Shown here: positions 1 to 64,000 of the stretch, one piece after another
How positions within the stretch are numbered: position 1 is the stretch's first letter
How the letters are laid out: every line of letters starts with the position of its first letter
Assembly: GCF_964204865.1 (NCBI RefSeq)
Contig: NC_135256.1
Coordinates: 24,022,703 to 24,086,702, forward strand
DNA length: 64,000 bases
Origin: Styela clava
Taxonomy: Eukaryota; Chordata; Ascidiacea; Stolidobranchia; Styelidae
Direction: 5' to 3'
The notes under the pieces: generated by a model
What the model was told of the DNA's origin: nothing
Seen by the model: the letters and a program-made list of their open reading frames with translations, nothing else
Database searches by the model: none
Position numbers and translations under genes: made by a program

Positions 1-1261
1 GAGTGATCACCAAGAAAAACTGTCCAAGGGACAAATATATGAAAACAGTACTGATTCAATGGATATGAGAATGTTTGTTGAATAGCTGTCTTACTCACAA
101 CACTATTTCTTTATATTTGATTTCTTCCAAATGCTGCATACCATATGCTTGTGAACATACCCGTCAATCTGCCTATTTTTTACTTTATTTCAATATTCCA
201 TTTGTATTAAGTTATGTTGTATTATTCTTTCATAATTCCAGAAAATATCTTGGCTATACCTGACTTGCCAATTTCCAATGTTTATAATCTTTAACAAAAG
301 AAACACAAAACAAATCTAAATAATTTACTATTTTCAATGACCTTATTAATGTGAATGGTGCAAAAAGCTGAGAAAAAGATTTTAAATTTTTTTCATAGAA
401 ATCGGAACTTTCAGATATTTCTCAATAAAAATTCACTGTTTCAATACACTTAATTGTGGATGAAAGTATGATTTGTATCTCCCGCATATATGTTTCCCAA
501 TCTTTCTGAGCATGATTAAAAATACCGCATTTGCTTATAAAACTATTTTACACTTGTAATTGTTGATTGGTTTTGTAAGTGACCTATTCCCTCGGTGAAG
601 TTTTATTTCCCCTTGATACTGACTGGAATTTTAATTTAATTGTAAGATTAGCAGAATATTAGGATGCCACTTTTTATGTGGAGTATAGTCTGAAATTATA
701 ACTGGTCAACTAATCTGGATTAGTTAACCGGATGAGAGGACAGTGTTTTTTTCCGAAATGAAAATCTTACCTGTATTTATTGCAAAATATTTCTCTACGA
801 TATAGTCGGCATTTCATGTATGTGCCATTAATTTGAGTCCCTACACTGATCAGATTTTTTGCGTTCATTTTAATTTTTTGTCCAGTTACCTTTTTGGGAC
901 AGTAATAAAAAACTTCAATTTTTGGCATTTGATTGTTATGTACCGTATGTCTATGTGGTGTGATCATTAAATTCCTTAATTAATTTCCATAAATTCCCAA
1001 ATTATTTCCCTTTATCAAGTAGCTTACAGAAAAAATTTGTTTTTTTAATGAAACAGGAATTTTAATTTTAGCCTTCTTCTATGTGGCAACAAACTTTGGC
1101 AGCACCATTTTTATCGTATAGGCTTGTTGATTGCATATTTATTAATTATCTTTGAGTTATTCATTCTTCTTGCATTGTTTTGTATTAAGCTTAAAAGTTT
1201 ATTTTCATCATAAATACTTCAGCTGCTATTTTGTCAGTGGGAATGGCATTTAATATTGCCA
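1..1261. other. Upstream intergenic stretch, no gene seen
   Basis: AT-rich sequence with only short open frames that lack codon character or matching splice sites. I see no recognisable protein, RNA gene or transposon end. The promoter and any 5' untranslated exon of the gene starting at 1262 would lie in its last few hundred bases, but no core promoter element stands out. Confidence 0.5.
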
Positions 1262-2406
1262 ATGGCAAAGTCGTTGGAATCTGGTAAATGCAATGAAGCG
1301 TCAATGAGCGAGTGGTCAGAGTTTGAAGAAGCATTAGCTTCAGGTGAAGATATTACCATCCTGTTGGGTTTGGATGATGAGGAAACTGATGATAAAGAAA
1401 TGCATACAAGTTTGTTGGAATTTAATTAATAGCTGTTAATATCCGAAATCCTGAATTTATTTCGTCGAAGTGATATTGAATCAAAATATCACTATTTACT
1501 ATTCTAGTTTTAGATTACTTTCTTCTGTAAGTATTCTTGACAAGATCATATATTGTACTTTTAGAAAATATACTTGAAGAACCGATGAAAGTCAGAATAG
1601 GAGGTGAAGAGTTCAAGTTGAAATTATCAACTCCCAGCTTGGATGACATTTTGATGAAAAAAGATGCAAAACTGGTAGAAGAATTCCTTGTCCCTCCACC
1701 TTATGTTCCATTGTCAGAAATTCTCCCTTTGTAAGTCTCCCTCACAGCATTGATATAGAAAAATTATCTAGCCTATTGTACAGTTTGCTGCACTTAGGAA
1801 GTAACACAGGCCATTAGAAACTTCCCACATGGCAATTCAAAGAAATTATGAAATGTCAACTTATTCTCGACTTGAACACAACACTCCCTTGCCAGATTTA
1901 TGTTATGAATAGGGCTGGGACAGTTATTGACAGTTGATTTGATCGTTAACGAAAGTTTGCTCAAAGCAAGGTCACCTAGACTCACTTAGTGAAACTGATA
2001 AGGAGACTGTGAAAATGTATGACTGTGATTAAAATTACCAACCCTGGTGGTGATTATGTATGTTTTATCAAATCGCGGGTTTCAAGACAAATGAGTGAAT
2101 GTTAAAACTTCGAAAAAAAGCTGGTATTCAATCTTATTTAGCTTCAAGTATTTCAATGTTAGGCTGTAGGAGTTTAAAAATCAAATATATTTCAGCTCAT
2201 TTTCTCAAAGCAACTTTTACAAGTTTCGCCTTTTTGGACTATAGCTCATGAAATGTGATCAGTGTTGCAAATGTTGTTAGTAGTTAATATAAATGAAATA
2301 TTTTTGGTTTTCAGGAAACAGTCAACTAAGAATTGATCAAATAGATGAAGAGGAGATGATCATTATTAATGAACAGTTATGCTGTGAACTGGGACAATAC
2401 CATTGA
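1262..2406 (+). CDS. Small three-exon acidic protein of unknown function
   Basis: I do not recognise this protein. Three exons join in frame: 1262-1409, 1565-1730 and 2322-2406, giving about 132 residues. Borders: donor A|GTTTGT at 1410, acceptor TTTTAG ending 1564, strong donor GTAAGT at 1731, and acceptor AAACAG ending 2321. An alternative acceptor 7 bases upstream (ending 2314) would add a different, shorter tail. The protein is acidic at the N-terminus (EWSEFEEALASGED), has a proline patch (VPPPYVPLSEILPL) and an acidic tail (DQIDEEEM). No membrane segment or known motif is visible. A polyadenylation signal AATAAA lies at 2457-2462. The first ATG could be internal if an upstream exon exists. 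It converges on the helicase gene at 2574. The consistent phases across both introns are the main support. Confidence 0.5.
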
Positions 2407-2410
2407 CTGG

Positions 2411-2462
2411 TTTATTAAAATTATTTAAATTGATCTATTCATGTGATGATATTTTGAATAAA
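2411..2462. promoter_or_regulatory. Convergent polyadenylation signals
   Basis: AATAAA on the plus strand at 2457-2462 would serve the small gene ending at 2406. TTTATT at 2411-2416 is AATAAA on the minus strand, 158 bases past the helicase stop. If both are used, the two mRNAs overlap at their 3' ends by at least about 50 bases. This is sequence-based prediction only. Confidence 0.4.
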
Positions 2463-2573
2463 CAGAAGCAGCCGAAATTTTAAATTGTGTATTGCTCATC
2501 AAAAATTTGAAAAATAACAGTGGAATGTCGAGTGTGCATGATAGAAAATGACTTAAAATTGAAAGGAATTTGG

Positions 2574-5474
2574 TCAAAGCTTGAGCGAAGTTATATCGCA
2601 ACCTTGATATCCTCCATGAGACACACAGTATTTTAACAGAGCTCTCCAGTGAGAATCTATTGACAAAACATATGGATTTCCTAGGATGATCATTAGAATT
2701 TTAGCTCTGGTTGTTGCCACATTAAATCTCTTACTGTTTGAGAGAAATCCAAGAGTTCCTCTGACTGATAAGCCATCACCCGGCATGGGTTTTGCTCCGG
2801 AGTTCGATCGAACTGTAGATATGATTATGACAGATCGTTCTTGCCCCTGAAATTCTTCAACTGAACCCACTTTTATGCCACCATCAATGCAAATTGCCCG
2901 TAACATTATCCTCAGTTTTTCTACTTGTGTTCGATAGGGAGCTATAACTCCAATGTCAGATAGTTCAACTTTTTCATCTCTATGTAGCAATTTAACATAT
3001 CTGATTACTTGAACAATCTCTGTTGGATTCATGAGAGAAGGGCTATTACTTTCCCTTAATTGTTGACCAATAATGCCATGAAACAAAATTGGGAACCCCT
3101 TTTTTGGTAATTTGTCCCATTCAAGGAGGTTTTTGTATTGAAGGTTGTCTGCGCATGGTACGAGTTCATGCATGTAGAACATTTTTGATGCAAGTTCTAT
3201 AAGATGTGGATGGGATCGATAGTTGTTGGTAAGCTTGGTCACGAAAAGGGCATTGTATCCGTCTTTGTATAATGAGTCATTTCTAGAGTATACATCCAGC
3301 TTCATCAAACGTTCTAATAAGGATATGTTCAGTCCATACACGTTTGCTAGTGGTGACATGATCACTGGACCCAGTTGTTCTGGATCACCTGCCATGACAA
3401 CTTGACCATTGATCTGCAGTCCTATAGGTATGAGCACTTCTGGTTCGGTTGCTTGTCCTGCTTCATCAATACAGACATGGGTGAAGTGATCTCTTGGTAA
3501 TGCAAGTCCATAAAAAATACCAGCGTTCACACATGTTGTCAAAATGATCCTATAGTGAGAAATTTTTTCTATTTCTTCATCCTTGTGACAGAATTTTGAT
3601 ATCGACTCTGGTATGCTGCTTTCCAAACGCCGAAAAGCATTAAAGCGGACCATATCACTTTCATTAACTTGTCTACTTACTGCTAGCCTCTCACATATGA
3701 CATCTACTGCACTGTTGGAAGGAGCACACACTAATATCCTACACCATTTAAGCAAATGATAAAGCTGTAGTATGACTTCCACCAGAGTTACAGTTTTCCC
3801 CGTTCCAGGAGGCCCAAATAATATATATGGGTGGTTTCTAGTTTCACCATATATTATTCTTTGGACAGATTGCTTCTGCCGAGTGTTAAGATGGGTATTA
3901 AAAAAAAGGTTATTGTCCTTTACGAACAGGTCGACTACACTTTGCTTGGGTGACTTGTGAATCTGATCAGGAAATAGTAAAGCAGCAGGTTTTCGCCTTT
4001 GTGCTAATCTTACTGCAAAATGGCACCTTCGGAAAGGGGCTCTGCTGTACTTGAATTCCACATCATATCTGTCAGATACCTGGAAGTTTTCCTGAAAAGT
4101 TGGATGGAATTTTACTAGAATCTCCTCTTTTTCAGGGAGGATGTGATGAATGAACCCTTGATATTCTAATCCGGATAATTTTGCAGCTGCTGGTTCATGA
4201 AGAATAACAATATCTCCTATAGAAAGTCTAGGCCTGCCGTCAGCAATACCAGCTACGTATATGTTGAGGTATTCGCCTTGTCTTTGTAAACTGATATCTC
4301 TGAGACTGTGCTTGCGAATTTCAATATCTGCATAAATTTCTTCCAAATAGATTAAAGCACCAAATCTAGCAGCGTAATTTTCAAGGCATAGCTCAGTTTT
4401 GATTGATGGCAATAGGCACAACACATCACTCCCATTTTCAACTCGATTCTTTAGATTTTCTGGGACCGGATACTTGGGGAGAAAAGATGGCACAGTGTTG
4501 CGTTTACCTTGTGCAAATGGATATCCACCCCTGAGCGTCCAGTGACTCGATTGAAATTGCCCGCTTGTTTGAGTATTACTTCTAGCTTTCGCTATCAATT
4601 TTACTGAAATTGCTCTCCAGTTCCACTGTCCCTGTTTGCTTTCAACAGCCCTAGCCGCAACTTCATCATCTTGCCATGGTTTATACCCATCATCACACAC
4701 ATCAAAGAAAAACTTAATGTCATTGTTTACAGTCCCTGGGTATGCTTTATTGTTGTCCTTATCATATCTTGGTTGCCTTGTAACTTTTCCTGTGACGATC
4801 TTCGTTCTTAAAGGTTGGACCTTGGCAATTTCTCCATTGTCTGATGCTTCTAATTTCACCCAGTCACCAACAGCTGGGGTATATCCTGCTTCAACAGATT
4901 CTAGTTTGAATTTAACTCCATGTTTCAATGTGCCTTGGTTTTCTCCAATTCCGGTTATGCACTCAACCATTAACCCACCATTTAACTGGACAGAATCTTC
5001 CCACAGATCTTTATGATTCAAATCAGATGTTCCTATTTTAACTACCCTGATTGCTGTCCAGCCGCAGTTCCCAGTTATTCTTCTGATGGCATCCGCTTGA
5101 ACGCGATCGCCTACTTTAACGATGTCGTCATCTTCGAAGGCGGAGACCTCACTTGGTTTGAAGTAAATATGGTTTTCAATCAAACCATCATCTTCTGAAA
5201 TACTGGTAATTAAACCATCGACAGATTTTTGTATAGTTTCGGCCAAATTAGTGCGCGTTTCACATTGCGAAATAAAATGATGTGATCCAAAATGGTCTGC
5301 GCATGAAACATTTAAGCGGTCCAACCAGCGTTTGAATTCTTCAAAACCTCTATCATTTGTGAGGTATCTCTGTTTTTCTAGTTCTGTTACATAGTTGTGT
5401 AATGCTTTATTGAAAGGCGAAGCCTCCTCTGGGCCAAACAAAAATGCTAAAAGACACGCCATACCTGGTTTCAT
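2574..5474 (-). CDS. MOV10L1: MOV10L1-like superfamily 1 RNA helicase (single exon)
   Basis: A 966-residue open frame without introns. The C-terminal half is an Upf1-like SF1 helicase: Walker A GPPGTGKT at residues 554-561, Walker B DEAG at 670-673, GDPEQLGPV after it, YRSHPHL (motif IV region), VEEFQGQER around 871-879 and ATTRAK with arginine 923 (motif VI). The N-terminal half has repeated beta-rich blocks (for example IYFKPSEV, GDRVQADAI, GDWVKLEA) matching the arrangement in MOV10L1 rather than MOV10. In animals MOV10L1 and fly Armitage bind piRNA precursors, unwind them and feed them to phased piRNA production in germ cells. Those activities are family knowledge, not shown here. Vertebrate MOV10L1 is longer (about 1,200 residues) and has many introns, so this copy may be a retrogene or have lost introns. 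The start has two nearby methionines (residues 1 and 5), followed by FGPEEASPF. A possible polyadenylation signal lies at 2411-2416. Transposon sequence begins about 90 bases upstream of the start. Confidence 0.85.
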   Translation of the reverse strand: MKPGMACLLAFLFGPEEASPFNKALHNYVTELEKQRYLTNDRGFEEFKRWLDRLNVSCADHFGSHHFISQCETRTNLAETIQKSVDGLITSISEDDGLIENHIYFKPSEVSAFEDDDIVKVGDRVQADAIRRITGNCGWTAIRVVKIGTSDLNHKDLWEDSVQLNGGLMVECITGIGENQGTLKHGVKFKLESVEAGYTPAVGDWVKLEASDNGEIAKVQPLRTKIVTGKVTRQPRYDKDNNKAYPGTVNNDIKFFFDVCDDGYKPWQDDEVAARAVESKQGQWNWRAISVKLIAKARSNTQTSGQFQSSHWTLRGGYPFAQGKRNTVPSFLPKYPVPENLKNRVENGSDVLCLLPSIKTELCLENYAARFGALIYLEEIYADIEIRKHSLRDISLQRQGEYLNIYVAGIADGRPRLSIGDIVILHEPAAAKLSGLEYQGFIHHILPEKEEILVKFHPTFQENFQVSDRYDVEFKYSRAPFRRCHFAVRLAQRRKPAALLFPDQIHKSPKQSVVDLFVKDNNLFFNTHLNTRQKQSVQRIIYGETRNHPYILFGPPGTGKTVTLVEVILQLYHLLKWCRILVCAPSNSAVDVICERLAVSRQVNESDMVRFNAFRRLESSIPESISKFCHKDEEIEKISHYRIILTTCVNAGIFYGLALPRDHFTHVCIDEAGQATEPEVLIPIGLQINGQVVMAGDPEQLGPVIMSPLANVYGLNISLLERLMKLDVYSRNDSLYKDGYNALFVTKLTNNYRSHPHLIELASKMFYMHELVPCADNLQYKNLLEWDKLPKKGFPILFHGIIGQQLRESNSPSLMNPTEIVQVIRYVKLLHRDEKVELSDIGVIAPYRTQVEKLRIMLRAICIDGGIKVGSVEEFQGQERSVIIISTVRSNSGAKPMPGDGLSVRGTLGFLSNSKRFNVATTRAKILMIILGNPYVLSIDSHWRALLKYCVSHGGYQGCDITSLKL

Positions 5475-5769
5475 GCAACTCGCCCAGCCCGATTAGCTCG
5501 CGTCGTGTGGAGGTTCAGAAATTTTCCTAGCCGGGTTTTCCGCGCTGCCACGGATGACCAGAGCAGTGTTTCCCAAAGTGACTACAACATATTCACGCTA
5601 TAACACTTTATAGTCCCAAACTTGTTTTTGACAGCGCCCCCTTGGTCAACTTTTAGTATAAGCATTTATGGTATAAGTTTATTTCGACTCCATAATCAGC
5701 AGTAGACGATAAAATAATAGATAAAAACAAAAAATAACTGATTATAGAGTCGGGAGAGCAAACAAAACT

Positions 5770-7141
5770 AGAGATGTATCGATGTAATGGTATCGACAAT
5801 ATCGGCCAATTTTTCAGTATCTGTAGTATGTCGGTATCGGCTAAATGAAGACCGATATTTCCGATATGTTTACCTTTTTGATATGATCCAGAATGTTTTA
5901 AAAAATAAGTTGGAATACTGATGTTTAAATTATTTTTTGCTTGGGGGAATCGTGAACTATGAGCCATACACGTCCCCACCCCCGCGAGTAGAAATGAAAA
6001 TGGAGATTCTGACCTGTTCTTAGTTATTTATCAGCCAAACGCTCAACTAATTTGGCTATTTTTACTGCCAAATTTTTATATTGACGTTTTTAATGTTACA
6101 TAGTAATTATGAATAAATATATCAATCGAATATTAGTGGATTTTCTAATGTGTAAAATACAAAATATGTCGTCATATTGGAACAAAATCTTGCGCACGTA
6201 ACTCATTGTATCAATTTGATAGGATAAGTAGGCTAAACATTTATTTATTTCACCACCCTGGTAGCAAAACCTCATGAGCAGGGATGGCCATACCCATCGA
6301 CTATTTCGAATACATTCTGAAAATATTTTCGATACTGAAATTCCAAATACATTGTAAAAGCCCCCTCATAAATACAATTCACTTTCCCAAAATCCAGAGA
6401 CATATAAATTAGGCTTTATGTTTTCATTATAAAGCAGTCATAGGGCATGTGTGATATAAATGGAATTGCTCTAAGAAAGTAGACCTAATGAGCATTACGG
6501 TGCTTATAGTCTCATATCTATAAATTGTGGTGGTAATTGACAAGCACAAAAATAAGAACAACTAGGCTCCCAGTTTTAAATCATAGTGTAAAAACGTCTT
6601 TTTTAACAGCATACGCACTTTTAGTCCATCGACGTTTTTAAGCTAAATTCCGACTCAATTATCTCTCTACACAGATCATAAATATTGTGATTCCATTAAT
6701 TTTAATTTTGTTTAACTATACAATTTCCTCATATATCCGCCCAGACTATCTCGAAATATACGATAATATATATTTGCGATATATTGTTAAATATTTTCCT
6801 GCCCATCCCTACCTGAGATTTCTAATTGAACACCGAGATTACTAGCGTCAGTACACAATGCTTCTAAATTAATTAACGCATCTGAATCCAAAACATCAAT
6901 TTCCTATGATGTTTTATATCCTTTTAAAATCTGAAATAATGTGTAGTATGAATAATTCTCAAAGACTAGTGTTTTAACCCGTCTGCCATGCACACGTGAG
7001 GCACTATTCACATAGTATCGGAATATCGGTATCAGAATATCGGCAATATCGGCCGTTTTGTAATATCGGCGTATCGGTATCGGCGTTTTTAGTTAGTATC
7101 GGATCGGTATCGGAGACAAAAGTGGTATCGGTACATCTCTA
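5770..7141. mobile_element. Non-autonomous hAT element with perfect 8-bp target duplication
   Basis: The ends are TAGAGATGTATCGATG on the left and its near-complement GTATCGGTACATCTCTA on the right. They are flanked by identical 8-mers AACAAAAC (5762-5769 and 7142-7149), the target duplication length of hAT transposons. The interior is rich in TATCGG-type repeats near both ends and has no transposase frame. The same terminal sequence occurs at 8667, where a transposase fragment is attached, so that family probably supplied the mobilising enzyme. Confidence 0.85.
6279..6810. mobile_element. Small inverted-repeat element nested in the hAT copy
   Basis: AGGGATGGCC near 6280 pairs with GCCCATCCCT ending 6810, giving a short terminal inverted repeat of the same style as the element at 33330-33803. 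I could not find a convincing target duplication. The interior is AT-rich and non-coding. Confidence 0.35.
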
Positions 7142-7253
7142 AACAAAACCTCAAGTAAGGTTTGAAGCATACAGATTTTATATGGAAAGGTATTGATAAA
7201 AGAAAGTAGTACGTGTTCGCTCACCCAAAAGTATAAAAACAAATTAAAGCACG

Positions 7254-7295
7254 CTCGCACACACACACTCACACAGACACACTCATACAATCATC
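7254..7295. repeat. CA-rich simple repeat
   Basis: An imperfect CA dinucleotide tract (CACACACACTCACACAGACA and neighbours). It produces spurious cysteine- and valine-rich frames on the other strand that should not be read as genes. Confidence 0.7.
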
Positions 7296-7879
7296 GAGAC
7301 ATGATAAAGTTGGAAGTGAAAAAAGCGAGACTTAAAATCAATTGAATTACTCAGTAAAAATAAAATATAAAAACAAATAAAAAAATGAATAAATTCTTTT
7401 GCCACACCAAGTTAATAATTTTATGAGGATTGCCAAATTGGATACCGAATTAGTCAACAAGAGTTATATATTGTGGATGAAAAAATATTCCCCAAAAGAT
7501 ATCGTCGAGCTGATTATAATTGGAGTCACCTAATGCCAAATTGCCCAATCAGGTGGTGGGCTAGACCTGCATCACTCACCAAATAGAAGCCAAATTAACA
7601 TCCAAATTATTTTAAATACTATTAATCAATAAAAACACCGGTAATTATAATTAAAATTAATTAGGGCGGTATGATACAGAAGTAGGAAAAATTGGTTACG
7701 GGAATATATAGGTTATTAAAGGTTCATGTAAGGTTTCTAAAGTCATGGATTATGGGCAAGCAAATTTAATTGAGGTTGTTGATTACTGCGGACAGTTCAA
7801 ATTCATCACGGATGATTCATCAGGCTGCAAGTTTCGTTGATGTATACACCTTTTATGTTGACCTAGCTAGCTTTTAAAT

Positions 7880-8536
7880 CAGTGGTTCTCAACCGGGGGT
7901 CCGCGATTAAATTAAGATTGTAGGAAATTATTTGCAGTTTAATATCGTTTTTTTTTTTGTGATACGATCGAACATTTGCTGCTTATGACAATGTGACAAT
8001 AGCCTACAAAAACCATTTTGATTTATCTCCCGTAGACCTATTGTGACAAATACGAGTTATTACATGACAATGATAATACGAGAACGCAGCTACAGTGATC
8101 ACTTTCTCAGTTTTGGTGCGCCATTTTGCCGTCGTACCCAAAAGTATCGATGGAAGCATTACGTGTTATTGTTCCATTCGCCTCCACATACCTTTGTGGA
8201 AGTGGATTTTCTGCTCTCGTTCATATCAAATCCAAGGCTCGTAACCAACTAAACGTCGACGACGATATGCGTCTATCGTTATCAAAAACTAGACCACGTA
8301 TTTCAAGACTCGCTTTTGATATACAACAGCAGAAATCCCTTTAAGTGTATTCGATTTGACAAAATAAATGAAAATGTCCACTAGTTTAGTGTTATTTTTG
8401 ACTTGGTTAAATCTGTATGGAACATTAGGTTGGAGATATAATAAACTAAATTTCAAATAAAAAACTTTTGAGGGGTCCGCGACCGCTTTGAGAGCACCAG
8501 AAGGGTCCGCAAAGACAAAAAGATTGAGAAACACTG
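7880..8536 (+). mobile_element. hAT element with transposase C-terminal remnant and perfect target duplication
   Basis: Ends CAGTGGTTCTCAACCGG (7880) and GATTGAGAAACACTG (to 8536) are typical Charlie/Tip100-like hAT termini. Identical 8-mers TTTTAAAT flank it at 7872-7879 and 8537-8544. At 657 bp it is far shorter than an autonomous element. It retains the end of a transposase (8120-8343), so it is an internally deleted copy rather than a pure repeat-only element. Confidence 0.9.
8120..8343 (+). pseudogene. hAT transposase C-terminal fragment (ZBED5-like)
   Basis: The frame reads LPSYPKVSMEALRVIVPF then STYLCGSGFSALV and RNQLNVDDDMRLSLSK, ending in RISRLAF. This is the hAT C-terminal dimerisation region in the form seen in ZBED5-like transposases, where the family has a serine-rich hinge followed by CE/CGSGFSAL and a conserved RNRL..DLRLALS block. 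There is no N-terminal zinc finger or catalytic core in the element, so it cannot encode an active enzyme. The frame is open to its natural stop at 8341-8343. Confidence 0.8.
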
Positions 8537-8666
8537 TTTTAAATTGATTCCATGATTGCAAATAAGGAATCAATAGAAAACTACACTACACTTTTGAGTG
8601 GAAGTTATTGATTTGTGTATATATTGATCAATATTATTTACCTATCATTAGACTGCTAGTTGAAAG

Positions 8667-9080
8667 TAGAGATGTACCGATACCACTTTTGTCGTCGATA
8701 CCGATACCAGCCAAAAGGCCGATACCGATACGCCAATATTCAAAAACGACCTATATATATTCCGATACCATGTAATTATTAGGCAGACTACTAGACGCCC
8801 CCGGACAAAAAAATCAAAACAACTTTATTTTCACTCATTCTTAGAATAATGTGAGGTTTGAGACAAACCTCGTGAAATGCAACCAGCTTATTAATATCTG
8901 GCTTCATTTTAGTTAGAAACAGTCTCGAGTCTCCTAGCCTGACATGATCGATGCGATATCTTTTGATATCAAGAAGCGCGGTCACGGCACTAAACGCACG
9001 CTCTACCAAATATGAGCTGACAAAAGCAATAAAAAACTTTTAACCCGATCCCACACGTAAGGATATTTTAATTTGATTCT
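8667..9080 (-). mobile_element. Truncated hAT copy with transposase C-terminus
   Basis: The terminal sequence TAGAGATGTACCGATACC at 8667 matches the ends of the 5770-7141 element. Reading leftward on the minus strand from about 9080 the sequence encodes YPYVWDRVKSF, then after a one-base frame change FFIAFVSSYLVERAFSAV, and RLGDSRLFLTKMKPDINKL down to a stop at 8791. This is the hAT dimerisation region in a SCAND3/ZBED-like form (family hallmark SSYLVERxFSAV). I found no matching second terminus, so the 5' part is lost or too decayed to see. Confidence 0.75.
8791..9076 (-). pseudogene. Frameshifted hAT transposase remnant
   Basis: The C-terminal part of a hAT transposase on the minus strand. 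Visible landmarks are WDRVKS, VERAFSAVTALLDIKR and DSRLFLTK. A frame change occurs in a run of T just before the FIAFVSS segment (about 9035), and the catalytic core is missing. It shares its terminal repeat with the 5770-7141 element, linking that short element to an enzyme family. Confidence 0.75.
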
Positions 9081-10100
9081 GTAGCCAGAAACATGGAACA
9101 CCGACACACTGAATAACGCTTTGAAAGCGTAGTACCAATGGTAGTGGTTCAGTGGAAATTCAAGGTTACCCAAAAAAAGAAAACCAAAAATTTCTTAATC
9201 ACTTCCACAAAATAAAAAACTTTTAAATTTTATTTGCGCTTGAACTTCTGTTTGTGTATGATTGGTTATACACAGGAATTTCAGAAATCACTTTGTACAA
9301 AAGTTATGTTCTCTCTAAGTCTAGAACATGTTGCAAATTACCTCCTTGTCGTTAGAGACAGATTTGCACCCGTATCGCAAAATTGTCTATTACTCCCTTA
9401 GTTTCCTGTTGAAGCGGACTTTCTGCTGTTAGGTCATGTAAATTGTAAATAACAACATGATGTTCACTGGGGCACAGCACCTCCAAGGAAAGGCCTTGTG
9501 TATTATTTATCTAGCCTCGTTATTCAAATACCCAAGAAAGAAAAATGAACCAGTTAAGTCGCAACGTGGAGATGGTCCGATCTGGCGTACGTCATTTCAA
9601 TCAGATGGCCCAGCTCTCACGTGTTGCTCTCAACAATAGCTAAATTATAAAACAAGGGTGTTGTACCCAAACTACCGTTTTTAAGCACCTTCGAATTCGA
9701 TATTAAAATGAAGCTGTAATTCAAAACAGAACAACGAAACGTGCTTGACATCATAGGAGGGAATGGCGAAGGAAGCGTATGCCACGCGCTATACTATAGT
9801 ATGAGTGCGAAACAATACGGATTTAAAATAGCCATATTATTCTACGTTAAGGGAGAAATTTCCAACTACGAAATTACAAGCTAACTAGGTTGATTCAAAA
9901 CATAGGAGTTAAAATGACAGATAATACCACAATTCTTGTGATTGCCCGAAATGTTGTCAGCGCCCCCCACTCGCTCAGTTTAAAAGCCAGCGCCCTCAAT
10001 TGCCAAAATCGCCATCAGCGCCACTCCAGTTATTGAAAACGCCCACAAAGGGGCGTATTTGCCCACTTTGGGAACCGCTGGGCGCTGGAATATAGCATCG

Positions 10101-11040
10101 ACTTCCTTACTTCTCATTGTGGGGTAACGATTTGAATTTGCCACACAAACAATTTTTCACTTTCACTGACAGATTTCGTGTATGGCGATTGGCATTAGAC
10201 CGTTTTCGTGGTTTTGCTAGCTATTTATCAGTTTTTAGTTGTATTTTCGAAAATTAGGTACAGTAAAAGTTAAATAATTCAATGATAATTTTATTTTGTG
10301 AAAAATTTCAGTTTGGCTGCAGTATTCATAAATCAGACCCAAAGCTTCGATAGATTCGGCTAAAATTTTCGGCTCTTCGTAGTATATGCACCAAGATGGC
10401 GCACAACCTGAACCTTAACCTGGTGCACATACTACGGGTGTACCAAATTTTCCAAACCACGACCTCACGAGCAACACATAGTTTACAATCTATCTATCGG
10501 TACTACGGTATGCAGGGGAGAAGACAGTGAGGGGTTACGGGGGTCGTTTAAATTTTTTTTTTTTTAACGCAAAATTTCTACCTTCTAGGCCTACTCTTTA
10601 ACGGTCAGCTGATTATTGACAGGCGATGGCAAAATGTTCAAAATTAAATGATAAAATCCAAAACACATGGTTTATTAGTGAGGAATTGCCAACTGTGGTA
10701 GCATCGGAAGAATGTATCCTAAAATATATTTATTCTTCGAATGACGAAAACCCTCATCAACGACTGTCGGATCGGCGAAAAATGGAATGAGTTATTGTTG
10801 ATTGTAATCCAGCAAGAGAGAGGGCGTGTCTCTTTTCCCGCTTTGAAACACACATGAAATGGATGAGAAGTGTTATATGCTTCTTTAAGGTTCTTTTCAA
10901 ACTTCCGACACAATCCTTTTCATAAATATTTGTAGCGTACCGGCAGTCTATGAAATAATTATCCAAGTTCAGAATATCTTCCAATATGGTCTGACGTCAC
11001 GTTTCTTCTCATTATTCACTTCAGGTTATGCTATTTTATT
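10101..11040. other. Non-coding stretch with one hairpin-forming repeat
   Basis: No gene is supported. A minus-strand open frame (10757-10984, about 75 residues) has no recognisable features. The notable structure is the inverted repeat at 10379-10437 described separately, followed by a T run near 10550. Confidence 0.4.
10379..10437. repeat. Inverted repeat able to form a hairpin
   Basis: GTAGTATATGCACCA on the left is complementary, with one mismatch, to TGGTGCACATACTAC on the right, separated by about 29 bases. The unit looks like the core of a short foldback element. I see no target duplication. Confidence 0.6.
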
Positions 11041-11049
11041 CTATTTATT

Positions 11050-11340
11050 AGACCTTAATATAACCAAATACTCCAATGAAAATCAACAAAGCAGAAAGGG
11101 TACAACGGAAATAACAAAGATACACAACACTTGAACAGCACTGACAATAACCAATTCCGTAGTACAACCTATAGCAAAACACCAAAACAACTATAATTGC
11201 ACTACACTCAAACAATAAAATCATCCTATTGACCAATATTAGAATATCCAACCCATCATAAACCATAAAATCAATATAAACACCCTGGGTAGCCTTCTCA
11301 AAAACTAACATTAATTTAACAGACACAAGGAAAACCTAAA
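11050..11340 (-). other. T/G-rich open stretch, possible mitochondrial insertion
   Basis: Strand composition changes sharply here: the plus strand becomes rich in A and C, so the minus strand is rich in T and G, like tunicate mitochondrial coding strands. A 92-residue hydrophobic frame is open in the standard code. Another frame, read with AGR as glycine and TGA as tryptophan, gives FLGGLPGVFIL followed by hydrophobic sequence, resembling part of an NADH dehydrogenase subunit. It contains in-frame stops, so it would be a decayed nuclear copy. I am unsure. Confidence 0.25.
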
Positions 11341-11492
11341 ACACTAAAAATTCAACTAAAACAACCACAACTGTACTGCTGCAGACCACAGCATAGGCTG
11401 ACAGGACACCAAAGGACAGATCGACAGTGTCATAGCACCCTCAGTGTAAAAATACAAAATATAGCAAGAATATCACATGACATCATTTAAAA

Positions 11493-12897
11493 CAGGGGTG
11501 TGCGAACTGCGGCCCGCGGGCCAAATCCGCCCGCAAAGATGAATTGTGCGGCCAGCGGAGAAGTGCCAATTTTGAAGGATGTGCCCGCGAAACGAGCTTT
11601 TAGTGTTATTAATCTGGAACGTGCGAGCAATTTCAATCTCCTTGCGTCGCGAAGCCTATACCAGTATCCGAGTGCCACTATCATATCAGTGAAACTAGCT
11701 AGCAAGATCTTGTTGGAAAAAACGCAATGTTATAAAAGCTTGTTTCTTTCCCACTGAATTCGTTTAGTCGGTGTGACAATAAATTTAAATACCAGTCTCC
11801 TTTAGAAATTTTTACGTTTCAACTCAACATTTCTGCCAGGACACCGAACAATGCCGTAAGATCGATAACGAAAAGAAACAATTTTTTGTGCTTGCGACTC
11901 TATTTACGAAAGGCTCGAGATACAAAAAATCCAACTAACAATATTGCTTCTACTAACGTGAGATTTTCTACATACGAATTAATTATTTTCATCTTTTCAC
12001 TTCGATAGTGCCGAACATAAGGACAAATTTTTTCCTTTCTTGTAATTTAGAGCGTATAAAATAGATGTTAAATATTATTTAGTATCTATCGCTGCGTCGT
12101 TGACGAAAATAAAATCAAAACAGCCTAACTGAAATATTTAAATCAGCGCCGACTCGAAAAAGAAAAGAAGATCTACGGTCTCAATTCTCTCTTGTTGGCA
12201 GATGAGAATTTGTGAATCATGTTCACTCATTTGATAATGACGATGATCGCGTAATTACATTTGCGTTTTTCCTGAATCAACGAATGGTGTCATGAGCAAT
12301 ATAAAAATTAAAGTCCGCGGTAGCTGCCCAGCCACACGCCAATCAACTATGCTTGCCAGTTTGTTTCCCGTACGTACAATAAGTCTCACTCAGTTTCAGT
12401 TGAGAAGACGATGATACGCGTAACAGTCCAAACTAAAGAAAATGGAATCAAAAAATAAATAAAAATGCAAAATAAAAAAATTAAATATTAATTTTGACAT
12501 TCATGTGCATGTGCTCATTTTCGTACATTACGTTCTCTCTCAGATTTCAACATTTAACGCCTTTTCCGACCGCCGTCCTCCCACTCTGCACGGTCTTCGC
12601 TTAGCCCCGTGAATATTTTGTCCGAGTTTTGTGGGAGATTGGAACGGATTAATGCATTTTCATTCATGCGTCCGTACTTGGAATTTTCTACTTACTAAAA
12701 AAAATTTGTTCCAATTACGGAAACTCCTTCGCAAGTAGAAAATTCTTTAAGGTAGACATGGTAAAAAAAAATACCGAATAAAAACAACAATTTTTTCGTA
12801 TCCAGAGGCTTCCGTAGTTAGAGTTTCTAGGTGCGGCCTGCGGCTTCACCCAGTTACTTGTATTTGGCCTGCCTGTAAAAAAGGTTGCACACCCCTG
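11493..12897. mobile_element. Non-autonomous hAT element with perfect 8-bp target duplication
   Basis: Ends CAGGGGTGTGCGAACTG (11493) and GGTTGCACACCCCTG (to 12897) are inverted repeats. Both are followed inward by GGCCCGC/GGCCTGC-type blocks typical of hAT families that begin CAGGGGTGT. Identical 8-mers ATTTAAAA flank the element (11485-11492, 12898-12905). The 1,405-bp interior has no transposase that I can recognise. The same family is represented by the copy at 42879-43172. Confidence 0.9.
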
Positions 12898-12905
12898 ATT
12901 TAAAA

Positions 12906-13913
12906 GATAAAACAAGAATCGTCACAATATATACACGTCAAGGCGCATTGAAAAAAAAAAATAGACTCTATCAACATTAAATTCCGACACTCAAGAAAGA
13001 GTTTTACATTTCATATATACACATTTAATCGATGCTACACGTGAGCTTGTTTTTCTGAATATGAACGAATATAACGCCACTCAATAGGCGTAAATCACCC
13101 TCAAAATTAATTTTCATCTATTTATTAGGAAATGGATTGATGTTTCGCGACGCATAATTAGTTTGGGAGCTATGTAATTAGTTTGGAAGCCATATAAGCA
13201 TATGCATATTTAAATACGAGCACATAAGAAACAATTTCCCAGGAAATAGATTAATATTTTGCGACAGATATGATATTATTTTAGGAACCGCTCGCATATA
13301 CCAATTTTATATTTATATCATGTCTCGAAGCTGTTGTCTTAATTCAATTTTGTGCTTGGTATATTTGTGCCATAATTCATATTAGAATACTATGACAGCG
13401 TTGTGCGGGACATCGAAAATACAAATAACATTCGTTCTTTCCTGGCAAACACCCATTGGCTATTTTATTTATGAAACACTAAACAACGACCAACGGGATA
13501 TGATATAGTTACCGCCGTATATATACCGTACCATAGTTCGCAACAACGATGTATATCTCATTTCCCCATAGTTGTATTTTTGTGTAACCGCGGGATTACA
13601 GTCAAAAGGCGAAAGATGAAAATGGAGAAGAATCACAAAATTAGCAACGTACCCGCTGTTGTCGAAGCGATCGGCGGTAGTAGGTCAGTTTGTTGATTCC
13701 AAAGGTTTCGTAAAAATAAATATCTGACAAGGGCATGTGATTATTTTTCTGCCAATAGTTTCCAGTGCACCAATGATAATGTCAAGTATGTGGTCAGATT
13801 TGTCAAAATGTACCGTAGTTTTCATTTATTTTTACAAACATAATTCGGAAGATAATTGGTCTGACTATCATTTTTCCTTATTTCAACTTAATTTCTTGAG
13901 GCGTTGTTGACAG
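12906..13913. other. Intergenic DNA between hAT element and dispanin cluster
   Basis: AT-rich and non-coding as far as I can see. The last 100 bases lie just outside the 1,850-bp duplicated block, whose left border is at 13914. Confidence 0.4.
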
Positions 13914-14095
13914 TGATTCGATCTCATGGGGTCGTGCTTTGTAATCATAAACAACAATTTAGGTTCAATCCCTTCAAATTTACCACACTGATAGTCTTTT
14001 TTAATTTGCGAGTTTTTATTATCTAGTTCACAACATATAATTTGAAAATACATTATTGTTAGAAGTAGTTTATCTAGTATTAAGTCACAGCATGA

Positions 14096-15247
14096 TTAGT
14101 TGATGATGCTGGTTAAGTTGCTTGCTATATCGAGGTCCAAGTTGCCAAGCATAGATGTGGAGTTTCCTAATTCAGATAATTCATCCAGTGAATTGCTGAC
14201 TTCCCCAATTGTAGTCAATACATTTCCATATGCGTTCAAAACGCCAGCCAAGAAGTAGAAGAACACAAAGAGGTAGATCCCCACTGCGATCCAAGCCAAG
14301 ATTCCCAGAATAAATCCCACAATGTTTAGCGTCTTTGCAGTGTCCGCTTTGCTGCGAGCCTCCATGACGTTGTACGATTTGGCAGAATTTGCCTACATAG
14401 GAAAATTAGTTTGAGAATAAAAATATTCGACGATAGTCGCTGGTTATTCGAGCACGGGCAAGTGGATTGGCGAATGTAAATTCAAATAGAATTTGTTGTT
14501 CGCGGGGTAGCCCACATGGTCTACATAGGTTTCAAGTCTTAGTTTTCCATCCTGGTCTTAATTATAGGTAAATTAAACCGTAGATAGTCCTGGGTGGTGA
14601 AAGTTGTTGCAAAAAATTGAAAAAATTATGACTCCTCAAGTGATCGCACCACCTATTGAAGATTTGAAGTCAAAAAAAAAACTTTCATTTTTTTTGAAAA
14701 TGGTCTCTTACCTGACAGGCAAAGATAAGAGCAACTAAGCCAAGTGGAGGACAACAAAGTAGCATGTTGATAACTGAAGCACAGACACGGTTTGGTACAT
14801 CTGGCGGTGGCTAGAAAATAAAATTTTCAAGTTAGTAACATTATATATAGGAACCACGGTACAACCAAAACAGAAGGTTTATTTTCATCTGCACTTATAT
14901 ATGTTGAAACTTGATTTCTCTGATCTACTCAGTTTGATTTTTGGAAAACGGATATCACGGTTTGTCATTGGGAGGGACATTTGATATTTATATGAAGCGT
15001 ATAGGCGCAACTATGCGCATAAGTAAACGCATTTTACGTAGTTTCATAACATTATCCAGTTTGTTAGGGCTTCTGTATGAGCGCGCGCAATCTATCAGCA
15101 ACGACCAATTTTGTGATTTACAAGAAAACTTGTGAACTCTGAATGAAACAAATATATTTTATGATTCTAATTGATACGAACCGCTTGCACCGTCATTGTA
15201 GCGGGCTGCTGCGGTTGCGCCATCATTGGTTGAACTTGATTACTCAT
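14096..15247 (-). CDS. CD225/dispanin (IFITM-like) membrane protein, copy 1
   Basis: Three exons on the minus strand: 15182-15247 (22 residues from ATG), 14712-14810 (33 residues) and 14096-14392 (98 residues and stop), all phase 0, about 153 residues. Exon 1 is glutamine- and proline-rich (MMAQPQQPATM). Exon 2 carries the CD225 signature: PPPDVPNRVCAS, a hydrophobic segment and the paired cysteines CCPPLGLVALIF. Exon 3 begins ANSAKSYNVMEARSKADTAK, then a transmembrane segment (LNIVGFILGILAWIAVGIYL), and ends in a serine/leucine-rich tail. The family are small two-helix membrane proteins; vertebrate IFITMs hinder virus entry, but most dispanins have unknown roles. The exon 1 donor GTTCGT is weak; the exon 2 donor GTAAGA is good. 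A polyadenylation signal lies 76 bases past the stop. Confidence 0.85.
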
Positions 15248-15599
15248 GATTACTTGCTTTACACCTTCCTCGTATTGGAAAACTTACTCAAAAATTTGCA
15301 GTCCCCGAAGCGAGTATTGAAACGAATAAACTGTTTTTTATGTACGAATTTTGCAATTTCACTTTTGTATTATTTCGTCATAGAAGGAGGGTAATGCGCA
15401 TTATAGCGACTTATATATTTTCATGTTGAAACACGACGGAGCATGGCCGTAATTCGAATCTGACTTTAATAAAAGTTGATGTGTTTCCAATCCTCCAGCA
15501 CTGGATGATCCTGAACGTGGTCGGACAAAATAGCAAACAGGTTTCAGTCTGTGAGAGAGCGAGCAGTAGTCAAGTAAAAAGACGTAGGTCGAGGGCGGT

Positions 15600-15660
15600 C
15601 ATTAACATAGTCATAGTCATAGTCAAGTTTATTTTTTCCAACCAGTAAAATAATGAATGA
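15600..15660 (-). repeat. CATAGT tandem tail, probable LINE 3' end fragment
   Basis: Three CATAGT units followed by CAAGTTTATTTT. On the minus strand this reads AATAAACTTG then (ACTATG)n, the pattern of a 3' tail left by L2/CR1-type non-LTR retrotransposons. Only about 60 bases can be assigned. It is duplicated at 18071-18131 with copy 2. Confidence 0.35.
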
Positions 15661-15763
15661 TGCAAAACATAAGCAAAAATTCAAGAACATAATTTTACTG
15701 GGGAAGGGAAGCCGTGGGGAATCAAAGTTGGTTATCTAGCAGCGGCACTCAAGATTCAACTAT

Positions 15764-16384
15764 CTAATTAATATATAATTTTAGTAGATCAATATAGCAT
15801 AGTATAGTTTAACGAGAAATCGCCATGACACTAGGGTGTATCTGAGAGCCACGCACTACATCAGATAGTAATTTGGGGTATTCCCCGTTTCGTAGATTAA
15901 AGGCAGTGAATAAAAGCGTGTTATGGGGAAATATTCGGGAATTTGTAGTGGCTCAGTTATCACAACCAACTTATGATAATCATCAGTTGTAGTGGACTGG
16001 ACAACGGGAGACAATGAAGAAAGAACAGGTATAAATGACATAAATCTATTGAAGCAGATGTTTGCCATGCCGCACAGTACCGGTACCGGTACTCGAATAT
16101 GAAATACGGTACCGGTAACGTGATGAATAATATTCTATCGTCTGTACAGACACACTGCACTGCATAACAAAAAGAAACAATGTGACTAGGTGTTGGAGTG
16201 TCATTTCAAGTGTGCAATAAAAAAAGTTACTTTTAACATGACAAATGCTGAGATTTGCAATATATCTGTATATATATAATACAAAGTTCATAGCTGCTGA
16301 ACTACAACAATGACTAGAGAACCCATATCTAGTTCAAGTTAAGGGGAGTGGAAATCAAATTAAACGAGTTAATTAGGTAAAATC
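15764..16384. other. 621-bp spacer between the duplicated blocks
   Basis: Unique sequence between the two copies. It contains a TACCGGTACCGGTAC palindromic cluster (16079-16093, with a related GGTACCGGTA near 16107) and ends with the 42-bp sequence (16345-16386) that is repeated after copy 2. No gene is supported. Confidence 0.5.
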
Positions 16385-16386
16385 TG
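16345..16386 (+). repeat. 42-bp direct repeat, left of copy 2
   Basis: Identical to 18248-18289. The pair brackets copy 2 of the dispanin block as a long target duplication would. The last two bases overlap the start of the copied block as microhomology. Confidence 0.85.
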
Positions 16387-18234
16387 ATTCGATCTCATGG
16401 GGTCGTGCTTTGTAATCATAAACAACAATTTAGGTTCAATCCCTTCAAATTTACCACACTGATAGTCTTTTTTAATTTGCGAGTTTTTATTATCTAGTTC
16501 ACAACATATAATTTGAAAATACATTATTGTTAGAAGTAGTTTATCTAGTATTAAGTCACAGCATGATTAGTTGATGATGCTGGTTAAGTTGCTTGCTATA
16601 TCGAGGTCCAAGTTGCCAAGCATAGATGTGGAGTTTCCTAATTCAGATAATTCATCCAGTGAATTGCTGACTTCCCCAATTGTAGTCAATACATTTCCAT
16701 ATGCGTTCAAAACGCCAGCCAAGAAGTAGAAGAACACAAAGAGGTAGATCCCCACTGCGATCCAAGCCAAGATTCCCAGAATAAATCCCACAATGTTTAG
16801 CGTCTTTGCAGTGTCCGCTTTGCTGCGAGCCTCCATGACGTTGTACGATTTGGCAGAATTTGCCTACATAGGAAAATTAGTTTGAGAATAAAAATATTCG
16901 ACGATAGTCGCTGGTTATTCGAGCACGGGCAAGTGGATTGGCGAATGTAAATTCAAATAGAATTTGTTGTTCGCGGGGTAGCCCACATGGTCTACATAGG
17001 TTTCAAGTCTTAGTTTTCCATCCTGGTCTTAATTATAGGTAAATTAAACCGTAGATAGTCCTGGGTGGTGAAAGTTGTTGCAAAAAATTGAAAAAATTAT
17101 GACTCCTCAAGTGATCGCACCACCTATTGAAGATTTGAAGTCAAAAAAAAAACTTTCATTTTTTTTGAAAATGGTCTCTTACCTGACAGGCAAAGATAAG
17201 AGCAACTAAGCCAAGTGGAGGACAACAAAGTAGCATGTTGATAACTGAAGCACAGACACGGTTTGGTACATCTGGCGGTGGCTAGAAAATAAAATTTTCA
17301 AGTTAGTAACATTATATATAGGAACCACGGTACAACCAAAACAGAAGGTTTATTTTCATCTGCACTTATATATGTTGAAACTTGATTTCTCTGATCTACT
17401 CAGTTTGATTTTTGGAAAACGGATATCACGGTTTGTCATTGGGAGGGACATTTGATATTTATATGAAGCGTATAGGCGCAACTATGCGCATAAGTAAACG
17501 CATTTTACGTAGTTTCATAACATTATCCAGTTTGTTAGGGCTTCTGTATGAGCGCGCGCAATCTATCAGCAACGACCAATTTTGTGATTTACAAGAAAAC
17601 TTGTGAACTCTGAATGAAACAAATATATTTTATGATTCTAATTGATACGAACCGCTTGCACCGTCATTGTAGCGGGCTGCTGCGGTTGCGCCATCATTGG
17701 TTGAACTTGATTACTCATGATTACTTGCTTTACACCTTCCTCGTATTGGAAAACTTACTCAAAAATTTGCAGTCCCCGAAGCGAGTATTGAAACGAATAA
17801 ACTGTTTTTTATGTACGAATTTTGCAATTTCACTTTTGTATTATTTCGTCATAGAAGGAGGGTAATGCGCATTATAGCGACTTATATATTTTCATGTTGA
17901 AACACGACGGAGCATGGCCGTAATTCGAATCTGACTTTAATAAAAGTTGATGTGTTTCCAATCCTCCAGCACTGGATGATCCTGAACGTGGTCGGACAAA
18001 ATAGCAAACAGGTTTCAGTCTGTGAGAGAGCGAGCAGTAGTCAAGTAAAAAGACGTAGGTCGAGGGCGGTCATTAACATAGTCATAGTCATAGTCAAGTT
18101 TATTTTTTCCAACCAGTAAAATAATGAATGATGCAAAACATAAGCAAAAATTCAAGAACATAATTTTACTGGGGAAGGGAAGCCGTGGGGAATCAAAGTT
18201 GGTTATCTAGCAGCGGCACTCAAGATTCAACTAT
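16385..18234. repeat. Duplicated block, copy 2 (1,850 bp)
   Basis: Second copy of 13914-15763 in the same orientation. It is followed by 13 bases, including GGAAATCAAAT, that look copied from the adjoining flank, and then by the 42-bp direct repeat. That junction pattern fits copy-and-paste during repair with template switching. Confidence 0.9.
16567..17718 (-). CDS. CD225/dispanin (IFITM-like) membrane protein, copy 2
   Basis: Exons 17653-17718, 17183-17281 and 16567-16863 on the minus strand encode the same 153-residue protein as the gene at 14096-15247, with identical splice sites. It keeps its own upstream 516 bases and a polyadenylation signal (16486-16491), so it could be expressed independently. 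No stop, frameshift or splice-site change separates it from copy 1. If the duplication is real, this is a freshly made functional paralogue and gives higher gene dosage. Confidence 0.85.
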
Positions 18235-18247
18235 GGAAATCAAATGT

Positions 18248-18289
18248 GGAGTGGAAATCAAATTAAACGAGTTAATTAGGTAAAATCTG
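18248..18289 (+). repeat. 42-bp direct repeat, right of copy 2
   Basis: Same sequence as 16345-16386. Removing everything between the two restores a continuous locus (spacer joined to 18290 onward), which supports insertion of copy 2 at this site. Confidence 0.85.
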
Positions 18290-18531
18290 GCATGAGATTG
18301 GCATGTTGTAAAAAAAAAAATAAACACAAATAGTGTTAAAAATTCGTTAGAAAATGAACAATCAGAAGTACATTCTAATATTATGGACCGAGTCATTTGC
18401 TCATATACTGTTGAATTGATTTCAGGGTTTGGAAAGACCTCAAGGAATATAAATTAACTATTGACCAGTGTGCATCAGAAAGTTCTATTTCTTATTGTGA
18501 TCGGGCTCATGAATACAGAGTGACTCATAGG

Positions 18532-18992
18532 CAGGGCTGCCTGCCGTAACGTCCTTATTTTTTCTAAGATTTGTCCTTATTTTGACATGTGTCCGTATTT
18601 TTTTCCTTATTTTATGGGTAGAGGGTCCAATACCAGGCACTTAGATCGGTCAATTCGAATGATTGATTTGCTAGAAATGATATTTTACAACGTCATTGAT
18701 AGCTATGCACATTCATTACGTAATAACAGCAAATTATTTGATACAATGGCAAAACATTAGCCTACCGGCCAAAATCAGTTGGTGTAACTGGAATCAAAAT
18801 ACAACTTAAAGGTAAGATGGAACAGATTGTTTCTAAGAATGAAAAACTGCTGGAGCAAATCCTTTCTAGTGCAAAGTATGATTAGACACAGGTCGCACTG
18901 GCATGAATACATTTTGTTTATTACAATTTGTTGTTCTATTATTATGTTTCCCTGGTGTCCTTATTTTTGGGTTCATATCGATGGCAGCCCTG
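18532..18992. mobile_element. Short hAT-type inverted-repeat element
   Basis: Ends CAGGGCTGCC (18532) and GGCAGCCCTG (to 18992) are inverted repeats. The flanks CTCATAGG (18524-18531) and CTTATAGG (18993-19000) match at 7 of 8 bases, as expected for an aged hAT target duplication. Subterminal TCCTTATTTT repeats occur near both ends. The 461-bp interior has no transposase; hydrophobic open frames across its right end (18827-19085) are chance. Confidence 0.8.
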
Positions 18993-19984
18993 CTTATAGG
19001 TATTCATCGCAAAGTTGGTGAAGAGCGAGAAGATGTTAACATAACTATACTGAACATAGTTTTTATAATTAAAGATTTCGCTTAAATCTCATCTAGACTG
19101 AGCATGTATGCGTGAAATTGTAGATGCACAAAAATACTGTCACAGACAAATTGGCTGTCGGATATTGTTCGATTGGACCGTTGGTCTACTCTGATACGAA
19201 CGTGCTTTTCGAGATGCCAATATGATAGCTTCTGAAAGAATAGTATTTTGTTTATATATATTTACATGATGTCCCAAATGTTTTCTCCGCGCCTCCTACT
19301 ACCAACGATTGGTGATATCACTATTATTACTTATCGATCTTAAGATCGGTAAGTATGTTGATAGGTATTTGTCTGTTTGTTTGTTTGTCTGTCTGTTAGA
19401 TGCACGCGATATCTCACGAAAGCTCCAAATTTTGCATGTGCATTCATCATAGCTCGGATCAGAAGCCTATTGATTTTCGATGAATTATGTCGTATAATTA
19501 GCGAGTTATTGATTAATTAGTGATGGGACACACGGTGTCACTATGGAGTAAAAGCGCTGTTTTGGGGGATCCCCTAACCTCCGATCGACAAGTCTTCGGT
19601 CTCCGACCGCTATTCTCGTTTTTATGTTACTAACAGAAGTGGATAGGGAGATTCGAAACCTATCGTTTAACCCAATTGTCTATCGAATTTACTGCTTTGA
19701 CATTGTATGCCGAAGCGCCTGTACTTGCTAATACGGGAGAAATTAACGTCACCATGATTACCGCACGTCTCTCCGAACTGAATTCTTCCCAAACGTTTGA
19801 CCAGTCACAGACTAGCTAGGGTGGAGTGAGGATGAAGAAATATCCCGCACTTGAAAGTAAGCTCTTATGATTTGGAAGCTCTATCGACATAAAAATCTAT
19901 TGAACAGTTTTTGAATAATTCAGGAGAGGGGCAAATTCGACAACAGGATTACTGTGGGTATAGCAAGTGATCGATTATCACAGG
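18993..19984. other. Intergenic DNA with TTTG/TCTG simple repeat
   Basis: A TGTTTGTTTGTTTGTCTGTC tract lies near 19373-19396, next to GC-richer sequence (19540-19640) that resembles dispersed repetitive DNA. No gene or element boundary could be defined. Confidence 0.35.
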
Positions 19985-21036
19985 CAGGGTTGCCAGATCC
20001 CAGCAATCAAAAAAAAAAAAACAGATCAAGACATAAAAAAGCCAACAATTTTACTAAATACAAAAGCCCCATGATTTGTCAGATTTTGAGCCCTTGGCAC
20101 AATACTGATGCTGATGTAGAGCCATCAGTTCATTTAGTGAGCCACACGAATGTCTCTTCCCATTGAAAGTTGTTTTTTCAATTGCTATCATGGCGATTTC
20201 CACTTCAGCGGGATGAAGGGTTTAAAAGTAAAAAGGATTAATTGAATGGCAGCACCAGAATCTACATTTGGTACAATACAGACAAGGTGACATCTATATG
20301 GAACAGATAAAAAAAAATTTCAAGCGAACAGCATTATTTTACCATTCAATATATATATACAATACAGTCAGTGTGCCACTTCAGTATGTGATATACCTAC
20401 ATGATTTTACTTAAATTTGTGATTTACCTTGAAACATTCTCCCTATATCGTACTTTACTATTAAAAAAAAATTTTATTTTTAAAATTTCGAAACCATCAA
20501 TTTTATTAAAGAATTATCTAACCACGTGTTGCTTACAGGTGGACTACTGATAGCTAATTCAGTAATTTTAGCGTAGTTAATCATATCATTCGTGAGACTA
20601 AATTTTGATTACTGCAATTAATCTAAAGCTCCACATCAGGCATAATAAAAATTAAGGTATACAACAATTTTTTGGAAACCGAACTAAAAACTGACAAATA
20701 ACACGCAAAACAATAAAAAGGAGGCAATGTTTACAACCCTGCTTGAACATCTGTCTCAGCGGCTGCAGAAACTGCAATTATTTCTTATTGGGTATGGTTA
20801 AGCGTTAAGGTAATAAACAAGGAAATCGATGCTCGGATAAATCCATATGTTAAGTAGCTAACCGGTGACATGCTATTGTTACACACTAAATATTGTATTT
20901 CATAGGATTTTAATAATAGAGACTAGAATAGACTTAAAAAAGCCAAAAATCCAAACGGAAATTCTGACGCCAAACGTGTTTGAAAAAAGCCAAAAATCGC
21001 AAATTTGGCGTTAAATAATTCAATATGGCAACCCTG
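19985..21036. mobile_element. Non-autonomous hAT element with perfect 8-bp target duplication
   Basis: Ends CAGGGTTGCCAGATCC (19985) and ATGGCAACCCTG (to 21036) are inverted repeats flanked by identical 8-mers ATCACAGG (19977-19984 and 21037-21044). AAAAGCCAA-type blocks recur near both ends in opposite orientation. The 1,052-bp interior shows no transposase. Confidence 0.9.
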
Positions 21037-22448
21037 ATCACAGGTTCAAAAGTTATTCTCAGCCATTTTCTATCGCCAAGACTGTTATCATTGAAGGGGC
21101 AGCTAATTTTATTTCCAAAGTAGTCGAGTGTTGATAAGGCAACCTGAACTAATGTTGACTGATAATTTCATACTTTCCTGCGTCCTCCTGAAATAAAGTC
21201 GGGTTGACGTTCTTTTTTATATGCGTGCAGCAGTATACTCCCCAGCCTAAATTTTAGGGGTGTTTTCAAATTCAGGGGGTGGCAAATATTTTGCTATTAG
21301 CTATAAAACTATTCGTAAAATGTGTTACGTATTTGACTGAGCATCTGCAATGATATGATATATGCGCCACTTTCTGGATATTAAAATACAACCATATTCA
21401 AGTTAGGAAATTAAAGTGTTGGTCACGCAAAGTTTTAAGGGGAGTGCTCACTCCCTAGTAGGGGTAGGGAAATGACTGAACTATGCAGCACTTTAATTTG
21501 CAAGTTTGTAAAGTGAAATGTGGTAATTGCATACTGCTAAAAAGTAGCCAGTAAAAACTAGTTTGATTATTACATTTCGCGTGAAATTTGAAAAGTGATT
21601 AAAAAAAAGGATTCGTAAACCAACTACGGTTGGCTAGCTTACGGTTGCCTCTTTCCGACTGATTGTCTCAATCCAATCTGTATCTGAATTTAGCACAGCG
21701 CCGAACCGATTAGCTGCGATATGAGCAATGCAAATATCGGATCACAATCAAACCTGATCAAAGTCTTAGAATAAACGTAGAGGTCGAATGCGAGGTGCTG
21801 TTCGTTGAAGCCCTACTTCGACGATGCTCTAAAATTATACAACCAAAAGTTGTGTATAGAGTAGGTGGTATTTGATTGATGCCCTGTAATCAATACCAAT
21901 AACAGGAAAAAATCGGAAAATGTTTGATGAAAGTAAAAACTCCTTCTTGGAATCCCGATTTTTTAATAAAATTATTAACTGGATCCGTATTGAAAACATA
22001 GAATCAATCAATATTTTTATAGGTATAGCTATGGGTTCGTTTTCAACTGTCGGATAATTTATTTGACGTGAGCTAGTTTTGTCGCTTTTGTTTGGCGACC
22101 AGTAAGTCGTCTCTGGAACAAACACAGGTTATACAAAAAAACTATCAAACTGAATTAATCTTGCCCGATATGTAATCACACTTTCTCATTAAAATTCAAA
22201 ATGGTTGTTTGATTATTTTAATCCAATATTTTCATCATACATTCTGCCGTTCCCTTGCTCCTGCTACAGTACCCGTATTTTATCTTGCCGTTGGTCACCA
22301 GAAACAGCCATCATTTCGACATAATTGATATCACGTGTGACGTCACAATAAATCATGGTCATTCCATTTATGAACTGATTGAATTGCACTGAAAGACTCA
22401 TATCTCCGTATGAATTTGCTTAGATCACCAATTTAAGCATATACTAAC
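21037..22448. other. Intergenic DNA below the lone dispanin exon
   Basis: I searched the minus strand for dispanin exons 2 and 3 that could follow the exon at 22449-22514 and found none. A 96-residue minus-strand open frame (21835-22125) has no dispanin features. The stretch is AT-rich and otherwise unremarkable. Confidence 0.4.
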
Positions 22449-22514
22449 CATTTGCATCACCGCAGGTTGCTGTGGTTGCACCATTGTTGGTTGAACATAA
22501 CCGACTTGATTCAT
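22449..22514 (-). pseudogene. Lone dispanin first exon
   Basis: ATG at 22514 opens 22 codons reading MNQVGYVQPTMVQPQQPAVM then QM, ending at a good donor GTTAGT (22448-22443). Length, phase and the VQPQQPA motif match exon 1 of the dispanin genes at 14096 and 16567 (also 22 codons). No exon 2 or 3 is seen downstream before the copy-2 gene. It is either the remnant of a gene whose 3' exons were lost, or a distant alternative first exon splicing to 17281. Confidence 0.65.
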
Positions 22515-23727
22515 GATGTTCTGATTTTTTGTCTTCTCCGATAAGAAATTTGTGTGAACGACCGATGTCTTCGAAAGAATCACTCAAAATGAATTTCCAT
22601 TCAATGCTTTGTGTTTATTTTATCACCGAGGTTCTTATAGATATTGTGACGCCACAATATCCCAAAATTTTGTGTAAACAAAAATGAAATTTTTAATCGC
22701 AAACTGTATAGTCATGCCAATTTTTTCATAAATCTGCCCATTTGGGTAAAAACTCCCAATTAAATTTTGACTATAAATCTCCAATTTGAAATTAACATCA
22801 TCCGAATTGACTTCAACGGTTGTGCATGGACAGATCTTGAATATAACGTTGTTACTTTACACATGATTTCTTGAAGATTAATACTTTGTCAATTTAATAA
22901 ATTTTTACTTTTTTCGACAATATTTAAATTGCTACATTATTTTTCTTTTTGAATGAAATCAGTCCGCCTTTGCAGTTTAAAACAGAGCATACACTATATG
23001 ACAGGGCTGAGGAATATAGAGATGTTTTAACGAAACGAGATTACGCGAAGCAACTGATACTAGTATACGGATCTGGAATTGAAAGCATACGTCTTTAAAT
23101 TTTACTAATTTATAACTGCCCAGTTCAACTGCCACGATTGTTTCTGTTTATTTTTTATGTTGCCACTCTTTACTTTATTGCCAGATTATTGATGAAAAAA
23201 ATAAACTACTACGTGTATATGTATAAATGATAAGATAAAAAATCACGCTACGACTACAATCTTAAAAGTCCGTAAGAATAGTCACATAGAATGTTGAATA
23301 TTGTTAACATCTACGTATGAAATCAGCCAATCGGCAAATTTTCGTTCTTGTTATTGCAAGTTTTGAACAAAAATAAAATAGGTATTTTGGCCATACCAAG
23401 TTTATATGATTGTTGGTAAAAAGTTATAGTCATTTTAAATTTCCGAAATGGGAACAATAAATTAAATTTTGTTAATTTTTAACGAAAGGAAGCATTTAGG
23501 AATAGAGTAACAAGCTAGGCTCAAAATTTGCTAATCGGGATCTGGTAAATGAATAACATGCTCCTTCACAGTCAAGCTGCGTAACAAGTAAATAGTATTC
23601 AAGCGGGACATTCAAGCGCCGAGGACGAAAATTATAAATCAATTGACCAAAATTGAAAAAATAATAGCTTTTCATTGTTAGAATCCCAAAAGTACTGCAA
23701 AATTTCGATCAGAAGTAAATATAGAAT

Positions 23728-24424
23728 CTATTTGGTCCCATTTGATTTTGGATAGTCTTCGTAGATTCGAAAAACATCTGCATGGTTGGCAAACATAGAA
23801 GCAAAATGAGCAACCACCTTTTGAAGAAATGCAAATCGAGCAGCAATGACAATACAGATAATTATCCATATTAAAAATCCAACAACTACTCCAAATTCAT
23901 TGAGCGTCTTGGCCAGCTCCACTTTGGCTTTAGCTGCATCATAATTAGATTTCTTGGTATCCTCTCGGGCCTAAAAATGAAGTCTCAAACAAATTAAAAC
24001 TCTAGAAACATAAAACTTAGTGAAATACTTAATACATGACAGTAACGAGAAGAAACACTACATTAAACTTAAGCTGTATACCATGATGCGTCAAGAGTTC
24101 AGTTTATTACTAAGATTTTATAGCTTATTATGAAGCTTTGAAATTCCAATTCTAGAATTGAAGTACTTGTACCTTCCACTGGTTGTAAATTGCCCAAAGT
24201 CCGAGAGGTGGACAACAGAAGATCGTAACAAAGATGGAATATTGTAGACTGTCTTCTTCCGGTATTCGTTCTTTCTGTCATGAAAGAAAATATAGATATG
24301 ATTTGACATTCATTAAGAAAAACATTCATTCACCACCCTGGTAAAGTAAGTACTCAAACACCGACACCGATAAAATAGGATTCAACTTCATTTGATTCAG
24401 ATTGTTTTTCCAACTTTGAGCTCA
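23728..24424 (-). CDS. Divergent CD225/dispanin-like membrane protein
   Basis: Two exons are well supported: 24173-24274 (34 residues, KERIPEEDS... with CCPPLGLWAIYNQWK before a GTACAA donor) and 23728-23970 (80 residues and stop, starting AREDTKKSNYDAAKAKVELA, then a membrane segment VVVGFLIWIIICIVIAA). Both are phase 0, as in the other dispanins, and the double-cysteine CCPPLG motif is kept. Exon 1 is uncertain: an ATG at 24424 gives MSSKLEKQSESNEVESYF and a possible GTCGGT donor near 24364, which would make about 134 residues. The C-terminal tail is unlike that of the tandem pair, so this is an older paralogue. Its role cannot be read from the sequence. Confidence 0.7.
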
Positions 24425-25983
24425 TTTCGGAGCTTCTTATCATTTTAAATACCTTCGTCTTTTCGCCCTAAATAGTGTATGATAAACGTCAGTGCTTGAT
24501 CGTTTAAGTCAAATTCGACACTGCTCTACCCATTAGTTCCATTCCACATCATTCCTTCCGTTCCCTTATTACTAACGTGAATTGTCAATGCCAAACACAA
24601 ACACAAACGCATTTTATATAATATTTGTTCGATAAATTGACTAATAGCAATATCAAAATATCTTTTGTTCCGTTATATTCATTGCATTATCATTTACGGA
24701 AAGAACTGTTATACAATAATATAATCTCTTCTTCAGTACTAATGTGCCAAAATGGAGTCTTACCAAACTAGTCCGATAATACCGTATTCTCGCGACAAAT
24801 TTTTCTTTTTGTGACATTTTTCTTGAAATATCAGTTCGTAATTGTTTTCAACTTTATACATTTACTTTATACAGAAATGTCGTCGCATTTTATAAACTTC
24901 AAACGCAGAGGCTTACGACACCAGTGAGAAACGAAATACCTACAAGTTGTTAAATACGAAATGAAAACAAAAGAAGGCTTATCGATTATTTTTTAAATTG
25001 CGCGCTTTTATCCCACTTCACAGACTATTTCGATCACCGAAGAGACACGCTGGTATTCTACTTAAGTACTACTTGTTGGTGTATTGTTTTGACTACGGAG
25101 TTCTACTATTAAGGTATATTAAATACATTTTGTTGTCTTCGAATATCAGACATGACGTTATAATACATACGACATTGGTCGTCGTTGACATAACACGTTG
25201 AATCATTTATTGAATATGCAGCTTTTTCATTAAACTTAGATTTTCTTTGAAATATTTTATTTACCTTGATCATGCAATTTTATATTTAATAGACCTTAGT
25301 GTAGCGATCATAATAGAAACCGCACAGAACACCTCATATATTAAGATGTATAATTACCTACAATGGGTTTGTTTTTCCGAAGCTGAGATCCAATTTGCAA
25401 GCAAGCTCGATATCTGTAGCAGAGGTGCTAATTTTAATTTAACGGAGGCGCAATTGTCGCAGCCGCCATAAGGGGCAAATGATTTATTGCGTGTTATCAG
25501 TCGTAATGAATTGAATCGCGTGGACACAAGCATGGAAGCGTTTGATAACACTGAGGTAATAAGATAGTTTGTTAAAGTTTTTAGGACTCCAATTGAACTA
25601 CTTTGTAGTTTAGCATTGTATTTGTGTAATATTATATAGTTTTCTGGGGAATTACAGTGATCACAATCAAGATGCGAGAGAGTACATAACCTTATGATTC
25701 CCAGTTATTGTAGATAAAATTTCAGTTTGAAGGATAGGCCATGCAGGCTCCTAGGAGTGGTCGCCTTCTGAAAATAGGATGGCAAAATAAATGACACACG
25801 GACCGTGTACAGTCTAAGTATAGCATTTCCGGAATGTTCAGTGGGGTACGAGTTACCTACATGTCCTAATAGTATATAGTTCATGCTTCTAATATATACG
25901 TCAGATCTTCAGGCAGTCGGATTGTGGGTATATACAGAAAAAAATTGAAACCAATTTAATAATTTTAAACACAGAATACCACG
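24425..25983. other. Intergenic DNA between divergent dispanin and PTB genes
   Basis: These two genes are transcribed away from each other, so both promoters should lie here. No core promoter element or element boundary stands out. Short open frames near 25000-25550 on both strands look random. Confidence 0.4.
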
Positions 25984-27636
25984 ATGTCAGTCATGGATCT
26001 CACGCAGCATTTTAATAGTTTTCTGGATGACGAGTATCAGCTGGCGACGGCAACTGCAAATTTCCTACGGTTGAATGACAGCAAACAGACTACAACAGGC
26101 AAGTTTAATGTATTCATTAAAGAGCTAAATATTTATCCGTTTTTGCTAGGCTAATCTATCATACTAGCTTACCTCCATCATCAATTTGCTTCAATTGTGT
26201 GTTTCTTGGGATGTTTTCATTTATGCATTGATATTTATGTTTCTTTATTTTAAGGGGTCACCAAAAGTCAAGACCATTTAAATACAGGTTCAAGAATTTC
26301 ACGGAATTTACATGGTTTTGTGAACGAAAAATACGAAGGAAGCAATACAGACGATTACGTGGATTTGGAGTCTAACAGGAAGTCCAAACGACCTTCGTCG
26401 ATGGCAGCTGCTTTGTCTCAGCTTTACGATCAATATGAATCCAAACTCCGATGTCAAGAAGACGAGAATGATTATGACGATGCATGGCCTAACTCGCCTC
26501 TGTTGAATCGCAGTGGGCCAATGGCCGGGCCAATATATCACCTCATGAGTTCAAAGGTGGCAACTTTACGAGATGGCCTTCACAGCGATCGACGCCAAAA
26601 GCGCCACTCATCAGACGAAAAACCACTAATATCATATGAACCGGAGGAATCGTCTTATATAAATCCCTCTACTTCAGACTTAAGTAGAAAAAGAAGCGTT
26701 TTTTACTTGAATGAAAGCGCCAACAACTTGAAAGCTCATGCTGAGGTAGTCGATGCATGTGGTCAGAATTTCGGTAGTTGTTCAATAACTGGCTTGGAAA
26801 AGAAGTCTAGAAGTCAGCTTCCGCGAAATGCGCTGCTACAATATTTCGGTAAAACTACAGTCAGACCAGAGGAAACGTCGAATATCGATTTAACCAGGCC
26901 TATTTTGGAACTTACAGAACCTTCATCCCTTTCTGGTGGAAAAAAAAGCTCATTCGTTCTTTTGCGCATACTTGACGATGAATTGGTGTTAGAAGGACGG
27001 GCGACCCCAAGCAACGAAAACATCAGCGCTCGTCGTGCAAAAGAACCATTTGCCACAAAAATACGGAAGCGACTTTCTATAGAAAAAAAGAAAAATGGCA
27101 AAACCACTAACAGTGTACTCAGGAAAAGATCTAGTCCAACGATCGGAATCTCTATTACGGAAAAGCCTGAAAAAAAATCCGTAATCGATTTAAGAGAAGC
27201 CGAATTAGAGGTTGGTCTATACGGAGAAATTAATGATGGGTTTGAGTCAACAATAAATTCAGAACGCAAGTTGTCTCCGAGACGCAGTGGCATTTGCATG
27301 GACATATTTTTATGCATGGGATGCAAGTCAGGTTCTTCTCAGTATAGGCAAACGATAGATGATGACGAGCTGGCTCCCGTCGCCAAAAGTACAACCCTAT
27401 CGACCCCGATACATGGTAATAAAGTTATTGATTCATTTGAACTTAGAAGAATTGTGTATTGCGGAACAGAACACGCTGAAAATCGAGGAGTTCATCTACT
27501 TACGTGGCTCTATCATGCTACATATTCAACAGAGCACGCTGTAGAATGCCATGCTGCAGCATGTGATGACCTACAACATGCTAAATCTCTTGCGACCTCC
27601 CTCGGAGAATCAATCAGAAAAGCTGTCAGCAAGTGA
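25984..27636 (+). CDS. PTB/PID-domain protein resembling FAM43
   Basis: Two exons, 25984-26098 and 26255-27636, encode 498 residues. The intron uses a GC donor (CAACAG|GCAAGT) and the acceptor TTTTAAG, a known minor GC-AG class. Residues about 229-283 (LLQYFGKTTV, DLTRPILELTE, SSFVLLRILDDELVLEG) and 430-498 (DSFELRRIVYCG, LLTWLYHA, AVECHAAACDD, AKSLATSLGES) fit the beginning and end of a phosphotyrosine-binding fold. FAM43 has the same spacing of ITYC, WVYRH and CHAVLC landmarks. About 145 basic, serine-rich residues interrupt the middle of the domain, more than I expect in the family. The N-terminal 220 residues are charged and probably disordered. Such proteins are adaptors; the partner is unknown. 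An AG 9 bases before the ATG could accept a leader or upstream exon. A polyadenylation signal lies at 28060-28065. Confidence 0.65.
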
Positions 27637-29542
27637 CTATTTGATTTATAAATGAGTCAATGAATAGCGACCAACTATGTTTTTCTATTATGACTGCCCT
27701 GAGAAATTGACACTCTTTTTATTCAAACAATTCTGCTGATAAACTTTTACTTTTAACAAATATTTGATTATGACAATGTACAAAAACACTTTATGTTGTT
27801 CTATGCATAGAAAATATGTGCGAGATGATTACTTCAACCAATACAATTTATAGAATTAATGAACTAATTCATCGTAATATTGTTAATATATTCAAATCAT
27901 CTTTATATGACAGTGCCGTATTTTATACGTCCATTATTTTATCAGCAATACGGACAATGGTGAATAATGATTTCTATCAAACGATGTTCTATGTAATACA
28001 GTTTAAGTTTTTAACCTTATATATTATATAACCACGTAATGATGAAATAGTAGAACACGAATAAATGTTTATAACTTTTCGATAACCAACAGAACAGAAC
28101 ACAAAGTGATGCAGTATTTTACATAGGCTACCGGTACCAAAATTGATTTTAGTTCTTCATTGAAAGATATTAATTATTTACGACAACTTTGTTTTGGAAC
28201 TCACAATATGAAGTGCGGACAATCTTGGTCAGTAAATTAGTTCACTGTAGTCGTAAAATTTGTTTGATGTAAAGTACTAAAGAAGAATGAAATTTCAGAA
28301 TATTTCTCACAAAAATTTCTCTCTCCACCATCACTCAATTTCAAAACTGAAGTGTCGAGCGTATTGAGTTGTTCACGTTAGATATATACATTATATAAAT
28401 AAAATAGGTGTATTTACTATTATACTATTCACCACATACCATGAATAAATAATAAAAATATTCCATCGCGGTTATATGTATTTATTCTATTTTTAAAATA
28501 TTAAACTTACAGCAAATCAAAAATTTAATTTCAAAAATTTAAATCTTCTTAAATTCTATTACGACTTGTGTTCTAATATATCATATTATATATGGTATCA
28601 ATAAATGCGACAAAGTTATTGAATAATTTTAAATCCACTTTTCGAATCCATTCAAATCATTCGAAAATGAGCCTTTTGTTTTAGCCTGTTTAAATAAATG
28701 AATCACAGAGAAGCAGTTGATAGTTTATGAAAGAAACCATAACTCTTCATTCAGTCAGGATCTATTTTTTATTCAATATTTAAAATTCTGTTTGTTATTT
28801 TATGTTCATATTTGTTTCATTATTGAAGTAAATATAATTTTCTCATTTTAGTTATTTCCCCCTTGCTAAAATAATACCAGAATGATTTATAAAGATCTTG
28901 AATTGGAATATATATTTAATAAATTTATTGAGTCATTCTAGTTAGTCGAATGCTAGCGACTTCTGAGCAATAATTGAATCGAAGTCGAGCTCAAGTTATT
29001 TATAATTTTGCGTTGAATCACAAACCAGAGACCATATGTTTTATATATATATGTGACAACAACTAACGCTCAATATCCAATGATTTCATAATAGTACAAT
29101 ACACTCTTACTTGTTATATATAATGTTAATTATTACTAATAAATCTTTGATTTTTTTGTGAAGAATGGAATCAATCAATAAATCTTTTGTTGTATCCTTC
29201 ACCTTTATTCCGAACAAGGCTTTTGGCAAGTATTCTGTCAGATGTAGGATGATAAATATGTGGAAGGGCCGTAGTCTTTATATTTCGAAATGACAAAGCA
29301 AAATCATTGTCTGTCAGGAATGCTGGACACTGCAGTACTGGCCGTCGGCGTCAAGTATATAGCATTACTTAAACAAGGAGTTTAGCCAAATGAGTCATTT
29401 AAAAAGTTTTTGCTACATTATATAGGGAACGTGACCGAATTTCTAACATAGAAATCTACCCTGAAAAATTTAGTGACTTGTGACAAAAAAAACTTTAATT
29501 CACCTCAAGTCTAGAAACGTTAGCTAAGTGGTGCCAACACTT
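27637..29542. other. 3' flank and intergenic DNA
   Basis: Very AT-rich. It includes the probable 3' untranslated region of the PTB gene to about 28085, with AATAAA at 28060-28065. Beyond that I see no gene. The minus-strand gene ending at 29543 has a possible ATTAAA signal at 29494-29499. Confidence 0.45.
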
Positions 29543-30887
29543 TTAAGATGTTATATTCGCAAGTTTGGTTAACGATGTGTTGGTGATTACATTAAACAGT
29601 TTAGGATATTGGGCTTGAGTAGTAACCAGGCATTGTCGACAAACAACAGGTCGACGACTGATTGACTCAATGTTGTTTCCATGTTGATCAGATTCCGCTT
29701 TTCCGGCAGATGTTGAGTCATTCAGTTGAACTGCATATACTCCCGTGCTACAATATCCCGCAGATGAGTTTGTAAAATGTAGTACTGGTGAGACTCTATT
29801 GTTAGGACTAACTGTTAGACCACGCTTACCACATCGCTGGTACAACGTTTGGAAAAAACCCTTTCGTTCACACCTGTTATTGTCATTTCGATTTTCTTGC
29901 CAAATATTTTCTCGCTCCCTGGATATAGCAGAAAAAGCGACCTCTTCAAAACGATGTTCCTGAAAATCCGATATGCTTGTAATCTCACAAGATACCGAAG
30001 TGCTTTTACCACAGAAGGCACAAGTGTCGCCATCGGTTTCTGCGGATGTACAAATTTCACATTCGTTTTGTTGTTCTGGCATTTCGCGAAAACCAGTTGA
30101 ACATTCATCTGATTTTCTTCTGTCTTTTGCTGCTTTTGTATAATCCTTTGTCTGAAATATAACAAATGGTTGAATTCGTAATATTGGATGCGCGCGTTAA
30201 ACATTTCTAGTCATAAGCGTGTATGAAATGTTTGATTTGCATTTTAACAAACAAACTTGTATCAATCCATGGGTATATTGTTTTGCCCAAGAAATTTTAC
30301 CAGCCCTAACTGAGTCTTAAGTAGATTAATTACCCGATGACCCATTCAATATAAAACGTTTTGTGATTGATGTTAGGAAAAACGTACAATAACTAGGCTA
30401 GTTAAAATCGTGCTCTTCCAGTAAATATAACGTTTGGGGTAAATAATGGGGAAATAGCTAGTACTCTCATACCACAGTTTTTACTATAAATATACATAAA
30501 TAAATTGACGAGCATTTGAATTTAAATGAATAAATGCTTGTATAGGCGTATATCCAACTAAATAATACCAACATGTTGATGCTCATCCTGTACCGCAGAT
30601 AAGAAGTCAGTATGCAAAATACGCCTTGGCGTCAATTGCAAAACAGTTTATGATTAATCAATCAATGTATGAACCATTGGCCTGATAATTCTCTGAATAC
30701 TGTATACACCTCGAATCAAAGATTTCTGTATACTCTCTTGTAAAATAACATTTTTTCAACTTACTTTTATTGCTATGCGCACAAGCAAAGCAATCGTTGA
30801 TGCCATTGGAAAAATTTTAAGAGTAAGATATAAACGTTCAGCTTGTAGTGCGGTGGATTCACTATTTATTTTCATATTAGGCATAAC
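29543..30887 (-). CDS. 3' part of an unidentified gene with paired cysteines
   Basis: Two joined exons: 30765-30887 (41 residues) and 29543-30151 (202 residues and stop), both phase 0, with acceptor CTAG and donor GTAAGT on the first and acceptor ATTTCAG on the second. I do not recognise the protein. The first exon ends in a helix-like hydrophobic stretch (LKIFPMASTIALLVRIAIK) that could be a membrane or amphipathic segment. The second has CEICTSAETDGDTCAFCGKS, four cysteines in CxxC pairs that might bind zinc, and a late CRQC. The remainder is polar and low in conserved features. Upstream exons must exist above 30887, but I could not find them with confidence. Confidence 0.5.
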
Positions 30888-33170
30888 CTAGATATTGAAA
30901 AACAAAATAGAATAGAATAAAAAATGAGCAAAATAAATTACATACTATATATTTAACTTATTAGTATTGAATTTACAAAATGCAATTTCTTCACCATCAT
31001 ATTCTGGAGGGAGGCTTCATATAAGCAAACAGATAAATTTTCTATTTGCTTAAGTATACATATGATCGATATTCGTAGCAAACGAGAAGACGAATATGTA
31101 TTTTCATAGGTAGACAGTATCGCTATGCCAGGCTCTTTTTGTTACTGTGTTCTATAACCCTAGAGAATTCCCGTTGTTCAGAATAAGGTTTCTGAATACA
31201 TCGGAACTGTTAAAATACTCTCTAAAATAATATGTGAGTGAAATAAAGCTGCAGTTCCTCCTCTTTTTATCAGTCGGATATTTGTCGGTTCAGAAAAATC
31301 ATTGGTTGTTATACGCCTGTTTTTCAGGGGTTAATGGGTAAAAAAAACGAAAAGAAGGCTCAATTACATGGCGAATCATAGCCTATAGTGCGGTTACCAT
31401 TCCAAGTCAAGTAGCAAAGGTCTCCTTGTTTTCATTGGGAAGACTTTCTCATATATTGTAGAGATTCAATTGTATTGTAGATTTTGTTTCAAGTGGTCTA
31501 GTGTTTTCCTGGCCTATCTAATCATAATACATTACTTGTGCATTTCAATTTTACTGTCCTCAAAACGTATTTGACCTGACAATGTCCTGAATCTGCTTCG
31601 AAACCGCGAAACTAATAATTGTAGTTCTATTCTGCTACATCTTCTGTCTTCTTCTGGCTCTCTCATGTCCAAAACTATGTAATGCTAGTACATGAAAACA
31701 TTCAGTATTACACATTACATTTCAAAGTGCACATAATTGCAAATGTTCGTTTGGTGTGTAAATCTAATCAATCAGAGCATAGCCCAGATTACGCTTTTTA
31801 CGTTCGCAAATTAGCTTGAATTATTTATTCAAGCCTTACCATTGGCTTGTACATGTACCGATACAATTTATAAGGAGAAATTAGCAATTACTCAACGTGA
31901 GATACCAAAATATTTTTCACCTAATTAAAATTGCGTTATTGACTGAACGAGTACCATCCAGTATGCGTTTTAGTCCAATTAACGTTTTGCTTTGAAATGA
32001 TTTCGTGATTTGATTGTGTATGTATATTCGAAATCCAAACCAATTAAATTTTTTTTCATTTTAACAAAAGTTCAGATTGCAATATAGATTTCGTAGTCTT
32101 CAGTCTTTGATATTTCCTGCACATATTTGTTATGCGTCTTGTTTTACCAACGTTATCGTCTCTAGGATTTGCTGTTGTCGAGTTTCGTCTTATCTCAGAG
32201 ATCTTCGACACTGGGAAACATGATAAATTATGCAATCCCTAGACAGTTCAAAGAAATCTAATCCAGGATTGAATTGACTCAAAACGGTAGAAATAAACCA
32301 ATTACAAGGCTTCACATTAGTTCAACTTCATTTTACCCCAATACTACCCAATACTTCAGGCACCAACCATGTTTATTAGTTTCTTCTAATCAGAACAATA
32401 ATATCACGAAGGGCATTTCTCCAACGACCAATTTTCCAAGGGGAATTAGGGTGCTTACTGAAATTTCCGGCAAAAAATGTAAAAATGAAAGAACTATTTA
32501 CTCTGCTCAGAATATACACAATACGTATATATATCACTTTTCGCGCATTTACATTCAGAAACACTGTTATTAAATACTTCTAAGACTAATCAGTACAGTT
32601 AAACGCTACTTTTGAAAGTATTTGAATTCATGAGATCTCAGCACTGTAGGCTTTTGTTTCACTTCAACTGCAAAAACTTCTCTTCTGCAGTTTTTAATTT
32701 ACACCCAACACAAACTTTTTTTGTGAAATGGGCATGCATTACTTACAGGTCTCAACACCACTCCCGTCATCAACATCGCTTGAACATAAATAATTTAAAA
32801 AAGAATAAAATTACGACAGAAAAGGGTTTGGAGCGCATACTCGACCACGTAAATAATAGATTTCAATCGCATTACCTAACTTCTCGCTGTAGTTATGACG
32901 AATACTTGCGCACGTCAAAATTAATAATATATTACTATTCGTAAATTTCCTTGGGAAAATGAATTACATACAATTAGAAAATGTTTCAGTTTCATACAAT
33001 AGGAATTTTTATTTTTTTATTTCGTTTCAGTGAAGTAGATATATATGATCATAAACATATCAAAGTTATTGGTACAAATACCATTTCAAGTTGTATTCCA
33101 TAGAATCTTGCCTGTAGAAAATGGAATATGCATAGTATAAAATCAGAATATAAAGGACATTTAAGCTATT
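30888..33170. other. AT-rich stretch, no supported exon
   Basis: Upstream exons of the minus-strand gene at 29543 may lie here. A minus-strand open run near 31560-31670 (MREPEEDRRCSRIEL) does not join that gene in phase. Open frames at 32274-32573 and 32612-32944 lack codon character. Nothing else is recognisable. Confidence 0.4.
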
Positions 33171-33179
33171 GTATAAGGT

Positions 33180-33238
33180 TTCCTAGAACCTGTGGAATGT
33201 TTCATTGGGGTTCCGCTCCAACAAAACGTTTGGAAACC
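33180..33238. mobile_element. Isolated hAT-like terminal fragment
   Basis: The sequence ending GTTTGGAAACCACTGG reads inward, on the minus strand, as CAGTGGTTTCCAAACG followed by GGAGCGGAACCCC, the style of a hAT terminus. No partner end was found, so this is a solo remnant. Confidence 0.4.
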
Positions 33239-33329
33239 ACTGGTTTATTAGAGTACACGGTATCATGTCGCGCGATGAGGGTATAATGTCAATATTTCTC
33301 CTCTCCTAGCAAGCGTTGTTACTTTTAGA

Positions 33330-33803
33330 TAGGGATGGCGGAATCGAGTCCGGATTCGATTACATAATCGACTCTTCGCGGAATCGACTAGAATCGATTC
33401 CGATGTATTGTACTCGATTCTCGAGGTTAAGACTTCGATTGCAAACAATGTGTAACGTTTTGTGGCCATTCCGTCACATATATGCATAAACTGCTTCACT
33501 GATATGCCGCAAACTTCACTATATATATATCGCTTTTAAAATCTCTGTCGGTTCGTTTTTTTTGTGCGATTTTGTCTTCTGTGACAGATTGGATACCCAT
33601 ACTACTTAGTTTCGGCCTTCTTTTTGTCCATATATTTGAACATCGTTCTCTTGTTTGATTTCATATATGGTATTGCTTAGGTGGGTATGTTTTCTCGGTA
33701 AGATATGTCGAGGAATCGAGATTCGGAATCGAGAATCGGAATCGAAAATTTAGGAATCGGATAAGAATCGAATACTTGTAAGTAGTCATACTTGGCATCC
33801 TTA
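33330..33803. mobile_element. Inverted-repeat element rich in GAATCGA units
   Basis: TAGGGATGGCGGAATCG at 33330 and GGCATCCTTA ending 33803 form a degenerate terminal inverted repeat. Both ends carry many GAATCGA/TCGATTC units (33340-33425 and 33705-33770) in opposite orientation. The flanking 8-mers match at 5 of 8 positions. This is probably an old non-autonomous hAT-like element. No coding capacity. Confidence 0.5.
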
Positions 33804-36800
33804 CAATAGATATAATGCTATGCAATGTGTTGTTACATATGGATTCCAACAACGCAGGGCTGCAATTGTACGTAAGTAGTTTATTCTTGTTCTTGCTACA
33901 TATTATCAAATTATTATCTCATCTCCGCTGTGGGGCGCTCGTGTTTTGCTGTACAATTTTTATTGGTGAATTGCACAAGGGTTGTGCATTTATAAATATA
34001 TCATATGTCTCTTATATCGATAGTGGTAAACGAGTAAAATAATTTATTTATTGTTAAAAAAGTTTCTATTAAAGGAGTGATGCGTAAAATATCTTTTAGG
34101 CAACCTTCGCCACTCTGGCAATTATCGATTGTAGTTTCGCATTAATTAATCAATTTATAATGCATATTACGCACAGCACTAAAACTTTTTAAACTATTTC
34201 ACAACGGCATCTGCCCAAAAGTATATATAGTATAGGTGTGTAAGAAAACACAACATAAAATCATAATCCCTGGCCCATGCGTAAGCAAGTAAGCAATATC
34301 TGGTTGTATCAATGTGCAATTATGCATGGGTAACTGCTGTGTATAGCAAAAACGTAGTAAACAGCAATTTGCATTAGTGAGTTGGGTGATTATGACCTGA
34401 ATCCTTAGGGTCCTTGACATACATTGGTGAACTATTATTCATTTTTCAATCATTTATATATTATAAATGCTCACTTTAGAATAAAATTGGTTTAACATTT
34501 TATAACTGATGTTTGTTTAATTTTTTAATCAGGAATTCCAGCCCCAATATGGTCGAACAAATGAAATTTTTAAAATTTGAAAAACTCTGCTCCATTTACT
34601 TGAACAAATATGCTAATTTAAATGATGTAAACGATTTTGACCGTAATAATGCCTCTATTATTTAAATAAGACAATATCTATACTAATTTATCTTAAAACA
34701 ACGAATCTAACAATGATATTCTCTACTATTTCAGATCGTTTTCCATCGTAGACCCGTTTATTTAGAGAAAATTAGAATGATAATATTATTCATCAGTTAT
34801 GTTCTATTTACCAGTAGTAATTGGAGCATGTCAAGCCCCTTGCACCCCCCTCCACGCCCCTCGTGACTCGAAGTGGGTTTAATAACATTTTCTTGTGTCA
34901 TGACGTTTTATTACAGCCGTGAGTTCTTTAAGTGTTTTAAAATTCAACCTACCATCCAAAATACTTGTGTGATTACTGTACGTATCTTACATGTAAATAA
35001 ATTTCGTATTTCAAGCATTTTTTATAAAAATTTATATTTCTTATCGTCCAAATCCGGCCTTGATTGTGTACCATTAACTTTGTTCATGGTAAAATTATTC
35101 CACTAGCACGTCCTATGTAAATTATTCAATATATTTGCATGGAGGCTTTGAAGTTATTCCAATCGGTCTTAAAAGTTTGCTTGAAGCCAACGAATATCCA
35201 TGACACGCTCTAGTCAACCGATGGAATTCAATTAGCTTTCTTTGAGACATACTTTCGCGGACGAACCCAAATGGAATATGGCATGGTTTCAAAAGCACAA
35301 TTTGGCAGAGTTTGAATAATCGTTGGTGAAGAAACATAAAAAGCTACTAAAATCATCAAAACAAATCCTAATACACTTGTGTACTGATCAGAATCAAATA
35401 CCAAAATTCATATTTTATTTATATGCATTTGAAAACCTTGTTACTCGTTGTGATTGTCATTATTTAAAGCCCTCTGTCCACTTCTGGAGATATTTAAAAT
35501 CTGTAACATGAATTATTCAGCCTCAATTCACTGCTTCACTTAGTGCAAGTGTCTGTGTATGATTTTGATAATATAATGCACTTCAAATGTGTTGTAATGG
35601 CGCCAGGTTCAGCTACAATAGTAATATTTTATTAGAAAATGGCGAAGTGTGTGATCCATCCCAACTCCTAACTTCCTTGATAGAGCGCCCGAGGTAATGT
35701 AATTTTCGTTTACTCGTTCTTGTTTTTAACATGTGGTCTTGCATGTACTTTGAAAAATTTTCAGAGATATACATATATTAGAAAAAATTATGGCGTAGTG
35801 AAAATATTAACGCGAATAAAACCTAGCTTCAACTAATGTAATGTATATTGCTCTGTTGAGACTTGCATTCTGTGACGAAAAAATTGCGTGCAATCTTGAA
35901 ATACTGGGAAACAGTAATCCCATATTTTAATGAACAATACGAAAATCCTGCAAAACTCGTTTTCAATACTTGTTTCAATGTTTCGCATTTTATAAAATCA
36001 AGTTTGAAATATACCTTGGATGAACTTGGTTGGAGGCAAGCGACATTATCGTTTCACGTAGTTTGAAGATTAAAATCGTGGATGTGCGCGCGCCGTTCTT
36101 CTCGCTTTATTTTGAAAGTCACATTCTGATCCTTGTGCCAAAGCCGTCTCTTTGTGGTCCAGACACTGCGTCATCCATCTCGCACTGCGCCGTGTTTTTG
36201 AGCGAGGACCTGCGTTGGCTGGATGCCAACAACCTCGACAGCACGTTTCTCGACACAGGCTTTTAATACTTTGGTACTGGGTGCGGTTCTAGCGATTAAG
36301 AGCCTTTTACGCCTCTATGCATTTTATGTATTGTATACACAGGCTAATAACCCTTTCATTTTTTGAGGCGAACTTGAGGTAGCGAGGTCCTTTGTATAGA
36401 AGCAAAATTGCATAGAAGAGTGAACACATTATTGTATTGGTATAGTCAATATACATCAAAGACGAACAATTACATGGCGAAATAGTGAAATTGCATTCTT
36501 GCTCGACAATATAATTTCAATAATAAAGAAGAAAAAAGGTATTTTTGCTATAACAATAAACTAATTTTGTTTTATTGCGTTGTAGGAATTTTTCTTGCCT
36601 CTTTTTCTTTTTGTAGTTCGCTTTTTCACAAGAAAATAAAGCATTGTATTTTATTTCCAGCGTCGGATTCTGTCTCTCGCAGAAAGTAAACGTGATTCAT
36701 TCGTATATTTTTCACAATTGCATTTTCGAAAACTATCGTCGGTAGACCAACTCACAAAATTCAGCTTAGGGAATACTTTTTGAGGGGGATTACTTATTAT

Positions 36801-39800
36801 ATATATACTTACATATAGTTTAGATAAGTTTCACATGATTCAAAGTTGGGTTAGTAATTTTGGCATTTCCGACAATAATTTCGACTTGGCGACGGAATTG
36901 AAGGAATTCGGTCGCTCATTATTGATTTATAGATTTGTCTAGACGGAAGAGTTCACTCAAGCCTACAGCCTTGAATACTATTTCGTGGAATAGTAATAAA
37001 ATGCCTCCCGCGGTCATAACGGATTTGGGAAAGCCGCAGGGTTACGTTGAGGACATTGTTGTCGAGGTTGGCAAACTTCCAAATACTTGTCATCTGTCAC
37101 GTTGGGCAAAGTGGTTTATGTTACATTGGCTTGACCGGAAGTTATATATATATAATAAATAACACTATATCGAATTTGATGTTTCATTTTTTTTAAATTA
37201 TTGTCCTATTATGAATTGAGTACATGTATTGCATTGTAGTTGAATAAGTATTGGCTACTGGCCAAACACGCCATACAACATTTAAACTGAAAACTTTGTT
37301 GATCCTGGCTGATTGAACTTCATCAGAGAACGCCACACATAACAATGTAGTTCTGTCAAAAGGATTATCTGATTTGGTATGTCGTTTGCGAGTGAACGGG
37401 TCCGTTTAACGCGTCCGTTTATTCGAATAAGCATGCGAATGTTTATTGGATGTATGATGAAATATTAGTCACAATGTGTTGCATTTATGTAAAAGTTGTC
37501 ACGTTTTGGCTTACGCACGTCATTCTCGTCCCATTAGGCTTCTTGGCCACGTCTATCCGGTATAGACGAATCTCATGCATATACTGTATGCGTGACCCAT
37601 GTCACAGATGTGGCCACATGTGCGTAAGAAGTGATCATGCTTTATATAATATTTCATATTTATTTTAGTACTAAATTAAAAAAATAATCGTGTTTCCCCA
37701 TACGCAATATTCGTGTAATGGCATGATCAAGTACAAAATAATGGCTGGCAATTGTCCAGAATAGTTTATGGCGAGTTCGTTGTCATGCAGAAAAGTGCAT
37801 GAACCCGAGTAGAATTATTCACGCAAGAATGTGACATTTTCAGCAGACCTAATTTTGGCAGCAATCTTTGAACATGTAAAAATCAAGTCTATTTTGAGGT
37901 TTCCGTGTAAAAAATCTAGTTCGAAAATCTAGCTTTAAGGCATATCTATAGCTGCGAGTTCAGAATATAGGAAGAAAGCAAAATACTGCGAACAACTTTC
38001 AAATTTGTTTGGATTCTGAAACCGATATATTTTCATTATTGTCAATATCTTGTATGTTTAAATGAATTACAAGAATTGATAACTGAATTACTAAAATAAA
38101 AATACGGGAGCTGTATTGAGTTGGATACAGTATCAGGCAAACGCCGTACAGCCATAATACATAATTTCTATGTATATGTTGCTACCGTAAAACGATTAAT
38201 GGGCAATAGAAGTACAGTTCATGATAAGTTTAACAGAAATTGCCAACTTGACTTGGTTGTAGAATAACGAATATTACGTGATTAGAATTACTCGTTCTCA
38301 AATATGATTTTTGTTTCCACTTGATTCAAATTTGCCCAACGTATAGATGAATAAGTACAAATTACCGTATGGGCTTTTTGATTATTATTTATGCAAAATC
38401 TATTGCTTTAAATTTCATTAATCCTACATTTAACCACGAATTAGCAATTTGGCATGAATTCAGTTAAACTCGTTTCAGGATGCCGATTGAGTAAGCTGGG
38501 CTGTGAGGGTCAGTAAGTCTTTTAATCATAAAATAGATTAGGCATCAGGCTTACAGACTTTAACGACATGATAGACATTTGATGCCGAGTTCATATTCGC
38601 ATATAGTCCTTTTCCGGCAATTCACGTATTTTTGTGCATGAGCTGGTATGCAATCCCCTAACGCTCTTATAAACTAAGAAAGAGGAAATTACACATGTTA
38701 TGGACGGTAGCTATTGAATATTTTAGTATTGGTCGAAGTCAAGGAATAGCTATTGAATTCAACGGTATAGTGAGTATAGAAATATAATAATAACGGATTT
38801 AATACCATTGGAGATAATATTCTAAACATACTGTATTCGTGAATACTTGATGGATATATATAAATTTAGTATCATCTATGGGCAAGCGTATAATGAGCAG
38901 GAACACAATATACCATTTGCAAATATTTCTGTGTCATAGAAGGTATAAGAGGAAACACAAGTTATATAAAATGCATGTTAGTGAATAATAATAATTTTGT
39001 AACCTGAGAGAGTAAATTTATACGAGTGTTGAAAGTAATATATACGTCTATAGATAAACATAAGTTTAGACACGGATTGCAGCTGTATATACTTTAATAT
39101 ATATTCAAATGACGAATTTTGTCAAATACATATTTGAAGCCAAGTTTCTTCATTGACCCCGTTGTTCCCCGTGGTATATTTGTAATTGTTTGGTGAATTT
39201 GATTGGATTTTGATTATTCAGTGTTAAACAATTGAGGGCAAAAGATTTTGCTGCCATGTACTATTGTGAGTTTATTTCCTCCAGGTACTTCTATTTTCTA
39301 TATACTACTTTTTTATGCACAACTCACACATGGGCCATTTGTCTCCCGTTACAAATTTTGGCATCTGCGATGTGTTTATAAAAATCTATTTTATTCTGCA
39401 ACAAAATTAGGTGAAGTGTCTTTGATGGATATAACAAGCCTTCCATTACGCCACTCTGTCAGCATGTTGTAATTTTAAGAAAAGAGTAAATTACCAATCA
39501 CCATGAGAATATCATCATTGTCATTATAAGCCATACTCAATATGACTGAAGGGCTTCTTAACTAAAGTAACATTACGTGATTGACGATGTCACGTTGACG
39601 AATTCTATTATATTTTGTTATTTATTGCACGTTTTTATATTATTGATTTTCTGTTGTTCCGTGTTGTTGAATGCTGCCACTTGACTAATTTTAACTAACA
39701 CCTTTGATTGACATCTTTGCACTTAGAAATGCTCTTGACAAGCAGGTACTTAGATATACAAAGCAACTCTGATTAAAAAAAATCGAAATTCAGAGTGAGA

Positions 39801-41364
39801 TGAATTCTATTGCTGGTGAGAAGCTTTAAGCTTTTGGTGATTTGTTGATAGAATTACAAAGTTAACAGCTTCATTTGTTAACAAAGTTGTCGGTGATTCC
39901 GTTTTAGATAAGACAACCCGCAATCTTGAAAATGGACTTATCACATAACGTTAAACACATTAATAGTGGGGAAATTTTCTCAACAGTCGGCGATCAGAAC
40001 ATGGAAGTTTTAATATACAGAGGCAGACAAAAGTGGTAAATATTATGAACGTTTACTCAAAAATAGACGAATAAAAAGGCGGAGTCAAAAACATAAAACA
40101 ACCGTGGCGTCATGAAAGTATGCACGCAATGAAAAGGAGATTGTGGGATGTTAAAGACCATGAGTGCTTGAATATGATGAATAGTTCGTCATTGTATAGT
40201 TTAAAAGACATTTAAAGCAATAGAAAATATAGGTATTCCATAAAGTTCCCTCTTACTAGCGACGCCGTTGCTATAGGTTGAACACCATGAACAATACCAG
40301 TATTTCCAAATTAACTTTAGTTGCACTTTTTTAATTTACGGTGGCCATTTTGTTCCCTGTCCTGGGGCTCATAAGATAGTAACCGACTGTTTTGTATAGT
40401 AATGTTAAAGCAAATTAGGCAGCAGTTTCGATTTTATCTCTCAAATCTGTGATATAATTTTTGTGAGTCAAAATCAAATTGTATAAAAATGACTGCTTCA
40501 TATATTAGCAAATTTATAAAGGATAGAATATACGACTAAAACCTAATAATATAGCTTTGTTGTTTAACTTCTGACTGTGAAAAATTGTACATCATTTGCA
40601 CAGGCAAACATCATCCAGTGATATTCTGTTACCATACGATTACTCAATTTGTATATAGTGGTATTACTCTTTCCTCACGCAATCGAATGTTGTAGTATAG
40701 TTCTCGGACCAGACAAAATGGTCGAACCCTCTGCAGAACTTAGCTCATAGAAAAGTTCGTCACAAATCTCAGAGAAAACTACGACTGTTACATTTGTCCA
40801 ACATTAGTTTTGTATAATATATCATTATTTTTGTTTGTGAGGCATGATATTTCTTTGAACGCAGTATTAGCGCTGTTTATAAAAACTTTTATTATATGCC
40901 AAATTATGGTTTTTAAAAAACCATAAATGTTTGTTAATAACTTATCGTATTTATTAGAATATTGATTAAAATTAACACGGTACGTAATTCTAGTTCGATT
41001 TCATCTGCGATGGAAGCCTATAGCACAAACCAACTATGACAATTGAACCGAACGATTCCTCGGAACGAGATTGTAATCTTTCGTGCTTTAGGCTATAGTT
41101 TATCATATTTATATAGTTATAGCAATCTACTTACGTCGGCTGAAACGGGAATGTGTATTGCAGGTGGTAATCATTTCTGTCATCGTCCTGTTTGCGTTAT
41201 ATGTACTGCATGTTTAATATTTCAATTCTGCATTTCAACCGCTGACCATGTTTTAAGGGCGAAATTTTCAACATCGCGTAAAATAATTGTTTTTGTTTTG
41301 TTGCAACGTTTAGTTTATTGTCATTTTATTTTTTAGATTTCTGGAAATTATATTTAAGCATAGC
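33804..41364. other. Long intergenic region without a supported gene
   Basis: About 7.5 kb of mostly AT-rich DNA. A GC-richer island at 36085-36260 is open in one plus-strand frame and is noted as a finding. A fold-back motif (CTTACGCAC and GTGCGTAAG) lies at 37509-37628. The last few hundred bases should hold the promoter and any 5' untranslated exon of the Kelch gene; an acceptor-like TTTTTTAG ends at 41337, 27 bases before its ATG. Confidence 0.4.
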
Positions 41365-44300
41365 ATGGCATGTTCTACAACTAGTTCTCCGATGCAAATC
41401 AAGACGGAACCAGTTGATACTGATTTATTCGAGGGAAGCGCGACAAGGTATTACTTTGTTCTGTTTTTATTCTGCTTTCCTATTCTTTTTTATTCGCAGT
41501 TTTGATGAGTCCGGTAGGTACAGATGGTTTCCCGCCGGACTATTCAATCATTACCCATGCAGTCACTTGTAAGCCATGTTCATATATCGCGTCCAAACTT
41601 TAATCTGAGCAGAAACCTCAAGCATCGAAAGCCATATTTGGTTAAAGATGTTTTATGACTGCATTGTTATATTCATGTTTGCTTACAATAGGGTACTGGG
41701 TACGTAAACCGTATATAGACCGCATTGTTAACCGCAGATGGCTAACGAGGTTAGTCAGTTGGCGATTATCATATGCTTTTTTCGAAAAATCTTTATGGCT
41801 GGATTGTAATGCCTATATCTATATCCAGCAATGATTTTTCTTAATAGAGGCAGCTATAGAATCTTGTTAGAAATCACAAATACCCGACATATTTTGGACT
41901 CTCGAAGGATTTATTTTTTTCGGATGTTAGCTCTAACTCTGAAATAGAAATCAATTCCATACTAATTGGACATAAGTGCATATATTATTTCAGTTATCAA
42001 AGATACGGAACACCCATGACGTCATCGCCCACTGGAGTAGATAGCACGACAGTATCAACCAATGGGAAGGTCGCTAATTCTGGTGTATCGCCCCCACCCC
42101 TGAAGAAACTCTTAGTACAGGTGACAATAACTTTTTCAGGTTTCATATAGTAATTGTTCGATACAGTGGCGCAGCCAGTATTTATTTAAACGGAAGGAAG
42201 GGGGTTTAGAAGAAATTAAAACTGCGCCCTCTTCCACCTTTTCACAAGAGCGATATACATTGTTGGGCGATATTATATAATTATCATTTCCAAATATAAT
42301 ATTTTGTTTTCTTAGTGAGGGAGCCTTTCCACACACTTATAATATTTTTATATTCGCGAATCACGATCATTAACCCGACTTATTTTGGACAGAACGAATC
42401 TCCCACTGGAATACACAAGAAATGCAACGATTGTTATGATTCACCAACTTATCGAAAGACTCCACGGGGATCTACGTCCAGTTCCAGCACACCTTCAGTC
42501 GGCCCGTCCCCTGTCAGTCCACGCGACAAAATTCCAAGCACTTACGAACATTTTGAAGGTTCTCATTCTTCAAGCATGCTGCATACGATGAATGAAATGA
42601 GAAGATCAAGAAAATTTGTTGACATAATATTGGTGGTGAAAGGGAAAGAGTTACCTTGCCATAAGGTTTGTGTGTCAAAACTTCTGTTCTTTGAATCAAA
42701 TATTCCAACTAATTTCCATATCACGATGGCAAATATATAGACTGAGATCAATTGCAGGTGTATTTGATCATCTCAGTTTATCGAGCCACTATCAAATTCG
42801 AATATTTGTATACGTTATTTTAAAATTTTCCATGATGAAAATGATTCTATTAATCATAATACGTTTGAACGTATTGTTCAAGGGTGTGCAACAGGCGGCC
42901 CGCAAAGACACTCAGTGTGGCCCTTGTCAACACTCAGATTTTTTCGCGTCAAGCATAAAATCCTAATCCGACAGATAAAAATACATACTGTTTTTTTGCT
43001 CTTGTCGCTGCGTTAAATCTTTCGCCGTTTTGCACGGTGCATTTTTTATTGTATGGATAAGTGATAGTCGCATTCTCTTCACTTTCCTTTCCCGCAAATT
43101 TTTTTGTGTGGCCCAGCTAGATGTCTGAAGTTGGTTATATGGCCCACCGATAAGAAATGTTGCACACCCCTGGTATAGATACTGTTACATACTCAGCCAT
43201 ACATAAATCAGTATCAGTTTCATGTAAACTGATCATGTAAATTTGTAAAACATCATTTTTCGTATTGTCTTTCTGTAAATAGCTTGTGTGTATATGGGCG
43301 TGTTTGTATGGCTCATTCAACTTTGGGATTAATTTGGCTTAAAAAACAAATGACAAAATGACAGAAAACCGGACACATACTTCAATAGCATTCAAAACAT
43401 CGGATCAGTTAGCTCCCCCAAATCAATATTCTCGTTGCAAATCATTAAGGCGGTATAAATAGAGAACCCACATCGTCAGAACATATTAATTGAACGTTAA
43501 ACAGATTGCATGTGAAGATGAACCAGATTTATATTCACCACAGGCACATGCACAACATAAATTAGTGATTGCCGCAGCAAATTTACTTTGCATGAACTTA
43601 GCAGGAAACAGCTCGAAAAATCATGCGTTGACTCCGCGTGGTAAATAGTGATCTTGCGAGTTAGCCTACTGATAGAAGTTGCTTGCGTAATATATGTCAT
43701 GGACATTCTCAATATAAGGTAATATAAACATTGACTATACCAAAAGTTCATATAAATAAGTTTTGTGATCACTCGATGGTAACAACCAAAGATATTGCTT
43801 CCAAAATATCCATTTCTCTTTTCCACATACCTATTATCTATTTATGAAAAGGACAATCACAAAAGAACTTTTATTTTTGAATGCTAGTGTATTGCAATTG
43901 ACAGCGCTGACTTGTATACTGCTCATCAAAACTTCAGAGCCTGCAATAAGATAAAAATATTCCTATGTAAAACTGATGAAATAGTTAAAACTACGTAAGT
44001 CTTTTTGTCAGAATGATCGCGTGTGATTGTACCGAAAACCGCACAGACATTTATGTAATGTCATACTTGGCCGGGAATATTCTTCACTCCGGTATCGAAA
44101 AAGCGTTTATATAAACTTGTTTGGCAAAAGTCCAATCTCTGCAACTTGACCTGAGGGGAATATTGAGTAGTTTGAACTGAATAGATGACATTTGTTAAAA
44201 TTACTGCGTGGAGTGAAAACACGTTTTTCCTTTATAAAACAAGTGAATACAAGTATATTAAGAAGCAAGAATTATAGGATGTTGTCAATATGAAACTAAA

Positions 44301-47300
44301 TCATTGTTATGATGGTTCGTGTCATTCGCGAGAGTCTAATGCTACAACTTACTGAAGGTCTTGTTGCAAAAAAACTGAAAATATCGTTACTGATCGTCCA
44401 GAGCCTCAACATGATACTGTCGTATTGGTGGCTTACCGGAAATTTCAACTGGCATCAGTTTACGGAGTTATATTTGATTTATCCATGTCACTATGGCGAA
44501 ACTTATTTTTCAGAGTATATTTACTATTGCTATTAGGTGTTCTTTTAAAAGCGGACAAGTTTTATGGTTTTGCTACGACATATATAAGGACTTTAAGTGA
44601 AAAAAATGATTAATGAAATGTCCAAATATAATAAATTCAACTTACTACTTTAGTGTTGATGATGTGAATCAGAGAATTAATAGTAAATTTTTAACTGTAT
44701 ATTAGTCAAAAAGAATGATTTAGGCACTTTTTGTTTGCCTTGTTCATTTTATCAATGTCATAGAAAATATAAACGCTTGCCAGGAAATTGGAACCATATA
44801 AATGCTTCCTGTATTTTCAACAGATGGCGTTGTATACGCGTAGCCATATGGATGGCCCGGCAAAGTTTCGCACTTCCATTATAGTTCATTGCAGAACGCA
44901 ACTCGCCTTGTGCCGGTTCATCACCCAACCCCTACACGGAGTAACATATATATTATTTGATCTTCTGATCTTCGAACTGTTGTGTAAATAAGACTATATA
45001 TATCCAACATGAAGATTTCCGATGGCAAAATCTGAATTTCATTTAATCGTATAAGGTAAAAAAAATGAAGTGAGTTTTGTTGTCAACTATTCAAAATCTC
45101 AGATTCGCTATATACTTAAAGTCTCTTCGTTGAAAATTATTGTTTTGACCGCATGATTTTGTTGAAATATTCCCAAGATTGAACCGATAAATTGTTTTTT
45201 GAACTAGAAATAAAGCAAAACTTCAGAAATGACTCCAGGTGTGAAAAAGTTTAATTTTGATAAAAAATCATCTTTTGATTAGAAACGTTTACATGCAAAA
45301 TATGTGTTTATTTCAATTTTATAATTTTGATACCTCTTGAAAGGTTGTTTATACATTTTTATAAAAACATCTGAGAAAGTTGATAACGGAATATATTGGC
45401 ATAATTCCATAGAGATATTTCAGGTTAAATTTGTATTATATGGAAAATGAACTGTGAAATGCTAAAATATTGCCAGAATTGATTCCAAGTGAAGGTTATG
45501 TTTACTCTCATATGGTGTGAAAAGTAACGGTTTGATTCATGTAATTAAATCATTGTTGTTGGCTAATTGCCTGAATTTGAATCAGAAACCAGGTCCCTTT
45601 GCACGCAATGTTGACCTAAAAATATATACTTTGGGAATAAATTGGGATAAATATGCCAATCAAAGCATTGAAATAGGCTGTTGAGCTCAATACAGATACT
45701 GAATTCTCCATAAATTGTCAACGATCCAAATCAGTCTTCAAAATGTGTGATCGGGGATAATATATGCGATTAATGGGGAATAAGACTTTACTCTTAAAAA
45801 TATTAATTGTATTTTCAATGTAATTTGAAACTTTAATACAAAACTATTTATGCTATATGATTGAGAAGGGCCGCCACGGACATAATATTTGCATTTTTTT
45901 TCTTCAAGTGTATGAGATCATATATGTTCCATCTTGATGTTTGTTCAACCCGTTTGTGCAAATTCACCAGATAATTGATACTTATGAATTCCATCACAAA
46001 AATACTGAATATATAATGACACTATGTTAAATTCTCTACTATCTATATACTATATACTACATGACTAGAAACGGTTGTATCTTACTCAATAAGACTATTT
46101 GATTGTCATAAGGTTGATAACAAGTTATTCGGAAAAGTTCAAACCAATTCAAATTGACAAAAATGAATTTTTACTCAATTTTGTGATAACTTATATTTAG
46201 AACTGGCATATTTAATGATTGTAGATTACGGAAGTTGTATCCCGATTACCCAAATCAGCCAATCGCTTCGTCGGACAGGACCTTGTTCCTGTAATTTTAT
46301 TCACGATTTGGAGGAAGTTTTGATATATTGCTCAATTTCTAATACGATGAAATTGGTATTTAATTAATTGGTTAAAATTTATGATTCCTATTTGTTTGCA
46401 CTACCTGATTCTGCAGTTTTCAAAATTATGTGGACAATAATGTACGCTAAATATATGTGATATAACAGTGCTTTGCATTTTTACTTGGAGGTACGGAAAA
46501 TATATCGATGTATCGAAAGTGTTCAATGACGATTATCACAAAATAAAATATATATGCTTTTATGAAAGATAAGAATTATTTTCAGCAAATAAATTTAAAT
46601 ATTTCCACGCCCACTCGTTTAAAATCGCAACGTACATTTTTAATGTCCTAAATGTTATCCGCTTTACTTGAATTTAAATTTTTTTACATCTGTAAACAAA
46701 ATGGAGGGCACGTACTTCTAAGTGAATATCACGCAAGATAATCTCTTATCACAAAGTTATGTCGTCCTAACACCCAGTTTCTTTGCCTGATTGAAAATAT
46801 AAACTTTTGATCACAGTTCACCGACTTAAATCTGAAACTTACTTATTCCATTGGCCCATGACGTTTATTACAATATATACGTGTGAAAACTGGCATCCTA
46901 TTTTCAAACAAATGTTCATGGGTATTTATAACTTTCATAATAGTGAAAGGATTTCATTTTTTTATTTGTAAATTCAATTTAATATATCAGCACCCGTGAT
47001 GCCCACGTCATTCCGAAGTGCTCTGTTAATTATTGGCCGCACTCGAAATTTGTGAGACTATATTTCCTATCTCAGGAACCCGTTTTTGTTTTGTAATGAT
47101 ATATTATAGCTAATTTATCGAGAAACATTATGGCCGCATGCAAATAACATTATTAACAATGAAAGGGTCATAGATTAGGTTTGTAAATCGGTGTGGTTTG
47201 TTAAGCTTTTGTAAAAACTTTTTGTTGACGAGGTGTCTATAAAAATTAATACGTCATTTTGTCGGGGTATAAAATGCAATCAACCAGATAACCATCACTG

Positions 47301-50300
47301 GTTTTAATAAAAAATGAATCGAGAGTTGAACCCGAGTTATTTTTGTTGACATAAACTTACCGATAACTCTATCCATCGCGTCAAAATTGTGTACGCCATG
47401 CCAATTTGACAAACTCCTGAAAGTATGCGCTGATTATTTGGTTTCTGCGAGACTAACTACTTATCCTTCTTCTATGCTTTTATGCCGGTGGATCCGTATG
47501 CATATATTGCAAGGATGCTGTAGCAAGAGTAGAGATAACAATCCTAAGTGACTTAAGAGTCTTGCTGCACACTAACACAAATATATTTCTGTATGTATGT
47601 ACTTTTCTTGTTAGAGTTGAACTATGTATGTCTGAAGAAGTCTGACCTTGGTCAGACGAAACGTTACAAAAATATATTTGTGTTAGTGTTCAGCAAGACT
47701 CCTGAAAGTATGTCTTATTATTTTCAATTTTATACCAAATTTCGTTCAACAAACATATTTAATTTTGTATTTTTACAAACTAAATTACTTTCACCGGGGA
47801 GTATTTTGTTTAAAGTACTCCATTACTACTCTCCGATATTTTAGTCTGTTTTGCAGTTATGTATTTGGCATTTCATGAGATGTTGGTCAAAATTGATCTT
47901 TTCGAAGACTAATTGACCGCATAATGCACGTTGTGTATTGATGGATGAAACCGGCCCTAAAATTCACTCGTGCATATGGGCTTTGTATTAGATGCAATGA
48001 ACTGCATACCCTACTTTCTTGCTTGTTGCGTTTAATTTTTCCAAGATATTTATTCGGCAGTATTGACATCATATATTCAGTCATAAAACCGGAGTGCTAA
48101 CGCAGTGCACCACATTGCTCTGGTTCATACCCGGGCAAATATTTTCTGGATAGCTCGACTAACAACTATACGTTAGTTGACTACGTTGACTACTTAGAAG
48201 AATCTCCAAATCTACTTTTTACCATATATATCTGTTTTTGCGAAAAGTTTATAATGGAGATGGTATGATTATCTGCAATGAATTAGACAATTCCACCTCA
48301 AGTTGAGTTCTTAGTCGGCAATGTAGTTGATGCAATAATTTTGAAATAGATTTATCGAAAATATTCAAAGTTTCATCTCTGTCTCTTTGTTATATTACCG
48401 AACATTTCTTCGGGCGCTTTTTGAGGTTTTAGTGGTTGTTCTGTTCTTATAATAATTCTTGCTTTTTCTTGTACAAACGCATTTCTTGTTGAGAATGTAT
48501 CCAGCACAATCATTGAAAAAAAAATTCAATATTATAGTTATCTTTCTCACTGAAGCAAACTAAGTAATGCCTATTCGATTGCGTGCAAAACCTGTTGTCT
48601 TTGGATCCGTTTGGCTAAGTGCCATTAACCAAACTATCACGTACGTATTCCGTCCGCAGACGCCGATTCGAGCGTGCGATATCTGTTTTGCGGATTAGAG
48701 GCTTTAGAATTTTCATCCTGTCATTTTGAACTGGGGCAGTACATAAAACGCAAGCACAAATTGCTAACGATGATTATCCCATGCTTGATAAGAATATAGT
48801 GGTTCAATCCAAGTCAGAATGTTTATGGATTCAGTTCAAACATTTTCACACTTCGTAGCCAAAGGAGCAGTTTTATACAGATATATATACAACTGTAACA
48901 TTGTATGATAGGTGAATTGAAAAAATATGCTGGTGTGAAATCATCTTTCTCGCAAGAGATCAGAACATGTTGTGATGGTGTGAACAAGTACAAGCATTCG
49001 CTTGATGATGTATCAGATCTTAAACGATAATTATACGTCATTCTGGCAATTAAGAATAAAAAAGTGTCTGCCTTGTATTCTCGAACATATTTTAAAATCG
49101 CTACGAAAAGATTGTCCTTTTTTGAATTTTATAAAATAAACAATTCAGTTTAACAGAAGAATTTTTCTTAATTTGTCAACTGCTTTCATCGAATCGACAA
49201 CTATCGGTTGATGATGCACACCACTCGGGTGGCAAGTTGCGTGTAAAAATGCTAACTCCGGAAATTCTATTTTTTAATACAAGTTATATATTTTACATTA
49301 TTATACTATTTTTCATTGAACCTAGAAACGTATGAATACTTATCACTTCTTTACCCTCACGCAATACCTAGCCGCGGATGCAATGGCTTCCAAACCAAGA
49401 AGATTGCGTTGTACAAACGATAGCGATAAAAATAACTACAGTGTTGAAAGAAGTGTTAAATTCAAGTTATCGCAGTTACATTGAGATATTTCACAGGATG
49501 GGCTCAATTTTATATCTAAGGGTCGACATATGGTAAATACCGGGTTAAAAGTCCCAGATTACCATATGTTGTAATATTTAAAACTGTTTATTCTTGTTCG
49601 CCATTCATGTGAAACTCTTCTGAGTACAGACAAGTATATATAGGTGCTAATAAAAATTGAATATTCTAGCTCCTATGTTCCCTGGTGTTGAGTACTGGAT
49701 TATGACGTCTGTGCAAAAATATTGTTCCTGCGTTGACAATATGTTGCCTAAAACATTCGCAAGCAAGCCAATATTGCAAAATTTACCTGTGGAATTGTTG
49801 AAATTTACTTCGAATAAGGTGGGTGGTCTGTGGTCGCGCTTTTGTATAGTAAAACCAATGAGTTAGTTTCAACACGGTTTCACAAAATCATCAAACCCAA
49901 TCGTGCTATACAAGACCAAACACTTACTTTCTATTGTGCTTCTTTATTATCTTATTTAAAAAAAACTTTAAATTTGTAACATGCACTGTATACAAGTTTT
50001 ACACTCGTTGCGATTTTCCTAAAAATTAAATCTACGCTTTTCCTTTTTCTAGGTCGTAATCTGCGCAATCAGTTCCTATTTCTCAGAAATACTAAATCTA
50101 GCTCAGCCCGAAATTCAGCGTCACTATATAACGGAAGCATCTTACGAGGTAGTGGTTCAATTACTGGACTTTGCTTACACATCAAGGATAACTATAACAG
50201 GTAGCTACATTGTCCGAATTCAAACAACCGGTATATCCTCTTTTCTATGTACCAAGTTTATGAATAAATGACTCATTCATAGCTAATTTATAGACATGAA

Positions 50301-53300
50301 TTGGCATCTGTAAATCTCAGAGTCGAATTGTGCAAGAAAATATATAGTAAATGCTGGTGAATTTTCATTTCGTAGATTATGAGTTCGAAACAATGTCACA
50401 TACATCCTTACAAGACCAAAATACTTGACTAAAAAGATGCGATTAGCCACGAAATGTGTAACGACATACATGTCTTAATGAAGCATCAAACCCACATTCT
50501 CCGGCTCATGCTAAACAACCCTGAGACCAACAAGCGAATCTAAGGTGCATGAAGTCAGAGCTTTTGAATACCAATCCCCTCGCCAAATCCTTGATATTGA
50601 CTTATACTTTTGTCATACAAAAATTCAGGATATGGCCTTAAACCGCTCGTGTGATAATTTTCTATACTTTTTATATTTAGTTTTTAAATCTATTTACATA
50701 TCTTATCGCCTTGAACAGTGTGTTGCATTTCGTGTAACCTACTGCGCAAATTTTAAAATATGTACTCACAATCAGAATGTTGTATATGTGCTATTTTTTT
50801 TATACATACATAATATTACTAATAAATATTTGGTGATTTTCTTATTTTCCGAGACTTTTCTTGATATAAAAATATTTATTCAATTGTTTTGGTGCTTTGT
50901 TTTCTGTTACTTGGGGAATAATAATAGTGCTCACAAAGGCCATAGAAGCATTTGCATGTACTAAATTTTCATACTCGCTAACCTGAATCAGCGTTGAATG
51001 TGTCTCTTCTCGAAGACCTATAGAGGTCCATTCGCGACTCCTGTCCCCAAATTGAAGTTAGTTACAATCATTTGATTTCTATCTGTAACGTCCTTTTTCA
51101 TGAAGTGTTTATATTATGTTGACAAATAAATGATGATTGGTTGATTAAATCATGATTTCCTGTTCCTACAGATTCAAACATTCAGCCACTTCTAGCAGCC
51201 GCAAGTCATTTTAAGTTTACTTCAGTACGTGCCGCCTGTATGGCGTTTTTAAAGAGAAAAATCAATCCAACAAACTGTATTATCATTGAAAAGTTTGCTT
51301 CGGCACAGGTATTTCTACCCCATTTTGAACTATATTTTTCGTAATATGACGAATTCTATTCTGTCATATTATATATAGCATGCTATTTGTTGAGTAAGTT
51401 GAATAAATTCTTGGAATTTGTCGGAAGTTCAACCAATTGCCCCAACTAAATGGAGCAAGTGCTAAGCTTATTGATGTATGCTCATCCATAGCTTTAAAGT
51501 TTGCAATCTTATTATTCAAAATATATTTTAGTACATCAGGCATGTAAAGTTGCCCAAATGTTTTCCGATATTTTTGACTTCTATGTATACAATATATTGA
51601 AAGTGCCAGAATTTTTTGTCGGAAGGCAACAACAAGTACTTGTAGTGAAGCCATGGTAAGCAGAAATTAGAAGAAAAGATCAACACAATGAACTTTCTCT
51701 ATCTTTGAAACAGGGATGTACTGAGCTAGCAGTTCATGCTAGGTCGTATGCAATGGAAAATTTTGCGGAAGTTTTTCAAACTCCTGAATTCATGGACCTA
51801 TCTGTCGATAAACTGCTAAAATATATTTCCAGCGACGACCTCAACGTTCAACTAGAGGAAACGGTGAGAATATTTGTTACTGTACATTTACAACCAAGCT
51901 AAATGCGAACATGGCATTTATGTTACCAGAAAACTGCATTTCATTGAAATTAAACCAATAATGAATATCTTCCTGAATCACGTTCCCCAAAATAGGTGTG
52001 GTGTTTTGAGAAAGTTTCACCTACCTTTGCATAAATTATATGTTTGCTTCATTGACGAAATCGAGCGATAGTACCTTGTTCCAATCTCCAACTCCATATT
52101 TTGTCTTTGTCATTATGAATATGTTAGTATACTTTATTATTAAATTACTTTATTATTGTGACATTAATAAAAAAATCATTAGAATTGCAGAATTTGATGT
52201 AGTATTCTGACGTATTGAATCCATTGCTCCTATAAAATCAGGAAAATGAATAAAAATCCTCGGTTCATTAAGTATTGCTCATATTGACAGAAACCTACCA
52301 CTTTTGGCGACTAATTTCTCTGCGGTCTGCTGGAACACATTTGATACACAAGAATCTCATAAATATGCATTGGATGCTATTCAAATCAAGGACGCTAAAC
52401 AATTCGACTAAAATCAGTACATAAGTTATACGGAACACGAGAAACCCAATAAGATTATGTATTCCCACAAATCTTTCTGTGAATCGGGTCGGGAAACATT
52501 ATACTAGGGTGTTTCCTGATTCTATGAACTAAATTCATTTTTTGATTTCAAAGGTATACACAGCAGCCATGTCATGGGTGTGTCATGATCGCATAAAACG
52601 AAAGAATTATTTGGCCAAAGTTCTAGAATGTGTCCGACTTCCATTAGTCAGGCCTCAGTTTTTATTGGACATTGTTCAAGAAGACAGACTTGTTCGTTCT
52701 GTAAAGGTTAGTAGGATCATCGCCAAATTTTAAACGTTTCCAAGCGACAAATTCTTGAGTTAACAGTTGGTATTCACACAGATAGTGTCGTGCTTGTTAA
52801 CATATTAGCCATTAACCAATGATATACCAGTTTATGTCATGGGTTGCGAAACATGCGCTATAAAACGAATGGAGATAAGATCTTGATTTGTTATGGTGGC
52901 ATCATTACGTAAAATGACGCTCAACTCTGGTATACTGTATATTAACGACAGTGACGAACAATCAAGGCTTTCAAAGGGTATACAGGCTCACTTACCACAT
53001 TTAGATTTTGTTATAAAACAATATATTCGGAAATTGTGGTGGACGATTTGGAAACATTTTTAATTAACTAATACGCATCTTGTTATTGATTTTTTTTGTT
53101 ATTTCAGTTAACTTTGACTTATAATTTTCCTTCCATTGGATATACTCGAGTCAGTCATAAAAAATCAAATCACTGGCAAATGCAGACTACTTTGACGCCT
53201 ACGTTATAAAACGTCTGGTACCCTTCAACGCGATTAGATGCACCGTCTACTTATTAACAGTAACATCTCTGACATATTGACAACCAATCACTTTTGTACT

Positions 53301-56300
53301 TGTATTAATTTTTGTATTGATGATATCAAAGAACTAAATCGTCTTCTTAATTTCAGGAATGCGAAGTTTTGTTAGACGAAGCTAGACGATTCCAGTTACT
53401 TGCAGATCAACGAGCACTTATGCAGAGTTCTCGGACTCAACCGCGAAATTCTTACAAAGCTCAGGTAAACTTGACATTCCCAAAAGTAAGAAAAGACAGT
53501 GATTCCAAGAATTATTCAACCGCTCCTTTCTTTAACCGCTGTTTCAATCAAAATTAATTTTCTCATAATTCAAAACTCAAGATGTCGTTTAGGTATAAGT
53601 TATTCTTAATGAAAATTTTTTATGAACAAGCATATTTTTCAAGCTGAAAAAATTTTCATCTCACTATCTTGGAAATTTTCCTGGACTGGTAACTAATAGT
53701 AATTTTTTTTTTTGTTATTTTATTCATGATGATTTCATAGAAGTAAAAATTCCGTTCAATGTGATATTTATCATATTAGTATATTTTCTAACTATGATAG
53801 TATTTAAAAAATGAATTTGCTATCCATAGAAGCCGCCAATTAAGTATTTTGTATGCGCATCTGGATACACATGACAATAAACCATTCTTGAAACACAGCA
53901 AGCAAGTTTAAGCAAGCTCATGATAATTTTGTGACCAGAATAGATCAAATTCTCCAACCACAATTAAAGCTGCAATTGCTTGATTATATCGAATAATTTA
54001 CCAGATTTTCCAAATCACAGAGTTCTGTTATATTATGCAAAATTGAAATTATTTGTCTTTTCCAGAAAACGGAAATCGTCGTCGTCGTTGGTGGCTTGAA
54101 CAAAGACAAGTTATTGGTGCCTGAATGTTTTTATTACAGTTTTCCTGAAATATATGGAAAACCTCTCGCACCACTGAAAGGTAGTAACATGTGAAGTTTC
54201 TCATTTTAAGCAAATTATATCGGATTATCAAGATTGTCTGAAATCTGGCATCACATTAATTTTAATATTGCGTTGCTATTTTAAATGGTGTCACGAATTG
54301 GCTTTGTACGAAAGTACCACATTATCTTGTATTGTATGCTCGCTATGATGAATGCGTTAAAGTGAAATTGCGCAGTTTTGTTATTTAACCCTGCAAAGTT
54401 ACAGTAAAACAAGATTATAACTACATTTATCGGCGAAAGCTTCGTTTACATTCAAAGATATTTAAAATTTATTTAGTTTCTCAGACTGCTTACAGCGTTG
54501 CCACTGTCAATAATAATATATTTGTCACTGGAGGAGCATTCAGTAGTGCATGCAATGATGTATGGATGTATGTTCCGAGCCTAGATGTTTGGCAACAGGT
54601 ATCTAAATTTCTATTAATTTGCATTTTCTAGAGCGAAACTTCCCAAAATATAATTGATCCCAAAATTTAATTCAAGAGCTGACTATTCAATTCTACTTAA
54701 GATAAGTCTACTTTATCTCGGAAACTCAGTGGCTTTTCCTATTTTCAATTTCATCAAACTTTTTAAATATGTATATATATATATATATGTATTTATTTAT
54801 TCCGTTAAGGTAGCGCCTTTACTTGAAGCCAGATATTTGCACACATCAGTTGGTTTGGGGAATTATTTATATGTTGCCGGTGGACATGATGGCACAAAAC
54901 GATTAGACTCGGTTGAAAGATATAATCCTGATTCCAACACTTGGATAAGAGTTCAACCTATGCTTGAGGCTCTGAGTTCTCCATCTGCGGTCACTTGCGA
55001 CGGGTGCTTATATGTTATAGGTAAGTGACTCTCTTTAAATCAAAATGCATATTTCAAGCCTTATTTCAAACTACGTTGTACAGACAATCAGTGGCTTTTG
55101 CGTATATTTTTCTCTACTAGGGGGTGCCAAAGGATCGTCTCCAAACGATATTGTTTCAAAAGTCCAATGTTACAATCCTACGTTAAATTCTTGGACTTAC
55201 CTCGAATCATTGCCACAACCCGAAAGGGGAGCAGTTGTCTCTAATTTAAATGGAATAGTTTATGTTTTGGGTCAACATCGACGAGTTTATGCTTATAACA
55301 GGTGAGTGGAAAACTTGAAGAACTTATAACATTAAATATGTACATCTCCAACTCATATTTCAATATTTTGACGATCTCTGATGACTTCTGATCTACATCA
55401 TTAGCCGAATTAGGATATATAAAATAAATAGCTTAATTAAATGTTTATAGAAATCGATTGAAACGTATCGCCAATACTCCAAAAGTATGTCTTATGAAAA
55501 TACATTGTTCTCTAGCCAGTGGCGTAGCAAGACTCTCGTGGGCCCCCCCGCAAAAATATTTTGTGGAAATGACCTTAAAAACTCTTGGACATGAGCTAAA
55601 ACAACGTTTTTTTTGTTTCGTCAAAAAGCATAACATGTCGCTAAAGGCAATGGTAACCTAAAATTTGCCGTTTATCTTAGTTACTTTAATTTTTTCATAC
55701 GTGCTTTCTCTTCTGCATTTCTGTGCGCCACTTAGAGGTTTTGCTTTCGACATCATTCTGACATCCTTTCTAATTTTGCCCGTGCGATCAAACCACAAGA
55801 CGCCGAAAATCGACGACTCCCTGGCATTGTTACGTAACAAAACGATTTGAGCAGAACTATTATCAACGTTATGAGATGTGCATTACTGGTTTTGCAATGC
55901 AACGTTTGGTTTTGCGGCTTAAATTTCTAAATTCTAACCGCTTGGGCCCCTTTGCGCTGTGGGCCCCCCGCGACCGCGGGGGTTGCGGGGGTGGATGCTA
56001 CGCCACTGTCTCTAGCTCCTTAGAATTGCAAATAACAAGGAAACACCGCCTGGTCGTTTGCGGCAGCTCCTTCCACTATCCTCGCCGATTCTGTTAGAAC
56101 GTCTAAATGTTATCCGTTGATATTTGACTGATACACGACCAAGGTCTGTTAAACCTATTTTTTCAGTCCTTCTCACGAGAATGAGTGTGGAAACACAACT
56201 CATGAAAATCAGCTTTTAATGAGCCATGAGATGACGAGATCAGAAAGATAACATCCACTAATGGCCTAGCCCTAAACTATCACGAAATGTATATGATCGA

Positions 56301-57409
56301 ATTTTATCACCAGTTTTCATTTAAAAATAGCAACCGACTAATAAGAAAGTAAAGATAACATGAGTACTGCTTAGCTTACTGCACCAAATCCCTAACCGCA
56401 AAAGTCCTACGTACACAGGCAGATCTATGTTTTGAAATGTGTACAGTACCTGTTCCGCCCTATATAACTAAACTTTATTGTATCAAAAACTATAATACAG
56501 AAAACACCTAGTAATATACCTGCACTTGCATCGAGGCAAAATTTTATTCAAACACAGCAGTTCGAGGTGATATATATATCTGTTACACTCCAAGCCATGA
56601 TGTTACACTTAGAATTGGCATTTAGAACTATACATATTTGTTCTCACAGTAGGTCTAAAATGCCGCAGCAACAAATTATGCGTTTCGAAAAATAACGTGT
56701 ATTGTATATTTGTATTTAACCTATTGTTAGACATGATAATGATTCATCAACAATCAGCAAATTGAAAATACCCAATTTCTGAAGCCGGATTTTTTAAAAC
56801 CTAAGAAAGCAGTTATTTTTTTTTGCATAGCGTCATTAACGAGATATATAAATTTTAGGAACATGATGAAATAGGAAATTACTTTCCTTAGCCTGTCCAT
56901 TCAAAATTAGAGTATTTGTCCTCTAAAAATGAAGGAAATATTTTGATATCGCTTTGTATGATGGGTCGTGACGGTTGAACATATTATGAGTGAGTCAATA
57001 TTATGTTTTAAAAGGCACACGAATCGATGGAAGAAAATGAATAATACAAATGGAGGTCATCTTCATGGAGCTGCTGCAGTTCATAAAGGGAGGCTTTATA
57101 TTGCAGGTAATTATGTAATCTAATCACTCTTTTTAGTTGGGTAGTTGAAAAAATAGCAAACGATATATGAAACGGCAAACTTTATTGAGTTTCCATGATG
57201 GTGAGGTTCGTATATTTTAAAATATGTTTGTGACAAGTTTATAATTGTTTTATTTCATTTTCATTTCAGGAGGTCTCCATGGTAACAATTATATAAATGG
57301 TACTGTCGAAATGTACGATCAACTCAACGATTCATGGTGTGTCGTCAGCACTTTGCATACGCCTGTCTATGCACAAGGTTTTGTTAGCATTTATAAGGAC
57401 CTCAAATAA
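41365..57409 (+). CDS. BTB-BACK-Kelch protein (KLHL family)
   Basis: Fourteen coding exons join in phase to 679 residues: 41365-41447, 41994-42120, 42393-42665, 50053-50200, 51172-51308, 51714-51863, 52554-52706, 53357-53464, 54066-54180, 54477-54598, 54810-55020, 55121-55301, 57015-57106, 57270-57409. Residues 1-130 are a serine/proline-rich extension. The BTB domain spans about 135-212 (FVDIILVVKGKELPCHK joined to VVICAISSYFSEIL) and appears about four residues short where others read AMFTSG. BACK covers about 256-380 (AHARSYAMENF-type block, YTAAMSWVCHD, RPQFLLDIV). Six Kelch blades follow with glycine pairs VVVVGG, IFVTGG, LYVAGGHDG, LYVIGG, VYVLGQ (second glycine lost) and LYIAGG. Family members are Cullin-3 ubiquitin ligase adaptors; the substrate is unknown. 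Which KLHL this matches best I cannot say. Intron 3 is 7.4 kb and holds transposons. Confidence 0.9.
42879..43172. mobile_element. Short hAT element in intron 3 of the Kelch gene
   Basis: CAAGGGTGTGCAACAGG at 42879 and TGTTGCACACCCCTG ending 43172 are inverted repeats of the same family as the 11493-12897 element, with GGCCCGC and GTGGGCC blocks just inside. The flanking 8-mers GTATTGTT and GTATAGAT match at 6 of 8, a decayed target duplication. Non-coding. Confidence 0.7.
43173..47412. other. Interior of Kelch intron 3
   Basis: Intronic AT-rich DNA. Several open frames (43497-43826, 44309-44613) were checked and show no domain or splice logic joining the Kelch protein. I see nothing else. 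Confidence 0.4.
47413..47712. mobile_element. Penelope-like repeat as an inverted pair, in Kelch intron 3
   Basis: From 47446 the sequence matches the copy at 57567 (shared landmarks GCGAGACTAACT, GTGGATCCGTATGC, CTGCACACTAACACAAAT). An arm at 47557-47592 is then followed, after about 70 bases, by its reverse complement ending at 47700. Between them at 47632-47663 lies CTGAAGAAGTCTGACC-TT-GGTCAGACGAAAC. A direct repeat ACTCCTGAAAGTATG flanks the insertion (47413-47427 and 47698-47712). Inverted terminal units and hammerhead-like hairpins are known from Penelope-like retroelements; assignment to that class is inference. Confidence 0.5.
48080..48165 (+). repeat. Possible tRNA-derived SINE fragment
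   Basis: GTGCTAACGCAGTGCACCAC followed by GGTTCATACCC resembles the A-box to B-box portion of a tRNA-like promoter. Neither a complete cloverleaf nor a tail is evident. Located inside Kelch intron 3. Confidence 0.25.
54768..54790. repeat. AT dinucleotide microsatellite
   Basis: A TATATATATATATATATATA tract in a Kelch-gene intron just upstream of the exon at 54810. Likely length-polymorphic. Confidence 0.8.
55517..56008. mobile_element. Short hAT element with perfect target duplication in Kelch intron 12
   Basis: Ends CAGTGGCGTAGCAAGAC (55517) and GATGCTACGCCACTG (to 56008) are inverted repeats flanked by identical 8-mers TCTCTAGC (55509-55516, 56009-56016). GGGCCCCCCCGC near the left end and GTGGGCCCCCCGCG near the right form a second, GC-rich subterminal feature. 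The 492-bp copy has no transposase. A similar single end (CAGTGGCGCAGCCAG) occurs near 42165. Confidence 0.9.
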
Positions 57410-57566
57410 CGTGTCCCTAATGCGTTATCGTGAGTTTCATTCTCGTTGATTGAATATATAACGAAGATTGATGGAGTTTTGAAATTACTCTTTAAATCCA
57501 GAATGTTCTAGTAGATTGTTTTTTGTATATTTTTTTCACACTGATTTAAGATTAATTTGAGTTGGG
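57410..57566. other. 3' flank of the Kelch gene
   Basis: AT-rich sequence after the stop at 57407-57409. No canonical AATAAA was found before the repeat at 57567, so the mRNA end is undefined. Confidence 0.4.
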
Positions 57567-57755
57567 TTGCGCGAGACTAACTTCCTATCTTTTCTCTATG
57601 CCTTTATGCTAGTGGATCCGTATGCTTTTACTGCAAGGATACTGTAGCTGGAATAAACATGACTATTCTATCCAATTAAAGAGTCCAGCTGCACACTAAC
57701 ACAAATGTATTTCTGTAACGTTTCGTCCGACCAGAGTCAGACTTCCTCAGACAAG
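57567..57755 (-). mobile_element. Penelope-like repeat with hammerhead-like hairpin
   Basis: Second copy of the repeat at 47446. It ends with GTTTCGTCCGACCAGAGTCA (57720 onward); on the minus strand 57750-57720 reads CTGAGGAAGTCTGACTCTGG then TCGGACGAAAC. The loop and stem bases differ from the first copy but pairing is kept (G-T and G-C pairs in the stem), suggesting structural constraint or a master copy. Only one arm is present here. Confidence 0.5.
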
Positions 57756-59290
57756 CAGTTTACAACAATGGCCTATTTAGATTGAAAATAGATGGAGTAA
57801 ATTATTGCACACTGCCGATTTACTCTCATCGCTTATCTTTCTTACTTTCAATTTTGTTGCAAAAACTGCACGTGGGATTTTTGTAATAGTTTCATCACTT
57901 TTTGTTTCTAAAACTTTTAGCTCGTTTTCCAGAGAGTGAATGCAATAGTATAATATTTGTTAGTTGGTGATATTCATGGTATTAGGGATCTATGTACACA
58001 AGCATGTCTGTCGTTGCGAAATGTTCCTAATTGTAGCCTTTTCGTCATTCACGTTTTTTTAAATGTGATTCTCCTGCTTCCTTGTGAATTCAAAATTATA
58101 AACGAAACCAGTATTTAACCCGAACCTGAGAATTCGATCACCATTATCTTAAACTGATTTACGCAGTGATACGTCAGAGTTCATTGCAGCGGTGCAGCAA
58201 GACTCGTGCCAAAGATGATAATCTTACGATGGTTATGGGGCCAAGCAAAATGCAGCTTGCATAATAGTATCCGATCCAACATTCATATGGTAATGTGCCT
58301 TTCTTTTCTGTAATATTATAAGGTGCAACGTTATTACAATAAACAGCATTGACCGCTTTGTATTTGAGTCAGGATGTTAAATTAAGCAAGTAAAATCACT
58401 ATATGCGATTAATTTTAAATATTTCTAGTTTTATCCATGTAGAAAGTTGCTGCTTGGTCATTATGCATTGCTTTAATTTTTGTTTTAAATTAATAAATAT
58501 TTTTCTTACATTGTTTAAGTTATTTAGACTCTAAAACATATTCAAAGCTTGCGGCGAGTATAAGGTAAAAAAGAGAGCGATGCTCAAATACATGGACACC
58601 GAGGCCAATACGGAGCAATAGTCTACCTTGCCTTATACAGTAGCTTTCCGTTACCTAGTCTTCTATGTGGTACGATCAGGGAACTTCCGACTTTCTCGTA
58701 GCTCGAGAGAGGTCGCAGAACCGCTACAAATAATTTTTATTAATTTTAAAGAGGTCATCACAGAAAATTTCGAAGTGTAAAACGAATTACATAGAGTCCA
58801 CAGAAATAAAAAAATAAAAAAAGTTCTAGCGAAAAAAACAATCTTTAACCACTGAAAATTTCGAAGCAAAATTGGTCCATTAGTTAAAGAGTAAAGTGAT
58901 TTTTCATAGAAGAACAAGGAAATGAAGAACAAGAACGATAAAAAACAATCCATAAGTACATTTGATGTCCAAAAATACTCTTCTCTGCGCTCGTATACAT
59001 ATTATATTATATGTGCATTTAAAAAAAAGTACTACGCAGCAATGACTTGAAGCTGTTGTTCTCAAGCGCCTGTCCGCGCCTCTTTCTTGTCGGTCCGTCA
59101 GAAATTTTGTTCATTTGATATTTTTTTCTCAGCGAAATCGCTTGGTTACGGACATTGCTTTATTAGAGGATATGTATTTATAACAAATTTAAAATAATTC
59201 AGAAAAACTCAGACTATAAACTATCTGTTATACATTAAGTATTAAGTGACAATTAATTGCAACTTATTAAAATCCCCCAATGAAATGAAA
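57756..59290. other. Intergenic DNA between Kelch gene and EFHC2
   Basis: AT-rich, no supported gene. A minus-strand open frame at 58663-58953 is rich in phenylalanine because of A-rich sequence and is not convincing. Confidence 0.4.
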
Positions 59291-59600
59291 GGCGCGGCGG
59301 TGTTGCTCATTGTGCTAAGCGTTAGGAATACGCTCGCCACCGCACCTCTAATTACTGTGCGAGAGGATTGCTGGACTCTTCGCCGCCGTAGGGTGGTTCA
59401 CGTAACCGCTGGTCGGTTACGGCTTCCTCCGCCATCAAGTCCGTGCTTTCGGAAAACAAGTAACTAACTAATCCCCTACACGACATGGAATGGTAACCGG
59501 ACGAGAGGCCGTGGTTCGCCACATGGATAAGCCGTCCTATCCTATCTCTCAAGATCAAGATGTCACAGACTGTGGCCCAGAAGTCTGGTGGTGGTTCTTA
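59291..59600 (+). repeat. GC-richer repeat, possibly tRNA-derived SINE
   Basis: A GC-rich segment in AT-rich surroundings. TTGCTCATTGTG resembles a tRNA A-box and GGTTCACGTAACC a B-box with two extra bases, about 85 bases apart. Open frames across it do not look like protein. It could equally be a fragment of another repeat. Confidence 0.3.
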
Positions 59601-60157
59601 CGTTTCACGTGCTCAATTGGAATCGTATGTGAAAGCGTTGGTCGGGTACGTGAAAACGCGAGGCACACTACGGTACATTCCTCAGGTTGTACCTAAATTC
59701 TCTTCGTACACTCGTTTTCTTTTATTCTTCACGGCGTTTGAGAATGTAACAACATTGCCTATGATTCACACACATGTATCTCTTAAGAAAGGACTGGTAT
59801 TTTTATCCATATATATATTTATATTTTTTACATTAAAATTTTTCTTACAGACAATAAAGGTGCAATTCTGACAAAATGAGATCAATAATGAAATCAAGGA
59901 GATGTTCTACAATAAAAACATGTTCCTGGTTGAAAATTAACTGTTCAAAAGTGGCCAAGTAAACTACATGTACAAATTCCATTCTAATATTTTCCCAGTA
60001 TTACCAGAAAATAATTTTCAAATGGATAACGACTGATTTTTTTAAAATGCACATCAGCTAACTTGAAAAAATCTAAATGAATTTTTACATGAAAATAAAC
60101 AGACGGAAATAAGTAGTGTTCAGTGTATAAAAATAAAAGTAAGTCCTAAATATAAGT

Positions 60158-63100
60158 TCAAACATCTTGTTTTCCAAAAACGTCTTCAACCAATTCCTTG
60201 TAGTTGACTTTGAGAACTGCAGTAACTTGAGAGATATCTCCTGACTGCCATGCAGCATCCAACTGTAAGTTTACAATAAAACTTGTATTGAATACAATGG
60301 GTAAAATAAAACGGAGGAAAATTACAATTACTGCATAATGAGATTGAATATAACATAACCTCTTTCCCATTGTGTTAAAAAGTCAAGCTCGAACAAAACA
60401 TTATGCAGAAAATGAAAATATATTGAAAAAAGATAAGCATTACAAAAGCAATGATTGTTTTCATAAAATTATTGCTTAGAGAAGTACAGGTCAAAACACT
60501 CTCATACCTTGACTGGTACTTGCTGATACTGAATTGATGCAACAGGATTTTCTCTCCAGTTAATCTTTGTCACAAATTCAGAATAGTCGATTTCTCCATT
60601 TCTTGAAAGTCTAAAGAACAAATATATAATGCAGGTTGAGAGTAAAATGATAATCAGCATGAACAAGGCAGCTTGCAAAGCAAAATTCAAATTTTGGGTA
60701 ATAATATCTAGTCAAACACAAGGATGGATAATAAAAGAAAAGTCAGACTTACTTCTTCATGAGAACTTGCAATACATCTTCAGGCAGAGGAAGTTTAAAT
60801 GCTCGACATACGACACGGAGCGTTGATGGATTGAGTGTTCCCTTGCGTTCAATGTCTTCATACGTAAGACTTTCTTGCAATCTAGCAAAATCCTGAAAAA
60901 TATTTGATACCTTAAATTGATGTATGAAAACTTTCCCTCAAGAGGAAGAAATTCACAATCATTTCTACAAAGTAGGTGGAGGTCTGATGTGATACATTAA
61001 CTGTGAATTATAATTGTCATCTGCATTCACAACAAGGGGAACAAATATAAATAAGCAAATTAGAATAGTCAGAAGTTGTATCAAACTTAAGAATATTGGT
61101 ACAATGATGTCAGCATTACTGCCAATACCTCGAAGTTCTTCTTTTTCAGTTTTTCTTGTGCAACTGCCAATACAAGAGTCATATCAACTTCCTCTGGTGC
61201 ACGGTGTGCATAACGTCTTCCAATTGTCATTATCTCATGTTCTGAGAATGTTTTAAGCTGGGCGAGCAAGTTTCTGAGAAAAAGAAAACATACCTAATAT
61301 CAATAGTTAAAATAAGGGTGTATCATTCCATGAGAAGGTTTTTAAAATATAGTTACATTACAGCAGAATGAATTTATCTCCATACATTAAACTATAAACA
61401 TAATAGACTAATTTCAATTTCATTTTGTTTCAACTGTCAGGTTGTGCTTGTTTATCACCTGGAAGTTAAATAGATATGACAAGTAAAACAGCTCCTGACA
61501 GGGAAATATTGATTCAGATCATTTTGCGAACCTGAAACTTTCATATCTGATAGTCTCTCCTCCCTCAGGATCATTCATGACAAAGAATTCTTTGATGTCT
61601 TTCACCTTATCTTTTGCTGCAGATCTTAATTTGTCAATGATGACAGACATGTTTGCAACAGGGAACTAGGAAAATGTACAATGGTTAGGATGGGTATAAT
61701 ACCAAAGAAAAGCAGGCAGTTCTTGTCAAAAGAGACACCAACTGTGTCCACACACAGCAGTTAGGTCCCATTGCGACATTTTTTAGTTTAAAACATGGTG
61801 GGTGGTTTTGAACCCAGTCACAAATTTAAAATATTCGTCTACCTACAAAAACAATGGTAAATGGTGACCAAATGACAGTAGATATTTACACATGTATAAA
61901 CTCTATGTACTTTCTCATCTCTTGAAACTACTACTGAATGCAAAATAAGAATGAGTCACCTCATCCTCGTGTTTTTCCATATATCTGAATGCATATTCAT
62001 CAGCATCAACAATTGTGAAGTTGAAATCATTGATGGTAACATTTGCTCCAACAAAGAAATCTTGAGCAGTGAAATATTCTGACATTTCACTCTTAAATAT
62101 CTCTTGACTCGGTTTCTTAATTCTTCCTCTCTCGAGAAATTTGCCACCAATGATACCTGGTGTGAAAGGAAATTGAAAGAAAAGGAATTATAACTTACTA
62201 TAAGACCATATTTTTAAAATTTTGTGACTAGTGATGAAGCATTAAACAGATATTTGATGTCACAGCATTATGAATATGTTATTGAAAATGACTATCTTAT
62301 GACAATTTTGTCAAAAGTGTTTGATACAAAGGTGTAATCAATTTTTCTGAAATTAAAAGTTTTATATTCATTTTGGACATTACCTGAGCCCAGTTGAAAT
62401 TGTCAATGTGGATTTATTTCTAATCGATGATTCCTTCCCATTGCAGATTTTGAGTTGAAAAACTAAAGTCATGAAACATACCTGAATTTCGTTGTGGAGG
62501 TTCAAACACAGAAACAGTATCATCAGATAAAAAGTAAGAAATAATGAATTTGCGATCTTTATCAATTGGACTATCTGTTGACATGTAAGCGACAAATCGA
62601 AGAACATTGCTTTCCAATCCATGCCTGCCAATATAAGTCCATAATTATTTTTTATAATCAGTACTCAGTACTATTAAATGTTCCTTCCTATGGGTGTCGC
62701 TGCTTGTTAATGTTAACCAGTATTGGTTTTTCGCGACTCCACCATGAAATGCCCTTTTTACTTTTTTTTTGTATTGTTCGTACTAAGTGTATTTTCATGA
62801 TGGTGAAAAAATAAAATACTGATTACTAAATTTGGTAAGCTCTGACGTATCTAAATAGACCTGACGATTGTCTATTAATCAGAAAAATGCCTGCCTGAAT
62901 GGCCTCACAGATTGAAAAATCATGCTGGGAATATATATGGTTGAACGGATTAATAAACGTCTCCTCGTCACAATGTATCTCTGGTTGCTTTTGGCATTGT
63001 CCACAATTCAAGTTCATGTAACGAAATGACTAACTGCCAAGCTATTCTCATAACAAACCTGGGTTAGAAACTGGGAGCAAACTCATTGTCCGACATATTC

Positions 63101-63926
63101 GGTCCCTATCTCCAGGACAAATATGAAAATACCTATCCAGCTATCCTATTCATGTACACCAATGATAATAGGCATGAAACAAAACATTTTATAACACAAT
63201 ACACGCATTGCTTCCAGAGTTTTCAATTATTTCATATACAGAGTCAAAACTATACTTTGAATCAGATATATGGTTTTATGTTAGTATTCGAACCATTGCA
63301 AAACAACATTGCAAATGGGTGACATATAAAAAAGAATTCTAGCCTTTTATCACTGGCAGTGCATAGCGGAGAACAAAATGACCTCCCTGTCTCTCTCAAT
63401 AAACTTAATAAAGTCAAGCTGAGGAAAAAAATAACCTACCTGTCTCTCTCCATAAACTTAATAAAGTCAAGCTGAGGAGGTTTAGGTATGAGGCCCATGC
63501 ATGAGCACAATGAGTCTTCTTCTGATCCAAATCCATTATATGGAGGAACTGGTCTTGGTACTTGCGGTTTACTGTCAGCCTTGTATTTGATGGGAGTGAA
63601 ATCATCTGGTAATAAATATTAATATTATAGCTTTTGATAATTTATATTTGAAAAAATATATATGGTATGCAGTATGCTGATTAATACAATGATGCAATCA
63701 TCTTTTTATCTCAGACTTCAAACCTAGAATAGCTATGTTAGAAGAGGTAAATCTTGCACACAATTACAAAAAGACTAAAACACTCACCAATTCCATATTT
63801 TGATTTGTAAAATTCTTTGGTGAAATTATCACTGTCACATAGCACTAGTTTTCTTCCCCAAACATTGAGAACAGCTCCGATCACCAAATCAGCATCAGTG
63901 TAGTAATCTTCATAGACTGCACCAGT
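60158..63926 (-). CDS. EFHC2: EFHC2-like DM10/EF-hand ciliary protein, 3' part
   Basis: Nine exons on the minus strand join in phase: 63788-63926, 63440-63605, 62482-62624, 61960-62156, 61532-61665, 61129-61273, 60753-60892, 60508-60610 and 60158-60262, giving 423 C-terminal residues; the N-terminus lies beyond the window. The first exon ends one DM10 domain (AVLNVWGRKLVLCDSDNFTK). A full further DM10 follows (LRFVAYMSTDSPID, FEPPQRNSGIIGGKFLERGR, DFFVGANVTI, DADEYAFRYMEK). The C-terminal part is helical with an EF-hand-like segment (SRNGEIDYSEFVTKINW), in which the loop keeps its DYSEF end. EFHC proteins bind microtubule doublets in motile cilia, inside the tubule wall. GGKFLERG and DADEYAF favour EFHC2 over EFHC1 from memory of the family. 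Acceptors and donors are all GT-AG. Confidence 0.85.
63381..63479. repeat. Tandem duplication of an exon 3' end
   Basis: About 43 bases covering the end of the EFHC2 exon (63440-63605) and its donor recur 56 bases lower, inside the following intron. The extra copy's donor reads CAG|GGAGG instead of CAG|GTAGG, so it should not splice. It appears to be a recent local duplication. Confidence 0.75.
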
Positions 63927-64000
63927 CTGATGAGTTAAAATATTTGTTGTAATCACTAAAGACAGACTAAATATTGTATAGTAGGAATAAATATAGTTAT

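Follow-up and report, generated by a model that had tools for sequence, protein, structure and literature searches.

The dispanin family includes the antiviral IFITM proteins. Lineage-specific IFITM duplications have been described in vertebrates (PMC3499546), where, as at the locus reported here, a CD225-domain gene has multiplied recently. The present locus differs from these in belonging to a tunicate, Styela clava. A glycoside hydrolase family 6 domain, which in animals is not known outside tunicate cellulose synthase, is represented in the assembly by one exon (E = 1.5e-6), as would be expected of a tunicate; COX1 was also sought and gave no match. Literature searches for dispanin or CD225 in tunicates found no report, and a search for IFITM in ascidians gave none on this topic as judged by title.

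Two kinds of DNA repair offer the closest described parallels for the duplication itself. Microhomology and templated insertions have been described for replication-based insertions (PMC5120786). The FoSTeS/MMBIR insertions of that study resemble the S. clava locus in their 2-bp microhomology and in a short templated insert taken from beside the junction, whereas the human cases presented there involve inter- or intrachromosomal insertions, characterized by arrays and cytogenetics, and the event considered here is local, spans 1.9 kb and lies inside a LINE remnant. Tandem duplications of ∼100 bp to 10 kb have been reported to arise in Caenorhabditis elegans helq-1 when the ends of aborted repair intermediates are joined (PMC8654963). 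The size class and the seam microhomology of this theta-mediated end joining are shared with the S. clava locus. Unlike in the C. elegans helq-1 duplications described in that source, however, 581 bp of the unit is present only once here, which requires a further switch or a deletion.

Structure of the Duplicated Block and Its Genes

The window analyzed here comprises 64,000 nucleotides of the S. clava assembly GCF_964204865.1 (contig NC_135256.1, positions 24,022,703–24,086,702 of the forward strand), and the coordinates below refer to it. Comparison of the window with itself revealed a 1850-bp block that occurs twice on the minus strand, as copy 1 at 13914–15763 and copy 2 at 16385–18234 (offset 2471), with 0 differences, introns included. 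Identity breaks off sharply at both edges. The original prediction of a dispanin block present twice without a difference, its second copy bracketed by an exact 42-bp repeat (16345–16386 and 18248–18289), was borne out in full. Two probes taken from the block, 13914–15000 and 14900–15608, were each found at two places in the 376.6-Mb assembly, both within this window. The final 155 bp of the block (15609–15763) are repetitive LINE sequence, and the region copied upstream of the dispanin ATG comprises 361 bp plus these 155 bp.

Each copy contains the complete dispanin gene and the polyadenylation signal that had been predicted. Gene copy 1 (14096–15247, minus strand) has coding exons at 15247–15182, 14810–14712 and 14392–14096, and gene copy 2 (16567–17718, minus strand) has the same exons displaced by +2471; both carry an identical 153-aa frame across three GT-AG exons. 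An AATAAA motif is located at 14020 on the minus strand, 76 bases beyond the coding end. Residues 28–91 of the 153-aa protein matched the Pfam profile CD225 (PF04505) with a score of 59.2 bits (E = 4.2e-16) against the curated cut-off of 27.1, which assigns the protein to the dispanin family, and two hydrophobic stretches are apparent by eye. A search of solved structures with the protein gave nothing significant (best match 4x5m_A, E = 0.091; PRRT1, 9zks_M, E = 0.56).

A CD225 search of the assembly at E ≤ 0.001 yielded at least four exon-level matches, all over the cut-off, with family counts from this search being lower bounds. The matches comprised the two copies, a third gene in the window at ∼23.7–24.3 kb and one on contig C14. 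The third gene (23728–24268, minus strand; two exons recognized, outer bounds approximate) is diverged, with 29% identity to the duplicated gene's exon 3, and a search for its first exon did not find one. When the exon-3 protein was compared with the assembly at E values up to 1, three matches were obtained, with identities of 100, 100 and 29%. From these searches, the two dispanin copies appear to form a fresh pair standing by itself, not part of a large array.

A further exon resembling exon 1 of the gene is present upstream of copy 2, at 22449–22514 on the minus strand. It has 22 codons, phase 0 and a GT donor, is equal to exon 1 in length and phase, and shares 78.6% identity with it over 14 residues. 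A tblastn search with the window's own exons found no CD225 exon between this orphan exon and copy 2. It may represent a distal, alternatively used first exon or else the relic of a paralogue since lost. One conjecture that we consider improbable is that the duplication split regulation at once: the ancestral distal first exon would now lie nearest copy 2, which would keep the distal start and leave copy 1 with the proximal one only, in a copy that is maybe still polymorphic. Elsewhere in the window, a 972-aa open frame at 2574–5492 on the minus strand has, by eye, the look of a MOV10-type RNA helicase.

Copy 2 Interrupts a LINE

A relation that the original prediction had not recognized is that a single interrupted LINE copy, 15609–16386 continued by 18290–∼18463 (minus strand), makes up the spacer between the two blocks, the 42-bp repeat and also the right flank. 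Its left (3′) part consists of 3′ UTR only, with a short-repeat tail that ends at ∼15609, and its right (5′-truncated) part, 18290–18463, aligns continuously with other genomic copies (L010, L013, L014 and others), the right end varying from 18440 to 18466 with the copy compared. A search with 15500–16386 returned at least 43 genome matches, three of them in the window, and among the best 40 of 1058 candidates scored, the near-full-length matches elsewhere were 89–91% identical from ∼15609 onward. Short-repeat 3′ tails and 5′ truncation, both characteristic of LINEs, are evident in the alignments of the copies. In L014, a fuller copy and the one searched for this feature, a reverse transcriptase ORF (PF00078, E = 7.1e-34) adjoins this 3′ UTR; the window copy is truncated near the end of that ORF. 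The longest word shared around the window LINE, as a candidate target-site duplication, is the 6-base ATTAAC. Beside the truncated LINE end, at 18527–19002, lies another high-copy repeat, whose main matches elsewhere are 79–88% identical (best 40 of 2959 candidates).

Twenty-three LINE copies besides that of the window were read, and all 17 that cover the 42-bp site lack the gene block, the counterpart of 16386 being immediately adjacent to that of 18290; L033, among these, matches only 5 bases past the site, and the 17 are not independent witnesses, L014/L015 and L010/L012 being close duplicates. Given that the LINE runs unbroken across 16386|18290 in these copies, 16387–18289 is the insert, which makes copy 1 the source and copy 2 the derived copy. 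The prediction that copy 2 is the inserted one is therefore upheld. The derived insert measures 1903 bp, consisting of 1848 bp of the block, a 13-bp junction insert and the 42-bp repeat, and two further bases of the block (TG) are common to both sides of the seam. By this comparison, the ancestral order was the gene followed by a single LINE copy, 15609–16386 continued by 18290–18463.

The 42 bp differ by four substitutions and two one-base indels from the sequence in 17/17 covering copies, and these changes are present in both repeats. Given that both carry changes private to the window LINE copy, the repeats duplicate this very site. Such changes, being common to both repeats, predate or accompanied the duplication. 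Their clustering in the 42 bp is mild (P = 0.002–0.02 for one window and 0.04–0.45 when corrected for ∼22 windows) and was given no weight.

The possibility that a young LINE fragment had moved with the gene into a different, older LINE at the insertion point was rejected, as substitution identity measured in windows does not change stepwise at 15763/15764. The first 155 bp of the LINE seemed closer to other copies by gapped identity, and this is mostly attributable to a 28-base gap near 15802–15811. The copies L014 and L015 (G000 C18 690022–695957) are ∼5.1 kb apart and 100% identical over 2862 bp aligned, and represent either an array or a further local duplication of recent date.

Sequence of the Junctions

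The left seam of copy 2 shows only 2 bp of microhomology, TG. When the 600-base surroundings of the breakpoints were compared, the best local alignment scored 23, against a mean of 22.8 and a 95th percentile of 29 for a null of up to 300 random pairs, from which those <3 kb apart were dropped. Unequal homologous crossing-over (NAHR) is refuted by this result at the level of sequence. The block is a direct copy with no long homology at its breakpoints, as expected of a non-homologous duplication. A retrocopy was also rejected, both introns having been kept unchanged.

At the right junction, the predicted short templated insert was confirmed as 13 bp (18235–18247), the first 11 of which match 16350–16360 on the plus strand, inside the 42-bp repeat, and the other two of which are not templated. 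By comparison, 47 of 20000 13-mers drawn from window positions 20000–63900 reach 11 matches in the same 242-bp neighborhood. The junction 27-mer occurs at one place genome-wide when up to 3 mismatches are allowed, and on this basis a LINE subfamily that already carried an internal deletion was rejected as the origin of the arrangement. Both the right end of the insertion and the template of the insert are located no more than 42 bp from the seam; a random separate deletion would fall this near in ∼1.7–3.4% of cases, assuming that deletions are placed uniformly. Microhomology at the seam (2 bp) and at the second switch (1 bp) is near that expected by chance. Collectively, these alignments establish the source and the inserted copy, the letters of the junctions, the lack of homology at the seam and the templating of the 11 bp.

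Discussion

The locus is probably best explained by template-switching repair that, in one recent event, duplicated a single dispanin gene locally and without homology. The DNA would have broken within the old LINE remnant that lies upstream of the gene. Synthesis during repair would then have run to 16386, jumped back 2.47 kb to 13914 on the TG match and copied the gene and the first 155 bp of the LINE up to 15763, where it would have fallen off. An 11-bp copy would have been made from beside the break and, together with two extra bases, joined to the end starting at 16345, leaving the 42 bp twice. This last joint may have been formed by polymerase-theta-type end joining, and all of the steps would have taken place within the one event.

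The main competing explanation, a reasonable one to which we assign a clearly smaller probability, comprises two steps: a tandem duplication of 13914–16386 (2471-bp spacing, 2-bp seam), after which the second LINE stretch lost 581 bp and was rejoined with a 13-bp templated insert. Such a route accounts for the whole sequence letter by letter and calls only on types of event that are common, and the 42-bp repeat is simply the remainder left by the deletion; moreover, polymerase-theta end joining has been described as leaving templated inserts at deletions (PMC8654963). A single event is nonetheless favored for two reasons: the two-step route needs a deletion that happens to stop no more than 42 bp from the seam, and it needs both of its steps to be completed before a single substitution had separated the copies (0/1850 differences). 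This is a preference rather than a proof. The templated 11-bp insert is of the type associated with the iterative switches of FoSTeS/MMBIR, but the letters are equally compatible with a two-step history. Thus, of the proposal that replication-based template switching rather than unequal crossing-over created copy 2, the exclusion of homologous crossing-over stands, whereas neither the 42-bp repeat nor the templated insert is diagnostic of one-step switching, given that tandem duplication plus deletion gives an identical sequence. Crossing-over between repeats could draw on the repetitive LINE present at the locus, but TG is all that the left breakpoint and the seam have in common, and such crossing-over is the least credible of the explanations considered.

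The complete identity of the copies could also be produced by an assembly artefact, in which one locus was falsely duplicated, or by gene conversion acting on an old duplication. An artefact is unlikely: the window is without N, the exact repeats at the seams are only 2 and 42 bp, the right seam shows letters of the repair type, and the unique part of the block is found in no other contig. Two haplotypes should, in addition, differ, and the chance of 0/1850 differences would be 9e-9 if heterozygosity were 1% and 0.16 if it were 0.1%. Heterozygosity of 3.63% has been reported in the ascidian Botryllus schlosseri (PMC12448946), and at a level like this copy 2 is not just the alternative haplotype. 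The expectation that a simple assembly error is less likely thus holds for errors of the haplotype type, on the grounds of the allelic differences expected and the identity observed. Gene conversion is capable of yielding perfect identity, but here identity spans introns, flanks and LINE, ends sharply at both breakpoints and is bordered by no decayed stretch beside the block; conversion is accordingly regarded as very improbable.

Returning to the single template-switching event as the preferred explanation, the 0/1850 differences place a 95% upper bound of 0.16% on divergence between the copies. Because the copies show zero differences, the data suggest that dispanin copy 2 is very young, and it is perhaps still polymorphic. 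As gene births go, the event is of an ordinary kind, by a known type of repair, though caught unusually fresh. As a result, every junction base of a whole-gene duplication can be read. The LINE serves as an internal record of the empty site, such that source and copy are told apart without an outgroup. Any relevance of dosage for the new dispanin copy would be by analogy with vertebrate IFITM. If the duplication is polymorphic, it would be usable for studying the effect of a second dispanin copy.
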